Source of the DNA: Balneola sp.
GTDB lineage: Bacteria > Bacteroidota > Rhodothermia > Balneolales > Balneolaceae
NCBI GenBank assembly: GCA_003712055.1
Contig: RHLJ01000004.1
Span: 62,001 to 126,000 of the forward strand
Direction: 5' to 3'
DNA length: 64,000 nt
The notes beneath the pieces were generated by a model. The model was not told where the DNA came from. It ran no database searches and worked only from the letters and a program-made list of their open reading frames with translations. This document shows, one piece after another, positions 1 to 64,000 of the stretch. Every line of letters starts with the position of its first letter. The stretch's first letter is position 1. Both the position numbers and the translations under genes were made by a program.

Positions 1-205
1 GACTATCACCAATATGATGAACTACTTGCTTAACTGTCCATCCACCTTCCCGATATGGAGTATTTAATTGTTCTACTTCTGCATAGTAGATTTCATTCTT
101 GATTTTACCTGGTAATGCCTTGATTTCTGCTATAAAACCAGGAACATCATCCATGCTGTAGATAGCATTTAAATCAAAATTTCCGATCGGGTATCTTCTA
201 TCCAT
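1..205 (-). CDS. YfiT/DinB-family thiol transferase-like protein (3' part cut by window edge)
   Basis: The first 68 codons are visible, beginning at ATG 205-203 and running off the left edge. The protein starts MDRRYPIGNF and contains the stretch LNTPYREGGWTVKQVVHH, which is the N-terminal hallmark of the YfiT (BstA-like) branch of the DinB four-helix superfamily. Family members are metal-binding cytoplasmic enzymes that move bacillithiol or similar thiols onto electrophiles, and some are annotated as metal-dependent hydrolases. One of the expected metal histidines is in the VVHH stretch; the others lie outside the window. An AAGGAG ribosome site sits six bases before the start and a TATATTTG -7 box lies upstream. 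The family call is firm, the substrate is not known. Confidence 0.85.
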   Translation of the reverse strand, partial: MDRRYPIGNFDLNAIYSMDDVPGFIAEIKALPGKIKNEIYYAEVEQLNTPYREGGWTVKQVVHHIGDS

Positions 206-642
206 TAAGTCTCCTTATTTAGCTCAAACAAATATACCATCTTTCCTAAAGTGAAAGGATTTCATTTTCCAATTCTTTTCCACACTCTAAAAGACAAACA
301 AAATGAAATTTAAATATTTAATAGTTATTTGTAGTTCATGTGGAAATGTTGAAAACAAACTTTTCATTTTTTCCAACAACGCTTGACAATGCTTTGTGGA
401 TAGTGATGTGGAGAAAATGAGTAATATTATTAGTGATTTAAAGGAAGCGTATTTGAGTTCTCCACAGCTGCACAAAAATCACACAGTAAATACATCAATA
501 TTCAATTAACATGAAAAGTTATTCTTTCGAACTGTGAATAGAGTCGCTGCTTTGTGGAAACTTGTTTATAATTCGAAGCGATTTTTGTTTTCCAAATGTT
601 ATGAAATCGCTATCCACATATTAATCCACATAAAAGACCAGA
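206..642. other. Candidate replication origin (AT-rich gene-free region with DnaA-box cluster)
   Basis: This 437-base gap between divergent genes has no convincing gene. It holds eight 9-mers ending in the DnaA core TCCACA: on the plus strand TTTTCCACA (276-284), TTCTCCACA (458-466), CTATCCACA (610-618) and TAATCCACA (622-630); on the minus strand ATTTCCACA (339-347), CTATCCACA (395-403), TTCTCCACA (407-415) and GTTTCCACA (553-561). The first fits TTWTNCACA exactly; the others differ at one position. AT-rich runs lie between them, for example around 300-335 and 480-540. Two parS-like sites 28 kb away and mnmG-rsmG, often near origins, agree with an origin-proximal location. No dnaA gene is visible, so this is inference. 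Confidence 0.4.
229..236 (-). promoter_or_regulatory. Promoter -7 box of the YfiT-like gene
   Basis: On the minus strand this reads TATATTTG, a perfect Bacteroidota -7 element (TAnnTTTG), 24 bases before the YfiT ATG and ahead of its AAGGAG ribosome site. No TTG is found about 20 bases further upstream, so the -33 part is missing or weak. Confidence 0.45.
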
Positions 643-1083
643 ATGAGAGTTGTTATTCAGCGCGTGAAATCAGCTTCTGTAACTGTTGAGGAAAGAGTAA
701 CGGGAGTAATTAGTAAAGGGTTATTGTTACTGGTTGGTGTTCATCAGGAGGATGGTATTGAAAAGATGAAATGGATGTGCGAAAAGATTCTAAAGCTTCG
801 GATTTTTGAAGATGAGGAAGGGAAAATGAATAAATCGGTATCAGATGTTGAAGGGGGAATCCTGGTAGTTTCGCAATTCACTCTTTATGGAGATACAAAG
901 AAGGGAACGCGCCCAAGTTTTATTGAAGCAGCACGGCCAGAAAAAGCAGAACCTATGTATGAAGAAATGGTTCAGTATTTTAAGGATCACTCTTCTTTAG
1001 ATATTCAAACCGGAGAATTTGGAGCAATGATGGATGTATCGTTAGTAAATGATGGGCCAGTAACCCTGGTTTTGGAGAAGTAA
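643..1083 (+). CDS. dtd: D-aminoacyl-tRNA deacylase
   Basis: A 146-residue protein of normal length for Dtd, the cytoplasmic homodimer that hydrolyses D-amino acids (and glycine from tRNA-Ala) off mischarged tRNAs as a proofreading step of translation. The two family signatures are present: SQFTLYGD at residues 77-84 and NDGPVT at 136-141, which carries the Gly-Pro motif that reaches across the dimer into the partner active site. The start MRVVIQRVKSASV matches the usual Dtd N terminus. It is the first gene rightward from the candidate origin, and its TAA stop is one base before the start of the next gene, so the two are probably co-transcribed. Confidence 0.97.
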   Translation: MRVVIQRVKSASVTVEERVTGVISKGLLLLVGVHQEDGIEKMKWMCEKILKLRIFEDEEGKMNKSVSDVEGGILVVSQFTLYGDTKKGTRPSFIEAARPEKAEPMYEEMVQYFKDHSSLDIQTGEFGAMMDVSLVNDGPVTLVLEK

Positions 1084-1084
1084 A

Positions 1085-1978
1085 TTGGCTGTTATTTTCA
1101 TTTTTATTGATGGGGTTGGGATTGGGAATGCGTCAGATGAAAATCCATTTTATGTAGATAGCTATGAAAGCTTTGAGGTGCTATCCGGTGGGAATTTTAC
1201 GTTAAATGGTGAGCCCAGATCATCAATGAATCATATTTATAAACCTATTGATGCTAACCTGGGAGTAGAAGGCCTTCCTCAAAGTGGTACCGGACAAACC
1301 ACATTATTTACCGGGGAGAATGCATCAGAAATTATAGGAAAGCATTTTGGTCCATACCCTCATACAGGGATCAAACATTTGTTAAGAGAGCGAAGCATTT
1401 TTCATGAGGTTAAAGAGGAAGGGAAGAAACCATACTTCATGAATGCCTACCCTCCCATATTTTTTGAACATTCCGAGAAAAGAAATCGATGGAGTTGTTC
1501 CACACTAATGGTAAAAAGTGCCGGAGTTAAACTTAATTCAACAGATGAAGTTCTTAAAGGAGAAGCAATCACAGCTGAAATTGTACAAAATGCCTGGAGA
1601 GAAAGACTGGGAATTGATATTCCTAAAATTAATGCGAAAGAAGCAGCTCAGCGTTTATTAAATATGGCAGGAAGCTTTGATGTTGTATTCTATGAATATT
1701 ACCTCACTGATAAGGCTGGTCATAATAAAAGTCTTGAAGATTCAAGAAATGTATTAGGTACACTAGATCAGTTTCTACTTCACATTATATCTAATAAACG
1801 AAGAAGTGATACTCTTGTAATTACCAGTGATCATGGAAATCTGGAAGATCTTTCAGTCAGAACTCATACCAGAAACGCAGTTCCGTTATTTGTTTTAGGC
1901 GAAGGAATAGAGCACTTCAATGAGGTTGAAAGTCTGATGGAAGTGAAGGAAGCAATATTGAGGAGTGTACAGTTATAA
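1085..1978 (+). CDS. Alkaline phosphatase-superfamily metalloenzyme
   Basis: A 297-residue protein of the alkaline phosphatase / phosphoglycerate mutase fold. The N-terminal IFIDGVGIG provides a metal-binding Asp (D9), SGTGQTT at 67-73 gives the Ser/Thr nucleophile region, and SDHGN at 248-252 gives the Asp-His metal pair, with a further His in RTHTRN near 261. The start is a TTG at 1085: the IDG motif needs it, dtd ends one base earlier, and GGAG lies about nine bases upstream. It is probably cytoplasmic, having no signal peptide. It resembles stand-alone metalloenzymes sometimes annotated as phosphoglyceromutase- or phosphopentomutase-like, but it is shorter than either and the substrate cannot be read from the sequence. 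Confidence 0.8.
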   Translation: MAVIFIFIDGVGIGNASDENPFYVDSYESFEVLSGGNFTLNGEPRSSMNHIYKPIDANLGVEGLPQSGTGQTTLFTGENASEIIGKHFGPYPHTGIKHLLRERSIFHEVKEEGKKPYFMNAYPPIFFEHSEKRNRWSCSTLMVKSAGVKLNSTDEVLKGEAITAEIVQNAWRERLGIDIPKINAKEAAQRLLNMAGSFDVVFYEYYLTDKAGHNKSLEDSRNVLGTLDQFLLHIISNKRRSDTLVITSDHGNLEDLSVRTHTRNAVPLFVLGEGIEHFNEVESLMEVKEAILRSVQL

Positions 1979-1983
1979 TTGCT

Positions 1984-2047
1984 GATTCTTCGCAAGTATG
2001 CTCAGAATGAATTTTTAATGTCATCCTGAGGCTACCGCCGAAGGATC
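1984..2047. repeat. Pair of palindromic dispersed repeats (family A)
   Basis: Two units in inverted order: GATTCTTCG...CTCAGAATGA (1984-2010) and GTCATCCTGAG...GAAGGATC (2020-2047). The second unit is identical over 28 bases to the one at 9145-9172. Its last bases overlap the stop codon of the GIY-YIG gene on the minus strand. Confidence 0.85.
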
Positions 2048-2384
2048 AGCCATTTATGGAATTAAGAAACTCTTGTTTTGGTGGCCAGTAACCAAAAATC
2101 TCCTCATTCATAAATCTCCACTCTGTGTTAAACTCATTAATCAAATTTTCTTTCCATCGACGAGTTTTCCCTTTAATGTATTTCTCTGATTGTATTGCGT
2201 CATAAGCATTAGAAAAAGATTCATACCAAACCAAATAAAAACAGGAATATTTAGAAGCGTATGAGTTAGCAGCACCTCTATTTTTATAGTGGAATAGTAA
2301 TCGATTTTCCAGATTATTTGTCATCCCCGTGTACAGTACAGTTTTGGAATAATTTGTAATTATATAAGTATAGTATTGTTTCAC
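2046..2384 (-). CDS. GIY-YIG domain nuclease (UPF0213-like)
   Basis: A small single-domain GIY-YIG protein. The first motif appears as YTYII and the second as LYTGMTNN, followed by the conserved Arg of NNLENRLLFH, the later Tyr/Glu-rich strand, and the Glu of SEKYIKG expected to bind metal. These nucleases cut DNA with one metal ion; the stand-alone UPF0213 type has no settled cellular role. I choose the GTG at 2384-2382 (112 residues) because homologues start at the KQYYTYI stretch and AGAGG lies upstream; another GTG at 2414 would add ten residues. The TGA stop (2048-2046) overlaps a family A repeat, and a degenerate palindrome lies upstream of the gene. This placement suggests a link between nuclease and repeat. 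Confidence 0.85.
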   Translation of the reverse strand: MKQYYTYIITNYSKTVLYTGMTNNLENRLLFHYKNRGAANSYASKYSCFYLVWYESFSNAYDAIQSEKYIKGKTRRWKENLINEFNTEWRFMNEEIFGYWPPKQEFLNSING

Positions 2385-2431
2385 ATATGGTAAGACCTCT
2401 AAAAATAGAAACACTTACAAAATTTTTTGAT

Positions 2432-2463
2432 TCATATCCTGAGTGCATTAGGGCTCATGATGA
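2432..2463. repeat. Degenerate palindrome resembling the family A repeat
   Basis: The stretch has TCATATCCTGAG on one side and CTCATGATGA on the other, an imperfect inverted repeat with the same CCTGAG/CTCA ends as the family A units. It lies just upstream of the GIY-YIG gene, so that gene has repeat-like DNA on both sides. Confidence 0.4.
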
Positions 2464-2497
2464 CTAGTTAGATCTATTAAATCAGTACATTCAGTCC

Positions 2498-3964
2498 ATG
2501 AAAAAAATCCTGATTTATACTCTTCTAGCCCTGGTGGTTATCTATGGACTTCTGTTAATCCCGGATAATTCTTCCATAAATATTGAAAGCGAAGGAAATT
2601 CAACACCTTTCGTTTGGAACCAGGATTCAAGATGGGATCAATTGGAAGTAGAATTTTTAAGAGCAAAGGAAAACAGATCAGAAAGTGATATCGAGCTAAT
2701 TGAAGTATCTATTAATAATCTAATCTCATTACTAGACGAGTTAGAAAAAGAACCTTTTGAGTATTCAGATCCAAGACTGGAAGAGTTATTAAATAGATTC
2801 TTCGAAATAGCACCACTTATAGCTGCCCAGGAAGTTCAGAATAAAGACTTCATTGAACTGTATAATCGGGCACGGAGAATATTAAAAGCAGAATCTGCTA
2901 ACTGGGATATCGAAAACCATGAAACAAGAGTTGCTTTGTATAAGGTTTTATATGGGATGAGGGCTACAGTAGAAGAGGTGCTTCTTCAATCGAAAGAAGA
3001 AATTGACCCTGTGTTATATGTGAAAGAGGAAGAATCAGTAACACCATCTACCATGCTTTTTGGTATTAAGGTTCATAGTGGGGATTTGCTCGTTTCCAGA
3101 GGAGGAGCAGAAGTATCGGCATTGATTTCAAGAGGAAATGATTTTCCAGGAAATTTTTCACACGTAGCGCTTATTTATATAGACGAAGAAACAAATGCAG
3201 CATATTTAATAGAAGCCCATATCGAACGAGGAGTAGCAATAGCATCTGCTCAGGAATATGTAAGTGATGGAAAAATCAGGTTTATGGTTTTACGGCCAAG
3301 AGCAGATTTACCTCAGATGGAGGCAAACCCCATGCTTCCTCATATCGCAGCAAAAGAAGTATATGAAGAAGTTCTACAGAGGCATATTCCATATGATTTT
3401 AAAATGAATTTCTTCGACTCGGAAGCAATGTTTTGCTCTGAGGTTGGATCATATGCATACAAAAATAATGGGATCCAGCTTTGGCAGTCAGAATCCACAA
3501 TTTCATCATTTGGAGTTGTAACGTTGCTAAATACTTTTGGTGTTGAGAATTTTGTCACCCAAATGCCTTCCGATTTAGAATATGACCCTCAACTTTCGGT
3601 AGTAGGTGAGTGGAGAAATACGGAAGCTCTATATGATGATCATTTATATAATGCCGTAATCGATGCAATGCTGGAGCAAGCAGATAGAGGAGAAAAAATA
3701 GGATTCAATCCGTTAATGCTTCCGTTTGGGAGAATATTGAAAAGTTACAGCTGGATGAAAAACCAATTTGGGAAAGAGGGCCCTGTACCTGAGGGAATGA
3801 GTGCAACACAAGCATTAAAAAGTGATGCTTTTATTACCCGTCATGAAAAAATTAAAATGCTAACCGATCGGAAAGTGAAAGAGTTTGAAGAAAAGGAAAG
3901 ATACTTTCCTCCTTATTGGGAAATGGTGAAATTGGCAAGAGAAAGTGCTAATTCTTATAAATAA
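2498..3964 (+). CDS. YiiX/YebB-like permuted NlpC/P60 cysteine hydrolase
   Basis: A 488-residue protein with an N-terminal membrane anchor or signal (KKILIYTLLALVVIYGLLLI), so it acts outside the cytoplasm. A helical region (about residues 40-180) is followed by a circularly permuted NlpC/P60-type domain: GDLLVSRGG opens it, SHVALIYI carries the catalytic His, LIEAH the acidic partner, and FCSEVGSYAY (about residue 312) the catalytic Cys. The motif order His-Glu-Cys is typical of YiiX/YebB proteins. Family members are thought to hydrolyse amide or ester bonds in peptidoglycan or lipids, but few substrates are known. A C-terminal tail of about 110 residues follows the domain. The gene stands alone. 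Confidence 0.75.
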   Translation: MKKILIYTLLALVVIYGLLLIPDNSSINIESEGNSTPFVWNQDSRWDQLEVEFLRAKENRSESDIELIEVSINNLISLLDELEKEPFEYSDPRLEELLNRFFEIAPLIAAQEVQNKDFIELYNRARRILKAESANWDIENHETRVALYKVLYGMRATVEEVLLQSKEEIDPVLYVKEEESVTPSTMLFGIKVHSGDLLVSRGGAEVSALISRGNDFPGNFSHVALIYIDEETNAAYLIEAHIERGVAIASAQEYVSDGKIRFMVLRPRADLPQMEANPMLPHIAAKEVYEEVLQRHIPYDFKMNFFDSEAMFCSEVGSYAYKNNGIQLWQSESTISSFGVVTLLNTFGVENFVTQMPSDLEYDPQLSVVGEWRNTEALYDDHLYNAVIDAMLEQADRGEKIGFNPLMLPFGRILKSYSWMKNQFGKEGPVPEGMSATQALKSDAFITRHEKIKMLTDRKVKEFEEKERYFPPYWEMVKLARESANSYK

Positions 3965-3973
3965 GGTTGATTC

Positions 3974-5878
3974 CTAGTTTCTGACCAAAGACCAATCATC
4001 CGTCCTGAAAGGCACTGCGGGCAAATCTTCTGAATTATACAAAGAGACCTCTGGATTATCTGCCCAGGCATACCGAACAGCAACTGGATTAGCTACAAAC
4101 TCAGAAGAAACGATAATTTTATCCCCCTCAATTCTGGCATCTGCCCAATAAAAGGTTTTATCATCACCGGCAATTTCAAAACTGAGAGGTTTGTTGGCTC
4201 CTTTCAGCACAAAACCTTCTCCGATAAAATCAAAACTCAGCTCTATGCTCGATCCATTAATGATATGCTCCTTATACATTGGGCCTGAGTGTACAATTTC
4301 TTCCCCGTATGCTATGCGTTTAGCAGATTGCCACAAACGATAACCAACATCTTCTTTATTTCTTGGATGAATATCATCTGCCTCCCCGATATCAATAATG
4401 GTAGCCATGCCTGTGTTTGGTACCGACAAAGTTTGAGTTTGCGCATCACGGAGTCCAGCCCAGTAGGAGTCCTGAGGCTGCTCTGCTCTCTCTAAAAAAT
4501 TTGCCAACTGTACAAATAGAAAAGGAAAATCTCCCAAACCCCATATTGCTCTCCATTCTTCAATCATGGAAGAAAACAATTCACGATACCAATAATAGTG
4601 ACCCACATTACTTTCTCCCTGGTACCAAATAGCTCCTTTTATTCCAAAACCTGCCATTGGATGGATCATAGAATTATATAAAAAACCGGGAGAGTGTTCA
4701 TATAATATATAATCTCCAAGTTCGGGCTCAACAGTGTTGCTGAACATCCATGTGTCAGAAAGATCAATTTTTTGATTTCCAATGCTAATCCAAAAATCAT
4801 TTTCACTGCCAATGAAAACTCTGTTGTCCCAGTCTTCAACTGTTCTTATAGCTAATACATTTTCTCCTTCATTAAGTAGTTTTTTGTCAATATCTATAAG
4901 CTTTGGTTCGTCACTCCAAATTTTATAGTAAATCTGCTGCCCATTCAAAAAAGCAACGGTAAATTTACCCGGATTTCCAAACGAAAGCACAGCATCATCA
5001 ACTGACTCAACTGAAAAAGTTTTTCTAAACCAAACATAATCTTGAAGTGCTTCTAAGTTTGGAAGTTCGATGGTATTCCACTCTGAATCATCAAACTCTT
5101 CTTCATGGACTCCATATTTTAAGAGTTCCGTTTGGTCAATGAGCCTTGACCAACGGATTTCATTTTCTTTCTGTGCTCTCGTAAGCTTCTGTTCCCAGTT
5201 GGGTTCTGAAAGAACTTCAATCGCTTCTTCTTCATACCCTTCAACGGATTGTAATCGCTTAGCTGGTGTCCATGCCTGTGCTGGTGTCCCTCCCCAATTA
5301 GAATCAATAATCCCAACAGGAACTCCTTTTTCAGAATGATTGAGTTTTGCAAAATGCCAGGCGACAGCAGAAAATTCAGGACTATTTTCTGGATTGGAAA
5401 TTTTCCACTCTCCTCCACTTAAATGATCTTCAGGTTTATAAGAAATTACATTCGGAACTTCGAAGAACCGAATTTCAGGAAGATCACTATTGGCGATTTC
5501 TTCTTCCCAATTGTTTACTCGCTGATTCAGCTTCCATTCCATATTGCTTTGTCCGCCCGCAATCCAAACATCACCGATATAAACATCCTGAATCAAAATT
5601 TTTGTACTACCGGAAATGCTTACTTCATAAGGCCCCCCTGCGTTCTGTTTAGGAAGAAAAACCTGCCAATAGCCATCCATATTTGTAGTGGTGATTTCGG
5701 AAGAGCCATTAAGAGTAACGGTTATGTTTTGCCTCGGGGTATCCCATCCCCAAAACTTAAGATTCTCTTCTCGTTGGAGAACCATATGATCCGAAAAAAG
5801 AAGTGGAAGTCGAAGATCCTGGGCAAAAGAAGAAGAAGAGATCAGCATAGCAACAAGGAGGGAAACGAATTTAGTCAT
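3974..5878 (-). CDS. Secreted sialate O-acetylesterase (SGNH hydrolase)
   Basis: A 634-residue secreted carbohydrate esterase that removes O-acetyl groups from sialic acid or related sugars. After a signal peptide ending SSSFAQ the mature protein opens LRLPLLFSDHMVLQRE, the hallmark of this family. The SGNH blocks are GGQSNMEW (nucleophile Ser), GAIWYQGESN, and DIGEADDIHP with the catalytic Asp and His. The middle part forms the jelly-roll insert usual in the family. The frame is open further upstream, to 6316, but that would overlap glpK; the ATG at 5878-5876 places the signal peptide correctly. The gene is divergent from glpK. The exact acetylated sugar is unknown. Confidence 0.9.
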   Translation of the reverse strand: MTKFVSLLVAMLISSSSFAQDLRLPLLFSDHMVLQREENLKFWGWDTPRQNITVTLNGSSEITTTNMDGYWQVFLPKQNAGGPYEVSISGSTKILIQDVYIGDVWIAGGQSNMEWKLNQRVNNWEEEIANSDLPEIRFFEVPNVISYKPEDHLSGGEWKISNPENSPEFSAVAWHFAKLNHSEKGVPVGIIDSNWGGTPAQAWTPAKRLQSVEGYEEEAIEVLSEPNWEQKLTRAQKENEIRWSRLIDQTELLKYGVHEEEFDDSEWNTIELPNLEALQDYVWFRKTFSVESVDDAVLSFGNPGKFTVAFLNGQQIYYKIWSDEPKLIDIDKKLLNEGENVLAIRTVEDWDNRVFIGSENDFWISIGNQKIDLSDTWMFSNTVEPELGDYILYEHSPGFLYNSMIHPMAGFGIKGAIWYQGESNVGHYYWYRELFSSMIEEWRAIWGLGDFPFLFVQLANFLERAEQPQDSYWAGLRDAQTQTLSVPNTGMATIIDIGEADDIHPRNKEDVGYRLWQSAKRIAYGEEIVHSGPMYKEHIINGSSIELSFDFIGEGFVLKGANKPLSFEIAGDDKTFYWADARIEGDKIIVSSEFVANPVAVRYAWADNPEVSLYNSEDLPAVPFRTDDWSLVRN

Positions 5879-5974
5879 CGATATCGAGTGAATTAAAAAT
5901 CGCTTTGAATGTAATCGAAGCATTTCCTTTTCCCAACTTTTTAAAACATATTCAACAGGAAAAAAGGAGTCTGA

Positions 5975-7468
5975 ATGGAGAAAAAATTTGTACTTGCAAT
6001 CGACCAGGGGACAACCAGTTCCAGGGCGATTATTTTTGATCATGATGGAGAAATCAGAGCCGTAGCTCAAAAAGAATTCAAACAGCATTTTCCGAATGAA
6101 GGATGGGTAGAACATAACCCAAACGAGATATGGAAAACCCAGGCAGGAGTGATTGCCGAAGCTATTACCGAATGTGGAGCAAATGGAAAGAACATAGCGG
6201 CTATAGGAATTACAAACCAAAGAGAAACCACGGTTGTGTGGGATAGAGAAACCGGAGAGCCGGTATATAACGCTATTGTATGGCAGGATAGGAGAACATC
6301 CGACTATTGTGATCAATTAAAAGCAGAAGGCTGGGAAGAGAAAATCAAAGAAAAGACTGGACTTGTAATAGATAGCTATTTCTCCGGAACAAAAGTGAGA
6401 TGGATTTTAGAAAACGTAGATGGAGCCCGAACAAAAGCAGAACAAGGCAAACTCGCCTTTGGAACCATTGATTCCTGGCTAGTCTGGAATCTTACTAAAG
6501 GAGAAACACATGTAACCGATGTGACCAACGCATCTCGAACAATGCTTTATAATATATGCGAAGGAAAATGGGATGAAGAGCTGCTCCAGTTAATGGGAAT
6601 CCCTCAAAGCATGCTGCCCGAAGTTAAGTCATCAAGTGAAGTTTACTGTCATACTAAAACCACTATTTTTGCTCATGAAGTGCCTATTGCTGGAATTGCA
6701 GGAGATCAGCAAGCAGCCATGTTTGGACAAATGTGCACGCGGCCGGGAATGTTGAAGAATACCTACGGAACAGGTTCCTTTATTATGTTTAATACAGGAA
6801 CAGAAGCCGTTGAATCTAAAAACAACCTACTCACTACAATAGGTTATCAGGTTAATGATGAGACGATCTATGCGTTAGAAGGAAGTATTTTCATAGCCGG
6901 CGCCGTTGTTCAATGGCTACGCGACGGGCTTGGAATTATTAAGTCTTCTTCTGAAATAGAAAAACTCGCCCTATCAGAAGAGGATAATGGAGGAGTTTAC
7001 CTGGTACCGGCATTTGCCGGATTAGGAGCTCCACACTGGGACCAGCGAGCCCGGGGTTCTTTGTTTGGATTAACCCGGGGATCAACTGCGGGACATATAG
7101 CACGGGCCGCGTTAGAGGGAATCGCTTTTCAGGTAAAAGATGTGTTAGATGCCATGGAAGCCGATTCCGGTATCGATATCCAGGAACTTCGAGTAGACGG
7201 AGGGGCAACAGTTAATAATACATTAATGCAATTCCAGTCAGATATTCTGCAAATTCCCATTGTCCGTCCAAAAATACTGGAGACAACGGCACTTGGAGCA
7301 GCGTACCTGGCCGGGCTGGCAGTAGGGTTTTGGAAGGACGCAGACGAAATTGGAAAACAATGGCAGGAGGAAAAGCGATTTGAACCAAAAATGGGCTCAA
7401 ATGAAGTTCAAAGTCTCCTCTCAAAATGGAATAAAGCCGTGGAAAAAAGTAAAGGGTGGATCTCGTAG
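5975..7468 (+). CDS. glpK: Glycerol kinase
   Basis: A 497-residue FGGY-family kinase that makes sn-glycerol 3-phosphate from glycerol and ATP in the cytoplasm, the first step of glycerol use. The N-terminal [18 protein letters not shown] holds the phosphate-1 motif with Asp10, [11 protein letters not shown] follows the family pattern, and [13 protein letters not shown] and TYGTGSF are typical GlpK blocks. The length equals that of known GlpK proteins. A strong AAGGAG ribosome site lies seven bases before the ATG. It heads a glpK-glpD-glpF series on the same strand, with repeat-filled gaps of about 100 bases between genes. Confidence 0.97.
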
Positions 7469-7556
7469 TCATCCTGAGGATACTTCCGAAGGATCTAATT
7501 GTAAATCAATAACCGATAATCAAACTTCACAGATCCCTGGTCAAGCCCGGGATGAC
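7468..7556. repeat. Pair of palindromic dispersed repeats between glpK and glpD
   Basis: GTCATCCTGAGG...GAAGGATC (7468-7495) begins on the last base of the glpK stop codon. A second, inverted unit GATCCCTGGTC...GGGATGAC (7532-7556) uses a different core, so it belongs to another subfamily with the same outer ends. Together they could form one long hairpin in the transcript. Confidence 0.8.
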
Positions 7557-7566
7557 ATAAAACGAA

Positions 7567-9129
7567 ATGAACAGAAACCACTTCATACAAACCCTCAACC
7601 AATTCAATGACTATTGGGACATTCTCATTATTGGGGGCGGAGCAACGGGTCTTGGTTGTGCAGTTGATGCAGCTTCAAGAGGCTATAAAACGCTTCTGCT
7701 GGATATGCATGATTTCTCAAAGGGTACATCCAGTCGAAGTACGAAGCTGGTTCATGGTGGGGTTCGGTATTTGCAGCAAGGAGATGTTTCATTAGTTATT
7801 GAAGCACTAAAAGAACGGGGACTGTTGATTCAAAATGCGCCACACCTGGTGAGCCATCAATCGTTTATTGTCCCAAGTTATAAATGGTGGAGTGGACCTT
7901 TTTATGGGGTCGGACTAAAAGTGTATGATATGCTCGCCGGGAAACTGGGAATCAAAAAGTCGCGCTCTCTTTCCAAAGAAGAGGTGATGGAAAAGATTCC
8001 CACACTTGAAGAAGAAGGGTTATTAGGGGGCACCATCTATTATGACGGGCAATTTGATGATTCGCGTTTAGCTATTAACCTGGCTCAAACAGCCGTTGAT
8101 CATGGTGCAACCGTTTTAAATTATATGAAGGTAACCGGCCTCCAAAAAAGGTTAGATGGATTAGTTCACGGGGTTCAGGTAATGGATATGCTCAATGGAG
8201 ATGCTCACGAGATTAATGCCCATGTGATCATAAATGCTACAGGAATATTTACGGATGATATTCTGGAAATGGATGAAGAGAACCATCAGAAAATCATACA
8301 ATGTGCCCAGGGCGTTCATTTGGTGTTAGACAAAGAATTTCTCCCGGGAGATGCTGCTATCATGGTTCCCCATACAGATGATGGAAGGGTCTTGTTCGCG
8401 GTACCATGGCATGGAAAGGCCCTGGTAGGAACGACCGATACTCCAATAGAAAGCCCAAGCCTTGAGCCCGTTGCTCTTGAAGAAGAAATCGAATTCATCC
8501 TCAGGCATGCCAAGCAATATCTCTCAAAAGACCCAGTACGTACAGATGTGAAAAGTGTATTTGCAGGACTTCGTCCGTTAGTAAAGCCTGCCGATACAAC
8601 TTCTACATCGGAAATTTCAAGGAGTCACCATTTACAAGTATCAGAGTCGGGTCTGGTAACCATTACAGGGGGGAAGTGGACTACGTATCGAAAAATGGCC
8701 GAGGATACGATCAACCAGGCGATCATAATTGCAGGATTGCAGGAAAGGCCCTGTAAAACCGAAGAGCTTCATATTCACGGTTGGCTAAAAAGCGTGGACA
8801 GGAACGATCATCTCCATGTATATGGATCGGATATTGTTGGAATAAATAGATTATTGAAGGAGCAGTCCGATCTTTCCGAGAAGGTTCATCCTGATCTGCC
8901 TTATATAAAAGCAGAAGTGATTTGGGCAATCAGAAACGAGCTTGCAGTTACTATTGACGACGTATTATCTAGGAGAACACGGGCCTTATTGCTTGATGCT
9001 GAAGCATCAGTTGAAGCAGCTCCGTTGGTTGGACGCATGCTAGCGGATGAGTTTGGGTTCGATGAGGCCTGGGTCATTCAGGAAGTAAAGGAATACGAAG
9101 CAATGGCAAGGAATTACATTATAAACTAA
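7567..9129 (+). CDS. glpD: Aerobic glycerol-3-phosphate dehydrogenase
   Basis: A 520-residue FAD enzyme that oxidises sn-glycerol 3-phosphate to dihydroxyacetone phosphate and passes electrons to the quinone pool at the inner face of the membrane. The FAD-binding Rossmann motif is DILIIGGGATGLGCAVD (residues 18-34). Other GlpD blocks are GTSSRSTKLVHGGVRYL, FAVPWHGKALVGTTDTP and the later GLVTITGGKWTTYRKMAED. The C-terminal DAO_C helical domain is present (about residues 395-515). It lies after glpK and before glpF on the same strand, which supports a working glycerol pathway. The start ATG at 7567 follows the repeat pair by ten bases. Confidence 0.96.
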   Translation: MNRNHFIQTLNQFNDYWDILIIGGGATGLGCAVDAASRGYKTLLLDMHDFSKGTSSRSTKLVHGGVRYLQQGDVSLVIEALKERGLLIQNAPHLVSHQSFIVPSYKWWSGPFYGVGLKVYDMLAGKLGIKKSRSLSKEEVMEKIPTLEEEGLLGGTIYYDGQFDDSRLAINLAQTAVDHGATVLNYMKVTGLQKRLDGLVHGVQVMDMLNGDAHEINAHVIINATGIFTDDILEMDEENHQKIIQCAQGVHLVLDKEFLPGDAAIMVPHTDDGRVLFAVPWHGKALVGTTDTPIESPSLEPVALEEEIEFILRHAKQYLSKDPVRTDVKSVFAGLRPLVKPADTTSTSEISRSHHLQVSESGLVTITGGKWTTYRKMAEDTINQAIIIAGLQERPCKTEELHIHGWLKSVDRNDHLHVYGSDIVGINRLLKEQSDLSEKVHPDLPYIKAEVIWAIRNELAVTIDDVLSRRTRALLLDAEASVEAAPLVGRMLADEFGFDEAWVIQEVKEYEAMARNYIIN

Positions 9130-9144
9130 CAATACAATTTTATT

Positions 9145-9218
9145 GTCATCCTGAGGCTACCGCCGAAGGATCTAGTCGAATATTCGTTCAGATCCTTCGC
9201 AAGTATGCTCAGGATGAC
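9145..9218. repeat. Pair of palindromic dispersed repeats between glpD and glpF
   Basis: GTCATCCTGAGG...GAAGGATC (9145-9172) is followed after 18 bases by the inverted unit GATCCTTCGC...CAGGATGAC (9191-9218). The first copy is identical to 2020-2047 and the second to 44981-45008. Confidence 0.9.
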
Positions 9219-9233
9219 TATTAGGAGAAAACA

Positions 9234-9947
9234 ATGGAAGCATATTTAGGAGAAGTACTGGGAACATTCTTACTCATGGTGTTAGGGCTGGGAGTAAACG
9301 CTAATGCATCACTCAAAAAGACCTATGCTAGCGGAGGAAGTTGGATACTTATAAACTGGGGCTGGGGAATAGCCGTATTTGTTGCTGTTTATGTTTCAGC
9401 TTCAATTAGTGGAGCCCATATTAACCCTGCAGTAACGGTAGGATTAGCGATGGCAGGAAAGTTTTCCTGGAGCCTGGTTGGGGGATATATAATAGCGCAA
9501 ATGATTGGAGCTATTCTTGGTGCTACATTAGTATGGTTTCATTACCGAAAGCATTTTGAAGAAACCGAAGACCAGGGAACCAAGCTGGGAGTATTTAGTA
9601 CCGGGCCTGCAATAAAGAGTACAACTGATAATGTATACTCCGAGGTGTTTGGTACATTCATTCTTGTTTTTGGGGTGTTATTCCTTGCCGAACCAGAAGT
9701 AGGACTTGGATCTATAAGTGCCCTACCTGTAGGGTTGTTAGTATTTGGAATCGGGATGTCATTAGGTGGAACAACGGGTTATGCAATTAATCCGGCGCGG
9801 GATTTAGGCCCAAGAATTGCTCACTTTATCCTTCCAATCAAAGGAAAAGGGTCTAGCAACTGGGAATATTCCTGGGTACCAGTGATTGGCCCTCTTTTAG
9901 GTGGGGCTTTGGCGGCATTAGTTTATGGGCTATTGCCGTTTAGTTAA
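9234..9947 (+). CDS. glpF: Glycerol uptake facilitator (aquaglyceroporin)
   Basis: A 237-residue MIP-family channel with six membrane helices and the two half-helix loops: SGAHINPAVTVGLA for the first NPA box and GYAINPARDLGPRI for the second. The Asp after the second NPA (NPARD) is typical of glycerol channels rather than water-only aquaporins. It lets glycerol cross the inner membrane by diffusion, and GlpK then traps it as the phosphate. It is the third gene of the glpK-glpD-glpF series and has AGGAG about eight bases before its ATG. It is somewhat shorter than the E. coli protein but complete. Confidence 0.93.
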   Translation: MEAYLGEVLGTFLLMVLGLGVNANASLKKTYASGGSWILINWGWGIAVFVAVYVSASISGAHINPAVTVGLAMAGKFSWSLVGGYIIAQMIGAILGATLVWFHYRKHFEETEDQGTKLGVFSTGPAIKSTTDNVYSEVFGTFILVFGVLFLAEPEVGLGSISALPVGLLVFGIGMSLGGTTGYAINPARDLGPRIAHFILPIKGKGSSNWEYSWVPVIGPLLGGALAALVYGLLPFS

Positions 9948-9951
9948 TACA

Positions 9952-10098
9952 GTCATCCTGAGCACCCCTGCGAAGGATCAAACATTAAAAGGATTAAGCC
10001 TTGTTGTAGTTAACGGGATAATTATCAAATGAACCTAAAAGCAAAGTATGATGTAGTTTATTTTTTTGATGATCCTTCGCAGGGGTGCTCAGGATGAC
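9952..10098. repeat. Perfect inverted pair of 28-bp dispersed repeats
   Basis: GTCATCCTGAGCACCC... (9952-9979) and its exact reverse complement (10071-10098) are separated by 91 bases. It is the most exact pair in the window and lies between glpF and the next gene. The transcript could form a 28-bp stem. Confidence 0.9.
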
Positions 10099-10116
10099 TT
10101 AAAAAGGAAAGAAAAG

Positions 10117-11088
10117 ATGAAGGTGATAAAATTAATACTGCTTATTACAGTGCTCTTAGCTGCTACACATGTTCATGCTCAAACAGAGAAAAAAACTGAA
10201 CAGGTTACACTCCAACTAAAATGGAAGCATCAGTTTCAGTTTGCCGGGTATTACATGGCTATTGAAAAAGGGTATTATCATGATTTAGGTCTCGAAGTCA
10301 CGCTACTTGAGGCTCCGGATGAGGGAGAAACATTGGCTTCTGTATTTGAAGGAGAGGCTCAATTTGGTGTAACTACATCGGATATCTTATTACTTCGAAG
10401 CCGGGGGAGAAAGCTGGTACTATTGGCTCCAATATTTCAAAGATCAGCCCAGGTTCTGGTAGCTAAAAGGGAATCAGGAATTGAAAAGGTATCAGATATA
10501 CAAGGAAAGAGAGTAGCAGTAGAGGCTTATGCAGCAGATATTTTGGCCTATCTTGAAATGAATGGGGTTACCAAATCTGATTTTATTCAAACGGGCCATT
10601 CCTATTCTATTTCAGAGCTTATTGATGATGAGGTAGATGCAATTACTGCCTATATCTCAGATGAACCCTTTTTACTACAAGAAGCAGGTGTAGATTACGT
10701 GATTATCCAACCAGAAGGGATGGGCTATGGGTTTTATGGAGATGTGTTATTTACTACTGAAGAGATGATAGAAAACAATCAAGATGTTGTATTACAATTC
10801 AGAGAAGCGTCTTTAAAAGGGTGGGAATACGCGATGAGTAATATTGAAGAGACAGTGGATATTATCTATGAAAAGTACTCTACACGCCATAGCAAAGAGC
10901 ATTTGTTATATGAAGCAGAGCAGATGATGGATCTGATATATCCAAATAGGGTCAATATTGGAAGCTCTTCAACGGAAAAGTGGGGGCAAATACTGGATGC
11001 TTATAAAGAATTGGGATTACTACCGAAAACTGAAAGTATTTCGGGTCTACGATTCCAGGAGTATTTACCTAGAGAAAAGAAAGACTAA
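10117..11088 (+). CDS. NMT1/THI5-like periplasmic substrate-binding protein
   Basis: A 323-residue secreted or periplasmic protein. The chosen ATG (10117) gives a clean signal peptide ending ATHVHAQ and has AGGAAAG upstream; an earlier in-frame start at 10066 would read through the repeat and is rejected. The mature part opens VTLQLKWKHQFQFAGYYMAI, the signature of the NMT1/THI5-like fold that binds thiamine-pyrimidine precursors, sulfonates or similar small ligands. The same domain also serves as sensor domain of hybrid kinases. No ABC permease or ATPase gene is adjacent, so the partner is elsewhere or absent. Its last four bases overlap the 3' end of adk on the other strand. The ligand is unknown. 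Confidence 0.8.
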   Translation: MKVIKLILLITVLLAATHVHAQTEKKTEQVTLQLKWKHQFQFAGYYMAIEKGYYHDLGLEVTLLEAPDEGETLASVFEGEAQFGVTTSDILLLRSRGRKLVLLAPIFQRSAQVLVAKRESGIEKVSDIQGKRVAVEAYAADILAYLEMNGVTKSDFIQTGHSYSISELIDDEVDAITAYISDEPFLLQEAGVDYVIIQPEGMGYGFYGDVLFTTEEMIENNQDVVLQFREASLKGWEYAMSNIEETVDIIYEKYSTRHSKEHLLYEAEQMMDLIYPNRVNIGSSSTEKWGQILDAYKELGLLPKTESISGLRFQEYLPREKKD

Positions 11089-11639
11089 GAAAGAATAGAC
11101 TTAATTCGGTCGAAAATCTCTTCAATACTACCGATACCGTCAATCTTTTTGACTTGTCCTTTGCCTTCATAATAAGCCTGGACTGGTGCGGTCTCTTTGT
11201 TATATACACTAATGCGGTGCTTTGCCCCTTCTTCTGTATCATCAGAACGGCCCTGACCCCTGGATAAAATTCTCTTAACCAGTTCTTCTTCAGGAGCCTC
11301 AAGAGATATAAAGGCATCTAGTTTTTGCCCTTTGCTCTCCAGGAGTTTGTCAAAAGCTTCGGCCTGAACTACTGTTCTTGGAAAGCCATCAAATACAGCT
11401 CCATTATTATATTTCTCATCATTAAGCTCTTCAGCAACCAGGTCAATAGTAAGCTGGTCAGGTACTAGTTCACCGGCATCAAGAATTGCGGTTACCTTTT
11501 GACCAAGAGGGGTCTGATTCTTAATGGCAGCCCGGAAAATATTTCCTGTAGAAAGGTGAGGAATAGAGTATTCGTTAATAAGTAACTCCGCCTGAGTACC
11601 TTTTCCTGCACCAGGAGGACCAAAGAGAATTATGTTCAT
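11085..11639 (-). CDS. adk: Adenylate kinase
   Basis: A 184-residue cytoplasmic enzyme that interconverts ATP plus AMP with two ADP. The P-loop is FGPPGAGKGTQAE at residues 5-17; the AMP site appears as STGNIFRAAI and DGFPRTVVQAEAF. The lid region is the short type (RGQGRSDDTEEGAKHRI) without the zinc cysteines, which explains the length near 185. It lies downstream of rplS on the same strand but a strong terminator stands between them, so it may have its own promoter or depend on read-through. The stop codon region overlaps the convergent binding-protein gene by four bases. Confidence 0.97.
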   Translation of the reverse strand: MNIILFGPPGAGKGTQAELLINEYSIPHLSTGNIFRAAIKNQTPLGQKVTAILDAGELVPDQLTIDLVAEELNDEKYNNGAVFDGFPRTVVQAEAFDKLLESKGQKLDAFISLEAPEEELVKRILSRGQGRSDDTEEGAKHRISVYNKETAPVQAYYEGKGQVKKIDGIGSIEEIFDRIKSILS

Positions 11640-11673
11640 ACCTGAAGATTTATGTTCGAATAAGTGAGTGAGA

Positions 11674-11714
11674 CAAAAAAGAAATACCCGGATTATTACA
11701 AAGAATGATCCGGG
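11674..11714 (-). terminator. Rho-independent terminator after rplS
   Basis: On the minus strand an 11-bp stem (arms 11704-11714 and 11687-11697, core CCCGGAT/ATCCGGG with one G-U pair) with a six-base loop is followed by TATTTCTTTTTTG. It lies 30 bases past the rplS stop and should end the ffh-to-rplS transcript. Confidence 0.85.
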
Positions 11715-11743
11715 ATTAGTTTCAACAAATAGTTAAGAAACGA

Positions 11744-12103
11744 TTACTTCTTTCGGTTCTGGCTTTCTTTTTCCTTGATACGGGCAGCCTTACCACGAAG
11801 CTCACGAAGATAGAACAACTTCGAACGTCTAACTTTACCTTTTCTTTTCACATCAATTTGAGCAATAAAAGGAGAGTTGAGTGGGAAAATACGCTCAACG
11901 CCAATACTTCCACTCATTTTTCGAACGGTGAATGTCTTGTTTGGGCCGCTTCCTCGCTCAGAAATTACAACACCTTCGTACTGCTGAATTCTTTCCTTCT
12001 CACCTTCACGTACACGGTAGTGAACGTTTACGGTGTCACCTGCAGTAAATTCAGGGATGTCATCATTTACCAGAGTTTGTTCAACTAATTTTAGCTTGTC
12101 CAT
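11744..12103 (-). CDS. rplS: 50S ribosomal protein L19
   Basis: A 119-residue ribosomal protein of standard length. It contains the L19 stretches [48 protein letters not shown] and [21 protein letters not shown]19 sits at the interface of the 30S and 50S subunits. It is the last gene of the minus-strand ffh-rpsP-rimM-trmD-rplS group, a very widespread order in bacteria, and is followed by a terminator. A small GC-rich hairpin lies between trmD and this gene. Confidence 0.98.
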
Positions 12104-12123
12104 TTTTTTATGTCTTGATCTCG

Positions 12124-12141
12124 TCCCGACAGCGGTCGGGA
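12124..12141. repeat. Short GC-rich inverted repeat between trmD and rplS
   Basis: TCCCGAC and GTCGGGA form a perfect 7-bp stem around AGCG. No T-run follows on either strand, so it is not a good terminator. It may be an RNA hairpin that tunes rplS expression or a small dispersed repeat. Confidence 0.6.
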
Positions 12142-12160
12142 TAAGATGTTAATATTCTTT

Positions 12161-12844
12161 CTAAAGTTTTTCGTACAAATCGTTTCTTCGTTCTTTGGTG
12201 CGTTCTAGGGATTGCTCCTGTTGCCATGCTTCGATTTTTTTAGGATCACCTGATCGTAGTACTTCAGGAACTTTGAGCCCCCGAAACTCTGCTGGTCGAG
12301 TATAAACCGGCGCTTCAAGCAATCCATTTTGAAATGAGTCATTAAGCGCACTTCCGGCGTCTCCAATAGCGCCTGGCAATAAACGAACTATAGCGTCGGT
12401 AATAACCATGGCGGGAAGTTCTCCTCCCGAAAGCACGTAATCACCAATAGTGTATTCTTTGGTGATTAACTCATCACGTACTCGCTGATCTACCCCTTTA
12501 TAATGTCCGCAAAGAATAAGAATGTTTTTTTTCAATGAAAGCGCGTTAGCCGCTTGTTGATCAAAAACATCACCGTCGGCAGCAGTAAAGATCAATTCAT
12601 CATAATCTCGTTGCTTTAAGAGGTGTTCTATGCAGCTGAAGATAGGCTGTGGAGTTAACACCATTCCCGGGTCTCCACCATAAGGATAGTCATCGATTTT
12701 TTTGTGTTTGTCGTCGGTATAATCCCGAAGATCATGCACACGAATCTCAACTAGTCCTTTATCTACAGCTCTCCTTACTATGCTATGATTTAGTGGCCCG
12801 TCTAACAGGGCAGGAACTCCTGATATGATGTCTATTCTCATCAT
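12161..12844 (-). CDS. trmD: tRNA (guanine-N1)-methyltransferase
   Basis: A 227-residue SPOUT-class enzyme that methylates G37 next to the anticodon with S-adenosylmethionine, preventing +1 frameshifts. The knotted AdoMet site is visible in LCGHYKGVDQRVRDEL and YTIGDYVLSGGELPAMV, and the family block DYPYGGDPGMVLTPQPI is intact. Its ATG overlaps the rimM stop by four bases, the usual sign of translational coupling in this operon. The length fits short TrmD proteins of about 225-250 residues. Confidence 0.98.
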   Translation of the reverse strand: MMRIDIISGVPALLDGPLNHSIVRRAVDKGLVEIRVHDLRDYTDDKHKKIDDYPYGGDPGMVLTPQPIFSCIEHLLKQRDYDELIFTAADGDVFDQQAANALSLKKNILILCGHYKGVDQRVRDELITKEYTIGDYVLSGGELPAMVITDAIVRLLPGAIGDAGSALNDSFQNGLLEAPVYTRPAEFRGLKVPEVLRSGDPKKIEAWQQEQSLERTKERRNDLYEKL

Positions 12845-13380
12845 AATTCAATCAGTCGCCCAAGGTTTTTACAATAGATGGTTCCGGATTCAGCATCAAT
12901 GTTCACTATATATTCATCAACAATAGGAACCAACAAAGCTCCTTTACTTGATGCTATAGAAAGAAGTTGCTGCGCTCCATTATCTATTACCTCATCTACA
13001 TAGCCAATAGCATTATCTTCATGTACTACTTCAAAGTCGATGAATGAAGGCTCTTCAATATGTTCATTGAAGAACTTTTCAGCTTCTTTTCTTTCAATAA
13101 AAAGAGCTTTGTTTTTCATCGCATCAGCAGAAGAGCGATCAGCGATTTGGTCAAATTGTACAAAGAACGAAGGTTTGTTTCCCTTTTCTTCTATCCGGAA
13201 CCCGGAAAGTCGAGAGGGAAAAAAGTCTCCACGATCATTTCGCATATACACCATCGAAATCTGTTCTATCGCGTTGGGATTTATGGAATCAAAGTGAACC
13301 TTTAATTCTCCTTTCAAACCCTGCGATTTAACAACATGCCCAACCTGGACAAACGGTGATGTAAGGGCGTCCTGATTCAT
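12841..13380 (-). CDS. rimM: 16S rRNA-processing protein RimM
   Basis: A 179-residue ribosome maturation factor that helps assemble the head of the 30S subunit by binding S19 and pre-16S RNA. The N-terminal barrel opens VQVGHVVKSQGLKGELKVHF, a typical RimM start, and the C-terminal PRC-barrel part includes LLSIASSKGALLVPIVDEYI. It lies between rpsP (13 bases upstream) and trmD (four-base overlap), which is the standard operon position. Confidence 0.96.
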   Translation of the reverse strand: MNQDALTSPFVQVGHVVKSQGLKGELKVHFDSINPNAIEQISMVYMRNDRGDFFPSRLSGFRIEEKGNKPSFFVQFDQIADRSSADAMKNKALFIERKEAEKFFNEHIEEPSFIDFEVVHEDNAIGYVDEVIDNGAQQLLSIASSKGALLVPIVDEYIVNIDAESGTIYCKNLGRLIEL

Positions 13381-13393
13381 AGGAGCCTCAAAT

Positions 13394-14221
13394 TTATCCA
13401 GCTTGCTTGGCTTCCCAGGCAGCTAGTACAGTTTTACGATCTTCAGCATCAGTAACAAAACCAGCTAAGTCAGCAAGGTCGGTATTATTGATGTGATCAA
13501 TAGCTTCTTTTGCCGTTAAGTCACTAGAAACTTGAGTATCAGTACTTGCTTCCGCAACAACCTCTTCCTCAGTAGCTTCTTCTGTTTCTTCTACTTCTGC
13601 AACAGGTTCTTCAGCTACTGCTTCTACTACTACCTCTTCGGTAGTTTCAGCGGGCTCTTCCACTACTTCATCGGTTGTTTCTTCAACTGTTTCTGCTACA
13701 GCTTCTTCCGTAGTCTCGGCCGTCGCTTCTTCTGCAACCTCTTCGGTAGCTTCTGTAGCCTCAGCCTCTGCTGTTGCTTCTTCTGCTAGTTCAGCAGCGG
13801 CTTTTGCAGCTTTCTTGGCTACGTTCTCTTTTACTGCTTTTTCTTCAGCAGCAAGAGAAGCCTGAACTTGTTCTTTTCTGGTTACTTCGGTCTCTTTCTT
13901 AGAGTCACGGTATGCTTTCCATTCTGCTAGAGCAGCATCAATTTCTTCTTCGCTTTTGCCCCACATAACAAGGTGGCGCTTATATAGCAAACCTTCCTGG
14001 CGAAGGATTTTACGAACGGAATCGGTAGGCTGTGCACCGGTATCTAACCAGTACATAATACGGTCTTCATTAAGAACCGTCTCTTTCTTTTCGGTAACGC
14101 CATCATAACGACCTACTTGCTCAATAATACGACCGTCTCTTGGAGAGCGGCTATCAGCAACTACGATATGATAGATAGGACGACGAATACGTCCCTTGCG
14201 TTGAAGTCTAATCTTAATCAA
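13394..14221 (-). CDS. rpsP: 30S ribosomal protein S16 with long acidic C-terminal extension
   Basis: The first 85 residues or so are normal S16 (MIKIRLQRKGRIRRPIYHIV, DSRSPRDGRIIEQVGRYD, WLDTGAQPTDSVRKIL). The protein then continues to 275 residues, about three times the usual bacterial length. The extension has a charged helical part (about 88-150), a low-complexity run of Glu, Ala, Thr and Val (about 150-228), and a folded-looking end, KEAIDHINNTDLADLAGF...EDRKTVLAAWEAK (about 234-272). Longer S16 tails occur in Bacteroidota, but this one is notable. The tail would probably stick out of the 30S subunit; its role is unknown. The gene follows ffh after a repeat-filled gap. Confidence 0.93.
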   Translation of the reverse strand: MIKIRLQRKGRIRRPIYHIVVADSRSPRDGRIIEQVGRYDGVTEKKETVLNEDRIMYWLDTGAQPTDSVRKILRQEGLLYKRHLVMWGKSEEEIDAALAEWKAYRDSKKETEVTRKEQVQASLAAEEKAVKENVAKKAAKAAAELAEEATAEAEATEATEEVAEEATAETTEEAVAETVEETTDEVVEEPAETTEEVVVEAVAEEPVAEVEETEEATEEEVVAEASTDTQVSSDLTAKEAIDHINNTDLADLAGFVTDAEDRKTVLAAWEAKQAG

Positions 14222-14295
14222 TGATGTTTCCTCAGTTGAGTTTTAGTTATCTAAATCGTTGTTGATATGAATTCTCAAATAAAAAACTAGAATAA

Positions 14296-14381
14296 GTCAC
14301 TCAGAGCAAAGCGATGAGTCGGCACAATTTTCTAGCAAGTTCTTGGTTGTGCAGATCCTTCGGAAGTATCCTCAGGATGAC
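14296..14381. repeat. Dispersed repeat pair between ffh and rpsP
   Basis: A family A unit GATCCTTCGG...CAGGATGAC (14354-14381) stands opposite a decayed unit GTCACTCAGAG...GATGAGTC (14296-14320). The pair sits inside the ffh-rpsP operon, so it would form a hairpin within that transcript. Confidence 0.75.
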
Positions 14382-14415
14382 TGCTTTTCATTTTGAAATC
14401 ATATCACTAGTGTTC

Positions 14416-15756
14416 TTATCGGCCTAGAGGCAGATTTTTAAGTCCATGAAGAGCCCGTCCCATTTTTCCCATTTTGGACATGGTCTTCATCATTTTCTTC
14501 ATCTGTTCAAACTGTTTGATGAGATCATTAATCTCACGAACAGTTGTGCCGGAACCTTGTGCAATCCGTCTTCGACGGCTTCCATTTAAAATGCTGGGGT
14601 TCCGACGCTCTTCCGGCGTCATAGAATAGATTATTGCTTCGATGGGCTTAAAAGCGTCATCATTGATATCTGCATCTTCTATTGCTTTGCTGGCGCCGGG
14701 AATCATAGATACGAGATCACCAAGATCTCCCATCTTTTTGATTTTTTGAATCTGAGCCAGGAAGTCTTCCAGATCAAACTTGTCAGAAGTGATCCGTTTT
14801 TGAAGACGCTGGGCTTCTTTTTCATCAAATTCTTTTTGAGCTTTTTCAACAAGCGATACCACATCTCCCATCCCCAAAATGCGTTGAGCCATTCGGTCTG
14901 GGTAGAAAGGGGTAAGGGCATCCAGCTTTTCGCCGGTACTCGCAAACTTGATTGGCTTGTCTACTACCGATTTGATAGATAGGGCAGCACCACCGCGGGT
15001 GTCACCATCTAGCTTGGTAAGAACAACGCCATCAAAGTTTAATCGGTCATTGAAATCTTTTGCTGTGTTAACTGCATCCTGTCCAGTCATGGAGTCAACT
15101 ACAAACAAAATCTCATGAGGATTAACGGCTTTTTTAATTTCCGCGACCTCTTTCATCATCTCTTCATCCACATGCAAACGGCCCGCGGTATCGATGATAA
15201 CAGTGTCCATTGCTAAGCTTTTTGCCATCGAAACGGCTTCTTTAGCAACACGAACAGCGTCTTTTTGTTCAATCGAATACACAGGCACATCAATTTGCGA
15301 TGCGAGTGTTTTTAGCTGGTTTACTGCAGCAGGGCGATAAACATCGGCGGCAGCAAGAAGCGGGTTCCGTTTATGCTCCTGCTTAAGGTATCGGGCAAGC
15401 TTACCTGTGAAGGTGGTTTTACCAGAACCTTGCAAACCGGCTATGAGAATGACAGTAGGGGGAGTGTGTGCCTGGGCGATATCTGATTTTTCGCCACCAA
15501 AGGTTGCAACCAACTCATCGTACACAATTTTTGTGAACTGCTGACCTGGATTAACACTGGTGAGAACATCAGAGCCAAGGACCTTATCCTTAATATCTGC
15601 TGTGAACTGGCGGGCTACCTCAAGATTCACATCGGCATCCAAAAGGGCGCGACGAATCTCACGTACCGTCTCCGCGATGTTTACATCGGTAAGACGTGCT
15701 TCACCTTTAATATTCTTAAAGGCTCGCTCTAGATTTGAGGATAGATTATCAAACAT
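14416..15756 (-). CDS. ffh: Signal recognition particle protein Ffh (SRP54)
   Basis: A 446-residue SRP GTPase that binds 4.5S RNA and signal sequences of membrane proteins and docks with FtsY. The N domain starts MFDNLSSNLERAFKNIKG; the G domain has the P-loop GLQGSGKTTFTGKLA (about 107-121), DTAGRLHVDEEMM and TKLDGDTRGGAALS; the methionine-rich M domain ends KQFEQMKKMMKTMSKMGKMG. A promoter of Bacteroidota type lies just upstream, so it is the first gene of the ffh-rpsP-rimM-trmD-rplS transcript. Confidence 0.98.
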   Translation of the reverse strand: MFDNLSSNLERAFKNIKGEARLTDVNIAETVREIRRALLDADVNLEVARQFTADIKDKVLGSDVLTSVNPGQQFTKIVYDELVATFGGEKSDIAQAHTPPTVILIAGLQGSGKTTFTGKLARYLKQEHKRNPLLAAADVYRPAAVNQLKTLASQIDVPVYSIEQKDAVRVAKEAVSMAKSLAMDTVIIDTAGRLHVDEEMMKEVAEIKKAVNPHEILFVVDSMTGQDAVNTAKDFNDRLNFDGVVLTKLDGDTRGGAALSIKSVVDKPIKFASTGEKLDALTPFYPDRMAQRILGMGDVVSLVEKAQKEFDEKEAQRLQKRITSDKFDLEDFLAQIQKIKKMGDLGDLVSMIPGASKAIEDADINDDAFKPIEAIIYSMTPEERRNPSILNGSRRRRIAQGSGTTVREINDLIKQFEQMKKMMKTMSKMGKMGRALHGLKNLPLGR

Positions 15757-15793
15757 GGAAAAACAGGATTATCTCCGCCAGTTACGGAGCCTG

Positions 15794-15824
15794 CAAAAAT
15801 ACGGGATTAAACAAGGCTTATCAA
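15794..15824 (-). promoter_or_regulatory. Promoter of the ffh-rpsP-rimM-trmD-rplS operon
   Basis: On the minus strand TTG (15824-15822), 20 bases, then TATTTTTG (15801-15794), matching the Bacteroidota -33/-7 pattern. The expected transcription start is about 30 bases before the ffh ATG. Confidence 0.7.
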
Positions 15825-15884
15825 CAGTGATGTGGAAAATTATATTGGGTTGTTAAATACCTTATAAGAAGAGACACAGGTTCT

Positions 15885-16469
15885 TTATGGTCTCCATAAA
15901 ATAATTAGCATTGATTTAATTATTCCTGTGTATGGGTCGATTTCCAAACCAATAGTTTCAATATCCGCATATTTATTCTCTTCATACTCAATAAATAGAA
16001 CTAAGCGATTTTTACCGGACAACTTATTCTTCAGTTCTGCCGGAAAGAGGTCATTTATGGGTTTTCTTATGGAAAGCTCAAAGTCATTAGCAATTAACGA
16101 AAAAGATGTGCTATCGATTTCTACTCGATTTGCTAATAGTTTGCCTGGGTCCTCAATTTCAGAATAGTAAATTCTCAGACCGTCAAAGTCATCGCTTCTG
16201 GATTTTCCAAACAAAGAGTCAGAGACCAAGTCTGTGTTTTCTGGTTCACCAAATTCTTTGATGAGCAGGTTCCAGCTCCCTTCCTGTAGAATATCCTCAA
16301 AGGAGATTTTACCGTTTACTTTTAGCTCGCTGTACAAAGATGAGCTTATATAAAAAGTATTTTCTCCATTGTAAGAGATTTTAGTCCCTTGGGCGCTAAT
16401 ATTAAAAAAACAGATAAGCTTAAAAAATAGTACAACCCAGGTTACACGTTTTGCTTTCATAAGCTCCAA
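15885..16469 (-). CDS. Secreted protein of unknown function, paralogue 2
   Basis: A 194-residue protein with an N-terminal signal peptide (hydrophobic VTWVVLFFKLICFF, cleavage after ISAQ), so exported. It is clearly related to the preceding gene product: both share the blocks DDFDGLRIYYSE/DNLDGLRVFYTN, LEIDS or VEIDS, FELxIxxPINxLFP and a C-terminal stretch where GLxxDxxTxxI is followed by a strand ending in Trp. The ATG at 16469 overlaps the end of that gene by 13 bases; a second ATG three codons later (16460) is also possible. No known domain was recognised. Overlap with its neighbour and the M23 gene before it suggests joint expression. Confidence 0.7.
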   Translation of the reverse strand: MELMKAKRVTWVVLFFKLICFFNISAQGTKISYNGENTFYISSSLYSELKVNGKISFEDILQEGSWNLLIKEFGEPENTDLVSDSLFGKSRSDDFDGLRIYYSEIEDPGKLLANRVEIDSTSFSLIANDFELSIRKPINDLFPAELKNKLSGKNRLVLFIEYEENKYADIETIGLEIDPYTGIIKSMLIILWRP

Positions 16470-17044
16470 AAAGTCACAGTAATTTTAGTGATTTTTTTTG
16501 TTTCTGAATCTAAGCTAAGCCCAATTGCAGGAGCGCTTCTGTATTTATTAGAGGATGTCCTTGGATACAAAACAATAAAGTTTCTGTTCGAATACAAAGC
16601 TTTATCCGTATTAGGAAACAGGCCATTGATAGGAGTTCCAATACGAAGCTCAAATAGATATGTACTCAAGAAAAATTTTTTGCTATCAATTTCTAGTCTA
16701 GAAGCGCGTAGCTTTTTTGAGTCTTCATAGTTTGTATAAAAAACGCGCAATCCATCTAGATTATCTGTTCTTAAGGTTTCTATAAAGGTCGTATCAGTTC
16801 GTGTACTATACTCATCCGGAAATTGAGTCTCTAGCAATGCCCAGGGGGTTTCTTCAGCTCGTAAACTATTTAACAGGATGCCTTCATTAATTCGTAGTTG
16901 TTTGTACGTTTCAAACGATAAACCCCATTTTTCAGATTCGGAATCATAAAAGAGAGTTGAATCCTGAGAAAAACATGACAAAGGAAAAAAAAGGACTCCA
17001 ATAAATAAGAGGATTTTTTTAGACATAATATTTAGATAGTACAT
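16457..17044 (-). CDS. Secreted protein of unknown function, paralogue 1
   Basis: A 195-residue protein with a signal peptide (KKILLFIGVLFFPLSCFSQ) and no recognised domain. It is a diverged copy of the next gene product, sharing the DGLRVFY, LEIDSKKF, FELRIGTPINGLFP and GLSLDSETKKI blocks. Its start overlaps the end of the M23 lipoprotein gene by 13 bases, the same length of overlap as it has with its own paralogue downstream, as expected after a tandem gene duplication. The first Met (17044) is followed by another at 17026 nearer the hydrophobic stretch, which may be the true start. A role as partner, inhibitor or protector of the M23 enzyme is conceivable but unproven. Confidence 0.7.
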   Translation of the reverse strand: MYYLNIMSKKILLFIGVLFFPLSCFSQDSTLFYDSESEKWGLSFETYKQLRINEGILLNSLRAEETPWALLETQFPDEYSTRTDTTFIETLRTDNLDGLRVFYTNYEDSKKLRASRLEIDSKKFFLSTYLFELRIGTPINGLFPNTDKALYSNRNFIVLYPRTSSNKYRSAPAIGLSLDSETKKITKITVTFWSL

Positions 17045-18303
17045 CCTGAGTTAGAAGGATTACCTTGAGCGTCAAATTTAGTTCCCATCAAGCTTTCCGG
17101 GTCATGAGCAGTATAGTCATTATAACTGGAATCTCCTTGATCAGCGGTTCTGGTCTCTATATGAACATGTGCATGAGGGGCATTATTAGCATTTCCCGTT
17201 CGCCCAGATAAACCTATTTGATCTCCCTGATTAACATATCCACTATTTACCATAGTTAGGTTAAGGTGGGCATAAAGCACAAAATACGTTTTTCCGTTTA
17301 TCACTGTAGTAATTATGATATAATGTCCGAAGTCTGAGCTATATCCACTAGATGCATTTCCAGAGTGCATTGCATGTACTGGAGAATTTACATCTGCTTT
17401 TATATCAAGTCCTTGATGGTACCCAACACTATTATATCTATGAGCGCCATACCGCCCTCCATTAACTCCTTGTCCGTCCGTTGGGGCTATTTCTGGATTC
17501 ATAACCGGGTCTCCGGGGCAGGGTTTATCCACGGAACAATCTTCACCATCCGGGCAATCATCAGCAAAACCGCAACCTCCCGGAGTAGGGCATACTCCGC
17601 TTCCTCCCCCGCCCATATCAGGTTCTTCATATTCAACAGGAGTATCCGGGTTTTCGCATATCCATTCTACAATGGGCGGCCAATAAGTAACGCTGCCTCC
17701 AATTATTACATATCCTCCTGGTACGGTTTCAACCCAATCACAACCCATAGACTTCATGTTATCGGGGATGGTACCTACATCAAGAGGGTTTGGCTGTGTT
17801 TCAGTAGGAAGAGCCCAAAGTGCCATCTGATCTTTTGCTTTTTGACTGTTCGGAATCCATGCAACATAGGTTCTATGAATTCCTGCCATATCCTTTCCCG
17901 GAACTACCACAAATAAAGCCTTCTCTCCGCTAGCTTCTTCCAGGATTTCCTCTGAAAAGTTGATATCTCTCACATAGTAGTGGTAAACATATTCATCATT
18001 TACTTTTCTTCTGAAACTGAAGACGCCATAGTATTCAGAGTTCGCCTGATCTCTATATGAATCGAGTAATTGGGTAAACTCTTCTTCATTAATGGCTATC
18101 GATTTGGCTTTCGATTCCCCAACCATCTCACTAATCTCATCTATTCCATAATCTTTGATTCCTTCAATAACGGGAAGAGGAGTTTTTCCTACCGTATATG
18201 AGGCGGCTTCATTTTCAAGAGATTCGTCATTGTTTACGGAAGTGCTATCACTACAAGCATAGGCAAACACTAAAAGGGTAAAAAGAGGGATAAGTTTGTT
18301 CAT
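17032..18303 (-). CDS. M23 (LytM-type) metallopeptidase lipoprotein
   Basis: A 423-residue lipoprotein: the signal LIPLFTLLVFAYACS places the lipid-bearing Cys at residue 17. The N-terminal half (about 40-215) is unassigned. A Gly- and Cys-rich linker (about 215-265) follows. The C-terminal M23 domain keeps all zinc and catalytic residues: His296 and Asp300 in HQGLDI, His346 in YAHLN, and His377/His379 in HAHVH. M23 enzymes cut peptide cross-links in peptidoglycan. The gene is first in a three-gene minus-strand unit with two small secreted paralogues, each junction overlapping by 13 bases. A palindrome lies just before its start. Confidence 0.85.
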   Translation of the reverse strand: MNKLIPLFTLLVFAYACSDSTSVNNDESLENEAASYTVGKTPLPVIEGIKDYGIDEISEMVGESKAKSIAINEEEFTQLLDSYRDQANSEYYGVFSFRRKVNDEYVYHYYVRDINFSEEILEEASGEKALFVVVPGKDMAGIHRTYVAWIPNSQKAKDQMALWALPTETQPNPLDVGTIPDNMKSMGCDWVETVPGGYVIIGGSVTYWPPIVEWICENPDTPVEYEEPDMGGGGSGVCPTPGGCGFADDCPDGEDCSVDKPCPGDPVMNPEIAPTDGQGVNGGRYGAHRYNSVGYHQGLDIKADVNSPVHAMHSGNASSGYSSDFGHYIIITTVINGKTYFVLYAHLNLTMVNSGYVNQGDQIGLSGRTGNANNAPHAHVHIETRTADQGDSSYNDYTAHDPESLMGTKFDAQGNPSNSGCTI

Positions 18304-18322
18304 GAGATATTGAATATATTTT

Positions 18323-18336
18323 GGTTAAGCTTAACC
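18323..18336. promoter_or_regulatory. Perfect 14-bp palindrome upstream of the M23 gene
   Basis: GGTTAAGCTTAACC reads the same on both strands and lies 20 bases before the M23 lipoprotein ATG. It could be a repressor site, but no regulator is known and a single palindrome of this size can occur by chance. Confidence 0.3.
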
Positions 18337-18451
18337 TAAAGTATTTATTTATAAATAACACTTAAAACCAAAATTGTTTTATCAAAAGTACTCCTCCTAA
18401 TTGAGTTAGAAGAGCAACTAACAAAACGAACACATCTAAAAAGTTCGCTAT

Positions 18452-18466
18452 CAAGTTCAGGATGAC
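18452..18466. repeat. Fragment of a dispersed repeat unit
   Basis: CAAGTTCAGGATGAC matches one half of the GTCATCCTGAACTTG unit found at 60925-60949. The rest of the unit is missing. It lies in the 230-base gap between the M23 gene and fabI. Confidence 0.5.
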
Positions 18467-18533
18467 TACGTTGATATTTTGCTTATCTTCTGCCGAACGA
18501 AATTAATTATTACATACTCAATACAATATTACA

Positions 18534-19367
18534 ATGAGCGAAGGCTACGGACTACTAAAAGGAAAAAAAGGAATTATTTTCGGAGCGCTGGATGAGCGAA
18601 GCATTGCCTGGAGAATTGCGCTAGCATGTAAAAGAGAAGGAGCTGATTTTGTACTCTCTAATGCCCCTATTGCGCTAAGGCTTGGAACGCTTAACGGTCT
18701 GTCGGAGGAAACCGGCGCGCCCATCATCCCTGCTGATGTTACTAAAGACGATGAGATTGTTGAACTAATGGAGAAAACGAAAGAACATTTTGGGGGAGGA
18801 GTGGACTTTATTCTTCATGCAATTGGGATGTCTCCAAATATTCGAAAGAAAAAGGAATACACCGATTTAAATTACAACTGGTACCAGCAATCACTGGATA
18901 TTTCAGCCATTTCTTTGCACAGGGTATTACACCATGCTGAGCAGACAGGAACATTAAACGATGGCGGTAGCATTGTTGCCCTTTCTTACATTGGAGCACA
19001 GAGAATTTTTAGTAAGTACTCAGATATGAACGATGCGAAAGCACTGCTCGAAAGCATCGCAAGAAACTATGGTAGCCGCTTAGGTTCTCGTGGAATTCGA
19101 GTGAACACAGTATCACAAGCGCCAACTAAAACTTCAGCCGGATCTGGTATCAAAGGCTTTGATGGGATGTATACATTCGCTGAAAAACTTTCTCCTCTTG
19201 GTAATCCTTCCGCGGATGATTGTGCAGATTACTGTGTGACCTTGTTCTCAGACCTAACCAGAAAGGTGACCATGCAGAACCTATTCCATGATGGAGGGTT
19301 TGTAACTAACGGTATTTCAGAGGAAATGATGAACGACCTCGCTAAACTTTACGCAGAAGACGAATAA
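18534..19367 (+). CDS. fabI: Enoyl-[acyl-carrier-protein] reductase (NADH)
   Basis: A 277-residue short-chain dehydrogenase that carries out the last reduction of each fatty acid elongation cycle. The N terminus GLLKGKKGIIFGALDERSIAW is the FabI version of the cofactor loop, and FILHAIGMSP and LSYIGAQRIFSKYSDMNDAK follow; in the latter the catalytic Tyr and Lys are six residues apart (Tyr-x6-Lys), as in FabI. GIRVNTVSQAPTKTSAGSGI contains the substrate loop. It lies upstream of ruvC with a four-base gap, but the functional link is probably only co-transcription. Confidence 0.95.
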   Translation: MSEGYGLLKGKKGIIFGALDERSIAWRIALACKREGADFVLSNAPIALRLGTLNGLSEETGAPIIPADVTKDDEIVELMEKTKEHFGGGVDFILHAIGMSPNIRKKKEYTDLNYNWYQQSLDISAISLHRVLHHAEQTGTLNDGGSIVALSYIGAQRIFSKYSDMNDAKALLESIARNYGSRLGSRGIRVNTVSQAPTKTSAGSGIKGFDGMYTFAEKLSPLGNPSADDCADYCVTLFSDLTRKVTMQNLFHDGGFVTNGISEEMMNDLAKLYAEDE

Positions 19368-19371
19368 GCAT

Positions 19372-19947
19372 ATGCCTGAAATTATCCTCGGTATTGATCC
19401 TGGCTCCCGGTTTACCGGGTATGCGGTACTTACCGAGGAAAATGGCAAATTGATTGCGCTTCGTTGTGATGTGTTGAAAATGGCACATATTGAAGAGCAT
19501 TCCGACCGCCTCCAGTTTATTTTTGATAAAATATCGGGCATTATAAAATCCATCCAGCCCACCCAATGTGCGGTTGAGACTCCAATTTATGGAGTGGACC
19601 CCCAGGCCATGCTTAAACTTGGGAGGGCACAGGCTGCCGCAATACTAGCCATTAAAAATGCAGGACTGGAAGTGACAGAGTACTTTCCGAAAGTGGTTAA
19701 AAAATCCATTACTGGAAATGGAAATGCCAGCAAAGAACAAGTAGCTTATATGCTACAAAAGATGGTGACCCTTCCTGATGAAAAGCTTTCAAATGACGCT
19801 ACAGATGCCTTAGCGGTTGCCTGGTGTCATCTCATGAATGGAAAAGGAATTCCATTATCAGGAAAAAGTAAGACCCACCAAAATAATAAGAAGGGAGATT
19901 GGGCCGCTTTTGTAGCCGAGAACCCGGACAGAGTCCATAAATCATGA
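19372..19947 (+). CDS. ruvC: Crossover junction endodeoxyribonuclease RuvC
   Basis: A 191-residue Holliday junction resolvase with an RNase H-like fold. The catalytic acids appear in GIDPGSRFTGYAV (Asp), VETPIYGVDPQAML (Glu) and NDATDALAVAWCH (the two C-terminal Asp). It works with RuvA and RuvB in recombination repair. The ruvA start overlaps its stop by four bases (19944-19947), so the two are translationally coupled. No ruvB is found in the window. The C-terminal tail is slightly longer than in E. coli. Confidence 0.96.
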   Translation: MPEIILGIDPGSRFTGYAVLTEENGKLIALRCDVLKMAHIEEHSDRLQFIFDKISGIIKSIQPTQCAVETPIYGVDPQAMLKLGRAQAAAILAIKNAGLEVTEYFPKVVKKSITGNGNASKEQVAYMLQKMVTLPDEKLSNDATDALAVAWCHLMNGKGIPLSGKSKTHQNNKKGDWAAFVAENPDRVHKS

Positions 19948-20540
19948 TTGCATTTCTAAAAGGGTTTGTTGAAGAAAAATCGGAAGGCAAAGTATTGCTA
20001 GATGTACAGGGGGTGGGTTATGGGGTAGAGATATCTTCTCAAACCCTGGAGCACATGGAGGCATTAGGGTCGGAGATAAAACTGCTTATTTACCATCACA
20101 TCACAGAAAATGATCAACGATTATTTGGCTTTATTTCTTTAGAGGAAAAGGCCTTATTCGAAAAGTTGATTACCGTAAAAGGGGTGGGCCCAAAACTTGG
20201 ACTAACAATTCTTAGCGGGCTCCCGGCGAATCATCTTATTACAGCAATAGCTTCGGGTGATATTGCGACTCTTTCCCGGGTTCCGGGAATTGGAAAGAAA
20301 ACAGCAGAACGTATAACCCTCGAACTTAAAGAAAAGCTACCAGCACCTTCTTCAGCTGGATCAGGCTCTATTTCTTTAGAAAGCAATGGGCAGGTAATGA
20401 AAGAAACAATCCAAGCGTTAGTGGCGCTCGGTTTTTCAGAAAGGGAGTCTGAGCAAGCGGCAATGGAGGTGTTGAAAGTGGGCCCGGACTCAGATGTATC
20501 TACAGCGATACGAAGAAGTCTCGCTATTCTGAACCGATAG
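19944..20540 (+). CDS. ruvA: Holliday junction branch migration protein RuvA
   Basis: A 198-residue DNA-binding subunit of the RuvAB motor. The N-terminal OB-fold opens MIAFLKGFVEEKSEGKVLLDVQGVGYGVEIS; the two helix-hairpin-helix motifs are VKGVGPKLGLTILSGL and VPGIGKKTAERITLELKEKL; the C-terminal domain III (VMKETIQALVALGFSERESEQAAMEV) is the part that contacts RuvB. Overlaps ruvC by four bases. The length is typical. Confidence 0.96.
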   Translation: MIAFLKGFVEEKSEGKVLLDVQGVGYGVEISSQTLEHMEALGSEIKLLIYHHITENDQRLFGFISLEEKALFEKLITVKGVGPKLGLTILSGLPANHLITAIASGDIATLSRVPGIGKKTAERITLELKEKLPAPSSAGSGSISLESNGQVMKETIQALVALGFSERESEQAAMEVLKVGPDSDVSTAIRRSLAILNR

Positions 20541-20621
20541 GTAACAATTTGTTCATTTTTTATTGGCCGGTTACATTAGTACCATTATAAAATTGTAAGC
20601 ATATAACTAAATTAAAGTCTC

Positions 20622-21299
20622 GTGGCAAAGAAAACCATTCTGGTTGTAGATGATGAAAAGGATTTATTGGATCTCATCGAGTACAATCTTAAAAAGGAAG
20701 GATTCCAGGTCTTAAAAGCAGAAAACGGAGAACAAGGAATTAACTTGGCCAAAGAAAGTAAGCCGGATTTGGTTCTGCTGGATATCATGATGCCCAAAAT
20801 GGACGGTCTGGAAGCAGTTGAAATAATGCGGAAAGATGACGAACTAAAGCGTATTCCTATTATTTTTCTCACTGCCCGAAGCGATGAGAAAACGGAGGTT
20901 GAGGGCTTAAACAAAGGTGGGGACGATTATATTACCAAGCCAATTAGTACCACCAAGCTGATTTCAAGAATTAAGGCCGTAATGCGCCGATTTGATGAAA
21001 CCCAGGAAGCACAGAACAAATTGGATGTTCACGATTTGGAAGTTGATAAGGATAGGTACATTGTTAAGAGGGGGGATCAAGAGTTTCAATTGCCAAGAAA
21101 AGAATTTGAGCTCTTATTCTTTCTGGCGAGCAGAAAAGGAAAAGTACTCGATCGCCAAACCTTGCTAAATAAAGTTTGGGGAGACAATATTTACGTAGTT
21201 GATAGAACGGTTGATGTACACGTGCGAAAAATCCGAGAAAAACTGGGAGACCACTACATCGAGACAGTAAAAGGTGTAGGGTATAGATTTAAAGAATGA
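20622..21299 (+). CDS. OmpR/PhoB-family response regulator
   Basis: A 225-residue two-component regulator. The receiver domain (about 1-118) has the acidic pair VVDDEKD, the phosphorylated Asp54 in LLDIMMPKMDG, Thr84 and Lys106 in YITKPIS. The C-terminal winged-helix domain (about 130-225) contains LPRKEFELLFFLASRKGKVL and DRTVDVHVRKIREKLG, and ends VKGVGYRFKE as PhoB-like regulators do. The start is GTG at 20622. Its stop overlaps the kinase gene by four bases, so the pair forms one system. It resembles PhoB/PhoP most closely, but a role in phosphate control cannot be proved from this window. Confidence 0.9.
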   Translation: MAKKTILVVDDEKDLLDLIEYNLKKEGFQVLKAENGEQGINLAKESKPDLVLLDIMMPKMDGLEAVEIMRKDDELKRIPIIFLTARSDEKTEVEGLNKGGDDYITKPISTTKLISRIKAVMRRFDETQEAQNKLDVHDLEVDKDRYIVKRGDQEFQLPRKEFELLFFLASRKGKVLDRQTLLNKVWGDNIYVVDRTVDVHVRKIREKLGDHYIETVKGVGYRFKE

Positions 21300-22381
21300 G
21301 TAAAAATCGAAGGAAGTCCAGGATATTCAGACTTGGGCTTCGCGTAGCATTATATACCTCCGCTGCTTCAGCGGTAGTGATCTTTTTGTTGTTATGGTTG
21401 GTAAGCGAGATTGAACTTACAACTGCAGCCACAACATCTGTAATCGCTTTAGTTGGCACCTTTTTAGTTTCCTATGGTGTTATTTTTTCTCTGGAGTTTA
21501 GGCGCATTCAGGTTTTAGAGCAGGTATCGAAGAATATCTCTAAAAAGCGTTTCGAAGAAATAGAGGATGTTCGAACTCTTTATGATGACGAACTCGATTA
21601 CATCATTAAACACCTGATTAAATCAAGCCGAACCGTAGAGCGTGAAATTCAACGGCTAAATCGTATTGAGAATTATCGTAAAGAGTTTATCGGTGATATC
21701 TCACATGAATTAAAAACTCCCATTTTCGCAATTCAGGGCTTTATAGAAACGCTCCTTAACGGAGCCTTAGAAGATGAAGAGGTAAATCGATCTTTCCTGC
21801 AGAAAGCAATGAGGAATGTAAACCGACTTATTTATCTCACCAAAGATTTGATGGAAATATCTAAGCTGGAAACCGGAGAGCTGAAATCGGAGGTGGAAGA
21901 TATTTATTTGTATGAGGTTGTTCAGGAAACGGTAGAAAGCCTCAATTACAAAGCAGATAAAGAAGAGGTTAGCCTAACGGTTATTGATTTTGATAAGAAC
22001 CTCCAGGTGAGAGTAGATAAGAACCAGATCAGGCAGGTTCTTATAAATCTTATCGAAAACGGGATCAAGTACAATAGTAAAGGTGGAAATGTAGAAATCG
22101 GATTAAAAGATCTATCGAAAGAACCATCTAAAGTAAGGCTTTATGTAACCGATACCGGAATGGGGATTGATCAGGCAGACCTACCACGGGTTACAGAACG
22201 TTTTTTTAGAGTAGATAAATCCAGATCAAGAGAAAGAGGAGGCACAGGGTTGGGTTTGGCTATAGTTAAGCATATTATTGAAGCCCACGGAGAACAACTA
22301 AAGATTAAGAGTGAGCCAAATAGAGGCTCTACATTTAGCTTTACACTTACCCTTGTAAATGTTCCTGAAATCCTAGAATAA
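21296..22381 (+). CDS. PhoR-like sensor histidine kinase
   Basis: A 361-residue membrane kinase paired with the response regulator just before it. Two transmembrane helices (about 16-37 and 43-65) are joined by only a few residues, so there is almost no periplasmic sensor domain; sensing must be within the membrane or by a partner, as proposed for PhoR. A HAMP-like linker leads to the dimerisation helix with the phosphorylated His137 in DISHELKTPIFAIQGF. The ATP domain shows the N box NLIENGIKYN, the G1 box DTGMGI and the G2 box GGTGLGLAIVKH. Confidence 0.9.
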   Translation: MSKNRRKSRIFRLGLRVALYTSAASAVVIFLLLWLVSEIELTTAATTSVIALVGTFLVSYGVIFSLEFRRIQVLEQVSKNISKKRFEEIEDVRTLYDDELDYIIKHLIKSSRTVEREIQRLNRIENYRKEFIGDISHELKTPIFAIQGFIETLLNGALEDEEVNRSFLQKAMRNVNRLIYLTKDLMEISKLETGELKSEVEDIYLYEVVQETVESLNYKADKEEVSLTVIDFDKNLQVRVDKNQIRQVLINLIENGIKYNSKGGNVEIGLKDLSKEPSKVRLYVTDTGMGIDQADLPRVTERFFRVDKSRSRERGGTGLGLAIVKHIIEAHGEQLKIKSEPNRGSTFSFTLTLVNVPEILE

Positions 22382-22398
22382 CTAAGTATTAGCTTTAC

Positions 22399-23484
22399 AT
22401 GGTTTATGCAGTAATTATGGCCGGGGGCTCCGGCACACGATTTTGGCCAAAAAGCACAAAATCATTCCCGAAGCAGTTCCATAACCTTTTTGGTGATGGG
22501 ACTATGATTCAAAATACAGCAGATCGAATTAAGGAAATAATTCCTCAAGAAAGGATCTTGGTAGTTACTAATAGTAGCTATGTTTCCATAGTTCAGGAGC
22601 AATTACCAAGAGTTCCTGCTGAGAATATTGTAGGCGAGCCCGTGGCTAAAAATACCGCCCCTTGTGTTGCTATTGCAGCTGAGCTTCTTCATAAAAAAGA
22701 TCCTGATGCTGTTATGGTTGTACTCCCAGCAGATCATCATATTACAAACCCAGAGGAGTTCAGAAACATATTAAGCTCAGCAGTTGAGAAGGCTAAAACG
22801 GGAGAAAACCTGGTTACTATTGGGATAAACCCAAGCAGACCTGAAACAGGCTTTGGATATATATATGGAGACACGAGTTCTGACGAAGAGTTTGCAGGCA
22901 AGAGCGTTCATCCTGTTAAGGCTTTTACAGAAAAGCCGGACAGTATTACTGCGCAAAGGTTTTTAGAATCTGGAGAGTATTTCTGGAATTCAGGAATGTT
23001 CATATGGAAGGCAGAAACCGTCTTAAATGAAATTAAAAGTCACCTTCCCGATATGTATGAGGAGGTTAAAGAAGCCTCTGAAGAATTGTACACAAGCAAT
23101 CATGAGTTGGCGATTAATGATTTTTACCACGCCTGTGAATCTATTTCTATTGACTATGGAATCATGGAGAAGGCTCAATCAGTATTTGTAGTCCCAGGAG
23201 AGTTTGGCTGGAATGATGTAGGAAGCTGGACTGCTGTTTATGAACTTGCAGAAAAAGACAGAGCAGGAAATTCAGTTCAGGCTCTGAATACAACATTTGC
23301 TGACTCTGAGAATAATCTGATTCTTAGTAAGGGAGAAAAGATGATTTCTGTCGTAGGCTTGGATAACGTAGCCGTTGTTGAAACAGATGATGCAATCCTT
23401 ATCTGCAATCTGGAGAAAGCGCAAGGAGTAAAGGAAATCGTAGAACAGCTTAAATCTACATCAGATTTCGAGAAGTTTCTCTAG
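22399..23484 (+). CDS. manC: Mannose-1-phosphate guanylyltransferase
   Basis: A 361-residue nucleotidyltransferase that makes GDP-mannose from mannose 1-phosphate and GTP, feeding polysaccharide and fucose synthesis. The N-terminal signature is VIMAGGSGTRFWPKS with PKQF a few residues later; the pyrophosphorylase motif is LPADHHI, and AFTEKPD and YFWNSGMFIWK are the sugar-binding blocks. It is the single-domain form, without the fused phosphomannose isomerase of long ManC proteins. It follows the two-component pair by 17 bases. The gene name is by family only; the single-domain form is also called manA-less GMP or cpsB. Confidence 0.9.
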   Translation: MVYAVIMAGGSGTRFWPKSTKSFPKQFHNLFGDGTMIQNTADRIKEIIPQERILVVTNSSYVSIVQEQLPRVPAENIVGEPVAKNTAPCVAIAAELLHKKDPDAVMVVLPADHHITNPEEFRNILSSAVEKAKTGENLVTIGINPSRPETGFGYIYGDTSSDEEFAGKSVHPVKAFTEKPDSITAQRFLESGEYFWNSGMFIWKAETVLNEIKSHLPDMYEEVKEASEELYTSNHELAINDFYHACESISIDYGIMEKAQSVFVVPGEFGWNDVGSWTAVYELAEKDRAGNSVQALNTTFADSENNLILSKGEKMISVVGLDNVAVVETDDAILICNLEKAQGVKEIVEQLKSTSDFEKFL

Positions 23485-23491
23485 TTCTTTG

Positions 23492-23599
23492 CTTGTCATT
23501 TCAAGAGAGTGAGCGACCGAGAAATCTAGGAATAGCTTTTGAGGGGAGTTTTAGATTTCTCACACTGTCTGCATCGGCAGACAGGTTCGAAATGACAAG
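23492..23599. repeat. Long inverted repeat of a second dispersed family (family B)
   Basis: The ends CTTGTCATTTC (23492-23502) and GAAATGACAAG (23589-23599) are exact inverted copies; inside them GAAATCTA and TAGATTTC pair again. It lies between the convergent manC and MBL genes and could act as a two-way hairpin terminator. Confidence 0.75.
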
Positions 23600-23628
23600 A
23601 AATGAGCTTATCTAGATCGTGATTAAAT

Positions 23629-24387
23629 CTACATCTCAATAGTCAGCAGATCATAAGCTAGCCTTATGTGCTTGGGAAGCCGTTTATTTGTCGGCTCATG
23701 ATCCACGTAGCTATTCATATGTATTAGGTAAGCCTCAGGAACACCCAAATCATTGATAATATCTACTGCTTCAGGAATGGTGAGATGAGTTGGATGTGAG
23801 GGCTCCCATCTAAGCGCACTAATAACAATGGCCTTACTCCCTTTTATAAGCTCTTTTGTAGAAGAAGGTATTTCCTTTACATCCGTTAGATAAGAAAAAT
23901 CGTTAACCCTAAACCCCAAAATCTCAAGATCCCCATGCATTACAGGCAGCGGGGTGATGGAAAGGTCGTTTAAAAGAAAGGGCTCATCTGCTATTCTTAA
24001 ATCTATCGAGGCAGACCCCGGATATTTATCAGGCCCAAAAAGATAATCAAATCGCTTTTTAATGGACTCCAAAGCCGAGGAAGTAGAGTACAACGGAAGC
24101 GGGCCTTTTTTCAAATAGGAATACATCCTCAGATCATCAAGTCCAGCCACGTGATCCATGTGCTCATGAGTTAGAAGCACATAATCAACCATCTCTATCT
24201 CAGACCGAATACTTTGAATACGAAACTCAGGCCCTACATCAATAAGAAGAGAGGTTTCATTTGTTTTTATCCAGACAGAGCACCGGGTTCGCTCATTTCT
24301 GGGGTCATGAGCTAAGTCCTTCCTTTTAAACCCACCAGCTACGGGTACGCCCATTGAAGTACCGGTTCCAAGGAAGGTTACTTTCAT
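23629..24387 (-). CDS. MBL-fold metallohydrolase (PhnP-like)
   Basis: A 252-residue metallo-beta-lactamase-fold enzyme. MKVTFLGTGTSMGVPV is the characteristic start of the PhnP/RNase Z-like branch, and LLTHEHMDHVAGLDDLR supplies the HxHxDH metal motif; PVMHGDLEILGFRV and the later AYLIHMNSY give further metal ligands. Members cleave phosphodiesters, including cyclic nucleotides of small size. No phn genes are adjacent, so the substrate is open. It is the last gene of a minus-strand run of three: the unknown 98-residue gene ends one base before it. Confidence 0.85.
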   Translation of the reverse strand: MKVTFLGTGTSMGVPVAGGFKRKDLAHDPRNERTRCSVWIKTNETSLLIDVGPEFRIQSIRSEIEMVDYVLLTHEHMDHVAGLDDLRMYSYLKKGPLPLYSTSSALESIKKRFDYLFGPDKYPGSASIDLRIADEPFLLNDLSITPLPVMHGDLEILGFRVNDFSYLTDVKEIPSSTKELIKGSKAIVISALRWEPSHPTHLTIPEAVDIINDLGVPEAYLIHMNSYVDHEPTNKRLPKHIRLAYDLLTIEM

Positions 24388-24388
24388 T

Positions 24389-24685
24389 TTAATCAGTATC
24401 CCAGTCTTGTTCTTCTATTGGACTAACTTCAAGTCGGTCCCAAAGCTTCTCCAATTCTTTTCTAACGGCCGGTTTTATATACGTTTCTTCAAGCTCTATT
24501 TGGCTAAGTACCCGGGCAATAGTTCCAAGCTGTGATTCAACGGGTTTGTTTTTGTTGATCATAACAAGGCGATCTCCTTCTATAACACAATCGGCTCCTC
24601 TGAATGCGCCCCGCTCTTTTCTTAAACGATATCCGTTTTGTTCAAGTAAATGCTCAAGCTCTAAAAGGACTTTTTCCGGTTTCAA
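24389..24685 (-). CDS. Conserved small protein of unknown function
   Basis: A 98-residue, charged, soluble protein without signal or membrane segment. The pattern is a short N-terminal helix (EKVLLELEHLLEQNGYRLRKE), two strands around CVIEGDRLVMINKNKP, and a long C-terminal helix ending in acidic residues (EEQDWDTD). It is translationally linked to both neighbours: its start overlaps the upstream gene by four bases and the MBL hydrolase follows after one base. I do not recognise a family. Confidence 0.75.
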   Translation of the reverse strand: MKPEKVLLELEHLLEQNGYRLRKERGAFRGADCVIEGDRLVMINKNKPVESQLGTIARVLSQIELEETYIKPAVRKELEKLWDRLEVSPIEEQDWDTD

Positions 24686-25404
24686 AAAGAAATTCCAAGG
24701 GTTATTTGATGTGAAGTAAGATCGAAATCCAGGAAATCATCATCAACATCAAATGAGCGATACATAAAATCATAGCCAAAGCTTAAAGAGCGCCCCCTGA
24801 TTACATTGTGAATATCAAATTTAGCTTTTCCGTTCATCATAAAAACAGATCCACCAAAAAACCCACCGCTGGAATTACTAAATCCATAGCTTGGTATAAA
24901 TTCCGCTACAAACCCGGCTCTTCTTGCAAATCGAAGACTGGTAAAAGCGCCAGCGCCTATAGCAAAACTACCCTGGTTGAAGTTTTCCTGATCCTGATCA
25001 TTATTAGCATTAGTCAAAACGCTAGACAGCTGAAGAGGTATTCCTGCAGATATTCTGGGCCTCCGTATTAGCGTAAACTGATTGGATAAGCTAAGGCTAA
25101 GATCCAGAAGGCTTTTGTCATCAAGGCCGGTGATAGAATTTGCAAGCAACAGATTCAGGTTAAGGCTTGGTGTGTCTAGGTGCAGTACAAAAGCGGTTGA
25201 AGATGATTCAAGTCCTACAGAATTGGGGTTAGCTGTTCGGTCCCCCATGAACTCAAACTCAGTAGGGGCCAAGCCAATTCTTAGATAGGAGTTTGGGATG
25301 GGAGTAGTTCTGTTCACCTCACCTACCGAAAACATCTGTGCATGAAGGGGTGTGAAAAAAAGTAAAGGTGATGCAATAAAGAAAAGGGCTAAATATCTTT
25401 TCAT
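24682..25404 (-). CDS. Predicted outer-membrane beta-barrel protein of unknown function
   Basis: A 240-residue protein with a clear signal peptide (YLALFFIASPLLFFTPLHAQ). The rest is built of short alternating strands such as TAFVLHLDTPSLNLNLLLAN, ISAGIPLQLSSVL, FDIHNVIRGRSLSFGYDFMY and a final strand ending HQITLGISF; a terminal Phe is typical of outer-membrane barrels. It is the first gene of a three-gene minus-strand unit, with a four-base overlap to the next. No specific family was recognised and the substrate or partner is unknown. Confidence 0.7.
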   Translation of the reverse strand: MKRYLALFFIASPLLFFTPLHAQMFSVGEVNRTTPIPNSYLRIGLAPTEFEFMGDRTANPNSVGLESSSTAFVLHLDTPSLNLNLLLANSITGLDDKSLLDLSLSLSNQFTLIRRPRISAGIPLQLSSVLTNANNDQDQENFNQGSFAIGAGAFTSLRFARRAGFVAEFIPSYGFSNSSGGFFGGSVFMMNGKAKFDIHNVIRGRSLSFGYDFMYRSFDVDDDFLDFDLTSHQITLGISF

Positions 25405-25463
25405 GAAATGAAATACTGATAGGTTACGGTTTCAACACTAACGCAAATTTTAAACTCATTGTT

Positions 25464-26006
25464 ATGAAGATACTATTTACAGCAATTTTAAGTCTATTTA
25501 TCATGGGCACTAGTATAGAAAAGAATGATTCGATTTACGATTTCCCGTTTAAAGATATTGACGGGAATGAATTATCAATGGATCAATATAAGGGCAAGGT
25601 ATTACTTATTGTAAATGTCGCCTCAAAATGTGGTTATACTCCACAGTACGAAGGCCTTCAGGCTATTTACGAAGAGTATAAGGATCAGGGTCTCGAGATT
25701 GTAGGTTTTCCGGCTAACAACTTTAACGGGCAGGAGCCGGGCACAGAAGAGGATATAAAGCAGTTTTGCTCGCTCAACTATGGAGTTACTTTTCCGATGT
25801 CTTCAAAGGTTTCGGTTAAAGGAGAAGATCAGGCTCCGCTTTTTACTTATCTAACCTCATTGCCAAACGAAGACTTTGAAGGTGAGATTAAGTGGAATTT
25901 TGAGAAATTTCTTGTTGATAAGGAAGGAAACCTTATTAGAAGATTCAGAAGCAAGGTTAAGCCTGAAAGTGCAGAGCTTACTTCTGCTATTAAGGAGCTG
26001 CTCTAA
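25464..26006 (+). CDS. Glutathione peroxidase-family thiol peroxidase
   Basis: A 180-residue peroxidase. The N terminus (ILFTAILSLFIMGTS) looks like a signal peptide, so it may work outside the cytoplasm. The peroxidatic Cys is in VASKCGYTPQYEGLQ, with the family tetrad completed by Gln in FPANNFNGQEPG and Trp/Asn in IKWNFEKFLVD. It uses Cys, not selenocysteine. Bacterial members usually take electrons from thioredoxin rather than glutathione and reduce lipid and hydrogen peroxides. The gene stands alone, upstream of the tRNA-Asp promoter. Confidence 0.93.
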   Translation: MKILFTAILSLFIMGTSIEKNDSIYDFPFKDIDGNELSMDQYKGKVLLIVNVASKCGYTPQYEGLQAIYEEYKDQGLEIVGFPANNFNGQEPGTEEDIKQFCSLNYGVTFPMSSKVSVKGEDQAPLFTYLTSLPNEDFEGEIKWNFEKFLVDKEGNLIRRFRSKVKPESAELTSAIKELL

Positions 26007-26033
26007 GAACAAAATTATTATTATTGGAAGCTA

Positions 26034-26065
26034 TTGACTTCCTTTGAAGAGCCTCTTTATATTTG
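26034..26065 (+). promoter_or_regulatory. Promoter of tRNA-Asp
   Basis: TTG (26034-26036), 21 bases, then TATATTTG (26058-26065), a full match to the Bacteroidota promoter pattern. Transcription should begin around 26072, just before the tRNA. An 8-bp inverted repeat, AGAGCCTC (26048-26055) and GAGGCTCT (26065-26072), frames the -7 box. Confidence 0.75.
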
Positions 26066-26078
26066 AGGCTCTCAAAAA

Positions 26079-26152
26079 GGTCCGGTAGTTCAGTTGGTTA
26101 GAACGCCTGCCTGTCACGCAGGAGGTCGAGGGTTCGAGTCCCTTCCGGATCG
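26079..26152 (+). tRNA. tRNA-Asp (anticodon GTC)
   Basis: A 74-base cloverleaf. The acceptor arms GGTCCGG and CCGGATC pair (one G-U), the D arm is GTTC...GAAC, the anticodon stem CCTGC/GCAGG encloses loop CTGTCAC with anticodon GTC, the variable loop is AGGTC, and the T arm GAGGG-TTCGAGT-CCCTT is standard. The discriminator is G73, as expected for aspartate. The CCA end is not encoded (CAA follows). A strong terminator lies immediately after. Confidence 0.97.
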
Positions 26153-26153
26153 C

Positions 26154-26198
26154 AAAGCCCCGCACAACACTACATGGTGTGCGGGGCTTTTTCTTTTT
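26154..26198 (+). terminator. Rho-independent terminator after tRNA-Asp
   Basis: AAAGCCCCGCACA (26154-26166) and TGTGCGGGGCTTT (26178-26190) form a perfect 13-bp stem, followed by TTCTTTTT. It ends the tRNA transcript one base after the tRNA. Confidence 0.93.
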
Positions 26199-26239
26199 AT
26201 ATCTTTTGCCGATCGATTTTAAAATCCTTTTCTAAAGAA

Positions 26240-28129
26240 ATGTCATCTATTTATCCTTCATATGATGTAATTGTTGTTGGAGCAGGCCACGCGGGTAGCG
26301 AAGCTGCAGGGGCTGCAGCCCAACTGGGCGCAAATACGCTGCTTATTACAATGAACCTTGAGGCGATAGCAAAAATGTCCTGCAACCCAGCGATGGGAGG
26401 AGTAGCTAAAGGCCAGCTTGTTAGAGAAATTGATGCATTAGGCGGGCTTTCGGGGATTGTAAGTGATGAAAGTGGTGTGCAGTTTAGGATGCTAAACAGA
26501 AGTAAAGGCCCGGCAATGTGGAGTCCGAGGTGCCAAAGCGATCGGATGCTTTACGCGCAGAAAATGAGAGAGTATCTTGAGGAAAAACAAAATCTTACGT
26601 TTCGCCAGGACAATGTGGTTGACCTGGTAACTGAAGGTGGAAAAATAAAAGGAGTAGTCACTCAAACCGGCCAGGTTTTTTACTCCAAAGCCGTAGTACT
26701 TACAAGCGGAACCTTTTTGAATGGCTTAATCCATATAGGTGAAAACCAATATGGCGGAGGGCGATCTGGAGAAAGGGCATCAGTAGGTATCTCAGCAGCG
26801 CTTGAGGAACTGGGATTTGAGATTGGAAGGCTTAAGACGGGAACACCTCCTCGAGTAGATGGAAGGTCTATAGATTATTCCAAGCTCGAGATTCAGTATG
26901 GTGATGATGATGCAACTCCGTTCTCATTTCTTACAAACCCAAAGGAATTGCCCAAAGCTGATAAACAACTTACCTGCTGGATTGGGTACACTAATGAAGA
27001 AGTGCATGAAGTTCTTAAAACCGGCTTTGATAGAAGCCCCATGTTTAATGGGAGGATCAAATCCATTGGTCCAAGGTATTGTCCTAGTATAGAGGACAAA
27101 ATCAATCGATTTGCTGATAAAGACCGGCATCAGCTGTTTCTGGAGCCTGAGGGCTGGAATACTTATGAAATGTATTTGAACGGTTTCTCAACCTCACTTC
27201 CTGAAGAAACACAATACGAAGCACTAAAAACTATTCCTGGTTTTGAAAATGTAGTTATGATTCGGCCGGGATATGCGATTGAGTATGACTATTTCCCTCC
27301 CCATCAAATTAAGAGAACGCTGGAAACCAAGTTGGTAGATGGACTTTACTTTGCAGGTCAAATTAACGGAACAACAGGTTATGAAGAAGCAGCATGCCAG
27401 GGCCTGATGGCAGGGATTAATGCCGGGTTGAAGGTTCAGGATAAAGAGCCGTTTATTTTAAAAAGATCAGAGGCATACATTGGGGTCTTAATTGATGACT
27501 TAATTAATAAAGGCACAGAAGAACCGTATCGAATGTTTACTTCAAGGGCTGAGCATCGAATTCTGCTTCGCCAGGACAATGCTGATTTAAGGCTCACAGA
27601 GCTAGGGCATAAAATTGGTCTTGTTTCCGAAGAGAGAATGAAGCTATTTGAGAAAAAAAAGGAAGAAATTGATCAGCTCCATGATCTTTTAATGAGCTAC
27701 ACTGTACGCCCTGAGCAAATGGACCCGATGCTGTTGGAAAAGGGGACTAATACACTTTCTCAACCAGTAAAAGCTCATACAGTGTTGTCCAGACCACAAA
27801 TATCTGCCATCGATATTATTGAAGCAGATGAAAAGCTAAAGGCAAAAGTGCAGGAGATTACTCAGAACGACCTGGTAATCGAGGAGGTGGAGATACAAAT
27901 AAAGTACTCTGGATATATAAAAAAGGAATTCGAGATGGTTGAAGAGCTTTCAACGAAGGAGAACACCTCTATTCCGGAAAGCCTTAATTATGATCTCATA
28001 AGAAGCCTTTCTACCGAAGGTCGCCAAAAACTCTCCAAAATAAGGCCAGAAACTATTGGTCAGGCCAGCAGAATTAGCGGTGTCTCCGCCAGCGATCTTT
28101 CCGTGCTTATGGTTTACCTTAAGCGATAA
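26240..28129 (+). CDS. mnmG: tRNA uridine-5-carboxymethylaminomethyl(34) synthesis enzyme MnmG (GidA)
   Basis: A 629-residue FAD enzyme that, with MnmE, modifies U34 of several tRNAs. The FAD motif [16 protein letters not shown] is at the N terminus, followed by [21 protein letters not shown], and the GidA blocks [42 protein letters not shown] and [15 protein letters not shown]. The C-terminal MnmE-binding helices are complete. The frame is open back to 26174, inside the terminator, but the ATG at 26240 (AAAGA before it) gives the usual length. Its TAA shares one base with the rsmG ATG. Confidence 0.96.
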
Positions 28130-28794
28130 TGTTTCATGTGAAACATTCTATTTCACATATCATCTATTCAGTCGAAGACTTAAAGAGTACTGAAACTATT
28201 ATTCAATCGAACAACGAAGTTTTAGGTAAATATACTGAGCGACTTCTGTGGTGGAATGAGAAAATAAACCTTGTTAGTAGAGATGTTTCACATGAAACAT
28301 TGATGAGTCATGTTCACCATTCTCTCCTTTTATATCCTCTTATTGAACGATTATCTCCAAAGAAAGTAATAGACACAGGAACAGGAGGAGGATTACCTGG
28401 GCTACCCTTGGCGGTTTGTATGCCAGCTATTACTTTTCATTTTAATGACATTGTTCAGAAGAAGATCATGGCGGTGAAGCAAATGAGTAAGACTCTAGGA
28501 TTGGACAATACCTCATTTGGTGCAGGGTCAATTGCCAATGAAAAGATGGATATAGGAGAGTTGGTTATTACAAAGCATGCGTTTAAAATTTCTGACCTGG
28601 TTGGTTTTCTGGAAGGAAAACCATGGGCAGAAATCCTTTTTCTAAAAGGGGAAGAAGAAGTGGGGGGAGAATTAAGTAAAACTTCGCTACCCCTGAAGGC
28701 AGAAGTCATAAGCCTGGATAAAGTAATAACGGATGAGTTTTACCAAGGAAAGGCTATCGTAAGGGTCAAAAGAATGGCGGAGGCTCATGAATAG
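28129..28794 (+). CDS. rsmG: 16S rRNA (guanine-N7)-methyltransferase RsmG (GidB)
   Basis: A 221-residue AdoMet enzyme that methylates G527 of 16S rRNA. The AdoMet loop is DTGTGGGLPGLPLAV, with LLWWNEKINLVSRD upstream as in other RsmG proteins. The N terminus MFHVKH and the segment RDVSHETLM are encoded by two parS-like DNA sites (28130-28145 and 28284-28299), so part of the protein sequence is shaped by the DNA signal. The start overlaps mnmG by one base and the next gene by eight, so the three genes are probably one transcript. The mnmG-rsmG pair is often close to replication origins. Confidence 0.92.
   Translation: MFHVKHSISHIIYSVEDLKSTETIIQSNNEVLGKYTERLLWWNEKINLVSRDVSHETLMSHVHHSLLLYPLIERLSPKKVIDTGTGGGLPGLPLAVCMPAITFHFNDIVQKKIMAVKQMSKTLGLDNTSFGAGSIANEKMDIGELVITKHAFKISDLVGFLEGKPWAEILFLKGEEEVGGELSKTSLPLKAEVISLDKVITDEFYQGKAIVRVKRMAEAHE
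28130..28145. other. parS: parS-like centromere site 1
   Basis: TGTTTCATGTGAAACA differs by one base from the palindromic parS consensus TGTTTCACGTGAAACA bound by ParB. It lies at the very start of rsmG, a classic parS location. Flanking AA and TT extend the arms. Confidence 0.85.
28284..28299. other. parS: parS-like centromere site 2
   Basis: TGTTTCACATGAAACA is the exact reverse complement of site 1 and also one base from the parS consensus. It lies 154 bases downstream in the same gene. Two such 16-mers so close together are very unlikely by chance. Confidence 0.85.
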
Positions 28795-29725
28795 TTCGGA
28801 ACGAAGATTGAAACTAATGCTTATTCTCCAGCAGCCAGGGAATAAGCTTACCGTAGATCAGCTAGCTGAAAAATTTGGAGTAAGCAGACGAACTATCTTC
28901 AGAGATTTCAATACTTTACAAGAAATAAATGTGCCTATAACCTGGGATAGATATGCCGGCTATGGAGTAATGCCAGGATATAAAATTCCTCCATTGATGT
29001 TTACCTCCAAAGAACTAGCTACGGTCATGGTTGGCTTGAACTTTGTGAAATCACAAGTAGACAAGCAGCTGGTAGAAGACGCGGAAGGGGTGGAAATTAA
29101 GATCAAAAATGTGCTCCCGGTAGAATTGAAAGAGTTCATGGCTTCCCTTGAAACAAAGACTATTGTAGATCCCTATTTAAAATTTGGAGCAGAGAAAAAG
29201 GAGGGCGGCGATTGGTATTTGATTAGCAGCGCGATTTCTCAAAACAAGAGAATGGATTTTATATATCGAACAAAAAGTGGAGAAGAATCCCGGCGAAAAA
29301 TTGACCCCTACTTATTGGTTTTTTATGAAGACCATTGGAATGTGATCGGAAAATCTCATCGAAGAGGTGAAGTCCGGAATTTTATCCTCGAAAGTATGAG
29401 GGAGATCCGAATTTTGGATGAACAGATTTCAAAAAAATCAAATTTGAACGTAGAGGCACTTATTTTTAGAAATAGCGAACGATCAGAATTGGTCGAGCTA
29501 TTAATTGAAAAAAAATATTTAGAGCGTTTCCGGGCAAATTTACCGGCTAAAATTTTTAGGAAGGGAGAAAAAAATCCTAATAAAATTAGTGTCAGCTTTT
29601 ACTTCGATAATTTGGATTTCATTAATGAGTGGCTGCTCCAATTTGGCAAAGGAGTAGAAGTTTTGGGACCGGGGGAATTAGTTTCGAAGAGAAAGAAACT
29701 CCTGGAAGAAATGTTGGGGAAGTAA
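28787..29725 (+). CDS. HTH-WYL transcriptional regulator (YafY/PafC-like)
   Basis: A 312-residue regulator. The N-terminal helix-turn-helix (about residues 1-60) includes LTVDQLAEKFGVSRRTIFRDFNTL, followed by the YGVMPGYKIPPLMFTSKE linker common to YafY proteins. The central WYL domain (about 140-215) has RRKIDPYLLVFYEDHWNVIG, in which the Trp-Tyr-Leu positions are partly replaced. WYL domains bind nucleic acid or nucleotide ligands, often single-stranded DNA, and many control DNA damage or defence genes. It overlaps rsmG by eight bases and so shares its transcript; no defence gene is adjacent. The target genes are unknown. Confidence 0.85.
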   Translation: MNSSERRLKLMLILQQPGNKLTVDQLAEKFGVSRRTIFRDFNTLQEINVPITWDRYAGYGVMPGYKIPPLMFTSKELATVMVGLNFVKSQVDKQLVEDAEGVEIKIKNVLPVELKEFMASLETKTIVDPYLKFGAEKKEGGDWYLISSAISQNKRMDFIYRTKSGEESRRKIDPYLLVFYEDHWNVIGKSHRRGEVRNFILESMREIRILDEQISKKSNLNVEALIFRNSERSELVELLIEKKYLERFRANLPAKIFRKGEKNPNKISVSFYFDNLDFINEWLLQFGKGVEVLGPGELVSKRKKLLEEMLGK

Positions 29726-29752
29726 ATTTTAGTCAGCGCTGTTACTCTGCAT

Positions 29753-29869
29753 TTAGTTTGTCCGTTTTGCCTCTTCAATAAGCTCACCGTTTTCATAGAT
29801 GTTAAGCATTGAAACGGATGGGCCATTCTTTACAAATTCATAGACCACATTTTCGTACTTGAAGTAAAA
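29753..29869 (-). pseudogene. In-frame C-terminal tail of the DUF4440-like gene, cut off by a stop codon
   Basis: Directly after the TAA that ends the upstream frame (29872-29870) the same frame stays open for 38 codons to a second TAA (29755-29753). It encodes FYFKYENVVYEFVKNG... and VSMLNIYENGELIEEAKR, which looks like the usual last two strands that follow the PESE motif in related secreted proteins. So the gene appears to have gained one nonsense codon. Confidence 0.65.
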
Positions 29870-30523
29870 TTAGTTCTCTGATTCCGGGAAAAGTTCTGTA
29901 TTCCATCCTGGAACGCCGTTGGTAATGTCAGTGGCTCTGAGCAGCTTTCCTTCTCTAACAATGTTGACGACTCTGTCGGGAAGAATATAATCCCCCACAT
30001 ATTGATCCAGGGTTTCTCCGGGCAATTCAATTTCTGCTAAGGGTTGATGATCATAGCTTATAACCCTGGTAAGTTTCCATTCATCATCTATCAATTTCCA
30101 TAGAGCAGTCATCCTACTCGAACCAACGACCTTTTCCGTACCATCATTAATCTGCAAATAGAAGATGTGATCACAAAACTCCAGGGCTCCGTAATTATTC
30201 ATCGGAAAAACCTTAAGCGTTCCTTCAATCAACTCTCTTCTTAAGGGCTGCCTGGAGCGCTGTTCATCCCCACAAAAAATAGCCATACCTTTCATTTCAT
30301 CATCCTTAGAGGCGGTAAAGCCACCCTTGTCATGGAAGAATTCAAAGTCTTCGGATAAAAAAGAAGCATATTTGTCCAGGTTACATTCATTCTGAGCTGA
30401 GAAATACAAGCTATCCATTCTTACAATTTCATCATAAAGCTCTCCTGATTGTTGGGAAAAAGACGTATGAGATAAACTCATCAGCGTGATGATGAGCAAA
30501 GTTGATCTAAATATTTTCGTCAT
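29870..30523 (-). CDS. Secreted SnoaL/DUF4440-like protein, probably truncated by an in-frame stop
   Basis: A 217-residue exported protein (signal peptide IFRSTLLIITLMSLSHTSFSQ). Residues about 25-145 look like an NTF2-fold DUF4440 domain: an N-terminal helix with DSLYFSAQNECNLDKYASFL, then SEDFEFFHDKGGFTASKDD and the closing strands TALWKLIDDEWKLTRVISYDH. A second small part (about 155-217) resembles the C-terminal strand region seen in related proteins, ending at ELFPESEN before the stop. The reading frame continues for another 38 codons, so this copy is probably shortened. The function of such proteins is mostly unknown. Confidence 0.75.
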   Translation of the reverse strand: MTKIFRSTLLIITLMSLSHTSFSQQSGELYDEIVRMDSLYFSAQNECNLDKYASFLSEDFEFFHDKGGFTASKDDEMKGMAIFCGDEQRSRQPLRRELIEGTLKVFPMNNYGALEFCDHIFYLQINDGTEKVVGSSRMTALWKLIDDEWKLTRVISYDHQPLAEIELPGETLDQYVGDYILPDRVVNIVREGKLLRATDITNGVPGWNTELFPESEN

Positions 30524-30658
30524 GGCACTAAGTATATAAGCATAGGTTAAAGGACAATCAGCAAGGAGGTATTATCGCAAAGATGCTATAAGTGTTTCGC
30601 TTTATTTCATTTCTACAATCGAAACAACAAAAGAATCTAGAAGGAATTCATATTGTTC

Positions 30659-31363
30659 TCAGCTGATGTATTCCCAGCTTCTGATTACTCCTATAAGAGT
30701 AATAACTATAATCATCTGAACGAAAAAAAAGAACATCGAAATTAGCACAAGAACAAACGCACTAGAATCTCGTTTCCTCTCCTTAAATATTTCATAAGTA
30801 ATCCAAAAAATTGAAATATAGACCAGGGGATCGAATATCAATTCGTTTCTAAAAATCAGAAAGCTAATTATCCCTACCAGCGTAGACTGGCCAACTACAA
30901 AAGAGTTTATCGCCAGGTGTTCAGCAAAATTGTATTTCCGGAAGAGTAACCTTGTTGAAATACTCAGCCATAAAATGGAAGAGATCCAGAAGTATTTATA
31001 ATAGAGTGCGATAAACCGCCCCGCTTCATATCCTATAGAATAAAATTTTGAATCATCCCCATCACTGACTGATTCCGTTACAAAGAGAGAGTCGATTAAC
31101 AGGTAAATTGATATTGCTATGATCAGAAATGAAAGCGGGTTAAATATATTTTTCCTTTTCCCATTTATATAATCATGTACTGTTCCACTAGGATTTAAAA
31201 ATAGATTCTTAACATTGAATAAGAATCCTCGATCCATATTTGTTAGTGTTGAGAAAGATTCGCAAAAAACGGAATTAAAAGTAATTTTACGTAGCTCTGA
31301 CCTTTCTCCACAATTAGGACAAAATTTATCGCCGTGCTCGAACCCGCAATTGATACATTTCAT
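30659..31363 (-). CDS. DUF3667 membrane protein with N-terminal zinc ribbon
   Basis: A 234-residue protein starting with a zinc-ribbon pair, CINCGFEHGDKFCPNCGE (two CxxC knuckles), then VKNLFLNPSGTVHDYINGKR, the usual DUF3667 signature, and four hydrophobic segments (for example NPLSFLIIAISIYLLI and the C-terminal VLISMFFFFVQMIIVITLIGV). Such proteins are common in Bacteroidota and are inner-membrane proteins of unknown function. The gene stands alone on the minus strand; the gap to its upstream neighbour is 65 bases. Confidence 0.85.
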   Translation of the reverse strand: MKCINCGFEHGDKFCPNCGERSELRKITFNSVFCESFSTLTNMDRGFLFNVKNLFLNPSGTVHDYINGKRKNIFNPLSFLIIAISIYLLIDSLFVTESVSDGDDSKFYSIGYEAGRFIALYYKYFWISSILWLSISTRLLFRKYNFAEHLAINSFVVGQSTLVGIISFLIFRNELIFDPLVYISIFWITYEIFKERKRDSSAFVLVLISMFFFFVQMIIVITLIGVIRSWEYIS

Positions 31364-31428
31364 TTTAGCGTTCTTTTTTGCCTACTACTGCCCAAAGATC
31401 GGGCTACCTTGCTAAGTATGGACTAATG

Positions 31429-32913
31429 TTAAGGACTATTAGTTTTAAAAATAGGACTTTCAATTTCCTTAAGACAATCTGGATTTGGTCTAACGTTCGG
31501 ATTATTGAAAAAATCGTTAGCCACATTCATTGCACATCGATTAGCCCAGTTGGTGGTCGGAGTATGTTTCCAGCCTTTAAATACGAAATGAAAACTATTA
31601 CTCAGGTTTTCACTCATTTGTTCAGCCCATTTAGTAGGGGTTTCGTTATCATATTCTCCGCTAATCAATAATACAGGAGTGGCACTTTCTATAGCTTCAT
31701 TTTCTTCTATGGGCATGCCTGAAACGTCCCAAATATTACAAATGGAGGATTCGAAAACAGCAGGAGATAAACCTTTTACCTCCGGATGTATAGATTTTTC
31801 CTTTTCAACAATAAGGGGATCGACAAAAGGAGATTCTTCTGAACACCAAACGGAAAGGCGCATTCCAATACCTGCTCCGGTTGCCGGTTCCTCAAACAAA
31901 TAGGACAACTGTTTTTCTACTGAACTCAAATCACCATTTATGAGCTTATTTATCTCAAATGGAACATTCCTAATAGCCCCTGAAGACGCCAAGGTAAAAA
32001 CCGCTATCAAATCTTTTCCCGAAAGCCGGAAGGTTCTGGGATTACCTGTAGCCGGATCGGTTATAGTTATTTCAACAGGAGATTCAGTTTTACTGATAAG
32101 ATAATTTCGAAAATGATTTTTTATATCTGGAAAAGCATTGTTACAAGGCTCCTGATCTTCACAATCAGAAAGTAGTTTGTACAAGACTGTCAAAAGGTTT
32201 ATGACACTTTCCTCATCGTAATTGGCCTCTAAAGGTAGCGGCGAGTCCATCACAACACTTCTGATTTTCTCAGGGTAATCCCTCAAAAGTACCTGGGCTA
32301 TTTTTGTGCTGTATGAAATTGTGAGCAAATTATATTCTTCAATACCTAAGACATCTACTAATTCATGTATATCTGCTGCACTTTCTAGTGTATTATAGCT
32401 ATCCAAATCAATACCACTTTTTTCCAGGCGCGATTTACAAGCCTGGGCAGCTTCTTCAAACAGACTTTTTGAGGTTTCAGTGTCAAGATTTGTAAGGATT
32501 GCCTTATGAGTAGCATTTGACCATTCAGGACAATCCAAGTGGGGTTTGGCATAGAGGGTTCCTCTTTGCTCAACTAAAATGAAATCCCTGTCATCCAAGT
32601 ATTTATAGTAGTTCATGTATTGGGCTGACGGCATAGTGGTTGAACCAGGGCCCCCAACAGTATAAACTATCGGGTCTTGCTTAGGATTGGGGCTTCTGCT
32701 TTTAAAAACATAAACGGGAATTTGAATAGTGCGGCTATTGGGAGAGTTCCTGTTTTCAAGGACTTCTAAATATCCGAAGGTGAATTCCTGCCCATTTGGA
32801 ATCTTGTGGGTAGTTTTTTCTGAAACTGTAAATTTTGGAACAAAGCCCCGGTGGTCTTGTCCGAAAGCAACAGAAGAAATCAGCATCAATCCAACTGAAA
32901 AAATAAACTTCAT
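31429..32913 (-). CDS. Secreted alpha/beta hydrolase with TAP-like C-terminal domain
   Basis: A 494-residue exported protein (signal peptide ending SSVAFGQ). The oxyanion segment VGGPGSTT (about 86-93) and DFILVEQRG are those of the proline-iminopeptidase / tripeptidyl-aminopeptidase branch. The nucleophile elbow is unusual: TISYS at 198-202, with Ser200 in place but both flanking glycines of GxSxG replaced. The TAP-like C-terminal part carries the Asp in ISGEYDNETP and the His in GWKHTP, so the triad is complete. It may cleave peptides or esters; activity is uncertain because of the altered elbow. A Crp-like regulator gene lies 69 bases upstream on the same strand. Confidence 0.82.
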   Translation of the reverse strand: MKFIFSVGLMLISSVAFGQDHRGFVPKFTVSEKTTHKIPNGQEFTFGYLEVLENRNSPNSRTIQIPVYVFKSRSPNPKQDPIVYTVGGPGSTTMPSAQYMNYYKYLDDRDFILVEQRGTLYAKPHLDCPEWSNATHKAILTNLDTETSKSLFEEAAQACKSRLEKSGIDLDSYNTLESAADIHELVDVLGIEEYNLLTISYSTKIAQVLLRDYPEKIRSVVMDSPLPLEANYDEESVINLLTVLYKLLSDCEDQEPCNNAFPDIKNHFRNYLISKTESPVEITITDPATGNPRTFRLSGKDLIAVFTLASSGAIRNVPFEINKLINGDLSSVEKQLSYLFEEPATGAGIGMRLSVWCSEESPFVDPLIVEKEKSIHPEVKGLSPAVFESSICNIWDVSGMPIEENEAIESATPVLLISGEYDNETPTKWAEQMSENLSNSFHFVFKGWKHTPTTNWANRCAMNVANDFFNNPNVRPNPDCLKEIESPIFKTNSP

Positions 32914-32982
32914 TTGTACTTGTTAGTTCAGCAGGTAAATAACAGAAATGAAAACCTTAAGGCATTCACATTTGTTAAGAAC

Positions 32983-33534
32983 TTACTTCCCTTTAATTCT
33001 ACTTAAACTTTGTTCAGAAACACCCAGATATGATGCGATATATTTCTGAGGTACATTAATAAATAGTTGAGGGTTTTTCCTGATTAAGCTCTTGTATCGC
33101 TCTTTCAGATTCAGCATCTGTAAATCCGACACTTTTTCTACAGTTATCAAATAAGCTATTTCTGCAATTTCACGCCCGAGCTTCTCAAGCTGATGGTGTT
33201 CTTCATACAACCTATAAAGAACTTCTTTATCGATTTCAAGGTAGCTGACCGGGGTTAATGATTCTATAAAAAGCGAGCCAGGACTACTGGTCAGAAAACT
33301 TTCAAAATCTGTAGCGAACCAATTCGGAGTGAAGAAATGATGAGTATAATCTTTACCGTCAGCAATTTTGTAGCCGCGCATTAATCCTGTTTCCAGGAAT
33401 AAAATTTTGCGAGCAGATGAAGGCGGTTGAAATAATAGTTTATTCTTACCTAATTCCTTTTTCCTGGAATTTTCCTGTAAAATTTGATAAACCTCCTCCG
33501 AAATATTCATCTCTGATTGAAGATAACCACGCAT
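32983..33534 (-). CDS. Crp/Fnr-family transcriptional regulator
   Basis: A 183-residue regulator. The N-terminal cyclic-nucleotide-binding barrel (about 15-110) shows RKILFLETGLMRGYKI and FFTPNWFATDFESFL; the ligand residues of true Crp are not evident. The C-terminal helix-turn-helix is the short Bacteroidota type, NVPQKYIASYLGVSEQSLSRIK, where recognition helix and protein end nearly coincide. It lies between the signal-peptide protein gene and the hydrolase gene, all on the minus strand, and may control them. The signal is unknown. Confidence 0.85.
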   Translation of the reverse strand: MRGYLQSEMNISEEVYQILQENSRKKELGKNKLLFQPPSSARKILFLETGLMRGYKIADGKDYTHHFFTPNWFATDFESFLTSSPGSLFIESLTPVSYLEIDKEVLYRLYEEHHQLEKLGREIAEIAYLITVEKVSDLQMLNLKERYKSLIRKNPQLFINVPQKYIASYLGVSEQSLSRIKGK

Positions 33535-33632
33535 TTGATGTATAGTTATAACAAAGGCTTTCCTAATAAAAACTACGGATCAATTAAATGCTCCGGACCC
33601 AAAATTAGAAAGAATAGGAATTAGAGTTCTAT

Positions 33633-34589
33633 TCAATTCTTTCTAAAAGTATTAGTTATTCTTTTAAACAAGTCAAGATTTTCTTCTTGGTCATTGTTTG
33701 TTGTTCCAAGGATAATGAAGTAATCGTCGTTGGAAAATAGCATTGCTTGATAAATTAGCTCAGATTCTCCTGTTGTATTATCTAAACCTTCTCCTATAAT
33801 TTCATAACCAGAAATACCCCCGATTTCAATTTTATTAATAGAGCTTTCATCAACATCAATTTTATCATAGGGCAAAGTATTAATCCTCTGAAGAGCAGTC
33901 GCTTTCATATTCAATGGCTGAATTTTTGAATACGACATTCCAATAAACAGACTTGTTTTATCATTTGATTCTGTTGGAACTTTACCATCGACTGTATATA
34001 GAAAGCTCCCGGACATATTTTGAGCAAATTTTAATTTAGTATTGTCCGTATTTATTGAAAACGGAGCAGAAGCAAGAGGGTCAACCATCAAGTCTTTTTC
34101 ATAAACTACAGAAAACATTGATCTACGAATATTTTTGCCCGTTTCTTCAGCCTCAAGTGGAAAACTCCCAGTAACCATATAAATAGTTTCTTCATCACCA
34201 AAAACGAGCATATATTTTGAAAATGTAATTCCGTATGCATTCTGCTTTAGGGTAATAAAATATCCCTGATCCCCATTAACTTTAACATCTTCCGAAGTTT
34301 GTAGCTCCATACCCCCAGCTAAAAAAGCTTCTGCCGTTAGAGTACCAGAGATTTCTGAAAAAGGAGCTGGAAGTACAGTAAGAATTATAGATCCCCCACT
34401 TGACTCTTGTTGAAAGCCCTGAAAATTAGTGGCTGAACTAAAACCCGGAGGAGGGACCAAAAAAAATCCAGTTCCAATTACTTGTTTGTGATCGTCTGAC
34501 TTAGTGTTGTTAATAGCTTCTTGAGCATTAGCCGATATACTTAATAAAAGCCCAGCTGAAACTAGTAAGATTATTGATGCCCGCGTCAT
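33633..34589 (-). CDS. Exported protein of unknown function
   Basis: A 318-residue protein with a signal peptide (IILLVSAGLLLSISANAQ). The body is rich in short strands and has no motif I recognise; stretches such as VIGTGFFLVPPPGFSSATNFQGF, ITLKQNAYGITFSKYMLVFGD and IEIGGISGYEIIGEGLDN suggest two similar alpha-beta sandwich halves, perhaps PsbP/Mog1-like folds. It precedes the Crp-family gene by 98 bases on the same strand. The coding evidence is good, the role unknown. Confidence 0.75.
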   Translation of the reverse strand: MTRASIILLVSAGLLLSISANAQEAINNTKSDDHKQVIGTGFFLVPPPGFSSATNFQGFQQESSGGSIILTVLPAPFSEISGTLTAEAFLAGGMELQTSEDVKVNGDQGYFITLKQNAYGITFSKYMLVFGDEETIYMVTGSFPLEAEETGKNIRRSMFSVVYEKDLMVDPLASAPFSINTDNTKLKFAQNMSGSFLYTVDGKVPTESNDKTSLFIGMSYSKIQPLNMKATALQRINTLPYDKIDVDESSINKIEIGGISGYEIIGEGLDNTTGESELIYQAMLFSNDDYFIILGTTNNDQEENLDLFKRITNTFRKN

Positions 34590-34664
34590 GTAATATTCTT
34601 CTTGAGTAAAATTTGTGAGATGATATGCCTATACTAATAAAGGATTAATAGAAAAGGAATAAGT

Positions 34665-34703
34665 GAAAATAAAAAACCCTGATCAGTAAACTAATCAGGG
34701 TTT
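34665..34703 (-). terminator. Rho-independent terminator after gyrA
   Basis: On the minus strand AAACCCTGAT (34703-34694) and ATCAGGGTTT (34683-34674) form a 10-bp stem around a ten-base loop, followed by TTTATTTTC. It lies 26 bases past the gyrA stop. Confidence 0.9.
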
Positions 34704-34728
34704 CAATTCCTAAATAAGGAATGTTAAT

Positions 34729-37185
34729 CTAAATCTCCTCTTCCTCATCTTCATTAACAACTCGTGTAACTGCAGCAATGGCCCCATCGGAATCTAGTCG
34801 CATAATTCGAACGCCCTGGGTATTTCTTCCCATGGTTCGGATTCCGCCACAGCTCATTCGAATGACTTTTCCACGCTCGGTAATGATCATGAGATCATCC
34901 TGGTCGGTTACTTCTTTTAGGGCAATTAGTTGGCCCGTTTTTGGAGTAACCTTAAGAGTAATGACTCCCTTTCCGCCACGAGATTGCTCCCTGTAGTCAT
35001 CAACCAGTGAGCGCTTGCCGTAACCATTTTCTGAGATAGCCAAAACGGTTGCTTCGTGTGCATTTTTGATGACTACCATGTCAACGATTTCGTCTTCCTT
35101 GGCAACCGTCATTCCGCGAACACCAGAAGTGTTTCGGCCCATCTCACGAACATCGCTCTCGTGGAAGCGAATGGCTCTACCATTTCTGTTTGCCAGAATG
35201 ATATTGCAATCACCATCGGTAAGCTCAGCGCCAAGCAGGCTATCACCTTCTTTAATATTGATGGCGATGATACCATCTCTTCGTGGGCGGCTGTATGCTT
35301 CCAAAGAGGTCTTTTTGATTTGACCTTCTTTTGTACACATCACGATGGATTGTGCTTTTACATACTCTTCATCACTAAGTGTTTTAACCGGAACAAAGGC
35401 TTTAATAGCATCATCCTTATCGATTTCAATAAGGTTGACAATCGCTCGCCCTCTTGCGAGTCGGCCACCTTCAGGAATCTCATATACCTTCAACCAGTAA
35501 CATTGTCCCTTCTCGGTAAAGAAGAGGATGTAGTTATGATTGGTGGCTACAAACAAATGTTCTACATATTCCTCGTCACGAGTGGTGGTCCCCTTCATTC
35601 CTTTACCGCCACGACGCTGTCTTCGATATCCACTCACGGGCATTCGCTTGATGAAGCCTTTGTTGGAAATGGTTACCACCACATCCTCATCCGCGATCAT
35701 GTCTTCCACATTGAAGTCCTCTGCAGAATACACGATCTGAGATCGACGCTCATCACCATAACGAGCTTTTAAATCCTCAAGCTCTTCCTTAATAATGCTC
35801 GTTTGTCGATCTCTATCTGAAAGAATAACTCTGAACTCAGCGATTTTTCCAACAATCTCATTGTATTCAGTATCGATCTTATCACGCTCAAGACCAGTCA
35901 GTTTTTGCAATCTCATTTCAAGAATTGCTTTAGCCTGGATGTCGGTTAACGCAAATTTCTTACGAAGCTCAACATTAGCAATCTGAGGATTCTTAGAAGC
36001 CCGGATTGTTTTAATCACTTCGTCAAGGTTATCAAGAGCGATCTTCAGCCCCTCAAGAATGTGGGCACGAGCTTCAGCAGCTTCAAGATCATGGATCGTT
36101 CTTCGGATAATGATCTCAATTCTATGCTCTACATAGTGATAGATCAACTCTTTTAAATTCATAATCTTAGGTCGGCCCTGGACAAGTGCCAGGTTGATGA
36201 TACCGAAGGTGTTCTGCATCTGGGTGTACTTATAAAGCTGGTTCAGTACCACGCCAGCATTTGCTGATCTTTTCAGGATGATCACAACTCTCATTCCCTC
36301 TCGATCCGATTCGTCCCGAACCTCAGAGATCTCGGTGATTTTCTCATTAGAAACCAGCTCAGCAATTTTTTCGATGAGCGAACTTTTATTTACCTGATAA
36401 GGGATTTCTGTAACCACAATCTGCTCCCTTCCACCACGAAGCTCCTCTGTACTGGCTCGTGCGCGGAGCACTACTTTACCGCGACCCGTTTCGTAAGCAT
36501 CTTTAACTCCTTCATACCCATAGATAATACCACCAGTTGGGAAATCAGGAGCAGTGATGAGCTTCATCAATTCCGGAATTTCTATATCAGGATTGTCAAT
36601 AAACTCGGTGATACCATTAATAACCTCAGTGAGGTTATGAGGAGCCATATTCGTGGCCATACCTACAGCAATACCTGAAGACCCATTAACCAATAGGTTT
36701 GGAAGAGCGCCCGGAAGGACCGTTGGTTCCTGGAGGGTGTCATCGAAGTTGGGCTGGTAATCAACCGTCTCTTTGTTGATATCCGTTAGCAGTTCTTCAG
36801 CAATTCGGTCCATGCGGACTTCGGTATATCGCATTGCGGCAGCAGAGTCGCCATCAACCGAACCAAAGTTTCCTTGTCCATCCACCAAAGGATATCTCAA
36901 TGAGAAGGTCTGAACCATTCTTACAATGGTATCATAAACGGCAGAATCACCGTGAGGGTGATACTTACCAAGTACTTCACCCACAATACGGGCACTTTTC
37001 TTGTACCCACGGTTATGAAGCATTCCCAGTTCGCTCATACCATAAAGTGCTCTTCGGTGAACCGGCTTCAATCCATCACGAACATCCGGAAGTGCACGAG
37101 AGACAATTACCGACATCGAATAATCGATGTACGATGACTGCATTTCGTCTTCTATGGTAATAGGTATAATCTTTTCTCTAGCCAT
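34729..37185 (-). CDS. gyrA: DNA gyrase subunit A
   Basis: An 818-residue subunit that cuts and rejoins DNA in the A2B2 gyrase, which introduces negative supercoils. The N-terminal breakage domain has [17 protein letters not shown], the quinolone-target helix [16 protein letters not shown] with Ser and Asp in the sensitive form, and the catalytic Tyr in [10 protein letters not shown]. The C-terminal beta-pinwheel begins with the gyrase-specific GyrA box QRRGGKGM, which separates it from ParC. The gene follows gyrB by 29 bases and ends at a strong terminator. Confidence 0.98.
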
Positions 37186-37214
37186 GAATTAGTTTTGTAA
37201 AAAATGAGGTGTTG

Positions 37215-39167
<1,953 letters not shown>

Positions 39168-39366
39168 CTAAGTTAGATGAGTTTTTTAACGCCAGAAAAT
39201 AGAGCTATTAGGGGCAAAAACAAAAAAAGGCAAGGTTAATATCGAAAAAAAGTGAGATCGGGGGTTAGCGGGAAAATTTGGGAGAGTTTAACTCCTGTTT
39301 CTAATGTGGATAATTTCAGATTTCGTGGAAAACTAACTTTTTGTAGAATTTTTGGCTTTCTGAACA

Positions 39367-39397
39367 TTGTATTTTGAACGCGATACCCCTATCTTTG
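39367..39397 (+). promoter_or_regulatory. Promoter of rpmB-rpmG-DUF4295
   Basis: TTG (39367-39369), 20 bases, then TATCTTTG (39390-39397), fitting the Bacteroidota pattern. The predicted transcription start is about 30 bases before the rpmB ATG. Confidence 0.65.
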
Positions 39398-39432
39398 GAG
39401 TCTATCTCAAAATCGAAATAATCAGAAGACCA

Positions 39433-39678
39433 ATGTCGCGAAGAGACGATATTACAGGAAGAAAGGCGATGAACGGTTATCGTTCTTCTAAGTCGAATAA
39501 TAAGACAAAGCATCGCTTTCATCTGAATTTACAAAAACGACGATTTTATATTCCTGAACAAGATGAATGGATTACACTAAAAGTGTCTGCTAAAACACTT
39601 AGAACCATCAATAAGAAAGGGATTACTGAAGTGCTTAAAGATGCTCGTCGTAAAGGAACCCTGCTAAAAAAGGTATAA
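39433..39678 (+). CDS. rpmB: 50S ribosomal protein L28
   Basis: An 81-residue ribosomal protein: MSRRDDITGRKAMNGYR at the start, SKSNNKTKHRFHLNLQKRR and a C-terminal helix KGITEVLKDARRKGTLL. The ATG at 39433 is chosen because the frame can be opened back to 39367 only through the promoter. It heads the rpmB-rpmG-DUF4295 cluster typical of Bacteroidota. Confidence 0.95.
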   Translation: MSRRDDITGRKAMNGYRSSKSNNKTKHRFHLNLQKRRFYIPEQDEWITLKVSAKTLRTINKKGITEVLKDARRKGTLLKKV

Positions 39679-39682
39679 GTAA

Positions 39683-39847
39683 ATGGCTAAAGGCAATAGA
39701 GTTCAAGTTATTTTAGAATGCACCGAGAAGCCAGGTTCTTCTCGATACGTAACTACAAAAAACAGAAGAACACATACTGAGCGCATGGAGCTCAAAAAAT
39801 ATAATCCTGTTCTTCGTAAACACACCGTTCACAAAGAAATCAAATAA
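39683..39847 (+). CDS. rpmG: 50S ribosomal protein L33
   Basis: A 54-residue protein missed by longer-gene scans: [20 protein letters not shown], then [20 protein letters not shown] and [14 protein letters not shown]. It lacks the paired zinc cysteines (only one Cys), so it is the zinc-free type. It starts four bases after rpmB and is followed by the DUF4295 gene after nine bases. Confidence 0.95.
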
Positions 39848-39856
39848 GGTTGAGCA

Positions 39857-40027
39857 ATGGCTAAGAAACAAGTATTCGGTTCAGAAGCATTACAAGCGAG
39901 AGCCTCTCAAAGAAGGATGGCTAAAGTGATTATTTCAACCAAAAATGATAGCGGCAAGTATTCTTATCGCGAAGCAATGGTTGATCAGGATCAGGTTAAA
40001 GATTTTATTCAGAAGAATAAGGCTTGA
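39857..40027 (+). CDS. DUF4295 small basic protein
   Basis: A 56-residue basic protein too short for most gene tracks: MAKKQVFGSEALQARASQRR, MAKVIISTKNDSGKYSYREA and a final helix VKDFIQKNKA. Proteins of this kind follow L33 in Bacteroidota genomes and are thought to be ribosome-associated; I state this from memory of the conserved order. A terminator follows 19 bases after the stop. Confidence 0.9.
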   Translation: MAKKQVFGSEALQARASQRRMAKVIISTKNDSGKYSYREAMVDQDQVKDFIQKNKA

Positions 40028-40046
40028 TAAGAACCTACAAGGAATT

Positions 40047-40083
40047 AAAGGTTATGCAAGCTGATTGCGTAACCTTTTTTTTT
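40047..40083 (+). terminator. Rho-independent terminator after the rpmB cluster
   Basis: AAAGGTTATGCAA (40047-40059) and TTGCGTAACCTTT (40065-40077) form a 13-bp stem with one T-G pair and a five-base loop, followed by a run of nine T (40075-40083). Confidence 0.93.
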
Positions 40084-40112
40084 GCTTAAATTTCACCCAA
40101 TTAGGATTTAGC

Positions 40113-40571
40113 ATGTCAATTAAAGACCAAATTTTCTCAGATTTAAAAGATGCCATGAAGGCCAAAGACCAAGACCGACTCAGGGTTCTCCGGTCAATAA
40201 AGGCAAAGCTTATGGAAAAAGAGATCTCGGAAAGACAAGGAGGAGAAGCCGAACTGTCTGATGAGCAAGCTCTCCAGGTTTTGACCAAAGCGGCCAAACA
40301 AAGAAAGGAATCCATTACTCAGTTTGAAGAAGGTGGAAGAAATGATCTTGCCGAGAACGAAAAGCTAGAGCTTGGGATCATTGAGGCTTATCTACCTGAA
40401 ATGATGAGCGAAGAAGAAGTTCGCGCCATTGTTAAGGAGAAAATTTCAGCAATGGGCGCTTCCGAGCCGCAAGACATGGGCAAGGTTATGGGCCCTATTA
40501 TGGGGAAGCTCAAAGGTAAAGCCGATGGAAGTCTGGTAAGCCGAATAGTGAAAGAGGAGTTAGTGGGCTAA
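40113..40571 (+). CDS. GatB/YqeY-domain protein
   Basis: A 152-residue soluble protein of the YqeY family: MSIKDQIFSDLKDAMKAKDQ, then LRVLRSIKAKLMEKEISE, and the C-terminal YLPEMMSEEEVRAIVKEKI and MGKVMGPIMGKLKGKADGS blocks. The fold matches the tail domain of the GatB amidotransferase subunit, which contacts tRNA, but the role of the free protein is not established. The ATG at 40113 with AGGA upstream is preferred to an opening at 40065 inside the terminator. The next gene starts one base after its stop. Confidence 0.93.
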   Translation: MSIKDQIFSDLKDAMKAKDQDRLRVLRSIKAKLMEKEISERQGGEAELSDEQALQVLTKAAKQRKESITQFEEGGRNDLAENEKLELGIIEAYLPEMMSEEEVRAIVKEKISAMGASEPQDMGKVMGPIMGKLKGKADGSLVSRIVKEELVG

Positions 40572-40572
40572 A

Positions 40573-41157
40573 ATGGATATTCTGGATCTCATCATAGCCG
40601 TTCCTTTATTGTACTTTGCATACAAAGGTGCAGTAAATGGAATAGTTAAAGAGATCCTGAATATTGTTGGAATAACCCTCGCGGTATTTTTGACCTTCAA
40701 ATATATGGACGCGCTGAGCATCATTATCGCTCCATTCTTTGAAGATTCTGCTGCTGCGTACATACCGTTTCTTTCAGCTGCACTTCTTTTCCTGGGTACA
40801 CTTACTGTAGTGGCGATAGTCGCTTATCTAACAAAAGAGCTGCTGAAAGCTGCCAAACTTAGTTTGGTGAACAGGATCTTAGGGGCCGTTTTTGGGATCC
40901 TTAAAAGTGGCATTATAGTTAGCACCATTCTTTTATTGCTGGCGGGTTTTAATGTTCCGAAAGAAGAAGTGCGAGACTCCTCTATCTTGTACCCGTACAT
41001 TATCTATTTAGGCCCATGGACTTATGAAGCTGTCGCTGTAATTTATCCCGGTGCTGAGGGATATACCGAAACGGTAAAAGAGAACTTAAGCAAGTACAAC
41101 CCGGTAGAGAACCTGCCTTTTCTAAATAACAACAACGAAGATACATCTGATAATTAA
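40573..41157 (+). CDS. CvpA-family membrane protein
   Basis: A 194-residue inner-membrane protein with four hydrophobic segments, starting MDILDLIIAVPLLYFAYKGA and containing GIVKEILNIVGITLAVFLTF and NRILGAVFGILKSGIIVSTI, the usual CvpA pattern. CvpA was named from colicin V production in E. coli and has been linked to envelope stress and bile tolerance; the molecular role is unclear. It lies between yqeY and tyrS with one-base or zero-base gaps, so it is in a tight operon. Confidence 0.9.
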   Translation: MDILDLIIAVPLLYFAYKGAVNGIVKEILNIVGITLAVFLTFKYMDALSIIIAPFFEDSAAAYIPFLSAALLFLGTLTVVAIVAYLTKELLKAAKLSLVNRILGAVFGILKSGIIVSTILLLLAGFNVPKEEVRDSSILYPYIIYLGPWTYEAVAVIYPGAEGYTETVKENLSKYNPVENLPFLNNNNEDTSDN

Positions 41158-42372
41158 ATGTCGTTTTTGCCTGTAGACGAGCAACTCAAAATTATTCAAA
41201 GAGGAACAACAGAAATAGTTCCTCTAAATGAGTTAAAGGAAAAACTTGAAAGATCTTATAAAAAGAATACGCCACTAAGGATTAAGCTAGGAGTTGATCC
41301 TACCCGTCCAGATTTGCATCTGGGCCATTCGGTAGTACTTCGAAAAATGCGCCAGTTCCAGGACCTGGGTCATGAAGCAGTACTAATTATAGGCGGATTT
41401 ACTGCAATGATTGGAGACCCTACAGGCCAAAACTCAACTAGACCCCCACTTACTGCAGAAGAAGTAATGGACAATGCCCAGTCGTATATCGATCAGGCAA
41501 AAAAGATTTTGGATACCGACCGACTTTCCATTGTGAATAACAATGATTGGCTTGGCTCTATGAGTTTTATCGATGTGATTCGCTTAAGCTCAAAAACCAC
41601 TGTTGCCCGAATGATCGAACGGGATGATTTCTCCAAAAGATTTCAGAACAATGAGCCTATTTCTCTTCATGAGTTTCTATATCCACTAGCTCAAGGCCAG
41701 GATTCAGTACATCTCGAAAATGATGTAGAGCTTGGAGGAACCGATCAAAAGTTCAATTTATTAGTAGGACGCCAGCTTCAAAAGGACAGCGGGATTGAGC
41801 CACAAATTTGTTTGATGATGCCTCTACTTGTAGGGACGGACGGTTCTGCGAAGATGTCTAAATCCTATGATAACTATATCGGAATTGACGAATCGCCAAA
41901 TGACATGTATGGGAAGTCGCTTTCCATACCTGATGATTTGATCTATACTTATTTTGAATTGGTAACCGATGTTTCTGTGGATGATTTACCTGCGATGAAG
42001 GCAAAAGCAGAATCTGATCCGCGTAATGCTAAGCATGATTTGGCATTTGCTATCACAAAGCTATATCACGGAGAGGAAGAGGCTTCATCAGCAAGAGAAC
42101 ACTTCGAAAAAACAGTGATCAACAAGCAGGTCCCTGATGATGTGCCCGAATTTGAAATTACTACTGGAGAAGCCAAGCGTATTCTTGAAATCATTTCTGA
42201 GCTTAATTTTTCTCCAAGCAATGGCGAGTCAAAGCGCCTCATTAAACAAGGCGGTGTAAGTATTGATGATGAAAAAGTGCAGGATTTTGGCCTTGAGGTT
42301 GTTCTTGAAGCCGGAGACGAAAAAGTTCTCAAAGTGGGTAAGCGAAAGTACGCTATACTGAAAGGGGTTTGA
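41158..42372 (+). CDS. tyrS: Tyrosyl-tRNA synthetase
   Basis: A 404-residue class I synthetase that charges tRNA-Tyr. The HIGH-type motif is LHLGHSVVLRKM and the KMSKS motif SAKMSKSYDNYIG; GGTDQKFNLLVGRQL binds tyrosine. The C-terminal S4 domain (about 340-404) reads PSNGESKRLIKQGGVSIDDEKV. It is of the TyrS subtype with a longer insert before the S4 domain. The start directly follows the CvpA stop and its TGA shares bases with the xth start. Confidence 0.96.
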   Translation: MSFLPVDEQLKIIQRGTTEIVPLNELKEKLERSYKKNTPLRIKLGVDPTRPDLHLGHSVVLRKMRQFQDLGHEAVLIIGGFTAMIGDPTGQNSTRPPLTAEEVMDNAQSYIDQAKKILDTDRLSIVNNNDWLGSMSFIDVIRLSSKTTVARMIERDDFSKRFQNNEPISLHEFLYPLAQGQDSVHLENDVELGGTDQKFNLLVGRQLQKDSGIEPQICLMMPLLVGTDGSAKMSKSYDNYIGIDESPNDMYGKSLSIPDDLIYTYFELVTDVSVDDLPAMKAKAESDPRNAKHDLAFAITKLYHGEEEASSAREHFEKTVINKQVPDDVPEFEITTGEAKRILEIISELNFSPSNGESKRLIKQGGVSIDDEKVQDFGLEVVLEAGDEKVLKVGKRKYAILKGV

Positions 42373-43139
42373 TGCTCAAAATCAGCTCATACAATATTAA
42401 CGGGGTAAGGGCAGCTCACAGAAAAGGGATTCTTGATTGGCTAAGCGAATCCGATCCTGATATCGTTTGTTTTCAGGAAATAAGAGCAGACATAGATCAG
42501 GTCCCTGAGGAACTTAAAGAGTTAGATTACCATCAATCCTATTATCTGGCAGAAAAGAAAGGCTACTCCGGGGTAGCAATATTCAGTAAAGAAGAACCCC
42601 TCAATATTTCTCAGGGAATAGGGATTGATTGGATAGATAGTGAAGCGCGAGTGTTGCTAACAGAGTTTGACGCGTTCAATTTGGTATCTGTATATGTGCC
42701 AAGTGGTACCACAGGAGATATTCGCCAGGATATGAAAATGAGCTTCCTGGATGACTTTATGGTTTATGGAAAAGAGAGGCTGAACAATAACAAGCCCATC
42801 CTGATTTGTGGAGATTTCAACATTTGTCATGAGGAAATCGATATTCATAATCCCAGTCAACAACATAAGAACTCTGGGTTTTTACCCGAAGAAAGGGCTT
42901 GGATTAGTAGTTTTATAGAACAGGGATACGTAGATGTATTCCGGAAACTACGTCCCGGAGAAAAGGATTTGTACTCCTGGTGGAGTTATAGGGCAGCATC
43001 CAAAGAGAGAAATAAAGGCTGGAGAATTGACTATCATTTTGCTTCGCCTGAACTAGCGGAGAAGGCGACAACAGCTACCATCGAAAAGAAATGGGATATC
43101 TCCGACCACGCTCCCGTAACGATTGAATATGAGTTATAA
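42372..43139 (+). CDS. xth: Exodeoxyribonuclease III (AP endonuclease)
   Basis: A 255-residue exonuclease-endonuclease-phosphatase-fold enzyme that cuts DNA at abasic sites and trims 3' ends. The catalytic blocks are MLKISSYNINGVRAAHRKG, VCFQEIRAD (Glu), GDFNICHEEID (Asp-Asn), WWSYRAASKERNKGWRIDYHF and SDHAPVTIEYEL (Asp-His). The ATG at 42372 overlaps the tyrS TGA by one base; a TTG one codon earlier is less likely. DNA repair enzyme behind tyrS in the same transcript. Confidence 0.94.
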   Translation: MLKISSYNINGVRAAHRKGILDWLSESDPDIVCFQEIRADIDQVPEELKELDYHQSYYLAEKKGYSGVAIFSKEEPLNISQGIGIDWIDSEARVLLTEFDAFNLVSVYVPSGTTGDIRQDMKMSFLDDFMVYGKERLNNNKPILICGDFNICHEEIDIHNPSQQHKNSGFLPEERAWISSFIEQGYVDVFRKLRPGEKDLYSWWSYRAASKERNKGWRIDYHFASPELAEKATTATIEKKWDISDHAPVTIEYEL

Positions 43140-43163
43140 CGAACGGTTGAGCGTCTGACTAAG

Positions 43164-43183
43164 TTTGTTTAACATTAAACAAA
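43164..43183. promoter_or_regulatory. Inverted repeat upstream of marR
   Basis: TTTGTTTAA and TTAAACAAA are exact inverted 9-mers two bases apart. It is of the size of MarR operators and lies 200 bases before the marR gene, just after xth. No T-run follows, so it is not a terminator. The role is inferred only. Confidence 0.3.
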
Positions 43184-43228
43184 TTAGGAATTCGAATTAA
43201 AAAGAACCCTTAGATTAGATAATACAAG

Positions 43229-43316
43229 GTCATTCCGCAGCGAAAGCCGGAATCTAAATTGATGCTAAGAGCAATCTTCTTTTTCTAAAGTTAGATTCCC
43301 GCTTTCACGGGAATGA
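43229..43316. repeat. Pair of dispersed repeats of a third subfamily (family C)
   Basis: GTCATTCCGC...CCGGAATCT (43229-43255) and the inverted AGATTCCCGC...GGGAATGA (43293-43316) share the GTCATnC outer ends of the other families but have GCGAAAGC-like cores. They lie between xth and marR. Confidence 0.75.
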
Positions 43317-43384
43317 AGTGATATCATTTAGGTGCCCTACAGCATTTTCTTAATCTCGAATTCAGATAAAAAATTCTTTTACCT

Positions 43385-43834
43385 ATGCCCACTAAGTACC
43401 AAGGCTCAAAAAGAGAAATAGAAACCCTGAATGCATTCATCAAGCTGACTCGTGCTTCTGAAAGCATTAACAACCGGTTAAGCCGCTGCCTGGCCTGTGT
43501 AAACCTTACAGTCAGCCAGTTTGGTATTCTTGAAGCCTTGCTGCATATCGGACCCCAAAGCCAAAAAGAGCTGGGCTCCCGAATCTTAAAAAGCGGAGGT
43601 AACATTACCCTGGTAATTGACAACCTTGAGAAGCAGGGTTATGTGAAGAAGGAGAAAGACCCCAGGGATGGCAGGGCGGTAATCATTTCCCTATCGGAAA
43701 AAGGGGAGAAATTCATAACCGAATATTTCCCTAAACACTTGCAGCATATAGTGAATGAATTTGAAGTCCTTTCCTCTGAGGAATTGATGGAGTTAGGCCG
43801 ATTGGCCAAAAAAGTTGGTAATCCCGAAAAATAA
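43385..43834 (+). CDS. MarR-family transcriptional regulator
   Basis: A 149-residue winged-helix regulator. Helices SINNRLSRCLACVNLTVSQFGILEAL, the HTH with QSQKELGSRILKSGGNITLVIDNLEKQGYV and the wing KEKDPRDGRAVIISLSEKGEKF are characteristic. A Cys pair (RCLACV) near the dimer helix could respond to oxidation, as in OhrR-type regulators, but this is inference. No target gene lies adjacent; a strong terminator follows. Confidence 0.92.
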   Translation: MPTKYQGSKREIETLNAFIKLTRASESINNRLSRCLACVNLTVSQFGILEALLHIGPQSQKELGSRILKSGGNITLVIDNLEKQGYVKKEKDPRDGRAVIISLSEKGEKFITEYFPKHLQHIVNEFEVLSSEELMELGRLAKKVGNPEK

Positions 43835-43887
43835 AAGCCTTAGCTGGTGGTTATTAGTCGGTATTTATGAAACTCCATAAATCCCTC

Positions 43888-43919
43888 AGGGGGTGGGCTT
43901 GATCGCTTACCCCCTTTTT
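43888..43919 (+). terminator. Rho-independent terminator after marR
   Basis: AGGGGGT (43888-43894) and ACCCCCT (43909-43915) form a 7-bp stem that extends inward through GGGC/CGCTT with wobble pairs, followed by TTTTT. Confidence 0.88.
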
Positions 43920-43945
43920 GCTTCCAAGCTACAATCCTTTCCATT

Positions 43946-44030
43946 GTCATTCTGAGCGAAGCGAAGAATCAACAGAAAACCCGAATTATTTGAGTTTGTG
44001 TTGATCCTTCGGCAGTAGCCTCAGGATGAC
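43946..44030. repeat. Pair of dispersed repeats after marR
   Basis: GTCATTCTGAGC...GAAGAATC (43946-43970) and the inverted family A unit GATCCTTCGG...CAGGATGAC (44003-44030). The two units have different cores, so they did not arise as one recent perfect pair. The gap from 43835 to 44103 holds otherwise only the terminator. Confidence 0.85.
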
Positions 44031-44103
44031 AGATAAAAGAGTAGGTGTTCATTACTAACAATAAACCTTAAAAATCTCCCGAGGATTTTATGCGAAGTGA
44101 GAT

Positions 44104-44859
44104 TCAAATATTATTCGCCTGGGTAAAAAACCGAATTACTTCTTCATCTTGTTTTAGCAGCAATTTTATATGCGCATCCATTTCTTCATAAGACATTACC
44201 GGGCTATCTAGTTGTAACGACCGTAACGTTCCATCCTTTTGAGGAGCAATAAGTACAAGACGCCCAATCCTCAAGTCGAATAACCGCATATTAACAATCG
44301 CATAGGCATTTCTGTCGGCGGTTAAGAAGGAAACGAAATCAACTTTATTGGTTTTAGTTTTTACGAAGCCCTGCCCGGCAAAATGGGGATAATTTCTTGA
44401 TGATACAGAAAGGCTTGTATGAGAGAACCATTGTTGGTCAACACTATCCGTCAGCACAGCAATGGCAAAGAACACTTCGTTTTCTTTGTCCTCAATAAAC
44501 GCTTTGTTAAGATTATTTCTATTAACATATATAGAGTGATAAACGATTTTCTTACTCTCTAAATCAATACCCGTCCAGTCACCCCAGCTTCCCATTCCAT
44601 TAAAAGTACTATCAAGAAGGCTATATTCCGGGACAGGAAAAATGCCATTTATTAAGGGCTCTCCGGAAATAGTTATGTTCCCAATATCTGCTTCCCAACT
44701 TCCCTGACTTATCTTTGTTGAGTCATTTCTGTTTGCGTTGTGTTCCCTCTCTCTGTCTAAGTTCCATTCGAATGTGTTGTCGGTCTTTTTAGAATCATTA
44801 CAACCAAAAGAGAATGATACCATAATGATCAAGAAAGCGGAGATTATTGATCTATTCAT
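44104..44859 (-). CDS. Lipoprotein of unknown function
   Basis: A 251-residue protein. The ATG at 44859 is chosen because it gives a proper lipoprotein signal, IISAFLIIMVSFSFGCNDS, with the lipid-bearing Cys at about residue 20; an opening at 44913 would bury it. The mature protein has mixed strands and helices, with blocks EWNLDREREHNANRNDS, IDLESKKIVYHSIYVNR and LRIGRLVLIAPQKDGTLR and no recognised domain. It stands alone between two repeat loci. Confidence 0.75.
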   Translation of the reverse strand: MNRSIISAFLIIMVSFSFGCNDSKKTDNTFEWNLDREREHNANRNDSTKISQGSWEADIGNITISGEPLINGIFPVPEYSLLDSTFNGMGSWGDWTGIDLESKKIVYHSIYVNRNNLNKAFIEDKENEVFFAIAVLTDSVDQQWFSHTSLSVSSRNYPHFAGQGFVKTKTNKVDFVSFLTADRNAYAIVNMRLFDLRIGRLVLIAPQKDGTLRSLQLDSPVMSYEEMDAHIKLLLKQDEEVIRFFTQANNI

Positions 44860-44980
44860 TATTGCAGAGGTGATAAAAATTACGTTTCCAAGGCTGGCAG
44901 TATATAATACCACGCAGTGGACGCGATGCCTCCAAACTTGTTTCGATTCTAGATTAAGCTTGTTTTCTGAGCATTTCGAT

Positions 44981-45008
44981 GATCCTTCGCAAGTATGCTC
45001 AGGATGAC
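44981..45008. repeat. Single dispersed repeat unit (family A)
   Basis: GATCCTTCGC...CAGGATGAC, identical to 9191-9218. No partner unit is found within 100 bases, so this is a solo copy. Confidence 0.85.
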
Positions 45009-45032
45009 GAGTAAAAGAGAAAGATTGGGTGT

Positions 45033-45547
45033 TTACTCACTTACAGTAAACTGAATAAAATCAACATCCACTCCATCAAAAAGAACATTCAGCTCGTAAT
45101 CCGGGCAATCGGAAGCGCCAAATTGTACTTTACCGCCATTATAGTGGGAATAGGCGCCGGTTCTATTTAATGTGACATTAATTTCTACCTCATACATACC
45201 GGTTTGAGGATTATAAGGCGCGATAACCCAGTTAGAATGCTCGCCCTGACTACCTGTAACAAAGCTCAAATCATTATCTGTAAAGATATTATGACGGTGG
45301 CTGATTCTTCTCCCGTTTCTTCAAAGAGATTAACAGACTCGCCGAAATAGTTGTTGGAGGACGGGACGCTTATGGAAAGCGTTACGTCATCACCGGCTTC
45401 ATAAGCTCCCTGCAAAGGGCTTAAGGAGATTATCGAGACGGACTCTTCTAAATACACATTTTCTATGACCATGCAATCATCTTCACAGTCAATGGCCAGT
45501 AAATAGGGAATAACTATAAAGACAAGGATCGATAGGGTTTTACTCAT
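45033..45547 (-). pseudogene. Small secreted protein gene with a frameshift
   Basis: Two overlapping minus-strand frames (45547-45266 and 45269-45033) read as one protein split by a one-base shift. The first half has a signal peptide (LSILVFIVIPYLLAIDC) and ends with strands ISLSPLQGAYEAGDDVTLSI; just before its TGA the frame runs SATVIIS and then the unlikely LQIMI. Shifting by one base near 45275-45285 gives IFTDNDLSFVTGSQGEHSNW..., continuing as a beta-rich domain to FIQFTVSE. The total would be about 171 residues. It may be a real mutation, a sequencing error or a programmed shift. Overlaps the VOC gene start by eight bases. Function unknown. Confidence 0.7.
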
Positions 45548-45920
45548 CGACTTTCCAGGGTGGGTTTTTTCTGTTTTCGCCTGCGGTGTAAAGAATCAAT
45601 TGGTTTCCATCTAAATCATTGAGTCTTGCTTCCCTCCATAACCAGGGTTGGTCAATGGGCTCAAGAGTGAACAAGATTCCCTTTTTCTTTATTTCCTCTA
45701 CAAAATCGTCAAGTTCTTCACATTCAAAATAGATAAATATGCCTTCTCCCGTGGGCAGTTCACTTACTTGATGAATTGAAAAGGTGGAATCACCATCCGG
45801 GCATTCGAATCTGGCATAATGGGGCAGTGCCTTCACGATGGGTTTTAATCCAAGTTTCTCGTAAAAGGGAACAGATTTTTCCAGATCTAGGGATGGGATA
45901 GTTACCTGGTTTAAATTCAT
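45540..45920 (-). CDS. VOC-family (glyoxalase/bleomycin-resistance-like) protein
   Basis: A 126-residue vicinal-oxygen-chelate protein: NLNQVTIPSLDLEKSVPFYEKLGLK, the middle strand FIYFECEELDDFVEEIKKKG and the end AYLNDLDGNQLILY-like block ARLNDLDGNQLILYTAGE. The family uses a metal in two beta-alpha-beta-beta-beta modules; ligands His and Glu are only partly visible, so catalysis is uncertain. The gene is in a minus-strand run between the unknown 144-residue gene and the frameshifted secreted gene. Confidence 0.88.
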   Translation of the reverse strand: MNLNQVTIPSLDLEKSVPFYEKLGLKPIVKALPHYARFECPDGDSTFSIHQVSELPTGEGIFIYFECEELDDFVEEIKKKGILFTLEPIDQPWLWREARLNDLDGNQLILYTAGENRKNPPWKVDE

Positions 45921-45937
45921 CGGTTTATCGCCAGTTA

Positions 45938-46372
45938 TTAGTTTTGTTCTAATGGAATAAAGTCATTTTGGTAATACTCTATTTGAGTCTTTTGCCAAAA
46001 TTTAAGGTTTATTAACCCCATTGTACCCACTGGATACCACAAACCATCTTCAATATTTTTAGTTTCGAAAACCCATTTATACTCTTTACCCTTTCTAGCG
46101 AAAGCTTTTACTCGTCCTAACCGAGACATTCCAAAATGAAGGTAGTCTACAAGTTCATTTTTTCCGTCGATATCCTTTTCGAAGTGCATATGCCATGACC
46201 CTAAATAAAGGGTGTTTTCTATCTCTCCTTGTGCAATTATGATTTTGAAACCGTTTTTAAGCTCCTGTTCAATTACCATTAGATTATCGTTTTCGAGACT
46301 AAAGCTCACATTTGGAAATTGCTCTCTTATTAGCTCAGAAATAACAACGATCAGATCATCTGTATTCTCCAT
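45938..46372 (-). CDS. Protein of unknown function
   Basis: A 144-residue soluble protein with no signal peptide. It starts with a helix (DDLIVVISELIREQF), then strands NVSFSLENDNLMVIEQEL and FKIIIAQGEI, a Trp-rich LYLGSWHMHFEKD, a helix and more strands ending EYYQNDFIPLE. This alpha-beta pattern resembles small immunity-type or chaperone-type folds, but no family is recognised. It lies 12 bases downstream of uvrB and 17 bases before the VOC gene on the same strand. Confidence 0.75.
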   Translation of the reverse strand: MENTDDLIVVISELIREQFPNVSFSLENDNLMVIEQELKNGFKIIIAQGEIENTLYLGSWHMHFEKDIDGKNELVDYLHFGMSRLGRVKAFARKGKEYKWVFETKNIEDGLWYPVGTMGLINLKFWQKTQIEYYQNDFIPLEQN

Positions 46373-46384
46373 GAAAACTATTTG

Positions 46385-48439
46385 CTATAATTCCTTCTCT
46401 AGTTTATCAATCTGGTCTCTGATCCTGGCAGCCTCTTCAAATTCCATATTTCTTGCGGCCTGGAGCATGGTTTCTCTAAGATGTTCTATCAGTTTATCCT
46501 TGCTTTCGAAGGTAACTTCGTTCATAGCTGGACTGGCCTTGTATTGAATGCCATCTTCAGCCACTTTAATGGATTCCAGGTAATCCTGTTCGGCCTGTTT
46601 TTCAGCTTCTTTCTGATAATCGAATTTCTGGTTAGAGATCAGCGAAGGATCAACTAATGGTTTTAATTCCTTTTGTACGGTTTGTGGAGTAATCCCATTT
46701 TGACGATTGTAGTCTTCCTGAATCTCCTGGCGCCGGTTAGTTTCGTCCAGCACTTTTCTCATACTATCAGTGATTTTATCGGCATAGAGAATAGCTTTTC
46801 CTTCCACGTTTCGTGCTGCCCTCCCCACAATCTGGAAAAGGGAGGTTTCAGATCGCAGGAAGCCCTCTTTATCTGCGTCCATAATGGCCACTAGGCTCAA
46901 TTCAGGGATATCAATCCCTTCGCGAAGTAAGTTAATACCCACCAATACGTCGAAATCGCCACGTCGATACTTATAGATTACTTCAATCCGCTCCAGGGCA
47001 TCTAATTCACTGTGCATATAGGCAGCTGAAATCCCCAGGTTCTTGAGATACTCACTTAGTTCTTCACTTAAACGCTTGGTGAGTGTAATTACCAGAACCC
47101 GCTCTTTTTTGGCAATTCGAATCCGGATTTCCTCAAGCAAGTCATCCACCTGGTTAGAAAGAGGACGGACTTCCACTTCGGGCTCCATGAGTCCGGTTGG
47201 CCGAATAATCTGTTCGGTGTAGACTCCACCACTTTTCTCAAGTTCATAATCTCCGGGAGTTGCACTAACAAAAATAGCCTGGTTAACCAGAGTTTCCCAT
47301 TCATCAAAAGTGAGCGGGCGGTTATCCAAAGCCGATGGCAATCTAAACCCATGCTCTACCAGTTGTACTTTTCGAGACCTGTCTCCCCCATACATAGCGG
47401 ATATTTGCGGAATGGTTTGATGACTTTCATCCACAACAATCATGAAATCATCCGGGAAATAATCGATCAGGCAGAAGGGCCGCTCCCCGGGTTTTCGGGC
47501 ACTTAGATATCTCGAATAGTTTTCAATTCCGGAGCAATAGCCAATCTCCTGGATCATCTCCAGATCAAACAATGTACGTTGCTCAAGTCGTTTGGCTTCC
47601 AAAAATTTCTCCTCATCTATCAGAACCTGGGTTCTCCATGTTAGCTCGTCCCGGATTTGCTGAATGGATTCCTCCAGGCGAGATTTTGAAGTCACATAAT
47701 GGGAGGCAGGGTAGATCGTAAACTCCTGAACTTGCTCTATTACATTTCCCGAATCTGTATCAAAGAGCTGGAGTGTTTCAATTTCATCCCCCCACATTGT
47801 AATGCGAAGGCCCTCATCTGAGTAGGCCGGATATACATCTATCACATCTCCACGAACCCTAAAGACGCCTCGTCTAAAATCATGATCATTACGAGTATAG
47901 TGAAGGTCCACCATATCATAGAGCAGCTTATTCCGGGGAATCTCCATACCCGTCTTTAACTGTACGATTAGCTTTGCATACTCAGAAGGCGATCCAATCC
48001 CGTAGATACAACTCACGGAAGAAACAATAACCACATCACGACGACCAGAAAGAAGCGAGCTGGTAGCTCGCAATCGAAGACGTTGAATCTCATCATTTAT
48101 GGAAAGGTCTTTTTCAATGTATTTATCCTGGGATGAGATATAAGCCTCGGGCTGATAGTAATCATAGTAGGAGATAAAGAACTCAACCCGGTTATCTGGG
48201 AAGAAATCACTTAATTCTCGAAATAGCTGAGCGGCCAAGGTTTTGTTGTGACTCATCACCAATGTTGGCTTCTGAACATTTTCTAGTACGTTAGCGATTG
48301 TTCTGGTCTTACCAGATCCGGTAATTCCTAGTAAGGTTTGAAACTGGTCCCCGGCTTGCACTCCCTCGGTTAATTCCTTGATGGCAGTTGGTTGGTCTCC
48401 GGCAGGATCAAAAGGGGAGTGAAGCTTAAATTCTGACAT
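46385..48439 (-). CDS. uvrB: Excinuclease ABC subunit B
   Basis: A 684-residue helicase-like protein of nucleotide excision repair that takes the damaged DNA from UvrA and recruits UvrC. The Walker A motif is LLGITGSGKTRTIANV (about 36-51); the damage-probing hairpin is SYYDYYQPEAYISSQDKYIEK; motif VI is QIVGRAARNVEGKAILYAD. The C-terminal UVR motif (SKDKLIEHLRETMLQAARNMEFEEAARIRDQI) that binds UvrC is complete. The upstream gene, a secreted nuclease-like protein, is 14 bases away on the same strand. Confidence 0.98.
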   Translation of the reverse strand: MSEFKLHSPFDPAGDQPTAIKELTEGVQAGDQFQTLLGITGSGKTRTIANVLENVQKPTLVMSHNKTLAAQLFRELSDFFPDNRVEFFISYYDYYQPEAYISSQDKYIEKDLSINDEIQRLRLRATSSLLSGRRDVVIVSSVSCIYGIGSPSEYAKLIVQLKTGMEIPRNKLLYDMVDLHYTRNDHDFRRGVFRVRGDVIDVYPAYSDEGLRITMWGDEIETLQLFDTDSGNVIEQVQEFTIYPASHYVTSKSRLEESIQQIRDELTWRTQVLIDEEKFLEAKRLEQRTLFDLEMIQEIGYCSGIENYSRYLSARKPGERPFCLIDYFPDDFMIVVDESHQTIPQISAMYGGDRSRKVQLVEHGFRLPSALDNRPLTFDEWETLVNQAIFVSATPGDYELEKSGGVYTEQIIRPTGLMEPEVEVRPLSNQVDDLLEEIRIRIAKKERVLVITLTKRLSEELSEYLKNLGISAAYMHSELDALERIEVIYKYRRGDFDVLVGINLLREGIDIPELSLVAIMDADKEGFLRSETSLFQIVGRAARNVEGKAILYADKITDSMRKVLDETNRRQEIQEDYNRQNGITPQTVQKELKPLVDPSLISNQKFDYQKEAEKQAEQDYLESIKVAEDGIQYKASPAMNEVTFESKDKLIEHLRETMLQAARNMEFEEAARIRDQIDKLEKEL

Positions 48440-48453
48440 ACATTGATGGTTAG

Positions 48454-50190
48454 CTATTTTACTAACATCATTTTTTTGGTGATGATTTCTGTATCGGTCG
48501 TGAACCTGTAAATATACACTCCGGTAGCCAGGTTTCCAGCATCAAAGTTGAGGGAAAAATTCCCTGAAGCATGCATTTTATCCTCAAAAAGCGTAGCCAC
48601 CTTTCTTCCGGAGATAGAGTGAACGGTTAAGGTAGCCAATGTGGGTTTTGACAAAGAAAAGCTAATGGATGTAGAAGGATTAAATGGATTGGGATAGTTT
48701 TGGTCCAGCTCAATCTTTTGAGGGGATTCGGAACCACCCTCATTTGAGTTAATTATTGGTAAGCGGAAATCAGCAACAACCGGAATGTGATCGGAGGCAA
48801 TAATTGTGTCATCACTTTGAAGACCATAAGCCGCAAGAGTATCAGCGTGTAAAGAAGGAGTAAATAACGAGAAGCTATTGGCAAGTTCCATTGCAGAACC
48901 AGAATACACTATATAATCCAGCCGTCCAGCACCGAAGGAACTATTGGGGCTATACCATGTAAATGATGTAGGGTAGCCGGGATTTGAGGGTTTTGAATCT
49001 TCCAGAGCAGAGTCATCCCAGTCCGGGTTGAAGTCACTTCCATAAGTTTGCTCATCATCAATATCACCAGTCAGCAAAGTAGTTTGTTGGCGTGCAAATC
49101 CAACGAGATTCATATCCCCCATAATTATAATTGGAGTAATTTCCTCGATATCGAATTCCTGACCGTCTTTCGAATCGCGTAAAAAAGCCATCATAGCATC
49201 AAATTCGTTTTGACGGCTATCATTGTTTGCACAACAAGGAGGATGAGCAACAATAGTGAACATTTCCCGATCTCCAAGATCAAGTAAAAAGGCCGCGTTT
49301 GCATCTATAGAGCTTTGGTCTATTACCGGGTATCGACTAACCATAAGGTTATCATTACCTGTATCTCCGGAATACCACTGCTCACCTTCCTGGGAAGGAA
49401 GAAAAGTTTCAATCAAAGCTGCTGCCTGCTCGCCGCTATTTTCATAGACTTCAGAAAGGCCGATTATGTCTGGACGGATGGCCTGGAAAATTCTTCTAAA
49501 TTCATCCTGAACCTCAGGATCAAAGAGATTATCCCGAAGCACATTGTAAGAAAGAACTCGTATATCGGAGTTATCTTCTTTGCGTATTCGAAAGGAGGGC
49601 GCAGCAAAAATATGTTGACTAAAGGTATATGTAAGAGTTTCGCCGTTTTCAGGGACACTATCTCCGGAGTCACCATCTGACTTAAGTACAACGCCAATCG
49701 ACTGGGAAGGAAAAACAAGCTGCCCATTAAGCTGAGCATCCAGATCCATCTTAAATTCAAAAATGGTTGAAGTAATAGTGGGTGCAGAGATTAATCCAAC
49801 ATCATAAGGCCCAAAAGAAGTGTTTTGATCTCCGTGAAAAGTGCCACCTCTGTTCCCAAAAGAAAATTCAAATTCATAACCAATGCCAAAATTAGAAACA
49901 CCTGTTTCGGGATCGTTATCCGTATCCAAATAGAGGGTAATACTATTAAGGTCCTGAAGGTTGATCTCATCACCTACTTCCATGTACATGTATAGAAATT
50001 GGTCATCATTGGCCATTTTTATCGATGCGAAGTCTATACCTTCATTATCGTTGGTCTCGTCCTGATATAAAGCACTAATATTACCCCAGTCTGTAAAGTC
50101 TTCATCAATGAGAATCTGCTGTGCTATTAATGACTGGGAAAAAAGGGAAAGTATAAGAACGGAAAGAGAAAGAGTTTTTTTTGACATCAT
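48454..50190 (-). CDS. Secreted EEP-fold nuclease/phosphatase with T9SS sorting tail
   Basis: A 578-residue exported protein. The signal peptide ends SQSLIAQ. Residues about 25-200 form a beta-sandwich resembling a CBM9-like domain (SITLYLDTDNDPETG, YEFEFSFG). The exonuclease-endonuclease-phosphatase domain follows: VLSYNVLRDNLFD, IIGLSEVYEN (catalytic Glu), IIIMGDMNLVG (Asp-Asn), SFTWYSPN and ASDHIPVVADF (Asp-His). The last 85 residues open with LDQNYPNPFNPSTSISFSL, the type A type IX secretion signal, and end MMLVK. It probably acts outside the cell on nucleic acids or phosphate esters. It precedes uvrB by 14 bases. Confidence 0.88.
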   Translation of the reverse strand: MMSKKTLSLSVLILSLFSQSLIAQQILIDEDFTDWGNISALYQDETNDNEGIDFASIKMANDDQFLYMYMEVGDEINLQDLNSITLYLDTDNDPETGVSNFGIGYEFEFSFGNRGGTFHGDQNTSFGPYDVGLISAPTITSTIFEFKMDLDAQLNGQLVFPSQSIGVVLKSDGDSGDSVPENGETLTYTFSQHIFAAPSFRIRKEDNSDIRVLSYNVLRDNLFDPEVQDEFRRIFQAIRPDIIGLSEVYENSGEQAAALIETFLPSQEGEQWYSGDTGNDNLMVSRYPVIDQSSIDANAAFLLDLGDREMFTIVAHPPCCANNDSRQNEFDAMMAFLRDSKDGQEFDIEEITPIIIMGDMNLVGFARQQTTLLTGDIDDEQTYGSDFNPDWDDSALEDSKPSNPGYPTSFTWYSPNSSFGAGRLDYIVYSGSAMELANSFSLFTPSLHADTLAAYGLQSDDTIIASDHIPVVADFRLPIINSNEGGSESPQKIELDQNYPNPFNPSTSISFSLSKPTLATLTVHSISGRKVATLFEDKMHASGNFSLNFDAGNLATGVYIYRFTTDTEIITKKMMLVK

Positions 50191-50237
50191 GATAGACGAT
50201 TTAACAGAAGTAAGATATAAAACAACACCAAAGAATA

Positions 50238-50270
50238 TTGTAAGGAACTTAAAAATCAGAAATAACTTTG
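50238..50270 (+). promoter_or_regulatory. Probable promoter of tyrA
   Basis: TTG (50238-50240), 22 bases, then TAACTTTG (50263-50270), the Bacteroidota pattern with a spacer one or two bases longer than the best. The tyrA ATG is 50 bases downstream. Confidence 0.45.
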
Positions 50271-50319
50271 ATTCAACTTTAGGTATTTTAACACGCTCTT
50301 ACTCACAAATTTTCGAGGA

Positions 50320-51453
50320 ATGCCACACAGACATAAGGAGCTACAAGGTTCCAGGCAACGTATTGATGAAATAGATGAACAGATTCTGGATTTACTGGCC
50401 GAGCGCGCTAAAATAGTTCAGGAGGTAATCAAAACTAAGGTAGAAAATCAGCTTCCGGTTTTTGTTCCGGAGCGCGAAATCGAAAAAAGTAAATCCTTCA
50501 AGGCAAAAGCCACTGAGCGAGGAATTGATCCGGACTGGGCAGAAGATTTCTTACGCTTAATAATGAGCTCATCCCGTGCAAGTCAATCCCAGGAGAAGTT
50601 TCCCATGGCCACAGAGGAGCCGAAGCACATTCTCTATATCGGAGGAGAAGGCGGGATGGGGAAACTCTACAAGAGGATTTCAGAGCAGACCGGCCATAAA
50701 GCGTATTCTATTGACAAAGGTAACTGGCATGAACTGGAAGAACTAAGCGAAAGCCTTGATCTGGTTGTTGTTACAGTTCCAATTAATGTTACCGAACAGG
50801 TTATCAAAAGACTGGAGGGAAGGCTATCTAAGAATACAATTCTTGCTGATTTCACAAGCAATAAGGTGAAGCCAATTCATGCAATGACGGAGTACCATGA
50901 TGGACCTGTAGTAGGCTTGCACCCAATGCATGGCCCTGATGTTGAGAATTTATCAAAGCAGTTAATGGTTGTATGTCCGGTTAGGGAATCAGAAAAAGCC
51001 GAGTGGTTTGTTGACCAGTGCAGGTTATGGGGAATGCGTATTATTTCAGCCGAGCCACAAAACCATGATCATGTTATGCATTTGGTTCAGGGATTGAGGC
51101 ATTTCGTTGCACTTCTTCATGGTTCTTTTATGGAGCATTATGATTTAAAGCCGATTGATATGCTGGACTATTCTTCGCCAATTTATAGAGCAGAGCTCAT
51201 GATGACAGGCAGAATATTTGCACAAAGCGCAGAGCTGTATGCAGATATAGTTTTTTCGAACGAAGAAAGGAGAGAATTGCTTTTAAATTTCTTTGAACAC
51301 CATAAAAAACTCGCGGAGCTCGTTAAGAATAATGATCGTAATGGCTTTATTAAAGAATTTGAGGGTGTTACCGATTTCTTTGGTAAATTCGCTACCCAGG
51401 CTCTTACTGAATCCGGCTATCTGATTAACAGATTGGCTGATCGCTTCGCCTGA
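50320..51453 (+). CDS. tyrA: Bifunctional chorismate mutase / prephenate dehydrogenase (T-protein type)
   Basis: A 377-residue cytoplasmic protein with an AroQ chorismate mutase domain first (about 1-90; RQRIDEIDEQILDLLAERAKIVQEV and PVFVPEREIEKSK) and a NAD-dependent prephenate dehydrogenase domain after it (about 105-370; HILYIGGEGGMGKLYKRISE, VVVTVPINVTEQVI, LHPMHGPDVENL, SSPIYRAELMMTGRIFAQ). It makes 4-hydroxyphenylpyruvate, the precursor of tyrosine. Order and motifs match the E. coli T-protein rather than the TyrA usual in Bacteroidota, so transfer is possible. It lies alone between two T9SS-secreted protein genes. Confidence 0.93.
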   Translation: MPHRHKELQGSRQRIDEIDEQILDLLAERAKIVQEVIKTKVENQLPVFVPEREIEKSKSFKAKATERGIDPDWAEDFLRLIMSSSRASQSQEKFPMATEEPKHILYIGGEGGMGKLYKRISEQTGHKAYSIDKGNWHELEELSESLDLVVVTVPINVTEQVIKRLEGRLSKNTILADFTSNKVKPIHAMTEYHDGPVVGLHPMHGPDVENLSKQLMVVCPVRESEKAEWFVDQCRLWGMRIISAEPQNHDHVMHLVQGLRHFVALLHGSFMEHYDLKPIDMLDYSSPIYRAELMMTGRIFAQSAELYADIVFSNEERRELLLNFFEHHKKLAELVKNNDRNGFIKEFEGVTDFFGKFATQALTESGYLINRLADRFA

Positions 51454-51484
51454 AATAAACCTTTTGTGACTTATTAATACAATT

Positions 51485-54061
51485 ATGAAGAGAAGAATAT
51501 TTGCAGCACTTTTTGTTGTCATTGTAAGTATCGATGTGCATGCACAAACTCCCATTGCTTTTAATACTATTACAGTTGATGGTGAGCTTCCTGATGAAAA
51601 GAGCAAGGCCAGCACCCCGGTAACATTTATTAGCATTAATGAAGAGATTTTCTCAGAAGAAAACCTAAAAGTAGGAACCCAGCTTCAGGTTAACACTCAT
51701 ACCCAACAAAGTGTAGTTACCATTAACAGGGTTAGCGAATATATGCCTGGCTTAATTTCAGTCAGCGCTACTTCTGAAAACGATCCCGGAAATGTATTTA
51801 GCTTTACCTATAAAGAGGGAAGGCTTATTGGTCTTTTGCATGAATCTCTTGGAGACAATACACATTTCGATTATTCAAGTAAGCAGAAATCCAATTATTT
51901 CACTAAGGCAGAACCCGAAGCTTATGTATGTACTGTTGATCATGATGAATTCGGGAACCATTATAATGGACAGGAAACACTCGAAAAAAAGAATAAGGCC
52001 CAATCTGATGTAGTGAATTTTGTGGCCGGGACTACGGGGTCTTCTACTACCATTGACGTTATGATTGTCTATACCGCAAATGCAGAAGTTGCTGCATTTC
52101 TGGAATCAGAAGGAATTGAATTTGTAATCGCACAATCAATGAATTTGTCACAGACAGCTCTAGATAACAGCGGTATTCCTATTACGCTAAGATTAGTTCA
52201 CACCTATAAAACAGAGGAAAATGTTACCCAGTCTTCCGGGGATCAATTACGGTTATTAACGGCTTCCCCGACATTCAATCCTTTTGGAATTCAGGATGGT
52301 ATACTTGATGAGGTACATACATTAAGAGATCAGTATGGGGCCGACCTTGTTACCCTATATGCTGACGTAAGTGATACTGGAGGAATTGCATGGGTTGGCA
52401 CCAACAGGAATGGGTCACCTGATTTCGGCTTTTCTTTAAATCGAGTGAGGCAAGCGCACAATTCTTATACAGTGGTTCATGAGCTTGGGCATAACATGGG
52501 GAACTTTCATTCAAGAACCCAAGCAGTTCAAACAGCACCTGTTACAGGGGGCGTTTTTCAGGAGTCGGTTGGTTATCAAGATTTGGTTGATAGTGTTGCT
52601 ACAGTTATGGCTTATACAACAGGAGGATTAACAAGAATCCCTTATTTCTCAAGCTCTACGCGCTCAGTAGGAACCACCCCCCTAGGGATAAATAGTACGG
52701 TACTCATAACAGATGCCTCATTAAGTTTAAAGAGGATAAAAAATGCGATAGCCTCCTATCGAAAAACTACAATTGATGCCCCTACAAGCTCGGTCTCAAC
52801 AAATAGCATTGAGGTTAATTTATCTCCGGAGGAAACAGCAAATATTTCGGTAACGATTGAAAATACAGGAGCTTCTTTGTTGGAATATGATGTGGATTTT
52901 GAAATGGGAAGAAACATTCTTTCAAAGCAGGCATTAAGTACATCATCAAACGTTCCTTCTGCGGCTAATACCCGACTTTTTGGGACAGGCTTTGAAAGCG
53001 GGGTAGGCTTTTTCTTATCCAGCTTTGAAGCAATTAGTTCCTGGAGAACGTTTGGAGGAACAGATATTACAATATCTAATGAGTTTGCATCTCAAGCAGA
53101 TCAGCATTTACGACTTTTAAGCACAGGAACTGGAGGGTCAAAAACTATTTTTGGTCCATTTTTAGGCTCACTTCCATTCGCATCTTATAGAACTACGTTC
53201 GATATAAAAGTATCGTCATCGGAACAAACTAATAATGAGACATTTGATATTATCTTTTTGGATGGGAAAGATCAGGAGTCAAGTAGTGGGATTCGAATAA
53301 TAGGAGGGGAAATTTATGTTCTCGGAAAGAATGAGCTTGGGCAGGATTTATACCAGTCTTCAGGAATTATGGCATCCAGTGATAACTATAATGAAATTGA
53401 AATTGATGTTAATACTTTTGAGAATGAGATCAATTATTACATCGATTCGGTACTTGTAGCTGAGATTCCAATTTCGAATTTCGGAATCACCCCAGCTGAG
53501 ATAATTATTGCAAGTACAAATTTAAACAACGGGACCTTTCTCGATTTTGATAATTTTAAGGTCTTTAGATATGAAAACCCGTATCCCTGGTTAACGGTCA
53601 ATACCAATACCAATACCGTAACTGAAGGGAATAGTAAAGACATAGTATTTACATTCAGTTCGGTAGGAGTAGAAAACGGTACTTATACAACTACTGCACT
53701 TATAAATACAAATGAGGGCGGGGTTCCTGTTTACGAAATACCAATCACATTAAATATCTCAGGAGTTGTATCCAACGAATCTGATCCTGAGAGAGCTGAA
53801 GAATTCCAGTTGCTACAGAACTACCCAAATCCATTTAATCCATCAACAACAATTAGCTTCTCTTTACCTCAATCAGGAGATGTTTCATTGAAGGTTTATA
53901 ATGCAATAGGTATGGAGATGGGAACACTGGTTGACGAATTTTATTCTGCAGGGCAGCATCGGGTTCAATTTGATGCAAGTTCGCTTGCCAGCGGCATCTA
54001 TATTTACTCACTTGAGTTTGGCGGTGTTAAACAAACCCGCAAAATGCTTCTTCTCAAATAG
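51485..54061 (+). CDS. Secreted metzincin metalloprotease (M12-like) with T9SS sorting tail
   Basis: An 858-residue secreted protease. The signal peptide ends SIDVHAQ. A propeptide-like region (about 25-185) precedes the catalytic domain (about 190-425), which carries the zinc motif HELGHNMGNFH at 332-342 (His332, Glu333, His336, His342) and the Met-turn VMAYTTGG. Beta-sandwich domains follow, one laminin-G/concanavalin-like (about 500-700). The tail begins LLQNYPNPFNPSTTISFSL and ends RKMLLLK, the type A type IX secretion signal. It probably degrades extracellular protein for nutrition. The next gene starts three bases after the stop. Confidence 0.9.
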   Translation: MKRRIFAALFVVIVSIDVHAQTPIAFNTITVDGELPDEKSKASTPVTFISINEEIFSEENLKVGTQLQVNTHTQQSVVTINRVSEYMPGLISVSATSENDPGNVFSFTYKEGRLIGLLHESLGDNTHFDYSSKQKSNYFTKAEPEAYVCTVDHDEFGNHYNGQETLEKKNKAQSDVVNFVAGTTGSSTTIDVMIVYTANAEVAAFLESEGIEFVIAQSMNLSQTALDNSGIPITLRLVHTYKTEENVTQSSGDQLRLLTASPTFNPFGIQDGILDEVHTLRDQYGADLVTLYADVSDTGGIAWVGTNRNGSPDFGFSLNRVRQAHNSYTVVHELGHNMGNFHSRTQAVQTAPVTGGVFQESVGYQDLVDSVATVMAYTTGGLTRIPYFSSSTRSVGTTPLGINSTVLITDASLSLKRIKNAIASYRKTTIDAPTSSVSTNSIEVNLSPEETANISVTIENTGASLLEYDVDFEMGRNILSKQALSTSSNVPSAANTRLFGTGFESGVGFFLSSFEAISSWRTFGGTDITISNEFASQADQHLRLLSTGTGGSKTIFGPFLGSLPFASYRTTFDIKVSSSEQTNNETFDIIFLDGKDQESSSGIRIIGGEIYVLGKNELGQDLYQSSGIMASSDNYNEIEIDVNTFENEINYYIDSVLVAEIPISNFGITPAEIIIASTNLNNGTFLDFDNFKVFRYENPYPWLTVNTNTNTVTEGNSKDIVFTFSSVGVENGTYTTTALINTNEGGVPVYEIPITLNISGVVSNESDPERAEEFQLLQNYPNPFNPSTTISFSLPQSGDVSLKVYNAIGMEMGTLVDEFYSAGQHRVQFDASSLASGIYIYSLEFGGVKQTRKMLLLK

Positions 54062-54064
54062 AAG

Positions 54065-54595
54065 ATGTTTCCCGATAAGGAATGGATTTATGATCATGAC
54101 GAACCTAAAGCCCGATATTCTTTAGGTCAGGAAGGTTCAAACCCATTCGTATGCTTCGGGGTAAATCCCAGCACAGCGGTTCCAGGTAACCTGGATCCTA
54201 CCGTCGCATCAGTAGCTCGTTTTGCCACCAATCATAGTTATGATGGATGGTTGATGTTTAACCTTTATCCACAGCGAGCTACAAATCCCAACAATATGCA
54301 CCGTAAATTTCAGTCTTCTATTCACTTAAAAAACCTTGACGCAATTGAACGGTTACTGAACGAAGTCAAAGGAAGTATTGATGTATGGTGCGCCTGGGGA
54401 ACGTTGATCGAAAAAAGACCTTACTTGTTAAGATGTCTCACTGAAATTTATGAAGTGCTCTCTGCTTCAAATTGCAGGTATCTTAGCCGGGGAAGTATTT
54501 CAAAAGCAGGGCATCCGCATCATCCTCTGTATCTCAAAAAAACCGCTCCTCTTGAAGTGTTTGATCTTAATAGATATTTGAGTGAAAGGCCTTAA
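54065..54595 (+). CDS. DUF1643-family protein
   Basis: A 176-residue soluble protein: RYSLGQEGSNPFVCFGVNPSTAVPGN, then DGWLMFNLYPQRATNPNNMH, DVWCAWGTLIEKRPYL and SKAGHPHHPLYLKK. These are the conserved blocks of DUF1643, which includes proteins with a uracil-DNA-glycosylase-like fold; the biochemical role is unknown. It follows the metalloprotease gene by three bases and converges on the broken DUF3127 gene, with which it shares four bases at the 3' end. Confidence 0.88.
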   Translation: MFPDKEWIYDHDEPKARYSLGQEGSNPFVCFGVNPSTAVPGNLDPTVASVARFATNHSYDGWLMFNLYPQRATNPNNMHRKFQSSIHLKNLDAIERLLNEVKGSIDVWCAWGTLIEKRPYLLRCLTEIYEVLSASNCRYLSRGSISKAGHPHHPLYLKKTAPLEVFDLNRYLSERP

Positions 54596-54979
54596 AAAGG
54601 GAGTTCGTCATCTATATCATCGAAAGCCTGAGTATCAATCTCAAAGCTTTCTGTACTAAGAGTAGATGAATTTCCGGCACTATTTTGTTCTCCTGAACCA
54701 TGCTCAACACGCCAGGCCTTTACATCGGTATACCAGTTTCCATTATACTCCCTGCTTTGGATATCAACCGAAGCAGTAACATCAATGCCAACTGAAACTG
54801 GGTGTTGATCAATATTATCACCCCACTGAATTATCACCCCACTGAGTGATGCAGACCTTTTTTGGATACTTACCAGGGATTTCGAGGACGAAATCGCGTT
54901 TTCTCCAGAGGCCATTCTTCCCGGTACCAGATTGTTCATCTAATATTTGTACAACTTTTCCCTGTAAGCGAATATCCAT
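54592..54979 (-). pseudogene. DUF3127 gene disrupted by a 16-bp tandem duplication
   Basis: From ATG 54979 the frame reads MDIRLQGKVVQILDEQ, GTGKNGLWRKRDFVLEIPGK and YPKKVCITQWGDN, the typical DUF3127 OB-fold start, but then hits SVG and a stop. The other half, QWGDNIDQHPVSVGIDVTASV..., ending DDIDDELPF, continues in another frame. The cause is visible: ATTATCACCCCACTGA occurs twice in a row (54814-54829 and 54830-54845), and 16 is not a multiple of three. Removing one copy restores a 123-residue protein. DUF3127 proteins resemble single-stranded-DNA-binding OB folds and are common in Bacteroidota. The break is a mutation or an assembly fault. Confidence 0.88.
54814..54845. repeat. Perfect tandem duplication of 16 bp
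   Basis: ATTATCACCCCACTGA is repeated once without spacing. It lies within the DUF3127 gene and shifts its frame by one base. Confidence 0.95.
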
Positions 54980-55055
54980 AGTCTTCTGATTTTTAAATTA
55001 TTTAGAGAAAAGTAGAGTTATTTATTCTTTTATTCAGGTAAAGAAAAGTATCATT

Positions 55056-55925
55056 TTGAATACTGGATTGAGGCCATATTATCTAGGATGTACAGGCTGG
55101 AGTCTACCAGAATGGGTTGGCTCTTTCTATAAAGAGAGGGCAAAACCAGCGGAATATCTAAGCCAATACGCATCAGTTTTTAATACCGTTGAAGGCAACA
55201 CAACTTTTTATAGTGTACCAGCAAAGGAAAATATCCGGCAGTGGATGGACCGAACTCCTGAGGGCTTCAAGTTCTGTTTCAAATTTCCAAGGCTCGTAAC
55301 TCACATTAAGCAACTTCGAGCAGTTGAACAGGAGGTTGCCCAGTTTCTTTCCTTGTTCGAAGATTACAGAGATAAACTTGGCCCATTCATGATTCAGTTT
55401 TCAGATGCATTTTCATATTCAGAGTTACCCAGGCTTGAAAGGTTATTATCCTTTCTTCCTAAGATTTATAATTACGCTATTGAAGTAAGGCATCCAGACT
55501 TTTTTGATCAGGGCAAGCAAGAACAAACACTCAATGCTCTATTAGAAAGCTATGGTGCAGAAAGGGTTATTTTTGATACCAGAAAATTGCATAGTACTAA
55601 TTCCAGTATCCTTTCCATTCAGGAGGCAAAAAGGAAGAAGCCTAAAGTACCTGTTCGATTCACCGCACTAAGTCCAAGGCCATTTATTCGCTTTGTAGGA
55701 GTGAATGACATACTTAATAACGAAGCCTATTTAAAAGAATGGGCTATAATTGTAGCTGACTGGATCAGGGAGGGTAAACACCCATACATTTTTATTCATG
55801 CTCCGGACGTTGTTTCACAGCCGAAACTATGTACTCATTTCCATAAGCTTCTAACGCAGCTGATAGATATTCCCCCTTTGCCTGAATGGCCGATACATCG
55901 CGAGCAGCAGCTAGGATTATTCTAA
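55056..55925 (+). CDS. DUF72-domain protein
   Basis: A 289-residue soluble protein with a TIM-barrel-like DUF72 domain: YYLGCTGWSLPEWVGSFYKE, FNTVEGNTTFYSVPAKENIRQW, GFKFCFKFPRLVTH, LGPFMIQFSDAFSY and FIFIHAPDVVSQP. The family is widespread, with no agreed function. The start is TTG at 55056, preceded by AGGTAAAG; the first conserved block follows closely so a later start is unlikely. The gene is alone. The 187-base gap after it holds one hairpin. Confidence 0.9.
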   Translation: MNTGLRPYYLGCTGWSLPEWVGSFYKERAKPAEYLSQYASVFNTVEGNTTFYSVPAKENIRQWMDRTPEGFKFCFKFPRLVTHIKQLRAVEQEVAQFLSLFEDYRDKLGPFMIQFSDAFSYSELPRLERLLSFLPKIYNYAIEVRHPDFFDQGKQEQTLNALLESYGAERVIFDTRKLHSTNSSILSIQEAKRKKPKVPVRFTALSPRPFIRFVGVNDILNNEAYLKEWAIIVADWIREGKHPYIFIHAPDVVSQPKLCTHFHKLLTQLIDIPPLPEWPIHREQQLGLF

Positions 55926-56022
55926 ATAGCATAAATTTAGAATTAGTAGTGAATCCCTTGAGCCCATTGTGCAATCCCAATCAGCTGTTGCTAAAGCGAG
56001 CCCTATGGATGGGTAAGTGTAA

Positions 56023-56066
56023 GCCACAAAAGCACAGAACCACTAAACCATTAGTGTTTTTGTGGC
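56023..56066. repeat. Hairpin-forming repeat, GCCACAAAA...TTTTGTGGC
   Basis: GCCACAAAAGCAC (56023-56035) and GTGTTTTTGTGGC (56054-56066) pair over 13 bases with one G-T. No good T-run follows. Intergenic repeats with this CCACAAA/TTTGTGG form are known from other bacterial genomes; here it sits between two convergent genes and may act as a two-way transcript end. Confidence 0.6.
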
Positions 56067-56112
56067 AAAAATAACCATTGCATTAAAACGGGTTTCCCAT
56101 CTCAAACTCACA

Positions 56113-56748
56113 CTAATAATCTACTATTCCGATTAAAGCGGTACTCTGTACAAAAGGTAGTTCTTCAACTTTAGTCATAGCATCTTGTTCAGTACCTGGC
56201 TCACACTGAATGTTTACAGAGCGAGGGGGGTTGCGGAAAATATCATAAGCTACATTTCTAAATCCCGCCATAATTTCTTTAAGACGGGCTTCATCTACTG
56301 AATAGTCAAATTCATATAAAACAGTAGGCCGGGACTCAAATTCCAATAACCTGGCTAGAGCTTTATCATATTCCTCTCCGGTCAATCCTTGCACAGAAAG
56401 CATATTTTCGAAACTAGTTGTATCAATCCGTACTTGATCGGAATAAACGCTAGTCACATTTGGGTGACTCCTTAGTCGGTATAAGGTAGAGTCATCAGGA
56501 CTATTCACAATAGTAATAAGAATGGGTTCAATGTCGATGTAAGTTAGGAAGTACTTCAAGCGCGAAAACTCAGACTGAATAAAATCGGGAGAGACGGTAT
56601 CGTCCAAAAAAGCGATGAATTCACCTTCTAAGAAGGAAACCTCTCCCTGCTCTATTTTACGCAAAGATTCATCACCGATTATTTGTGCACTTACAGGGTG
56701 TGCTAGTAGTAAAAAAAGTATGGCAAAAAACCACTTAGATGTATTCAC
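56113..56748 (-). CDS. Secreted protein with two propeptide-like (inhibitor I9-like) halves, copy 2
   Basis: A 211-residue exported protein. I choose the GTG at 56748 since AGGGAG lies eight bases before it and the signal peptide (FFAILFLLLAHPVSAQ) follows at once; an ATG at 56790 would overlap the upstream gene by 41 bases. Residues about 40-115 (FIAFLDDTVSPDFIQSEFSR...) and 130-205 (VLYEFDYSVDEARLKEIM..., NPPRSVNIQCEPGTEQDAM) each look like the ferredoxin-like fold of subtilase propeptides. It is a diverged copy of the gene before it. No protease domain is attached, so it may inhibit or chaperone a secreted protease. Confidence 0.7.
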   Translation of the reverse strand: MNTSKWFFAILFLLLAHPVSAQIIGDESLRKIEQGEVSFLEGEFIAFLDDTVSPDFIQSEFSRLKYFLTYIDIEPILITIVNSPDDSTLYRLRSHPNVTSVYSDQVRIDTTSFENMLSVQGLTGEEYDKALARLLEFESRPTVLYEFDYSVDEARLKEIMAGFRNVAYDIFRNPPRSVNIQCEPGTEQDAMTKVEELPFVQSTALIGIVDY

Positions 56749-56749
56749 G

Positions 56750-57370
56750 CTATTCTCCCTGTAACATGATAAAAGCTGTATTCTCGACATAATTTATAAG
56801 CTTTAAGGATCGCATTGCTTTCTCCTCTTTACCAACCTCTGTTTTAACAATAACACTTCTGGGACTGGTCATACCGAGCCTCATTTCAAGCTCGGGGATT
56901 GTTTCCAGGAAAGAAAAAGCCATTTCTTCGGTGACAAAATAATTGAAAGTAACCCAATGTGTCTTAATTTTTGAAAAGCGTTCAAAGAATCTTCTATTTC
57001 TTAAAGAATCTTCTGCGCTCATATTTTGACGCTTAACCATTTCTAAAAAGGCTTGTTCATTAAAACTACGACTATCAACAACAATCTTATTGATATAAGG
57101 ATGAGAGGAAAAATTTTCTAGTTCTTGTTTGGTCACGTTTTTATTGAAATAACCTCTAACAGGGTTTATATCCGATTCTACAATTTCATAACCCATCCGA
57201 CTAAAATGGTAGCTCACAAAGTCAGGAGAAACTGTATCAGCCAGAGACACTAATACCTTTCCTTTAGCAAATTTATACTCATTATTTGCAATCCGCGGAA
57301 TCGTCTGCCTAGCACTAACACTACTTGCAATACAAAAACAGGAAATTAGAATAAGAACAGAGGCTCGCAT
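56750..57370 (-). CDS. Secreted protein with two propeptide-like (inhibitor I9-like) halves, copy 1
   Basis: A 206-residue exported protein (signal peptide LILISCFCIASSVSARQ). The first half has GKVLVSLADTVSPDFVSYHF and GYEIVESDINPVRGYF, very like the N-terminal propeptide of secreted subtilases; the second half has VTFNYFVTEEMAFSFLETIP and TSPRSVIVKTEVGKEEKAM, a second similar fold. The downstream gene shares ADTVSPDF/DDTVSPDF, PRSV and a closing VENTAFI/VQSTALI, so the pair is a tandem duplication. The stop is one base before the start of that gene. No protease gene lies next to them. The role is inferred. Confidence 0.72.
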   Translation of the reverse strand: MRASVLILISCFCIASSVSARQTIPRIANNEYKFAKGKVLVSLADTVSPDFVSYHFSRMGYEIVESDINPVRGYFNKNVTKQELENFSSHPYINKIVVDSRSFNEQAFLEMVKRQNMSAEDSLRNRRFFERFSKIKTHWVTFNYFVTEEMAFSFLETIPELEMRLGMTSPRSVIVKTEVGKEEKAMRSLKLINYVENTAFIMLQGE

Positions 57371-57480
57371 TGCGTGATTATTTTTAATCAGATAGAATTA
57401 AGAAAAGCATAAAATCAAGAAATACAAAAGAGCTAAAATCATCGTATTTTTAAATTTTGAACGATTTTAAAAAGTAGACA

Positions 57481-59091
57481 ATGGCAGAAGCGGCTGCAGC
57501 CGAATCCAATATTATAAACGAGGCAAAGAAACGTCGAACCTTTGCAATCATATCTCACCCCGATGCAGGTAAAACGACGTTAACCGAAAAGCTATTGCTT
57601 TATGGTGGAGCAATTCATGAGGCGGGCTCGGTACGTGCCCGAAAAGCATCTCATCATGCTGCCTCCGACTGGATGGCTATCGAGAAGGAGCGGGGAATCT
57701 CTGTTACTTCCTCGGTAATGCGATTCGAAAAGGATGGCATTAAGTACAACCTGCTGGATACTCCCGGCCACAAAGATTTCTCCGAGGATACGCTAAGAAC
57801 CCTGGTTGCAGCAGATTCAGGCTTGATGGTAATCGACGTGGCCAAAGGAGTTGAGGAACAAACAGAAAAACTATTTGAAGTTTGTAAGCTTAGAGAGGTA
57901 CCGGTAATCACATTCGTGAATAAGTGTGACCGCCCAGGAATGGATCCTTTAGAGGTGCTAAGCAATGTTGAGTCAAAATTAGGAATAGAGGCATTACCGG
58001 CAAGCTGGCCGTTGGGGTACGGGCAAAAATTTCAGGGTATTTATGATGTGCTTGAAGGAAAAGTGTATGTATATGAGAAAAGTGAGCACGGAGCAAAAAA
58101 AGCCATCACTGAAATCCTGGAAGTAGAAGAAGCTCTGGAGCAATCAAATCTTTCTGAAGCGGAAAAGGATGCCTTCCGAGAAGAGTTGATGTTGATTGAG
58201 GATATGTATCCAAATATGGACAAGGATTTATATAACTCAGGAAAAGTAACTCCCGTTTTCTTTGGATCAGCGCTAAACAATTTTGGACTGGACGTTTTTT
58301 TAAAATACTTCCATCAGCTGGCACCTCCCCCCCAGGGCTATGAGCATTCTGAGGGTTCCGATCGTGATTTAAATGAGCCATTTTCTGGTTTTATTTTCAA
58401 GATGCAGGCAAATATGAATCCCGGCCATAGGGATTGCGCCGCATTTATACGAGTGGCATCAGGTCAGTTTAAACGAGGTCAGCAAGTTGTAATTTCCCAC
58501 ACAGGAAAGAAAATAAAAATGGCAACGCCTCATACACTCATGGGTGATGAAAGGCAGTTGTTGGAAGAAGCCTTTCCGGGAGATATCGTTTCTATTTTCA
58601 ATCCGGGTGATTTCAGAATTGGAAGTACTATTTTCGAAAAGAACCCTGTTCGATTTGATGTAATCCCGCTATTTACGCCAGAGCACTTTCAGAAAGTAGC
58701 TACAAAAGACCCGTTCAAAAGAAAGCAATTAAGAGAAGGTTTAAAGCAGTTATCAGAAGAAGGGGTAGTGCACGTCTTTGAAGTACCTAAAGGAGTAGGG
58801 AATGAGTTACTTCTCGGAACGGTAGGGGTTCTTCAGTTCGAAGTTGTGCATCACCGGATGAAGGAAGAATATGGGGTGGAGCTAGTTATTACCCCGGTCT
58901 CTTATTATACAGCAAGATGGCTTCCAAATGATAACGATGAGGTAATCGCTAAACTGGAAGCCAGCTACTCAACTCATGTGACTAAAGACCTCGAAGAAAA
59001 TCCAATCGTGTTGTTTGACTCGATGTATGCCCTGAACCAGGCAGAGGAGAAAGTGGGAGCAGAGAACTTATTTAAGTTTAAGCAGGGGTAG
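57481..59091 (+). CDS. prfC: Peptide chain release factor 3
   Basis: A 536-residue translational GTPase that removes RF1 and RF2 from the ribosome after termination. The P-loop is AIISHPDAGKTTLTEKLLLYGG, followed by MAIEKERGISVTSSVMRFE (switch I), LLDTPGHKDFSEDT (G3) and FVNKCDRPGMDPLEVL (G4, NKCD). The C-terminal domains contain LLLGTVGVLQFEVVHHRMKEEYGVE, typical of RF3 rather than EF-G. It stands alone, with a repeat pair after it. Confidence 0.97.
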   Translation: MAEAAAAESNIINEAKKRRTFAIISHPDAGKTTLTEKLLLYGGAIHEAGSVRARKASHHAASDWMAIEKERGISVTSSVMRFEKDGIKYNLLDTPGHKDFSEDTLRTLVAADSGLMVIDVAKGVEEQTEKLFEVCKLREVPVITFVNKCDRPGMDPLEVLSNVESKLGIEALPASWPLGYGQKFQGIYDVLEGKVYVYEKSEHGAKKAITEILEVEEALEQSNLSEAEKDAFREELMLIEDMYPNMDKDLYNSGKVTPVFFGSALNNFGLDVFLKYFHQLAPPPQGYEHSEGSDRDLNEPFSGFIFKMQANMNPGHRDCAAFIRVASGQFKRGQQVVISHTGKKIKMATPHTLMGDERQLLEEAFPGDIVSIFNPGDFRIGSTIFEKNPVRFDVIPLFTPEHFQKVATKDPFKRKQLREGLKQLSEEGVVHVFEVPKGVGNELLLGTVGVLQFEVVHHRMKEEYGVELVITPVSYYTARWLPNDNDEVIAKLEASYSTHVTKDLEENPIVLFDSMYALNQAEEKVGAENLFKFKQG

Positions 59092-59103
59092 GCTCCGTTT
59101 ATT

Positions 59104-59210
59104 GTCATCTTGAGCATACCTGCGAAGGATCTAAGCGAATCAAATCCGTTAAGATTCTTCGGCAAGTAGTCCGCCTTCCAAAGTGTACGACGGACAGGCC
59201 TCAGAATGAC
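59104..59210. repeat. Dispersed repeat pair, second unit split by an inner hairpin
   Basis: GTCATCTTGAGC...GAAGGATC (59104-59131) is followed by an inverted unit GATTCTTCGGCAAGTA...CTCAGAATGAC (59153-59210). The second unit carries an extra stretch of about 28 bases in its middle that starts GTCCGCC and ends CGACGGAC, itself an inverted repeat. Confidence 0.75.
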
Positions 59211-59218
59211 AGGCTAAA

Positions 59219-59995
59219 TTAACTCTCAAAATGAGGCTTAGACTCTTCAGCAAGAGCCAGCACTGCCTGCTGATAGAGCTCGCTGTTATTATACTTTAGA
59301 ATGGCTTTTTCAATCGTACCCACTCTTTCTTTAAAGTGAGCCAGATAATTAGCTACTGAGTAGATATTGTTCGGCATGTGGTATAAGTCATTCCCAACCC
59401 ACCAACGATTTAATGAATAAGGAATAAACTGGGCATAAGACATGGCACCCGCATAGCTGGATTTAAGTTCCAACACATCCATGCCATTTTCTTCGGTAAA
59501 CTCCAGAAGTTCTTCCAACTGAGCCAGGGCAAATCTCGCGCGATAATCTACCACATACATGGATACATAAGCCTCAAAGGGATTGTATTTACCTGCATAA
59601 GTACCAAATTCAGACTCAACCCCAATAATCCCCACTATCACCTCTTTATCAATTCCGTATTCCGCTTCAGCTTTCTCTAATTCGTCCGAATAAGTGGTAA
59701 TAAACTCATCCAGCTTGGAGACCTTGTTGTCAAAGCCCAGCACCTGTTGGTAATCTTCAAAATCCTCAATTACCCGCTCAGCAGCACGAACAAATTTCTG
59801 CTTGATATCAGGCATAAGCTCAAAGCGGGAATCTTCAAGTAATGGACGAATATCAACCCCCTTTTTATCAAAATGCTCGATCAGTTTTTGAAGATTGTCC
59901 TCGGTCTCTGTTATAGAAATGTGAGCTATAGCAGTCCCTAAAAAACAAAGACTGAAGACCAAGGTAGTAAATAGCCGTCCGTATTTCATTGCCAT
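59219..59995 (-). CDS. Lytic murein transglycosylase B (MltB-like)
   Basis: A 258-residue exported enzyme (signal LFTTLVFSLCFLGTAIA). It cleaves the glycan strand of peptidoglycan with formation of the 1,6-anhydro end. The catalytic Glu is in VGIIGVESEFGTYAG; other family blocks are SMYVVDYRARFALAQLEELL, SSYAGAMSYAQFIPYSLNRW and NNIYSVANYLAHF. It is shorter than E. coli MltB and has no lipobox, so it is probably soluble in the periplasm. The cyclase gene ends 52 bases upstream on the same strand. Confidence 0.9.
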   Translation of the reverse strand: MAMKYGRLFTTLVFSLCFLGTAIAHISITETEDNLQKLIEHFDKKGVDIRPLLEDSRFELMPDIKQKFVRAAERVIEDFEDYQQVLGFDNKVSKLDEFITTYSDELEKAEAEYGIDKEVIVGIIGVESEFGTYAGKYNPFEAYVSMYVVDYRARFALAQLEELLEFTEENGMDVLELKSSYAGAMSYAQFIPYSLNRWWVGNDLYHMPNNIYSVANYLAHFKERVGTIEKAILKYNNSELYQQAVLALAEESKPHFES

Positions 59996-60047
59996 CTGTA
60001 TTAGTAAACTTGTTGATTATAATGATTAAAACGGATAAGTGTCCACG

Positions 60048-60842
60048 CTATTTAGATGATACATTTGCTACAATGCGTAACGGAGCACCGCTTCCATCCT
60101 TGATTTTCATTGGCAATGCAAGTACATAGGCTCCGGAAGTGGGCAGCTTATCCAGGTTAGCCACGTTTTCGAAGCCGGGAATATTGTGCTCGAATAAAAT
60201 TTGATGGCTTTCATAAAGGGTGGACTTCCCATAATCAATGCTTGGGGTATCCAAACCAATCGCTTTGATAGACCGGTTATCAACCAGCCACTGAGCCAGA
60301 TCAGGGTGAATGCCAGGGAAACTAAGATTGGCTACGCCTTCAACCCCTCTTAATGTGGTTCCAAGATAGGCCTCTGCATCTGGCCATAGAGCTCCCATCC
60401 CGGTATGAAAGAGCAAGATGGTTCCATTTGGAAGAGAACCATGATTTATTTCCCAGTCTTGTACATCCACAGGAAGAATTTGATAATCTCTATCCTCGCT
60501 TACTTTATCACTGACGTCAATGACAATAGCGTAACCGGAAAGCTGGTCGATGCTAAGTTGATCAACGGTCTTTTTGCCCTCAGAAAAATGAATGGGGGCG
60601 TCCAGGTGAGTTCCACCATGTTCGGCAGTACTGAATTTAAATGCCTCATAGTAAAAGCCTCCATCAGTTTGACCTACAAATACCGTATCAAACTGCCAGG
60701 TTTCTGAAGTAGGCCAATACAACGTTTCGGAACTAAAATCGTGAGTCAGGTCGATCCACTCTCCATCTTCAAAAGAGTGTTGTTCAACAGGGGTGCAGTA
60801 GGTAAAGAACAGAAGGGCAAAGAAGGAAAAGAGAGTTTTCAT
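60048..60842 (-). CDS. Cyclase-family (kynurenine formamidase-like) lipoprotein or exported hydrolase
   Basis: A 264-residue protein of the cyclase family (PF04199). The signature HGGTHLDAPIHFSEG supplies metal ligands; DLTHDFSSETLYWP opens the domain, and FPGIHPDLAQWLVDNRSIKAIGLDTPSIDYG closes the active-site region. The N terminus ends LFFTYCTPVEQ, compatible with a lipobox Cys at about residue 16. Members hydrolyse formylkynurenine, isatin or related cyclic amides; the extracytoplasmic location makes the kynurenine role less likely. It precedes the MltB gene by 52 bases. Confidence 0.88.
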   Translation of the reverse strand: MKTLFSFFALLFFTYCTPVEQHSFEDGEWIDLTHDFSSETLYWPTSETWQFDTVFVGQTDGGFYYEAFKFSTAEHGGTHLDAPIHFSEGKKTVDQLSIDQLSGYAIVIDVSDKVSEDRDYQILPVDVQDWEINHGSLPNGTILLFHTGMGALWPDAEAYLGTTLRGVEGVANLSFPGIHPDLAQWLVDNRSIKAIGLDTPSIDYGKSTLYESHQILFEHNIPGFENVANLDKLPTSGAYVLALPMKIKDGSGAPLRIVANVSSK

Positions 60843-60924
60843 AATTGGGGTAGTTAGTTCTCCCCAATATACTTAGTACAATAGATATGATTTAGAACTA
60901 TTTGGGATGATCTAAAGAATAGGA

Positions 60925-61031
60925 GTCATCCTGAACTTGTTTCAGGATCCTCGTGAAATTGAATAGATAGAGCCTATCTGCGAACTCAATCAACGCCTTT
61001 TCTTAAGATTCCGAAACAAGTTCGGAATGAC
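60925..61031. repeat. Pair of dispersed repeats (ACTTGTTTC core)
   Basis: GTCATCCTGAAC...CAGGATC (60925-60949) and an inverted unit GATTCCGAAAC...CGGAATGAC (61007-61031). Each unit is a near-perfect palindrome about a GAAC/GTTTC centre. The 227-base gap between the cyclase and sugar-isomerase-like genes holds nothing else I recognise. Confidence 0.8.
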
Positions 61032-61069
61032 CTACAAAGAGAGCACGCTTGTAAGCCAATAGCTACAAG

Positions 61070-62020
61070 TTAAACCCCCGCCTCTTTAATAACTTTCATT
61101 GTTTTTTCGAGCCCTTCTTTTGCAACCTCCAGCAAATCTCTTTGGTGGTATTCCGGGTTATATAATTCCAAAGAAATACACCCTTTGAAACCAGTTTCAT
61201 ACAAATCTCTAAGAATTTCAGGAAGGGGTAAAATTCCATCTCCCGGAAAAACCCGTTGTTGATCAGTTAGCTCATCAGGTTCGGGAGTGGCAGGGGCATC
61301 AGCAAATTGAAAAATACTTATAGCATTCCCCCTCATTTGTTTGAGCCCATTAAAACCGCCCTCACTGATATACATATGAAATGTATCTGGTATGATGGAA
61401 GCCTCGGGATGATCGGCATCTAATGCAACTTGCATAGCCTGCCCCATGGTTTTTAAGGGGAAAAACTTTACGAAAACCAACGATGGTTTTAACCCGAATT
61501 CACTTTTACCAATCTCAATAATTTGCCGGTAACGTTTTGCCACCTGCTTAACATCGTACCCGTTTCCAACGGTGTTAGGGATGGTTTGGATATACTCAGA
61601 CCCGATGGCTTTTGCCATTCTCATTCGGTTTCGGGTATCTGGTAAAGATGCAGCGAAGGCGTCATCAGCGGGAGGGATAGCATTCCACATTCCTATTACA
61701 CTTGGTACAAACAACCCAAGATCTTTTATTCTCTCACTCAACTTTTCCAGATTGCCACCATTATTTTCATACTCAATAAGTTCTCTATCCCAGGGCTCGA
61801 TCGCATCGTACCCCGCTTCAGCAGCAATGCTAACTTTATCTTCGAGTGAAGCAGGGCGTATGGTTGCTGTATCTAAACAGATTGGCCATGGACTTTGCCC
61901 ATTTTGCCATCGTTTAAATTTGGGTTGAGTAGGGGCTTCTTCGGCTTTTATTGGTAATGAAGCGCCAGCGAGGCCTGCGGCACCAAGGGCAAAAAACTTT
62001 TTTCGATTCATAGCAGTCAA
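61070..62020 (-). CDS. Sugar phosphate isomerase/epimerase-like TIM-barrel protein, exported
   Basis: A 316-residue protein with a signal that resembles a Tat signal (NRKKFFALGAAGLAGASLPIKA, with RKKFF but no full twin-Arg motif). The mature part is an AP-endonuclease-2 / xylose-isomerase-type barrel: LEDKVSIAAEAGYDAIEPWD at the N terminus, EASIIPDTFHMYISEGG for the metal Asp and His, and YETGFKGCISLELYNPEYH with the metal Glu. Many related exported proteins act on sugars or polyols. Start at 62020 or at the Met three codons later. It follows the YwqK cluster by 62 bases on the same strand. Confidence 0.85.
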   Translation of the reverse strand: MTAMNRKKFFALGAAGLAGASLPIKAEEAPTQPKFKRWQNGQSPWPICLDTATIRPASLEDKVSIAAEAGYDAIEPWDRELIEYENNGGNLEKLSERIKDLGLFVPSVIGMWNAIPPADDAFAASLPDTRNRMRMAKAIGSEYIQTIPNTVGNGYDVKQVAKRYRQIIEIGKSEFGLKPSLVFVKFFPLKTMGQAMQVALDADHPEASIIPDTFHMYISEGGFNGLKQMRGNAISIFQFADAPATPEPDELTDQQRVFPGDGILPLPEILRDLYETGFKGCISLELYNPEYHQRDLLEVAKEGLEKTMKVIKEAGV

Positions 62021-62082
62021 TCAGTCAATAATCAGCATCGACATTATTGAATCAAACGGAGTAAATCAACGGCGGCTTTTTG

Positions 62083-62919
62083 CTAATTACTTTCCTCGGT
62101 TTGTGGCCCTTCTCCTAAAGTCCGCTTATTCAAAATATTTCCTAGTTCATCATAGGTAATAAGAACACTATCAGATCTAAAAAAATGTCGCCCACGTATA
62201 ATATTACCCTCTTCATCATATTGAGTAAGAATAGTGCCCCGACCAGTCGAATCAGGAAAGGTGGTAAAAGAAAGCTGGCCATTGGGATGCCAGTGCTCAA
62301 AGTGCATACCAGGGATTCCATTAGTAATTTTTTCATAACTATGAGCAGTCAATGTATTGTTTGCAGAATACGTTTTAGCCTCTTCTTTGGAAACTACGCG
62401 ACGAAAAACCAAACTGTCGTTTCTATGGTATGCAGTTTGGACAAGCTGCTCTTCTTCTACGGCCTGATAAATATGGATAAAATTTAGCCGATCAATAATA
62501 TCTTTATTTAAATAAGTAGTCCGTATAAGCTTCCCTTCTTCGTATTCATATTCCCAGCCGGGTATATTGTTTTGGCGATCAAAAAATCGTTGAGTACCAG
62601 TGTAAAGTTCCTTGTTTTCGTCATACCAGTACGGTTGACTATAGGCTAGTATATCTGAAGTAAAAAAGAAGTCATCTTCTTTTTTATATAAGACAGGGTC
62701 AGGTTTATGTACTCTTGAGTTCATTGATACAACCAACTCATTAGAGGTATAAAGATTATCAGCTTCATTTAAGCCAGAACACGAAAGGAATATAGAGGCA
62801 GTAATAAGCGGAATCAGAAGTAACGATATCAAGCTGACTTTAAAAACAGAGAGCTTCCTTGACATCATAAGAAACCTCTTCTTCGTAATAGAATAATCGA
62901 TTTTACTTGTGAGCTTCAT
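62083..62919 (-). CDS. YwqK-like repeat protein, tandem copy 3
   Basis: A 278-residue protein with a shared leader, MKLTSKIDYSITKKRFLMMS, then a hydrophobic segment ending LFLSCSG-like ASIFLSCSGLNEAD (about 25-50), which could be a transmembrane or lipoprotein signal. The rest has YwqK/MORN-like strands: YTGTQRFFDRQNN, WEYEYEEGKLIRTTYL, EHWHPNGQLSFTTFPDS and TILTQYDEEGNIIRGR. Database entries call this type 'toxin-antitoxin system YwqK family antitoxin', but no toxin is visible. It lies seven bases after copy 2 in an operon of three copies. The leader resembles the region after the M56 peptidase domain of BlaR1-like proteins. Confidence 0.8.
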   Translation of the reverse strand: MKLTSKIDYSITKKRFLMMSRKLSVFKVSLISLLLIPLITASIFLSCSGLNEADNLYTSNELVVSMNSRVHKPDPVLYKKEDDFFFTSDILAYSQPYWYDENKELYTGTQRFFDRQNNIPGWEYEYEEGKLIRTTYLNKDIIDRLNFIHIYQAVEEEQLVQTAYHRNDSLVFRRVVSKEEAKTYSANNTLTAHSYEKITNGIPGMHFEHWHPNGQLSFTTFPDSTGRGTILTQYDEEGNIIRGRHFFRSDSVLITYDELGNILNKRTLGEGPQTEESN

Positions 62920-62926
62920 TTTTTCT

Positions 62927-63586
62927 CTATTTAATCTTCTCGATCATTTGCCCGTCTTTGTAGAGTTCTTGTTCAAGGATTTGGCCTTGCTCATCATATA
63001 AAGTCATTAACCCCTGGGTTCCAAGGCTATCGGAAGTCATCTCGAATTTTAACTGCCCGTTGCTGTGCCACTCTCTGAACACATGCATATTATTATGTTC
63101 AGGTGAAGAATCTTGTATCTCTACAGTTAAAAAACCGTGATCAAACATTCTCATAGAAACCCGTTTTGATTGCTCAAAATCATACTCCTCTTCAACTCGA
63201 TGTAGTTCGTTGCCTGATTCATCAAATGCTTTCTGAAGTAATAGAACACCTTCTCTATAAGTGAAACTGGAATAGAGCTTGTTGTTTTCCTTTCGATAAT
63301 AATTTTGTGTGCCCGTAAATAAGTTTCCCTTCGAGTCATACATTCTTCGATCAAGAACCCCTCCACCTAACGTTTGTTCATATGGACTTTTAAGTAGTTT
63401 CAGTTTTACATCTGGATAGAGATCAGCATCAGTTACAGTTCTATCGCAAAACATCAAACCAATAAAAAAGAGCAAGGGAACAAGAGGTAGTACCTTGCCA
63501 AATCTTTGAATAAAGGGAGAGTTCTTAGACATCATAAGAAGTCTTTTTTTGGTAATAGAGAAATTAAGTTTACTAGTTAGTTTCAT
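62927..63586 (-). CDS. YwqK-like repeat protein, tandem copy 2
   Basis: A 219-residue protein with the leader MKLTSKLNFSITKKRLLMMS, nearly that of copy 3, and a hydrophobic stretch (KVLPLVPLLFFIGLMFC). Its strands include LFTGTQNYYRKENNKLYSS, FTYREGVLLLQKAFDESGNE, REWHSNGQLKFEMTSDSLG and a final LMTLYDEQGQILEQELYKDG, which is almost the same as the end of copy 1. AGG lies seven bases before the ATG. Copy 1 ends eight bases upstream, so the operon is tightly packed. Function unknown. Confidence 0.8.
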   Translation of the reverse strand: MKLTSKLNFSITKKRLLMMSKNSPFIQRFGKVLPLVPLLFFIGLMFCDRTVTDADLYPDVKLKLLKSPYEQTLGGGVLDRRMYDSKGNLFTGTQNYYRKENNKLYSSFTYREGVLLLQKAFDESGNELHRVEEEYDFEQSKRVSMRMFDHGFLTVEIQDSSPEHNNMHVFREWHSNGQLKFEMTSDSLGTQGLMTLYDEQGQILEQELYKDGQMIEKIK

Positions 63587-63594
63587 AGCATTAC

Positions 63595-64000
63595 CTATTT
63601 AATCTTCTCAACCAGTTCACCATCTTTATAGAGCTCCTGTTCAAGGACATTCCCTTGTTCGTCATAAAGGGTCATCAATCCCTGGTATATCAACGGTGGC
63701 TTATTCTCTGAACCAGAAGTAAAAGACATTTCAAATTTTAAAATACCGTCAGGGTAATATTCTCTATGAATATCATATTCCGAATCAGTAACGGATCTGT
63801 AAAGCCATTCAGCTTTTAGCTTTCCTCTTGAAAAATGTTTAGTCGAAAGCCATTTGGCCTCATCATACTCTTTTTTTACTCTATAACGCTCATTTCCATT
63901 CTCATCAAATGTAATCCAACCAGTTTGAATACCATTTACATAGGTAGCGGTAGAATATAGCTGATCATTCTTTTTGTAATACATACTACTCGTGCCCGTA
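63595..64000 (-). CDS. YwqK-like repeat protein, tandem copy 1 (5' part beyond window)
   Basis: The frame is open to the right edge, where TGTSSMYYKKNDQLYSTATY lines up with the TGTQ(N/R) stretch in the middle of the other copies, so the start lies outside the window. The visible 134 residues have ITFDENGNERYRVKKEYDE, REYYPDGILKFEMSF and the ending LMTLYDEQGNVLEQELYKDGELVEKIK shared with copy 2. It is probably as long as its neighbours and first of the three genes seen. Confidence 0.8.
   Translation of the reverse strand, partial: TGTSSMYYKKNDQLYSTATYVNGIQTGWITFDENGNERYRVKKEYDEAKWLSTKHFSRGKLKAEWLYRSVTDSEYDIHREYYPDGILKFEMSFTSGSENKPPLIYQGLMTLYDEQGNVLEQELYKDGELVEKIK

Follow-up and report, generated by a model that had tools for sequence, protein, structure and literature searches.

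Small GIY-YIG nuclease genes and CGTC-type hairpin repeats: comparative evidence for a putative mobile system

Introduction

A stretch of 64,000 nucleotides from a Balneola sp. genome (the window, hereafter) contains a small GIY-YIG nuclease gene bounded by copies of a hairpin repeat that recurs in other gaps of the same stretch. Is this nuclease the agent that copies or moves the repeats, or are the repeats simply its targets? The repeats themselves are of a kind already known: CGTC-tagged REPs occur in many phyla, with Neisseria, Rickettsia, rhizobia and Bacteroidota among the carriers (R. prowazekii, to our knowledge, is without them), and their mode of spread has been open since at least 2013. 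They were described as sequences that “apparently lack a dedicated transposase”, in a superfamily that includes Neisseria dRS3 and Rickettsia RPE-4 and RPE-6 and allows TGTC and CCTC variants of the tag (Di Nocera 2013, PMC3733652).

Results

The window gene lies between two hairpin repeats

The nuclease gene occupies positions 2046-2384 on the minus strand and encodes a UPF0213-like protein of 112 amino acids, counted from the GTG start codon at 2384 (2414, also GTG, is a possible alternative). It matches Pfam PF01541 with 54.7 bits (cut-off 22.6); a search of NCBIfam gave no specific family for the protein, and a role as a defence system was rejected as there was no PADLOC match. All hallmarks of the GIY-YIG fold (two Tyr motifs, the active-site Arg, Glu and Asn) are present. 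Residues Y7, Y18, G20, R28, H32, E67, K71 and N86 are invariant across 24 relatives including the window protein, and the catalytic residues are approximately 100% conserved over 210 alignment rows. The best PDB match of the structure model (pLDDT 89.8) is 1zg2 (UPF0213, BH0048), followed by Slx1. Since the nearest folds include this branched-DNA nuclease, cutting of hairpins or cruciforms is plausible for the modelled protein. As judged by these features, the product is apparently an active GIY-YIG nuclease.

We propose that the gene forms part of a 445-bp element at 2020-2464 (minus strand), delimited by GTC at 2464 upstream, where the end is decayed, and by GAC at 2020 downstream, with hairpin repeats as both ends. 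Read on the minus strand from 2464 to 2020, it starts with GTCATCATGAG... (the decayed repeat), continues through the gene and finishes with ...GATCCTTCGGCGGTAGCCTCAGGATGAC, an intact family A repeat. This downstream end (2020-2047, plus strand; GTCATCCTGAGGCTACCGCCGAAGGATC) matches the genome-wide family A pattern exactly and, as the preliminary description had stated, overlaps the stop codon of the nuclease, TGA at 2046-2048. The degenerate palindrome reported upstream of the gene was located at 2429-2464 (minus strand; GTCATCATGAGCCCTAATGCACTCAGGATATGAATC); it begins exactly with GTCAT and has its outer limit at 2464. The second repeat unit reported beyond the first was also found, at 1984-2011 (plus strand), just outside the element, slightly decayed (3 mismatches) and in the orientation opposite to 2020-2047. 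The same architecture, a gene between two hairpins with GTC facing outward at each, is common to 54 loci, whose units measure 346-590 bp (median 411 bp).

Family A repeats in the window and the genome

The family A hairpin consists of five pairs, two unpaired positions per side, three pairs and a 4-base loop, with an unpaired GTC outside. Over 57 units of many genomes the stem pairs show strong co-variation: 97.8% of the 59 cells changed on both sides are paired. Mobile units are usually dimers that combine two unlike hairpins, GTCATTCTGAGGCTACTGCCGAAGAATC and GATCCTTCGCAAGTATGCTCAGGATGAC, with 18 to 24 nt between them. Families A, B and C of this genome have GTCAT...ATC ends in common.

Family A units start at 1984, 2020, 7468, 9145, 9191, 9952, 10071, 14354, 44003, 44981 and 59104 in the window. 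Among them are those at 7468-7495 (plus strand), 14354-14381, 44003-44030 and 44981-45008 (all minus strand), and that at 59104-59131 (plus strand, one mismatch); the unit at 9952-9979 (plus strand) pairs with an inverted partner at 10071-10098 (minus strand). A 74-bp dimer at 9145-9218 (plus strand; GTC-hairpin-18 nt-hairpin-GAC) has the form of a REPIN-like mobile unit. As DNA it folds with -21.4 kcal/mol (z -7.0), and its whole-unit relatives number dozens within its own genome, with sharp GTC and GAC edges in the aligned copies. No target-site duplication was visible in aligned family A dimers. Related repeat types lie at 7532, 43229, 43946 and 60925/61007, the last being a family B dimer (60925-61031, plus strand, 82-bp spacing), which is related to the genome's family B nuclease elements but has no gene. 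The earlier count of at least ten gaps with the repeat holds (at about ten) when these related types are included; family A alone occupies about eight.

The hairpin scan detected 15 units in the window and 0.6 in shuffled windows. In the 3.63-Mb genome, the exact family A pattern has 71 copies and a slightly looser one 108, neither with any control match. Chance as the source of the repeats or of their association with the gene is ruled out by the shuffles and by the control ORFs described below. The gap at 9130-9233 holds the family A dimer in the window genome and in G040, and the orthologous gap in G039 (G039:C1:974162-974188) a single family B palindrome instead; one gap thus took in different repeat types.

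Repeats flank small nuclease genes in many phyla

The window's own genome contains ten matches to PF01541. Seven of them are small GIY-YIG genes that fall into three subfamilies, each adjoined by its own repeat type: family A repeats at the window gene (L005) and L007, family B repeats at L001, L003 and L006, and family C repeats at L002 and L004.

We then drew 80 relatives of the nuclease gene from 84,980 species by protein similarity alone, regardless of repeats. They come from more than ten phyla, with Bacteroidota, Balneolaceae, Ignavibacteria, Patescibacteria, alpha-, beta- and gammaproteobacteria, Chloroflexi, Armatimonadetes, Elusimicrobia, spirochaetes, Clostridia, Thermotogae and others represented, and some are from metagenome bins. 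Their flanks were searched for the hairpin motif GTCAT-NNN...N'N'N'-ATC within 250 bp, with ORFs of the same stretches as controls. Such a hairpin accompanies 69 of the 80 relatives and 47 of 845 control ORFs (Fisher p = 2e-60). Hairpins on both sides, their tags mostly outward, are present at 34 relatives compared with 3 control ORFs (p = 2e-36). No recognised hairpin lies within 250 bp of the remaining 11 genes. A motif-free test for a repeat common to both flanks was positive for 64 of 82 nuclease genes and 54 of 868 controls, and for 103 of 117 nuclease genes in the window's family, Balneolaceae. Many loci missed by the motif are bordered on both sides, in direct orientation, by complete dimers (about 110-170 bp) or by longer tracts of such repeats. 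The expectation that these genes are flanked by the repeats more often than random genes is thus borne out with and without the motif.

Among annotated replicons, flanked genes were found in Neisseria gonorrhoeae (dRS3-type repeats), Azospirillum, Rhizobium CIAT894, Sphingobium, Novosphingobium, Sinorhizobium and Planktothrix, the heads of the repeats being GTCAC, GTCGC or CTCAT in some cases; at the Rhizobium L51/94 copy (L174) no repeat is close by. Flanking repeats are not a property of all GIY-YIG genes, as E. coli yhbQ and the gene for a long GIY-YIG protein (L008) are without them. On plasmid p1 of Planktothrix agardhii the nuclease gene and its repeats (L179) have an MmeI-type restriction gene on one side and drmA, a DISARM gene, on the other. 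At G091:C3:126445-127263 (L208), G014:C23 (L224), G149:C86 and G139:C31 the nuclease gene is present in tandem or clustered copies, some of which contain stop codons.

Repeat type follows nuclease lineage

We scored repeat type (A, B or C) from flanking DNA and built the tree from protein. For 97 genes from 36 genomes of the window's family, the three repeat types map to three nuclease lineages: repeat type changes twice on the protein tree, which is the minimum for three states. Free shuffles of the labels required at least 28 changes, and 18 or more were needed when labels were shuffled inside each genome. Strict labelling (63 genes) again gives 2 changes against at least 17 in shuffles, so that a bias from the fallback rule in labelling can be dismissed. 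Over all rows there are 10 changes against at least 54; five loci are present in both sets (L011/L093, L038/L111, L040/L110, L068/L120, L003/L091), and the tree counts dropped only L091. Genome relatedness was rejected as the cause of the match because the within-genome shuffles never approached the observed value. Few columns underlie the tree and many of its forks are weak, which should blur a match between lineage and type rather than produce one. These patterns indicate that nuclease gene and repeat type have been inherited together.

Gene-less derivatives and copy number

The inner ends of thirteen family B nuclease elements are mostly TTTGTAAGG upstream and TTAYG downstream. Both ends recur, in the same asymmetric order, in 16 of 21 gene-less family B dimers, which is above the 99% level of the null. 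With inner ends that are those of the nuclease element itself, the gene-less dimers appear to descend from it; they look like what internal deletion would leave, as in MITEs. Family B gene leaders (L001, L003, L006, L098, L162-L167) contain a conserved GTAAGG...CTTAC inverted repeat in the stretch from the upstream hairpin to the start codon, which may have a regulatory role as a leader or be recognised as a subterminal site.

Across 67 nearly complete genomes of the family, the number of nuclease genes correlates with the number of A and B copies (rho 0.56, p = 1e-6; p = 0.001 by permutation within genera), and the six genomes without a nuclease gene have zero copies of either. In a phylum-wide sample outside the family, the gene is present in 26 of 29 genomes with family B copies compared with 104 of 188 without them (p = 4e-4); the 104 genomes with a nuclease and no repeats concern the family B type only, to which this count was limited. 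One clear exception, G258, has 28 family B repeats and only long UvrC-type GIY-YIG proteins; G045 (81% complete) similarly has repeats without the small nuclease. Gene loss or an assembly gap at repeats would explain both. The repeats, then, are mostly tied to the presence of the gene: their copy number tracks gene number over the 67 genomes, and they are not equally common where the gene is missing.

Copies at several loci and sites without the unit

Genome G001 has the whole repeat-gene-repeat unit at four loci (L162-L165), 93-96% identical. At L165 the similarity to the other units ends at the GTC and GAC edges, which delimits a unit of about 410 bp. One unit with the same edges at unrelated loci of a single genome is as expected of an autonomous mobile element. 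The units at L162, L163 and L164 are embedded in longer common sequence with inverted ends of its own, TTGTAGATGTCAGGTAATTCG...CGAATTATCTAACATCTACA, which is perhaps a second mobile element that carries or received the nuclease unit.

Sites without the unit were found in several lineages. In Azospirillum lipoferum 4B the nuclease gene and repeat dimers lie between sufB and sufC, and at this site three Azospirillum relatives at 94% identity have neither gene nor repeats. The Sphingobium unit lies between fnrL and a response-regulator gene in seven records and is missing from four others; two of the strains without it (TomTYG64 and TomTYG74) have kept a single palindrome there that bears GTC at each end, GTCACCCCGGGTCAAGCCCGGGGTGAC or a close variant. 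At the window locus, G003 has the nuclease gene between family A repeats, the sister species G039 has kept the upstream edge and a REP and lacks the gene, and several other relatives show neither gene nor repeat. Sites of this kind cannot always separate insertion from loss. Single palindromes that have GTC at each end are rare, 92 genomes containing 17 of them; four join unlike half-stems, as deletion between two element ends would.

The Sphingobium palindrome can be read as a site split by the gene, in the way that a homing gene splits its recognition site, and it introduces the main alternative: that the nuclease is a homing-type parasite that cuts REPs of other making, its gene being copied into the cut by repair. 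The single matching palindrome at the gene-less site would be expected, as would the whole dimers on both sides in direct orientation at L223, L228, L155, L042 and L245, and co-evolution of nuclease and repeat type fits equally well. However, gene-less relatives are often free of repeats at the site (the Azospirillum suf operon; several at the window locus), gene-less dimers carry the inner ends of the nuclease element, and repeat copy number follows gene number, so that we consider such a parasite unlikely.

We regard it as very improbable that another transposase (RAYT or IS) moves the repeats, with the GIY-YIG gene as cargo or as a gene that gathers in low-constraint gaps. RAYT mobility of REPs has been proposed for the GTAG superfamily (PMC3733652), but in the study of Di Nocera (2013) no transposase with CGTC repeats at its flanks was found (PMC3733652). 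Moreover, units of 346-590 bp leave little room beyond the nuclease, nuclease lineages and repeat types would not correspond one to one if the gene were cargo, and the association is missing from control ORFs in those stretches. Least probable of all is a host repair enzyme that trims repeat cruciforms, its association with repeats reflecting regulation and not mobility: Slx1 and YhbQ, to which it is related, function in DNA repair or are annotated as repair proteins, and one Caulobacter COG2827 member has an SOS box (PMC1839093), but gene number ranges from 0 to 15 across species of one family, with broken copies, near-identical copies lie at different loci, and the suf operon is split by the gene in one species only.

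Discussion

Comparison of genomes reveals an association of gene and repeats, matched lineages, defined edges, copies at multiple loci, sites without the unit, gene-less derivatives and a conserved hairpin. Together they make strong comparative evidence for what would be a mobile nuclease-repeat system. In our view the nuclease gene is probably the autonomous member of a group of very small mobile elements, and we strongly infer from these comparisons, as the best reading, that the nuclease itself moves its repeats. The preliminary description had suggested just such an agent, a counterpart to RAYT and REP elements, which flanking, lineage match and dosage now support; its other suggestion, that the repeats are mere targets, appears the less likely of the two.

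The element, typically of about 0.35-0.5 kb, would consist of a GIY-YIG gene between two inverted hairpins tagged GTC...GAC, and the scattered repeats would be element ends and gene-less derivatives. The nuclease would recognise GTC-tagged hairpins of its own type and cut there, presumably on hairpin or branched DNA and at the tag itself, which would let the unit (or, in trans, a gene-less dimer) be copied to new sites. GIY-YIG enzymes are hydrolytic and are not known to form a covalent link with DNA, for which reason the joining step would probably fall to host ligase or repair. With about equal confidence for and against, CGTC REPs and small GIY-YIG genes may be proposed as a separate and very old class of bacterial transposable elements which, at about 0.4 kb, would rank with the smallest that are autonomous. 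Their movement by a hydrolytic, structure-selective nuclease, with no covalent intermediate, would be a transposition chemistry undescribed for DNA elements.

Our finding singles out one enzyme family as the candidate behind CGTC REPs, and matched pairs of enzyme and hairpin are available, three of them independent in one genome. If true, the proposed mechanism would provide a role for many genes annotated merely as ‘GIY-YIG nuclease family protein’ or ‘excinuclease ABC subunit C’, and it would suggest that REP-type systems arose twice, from unrelated nucleases.

Was the element undescribed, as had been suggested? The nuclease-repeat system appears to be new, but the repeats belong to the described CGTC REP superfamily. 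Shared features are the GTC tag, stems of 8-9 bp with AT at their base, loops of 4-5 nt and outward-facing dimers. The GTCAT...ATC ends of families A, B and C agree with the tag, stem and loop of that superfamily, the base before GTC being variable, and head-to-head dimers are frequent here as well. Families B and C fit directly, including an uninterrupted 8-9 bp stem, whereas the family A stem is divided into 5+3 bp around two unpaired positions per side. The gonococcal GIY-YIG gene is flanked by dRS3-type repeats; the CGTC REP paper made no link between its repeats and GIY-YIG genes (PMC3733652). Our literature search, which had most subscription journals outside its reach, found no paper linking GIY-YIG genes to REPs, and an earlier report is possible.

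Among enzymes of the same fold, homing endonucleases of the I-TevI type share the catalytic domain, and selfish spread by DNA cutting is plausible for both. The protein studied here, however, has about 100 residues and no separate DNA-binding domain, gene-less derivatives exist, and the gene resides in intergenic DNA between hairpin repeats, with no intron or intein seen. UPF0213/COG2827 proteins such as E. coli YhbQ and B. halodurans BH0048 also have this fold, as does Slx1; UPF0213 members outside the present group, YhbQ for example, differ in having no flanking repeats, and Slx1 in its extra zinc-finger domain and partner protein.

Bacterial MITEs are likewise short, contain no gene and have the same inverted ends as an autonomous element, but their partners are usually IS transposases that generate target duplications; here the partner would be a nuclease, and no duplication was seen. 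Insertion sequences differ in the same respect (aligned family A dimers lack a target duplication) and in their enzyme, the only one here being GIY-YIG and not DDE or Y. The closest resemblance is to the RAYT/REPtron/REPIN systems, in which a gene is likewise flanked by its own REP type, the tag lies outside the stem, dimers are mobile and gene and repeat are inherited together. RAYTs, however, are HUH/Y1 tyrosine transposases unrelated to the GIY-YIG nuclease, and the tag of their REPs is GTAG, not GTC. We count the system as new because it lacks the defining features of both RAYTs and insertion sequences while it appears to work much like REP-RAYT.

Follow-up and report, generated by a model that had tools for sequence, protein, structure and literature searches.

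The duplicated unit and its gene

The stretch of DNA analysed here, called the window below, comprises 64,000 nucleotides of a Balneola sp. genome. Its minus strand carries, at 54979-54592, a gene of the DUF3127 family (PF11325), and this gene contains a tandem duplication. A 16-base unit stands there twice, in adjacent, head-to-tail copies with 0 mismatches between them, filling positions 54814-54845 (Table 1). The repeat was read directly from the sequence, and TRF reports it at the same positions with a period of 16, 2.0 copies and 100% matches. A unit of 16 bases does not divide into whole codons, so the reading frame changes across the extra copy. The N half of the protein is read through WGDN, then S-V-G, then TGA, while the C half lies in the +1 frame and runs from QWGDNIDQ onward to the tail DDELPF.

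Taken separately, the two halves score 45.8 and 53.6 bits against the PF11325 profile (cut-off 27), and both also match phrog_4932. The window gene resembles the intact DUF3127 / PHROG 4932 proteins in these matches and differs from them in having its domain split over two frames; it is a broken member of the family. Neither half contains a further stop or frameshift.

The longest ORF holding the C half begins with an ATG at 54939 and has 115 codons (54939-54592, minus strand). Its Pfam match starts only at residue 38, leaving the first 37 residues outside, so the N terminus of this ORF is spurious. An annotation pipeline could therefore call a wrong protein of 115 residues, as the first-pass annotation had warned. 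That annotation had also described a perfect 16-bp tandem duplication breaking the gene, and an intact protein of 123 residues once one copy is removed. Both statements hold: the frames at 54979-54818 and 54939-54592 are separated by the repeat, and 388 bases less 16 make 124 codons with the stop.

Table 1. Features of the DUF3127 locus, in window positions
Feature	Position	Strand	Basis
DUF1643 protein, end overlapping the DUF3127 stop region	54065..54595	+	ORF, Pfam and congener order
C half of DUF3127, other frame, acidic DDELPF tail	54592..54846	-	PF11325 profile 43-85
Unit copy 2 (gene orientation)	54814..54829	-	Direct reading and TRF
N half of DUF3127, 53-codon ORF with early TGA	54818..54979	-	PF11325 profile 2-47; residues 1-50 align with relatives
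Unit copy 1 (gene orientation), encoding the conserved QWGDN stretch	54830..54845	-	Direct reading, TRF and relatives
GTG in frame with the C half close to the break, a possible site of weak re-initiation	54835..54837	-	Sequence
Upstream part of the 115-codon ORF, spurious, the N half read out of frame	54847..54939	-	Pfam match starts at residue 38
DUF72 protein	55056..55925	+	ORF, Pfam and congener order

The order of the genes around DUF3127 (DUF1643, DUF72, TyrA/chorismate mutase and RF3) is the same in the two congeners G001 and G002, and the window locus is thus orthologous and vertically inherited. A gene for an M12-type peptidase of 858 aa with a type IX sorting tail lies between TyrA and DUF1643 (51485-54061, plus strand). 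It is absent from that place in both congeners, where the gap between TyrA and DUF1643 is only about 0.4 kb, so the peptidase was either gained here or lost there. Two neighbouring ORFs on the minus strand at 56113-57370, 225 and 206 aa long, have no Pfam family; both match one and the same G001 ORF, and they therefore look like a tandem pair of paralogues.

The intact protein in relatives

Within the first set of 38 genomes, DUF3127 occurs in 28, the Balneola sp. genome included. The 28 DUF3127 proteins from the 27 other genomes all have a PF C-terminal end. The WG motif appears once in each of the 27 motif-bearing relatives, meaning a single copy of the unit, and none of these 27 has a hypermutable repeat tract in its intact gene. 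One genome, G023, has a second, divergent DUF3127 copy without the WG motif (L030, G023:C87). This copy matches the canonical SSB profile weakly and under the cut-off (E 9.3e-4), which may connect the two families.

Across the GTDB family, the gene was found in 58 of 92 genomes and, when only the more complete genomes are counted, in 50 of 66. In every one of the 57 other carriers, one match covers nearly the whole profile, with no internal stop. The named loci (L031-L074) come from Balneolaceae, Dysgonomonas, Prevotella, other Bacteroidota and some MAGs labelled Gemmatimonadetes, and all 44 read as one uninterrupted frame ending in [LIM]PF. No second broken or two-copy DUF3127 was seen in the 57 family genomes or the 44 named loci; the Balneola sp. 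copy is the one broken gene among 58 carriers across species. In four MAGs labelled Gemmatimonadetes or Gemmatimonadales (L038, L041, L042 and L045), DUF3127 is close to that of Balneolaceae, which may be due to lateral transfer or to mislabelled bins.

The first-pass annotation had called the product a conserved Bacteroidota protein. That description is too broad: DUF3127 was not detected in entire sister genera (9/9 genomes of genus g5 and 2/2 of g21, small genomes of which several are incomplete), nor in G039, a single-contig congener of carriers. G039 is 99% complete, and the gene is present in all 7 of the remaining listed members of its genus; a protein search of it returned one weak match (E 0.075), to the DUF3127 tail region. 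Missing genes elsewhere may partly reflect incomplete MAGs. Judged by this distribution, the DUF3127 gene looks dispensable in evolution, and its apparent natural losses in the family make its function testable.

The intact protein is better described as SSB-like. The relatives were aligned using 27 of the 44 named loci, the other 17 being omitted as redundant or similar, and all 27 match PHROG 4932, 'single strand DNA binding protein'. Pfam found DUF3127 in every one of them and an RPA OB domain weakly in 4. An AlphaFold2 model of the intact relative from the Balneolaceae isolate ih13, of moderate quality (mean pLDDT 62.8, pTM 0.44), shows OB-fold strands, and PriB, SSB and RPA chains head the structure-search lists (best Foldseek E 3.0e-4). 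The model aligns both to PriB (VIA-align with 1woc_A: Z 12.3, 86 residues, rmsd 2.1) and to bacterial SSB (3afq_A: Z 11.8, 92 residues, rmsd 3.2). Bacterial SSB has an acidic ...PF tail, as do the DUF3127 proteins. Unlike bacterial SSB, however, none of the 27 relatives matches PF00436 at E up to 1, and identity is about 10-22% among the structure alignments listed. A sequence-profile search of the PDB gave two rows only, both at chance level (E 0.86 and 0.91).

With moderate confidence, fold and tail together suggest that intact DUF3127 proteins are SSB-like, with an OB fold and an acidic ...PF tail. Residues invariant in the aligned relatives include W25, W47, SRE 70-72, W77-D80 and the final PF. 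The duplication breaks the protein after the strand ending at W47, so neither half should be able to close the barrel. The same genome has a canonical SSB with no internal stop in its profile match (G000:C6:93765-94076). The DUF3127 gene probably encodes an accessory protein beside it, with putative single-stranded DNA binding, a role predicted from domain matches and the model. The one paper found for DUF3127 (PMC8004638) describes as an SSB a phage protein in which this domain occurs, and searches of the literature on reversible tandem duplications and on SSB paralogues found nothing on this DUF3127 gene. DUF3127 proteins look like accessory SSBs, yet Pfam still has the family as one of unknown function; recognizing DUF3127 as a common accessory SSB-like protein would be more useful than the break itself.

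Age and origin of the break

Substitutions were compared between the window gene and five relatives for each half separately, without joining the halves. In the N half, pN ranges from 0.08 to 0.17 and pS from 0.73 to 0.88; in the C half, the ranges are 0.165-0.245 and 0.73-0.99. The pair with L024, for example, has pN 0.08 and pS 0.80 in the N half, and the pair with L023 has pN 0.165 and pS 0.80 in the C half. Low pN beside near-saturated pS is the mark of purifying selection in both halves. The C half of the window gene is slightly more diverged than the relatives are from one another, with a dN of 0.213 to L019, against 0.154 between L023 and L019 and 0.184 between L016 and L019. This extra divergence may reflect a variable linker or constraint that is beginning to relax, and we do not read it as decay. 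The conserved halves, together with the lack of additional lesions and the identity of the two unit copies, indicate that the break is recent.

The duplication is not due to chance. Two adjacent exact 16-mers would be expected in 64 kb with a probability of about 64000/4^16 = 1.5e-5. No other perfect tandem duplication in 464 kb of the Balneola sp. genome has a unit of 10-60 bases, and the congeners G001 and G002 have none at all in the 400 kb compared from each. The unit itself, with up to 1 mismatch allowed, occurs in the 3.63-Mb genome at just the two tandem places.

The event is ordinary, a frameshift caused by a short tandem duplication, and several routes to it were considered. The run of period-16 matches is exactly 16 bases long, so the microhomology at the borders is 0 bases. 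No inverted repeats of at least 6 bases flank the unit among those listed, and the 5-base arms ATCAC/GTGAT at its left border are too short to mean much. Fill-in followed by Ku-dependent end joining was dropped as an origin, since the genome has no match to the Ku protein. The footprint of an excised mobile element seems an unlikely source, as target duplications are not usually 16 bases long.

We favour a very recent spontaneous null mutation by such an ordinary 16-base duplication, to which we give a probability of roughly two in three (0.68). A segment of DUF3127 would have been duplicated head to tail in the strain or lineage sampled, and translation from the proper start would then end three codons past the WGDN motif. 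The remaining half of the OB barrel and the acidic tail would no longer be made in frame. The canonical SSB is still there, the accessory SSB-like protein would be lost, and the accessory nature of the protein would explain why its loss can be survived. The two identical copies also make possible an exact loss of one of them by slippage or recombination, so the null would be revertible. We infer this dispensability and revertibility, as well as the presence of the duplication in the cells. A very recent loss was among the explanations offered by the first-pass annotation and is the one that fits best: the gene is intact in the 57 other carriers, both halves are conserved and the copies are identical. 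Against the favoured reading stand the lack of microhomology, which means that classical slippage between short repeats is not visible, and the missing Ku match, which tells against a fill-in and end-joining route.

The chief rival to a recent mutation is a fault of sequencing or assembly, which we consider unlikely, though clearly worth weighing. In that case the gene would be intact in the cells, with a single copy of the unit, and the extra copy would come from the assembler or from a chimeric or minority read. Full conservation of both halves apart from the repeat fits such a fault, as does the intact state of DUF3127 in every other family member that carries it. So do the uniqueness of the duplication within the 464 kb and borders that show no evident biological route. 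However, the array is 32 bases long, shorter than any read, and a unit with no near copy in the genome invites neither collapse nor bridging of repeats. For the latter reason, misassembly driven by repeats was rejected as a likely cause. The lack of any similar duplication in the rest of the sample also makes a fault less likely. The assembly consists of long contigs (9 for 3.63 Mb), and the genome is 99.43% complete.

Nor does the assembly appear error-ridden, as no other gene in the compared sample was judged truly broken. Congener ORFs were matched to the 464 kb of the genome (212 from one congener and 208 from the other) and gave 4 candidate breaks, 1 of 212 and 3 of 208. One of these is DUF3127 and the other three could be explained away, so a generally faulty assembly was rejected. 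By our reading, one of the three comes from a congener ORF that is too long, its first part aligning over a stop in a different frame. The two others resemble antisense shadow ORFs, with stops or weak partial matches. The DUF3127 gene of G001 is cut by the borders of the compared stretch, and that comparison was unable to flag it. The other directions, run as controls, gave seven raw candidates: 1/222 from the Balneola sp. genome (G000) to G001, 2/222 from G000 to G002, 3/336 from G001 to G002 and 1/323 from G002 to G001.

Possible residual expression and reversibility

If a recent null mutation is the best reading, the allele might still be leaky, by a +1 frameshift at GGG TGA or by re-initiation at the GTG at 54837; we regard this as improbable. 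The frameshift route could yield a full-length protein with a five-residue insertion after WGDN, and the re-initiation route a C-terminal piece. The frame of the C half is indeed the +1 frame and is open all through the overlap, the GTG lies in that frame 17 bases before the stop, and TGA is a slow stop in known +1 shifts, as in the RF2 gene. But a conserved signal for frameshifting is lacking, none of the relatives depends on a frameshift, and the insertion would come after the fourth strand of the predicted barrel.

The other alternative is an evolved phase switch, by which an SSB-like protein would be turned on and off through gain and loss of the unit. The first-pass annotation had raised such a switch, and we found no support for it in the survey of family genomes and named loci. 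It has in its favour that one of two exact adjacent copies can be lost exactly. With 0 two-copy or broken genes in the 57 other family carriers and 44 named loci, we think it very improbable. Zero microhomology leaves the one-copy state without a visible tendency to duplicate. An SSB-like protein is also not a surface antigen or a defence gene of the kind usually switched, and PADLOC found no match for the intact relative or for two neighbour genes. Just as doubtful is a further reading, in which the allele with two copies is a reversible off state kept in the population because loss of the protein alters rates of mutation, recombination or natural transformation. Were it true, a duplication in the gene of a single-stranded DNA-binding protein would be a revertible modulator of genome stability.

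Two of the closest known systems also count in favour of a switch. The review PMC13207564 describes reversible, gene-breaking tandem duplications in fission yeast that are mediated by microhomology, such as those in ssp1 of Schizosaccharomyces pombe, with pairs of microhomology flanking them. The DUF3127 duplication is like them in being short, head to tail and within a coding region, in breaking the frame and in being revertible in principle; it is unlike them in that its borders have 0 bases of microhomology. In Mycobacterium tuberculosis, according to PMC12817950, tandem repeats in promoters recur across isolates and their copy number varies within populations. The DUF3127 case shares with these phase-variable repeats a tandem unit longer than a microsatellite, but it is found in 1 of 58 carriers and lies inside a coding region.
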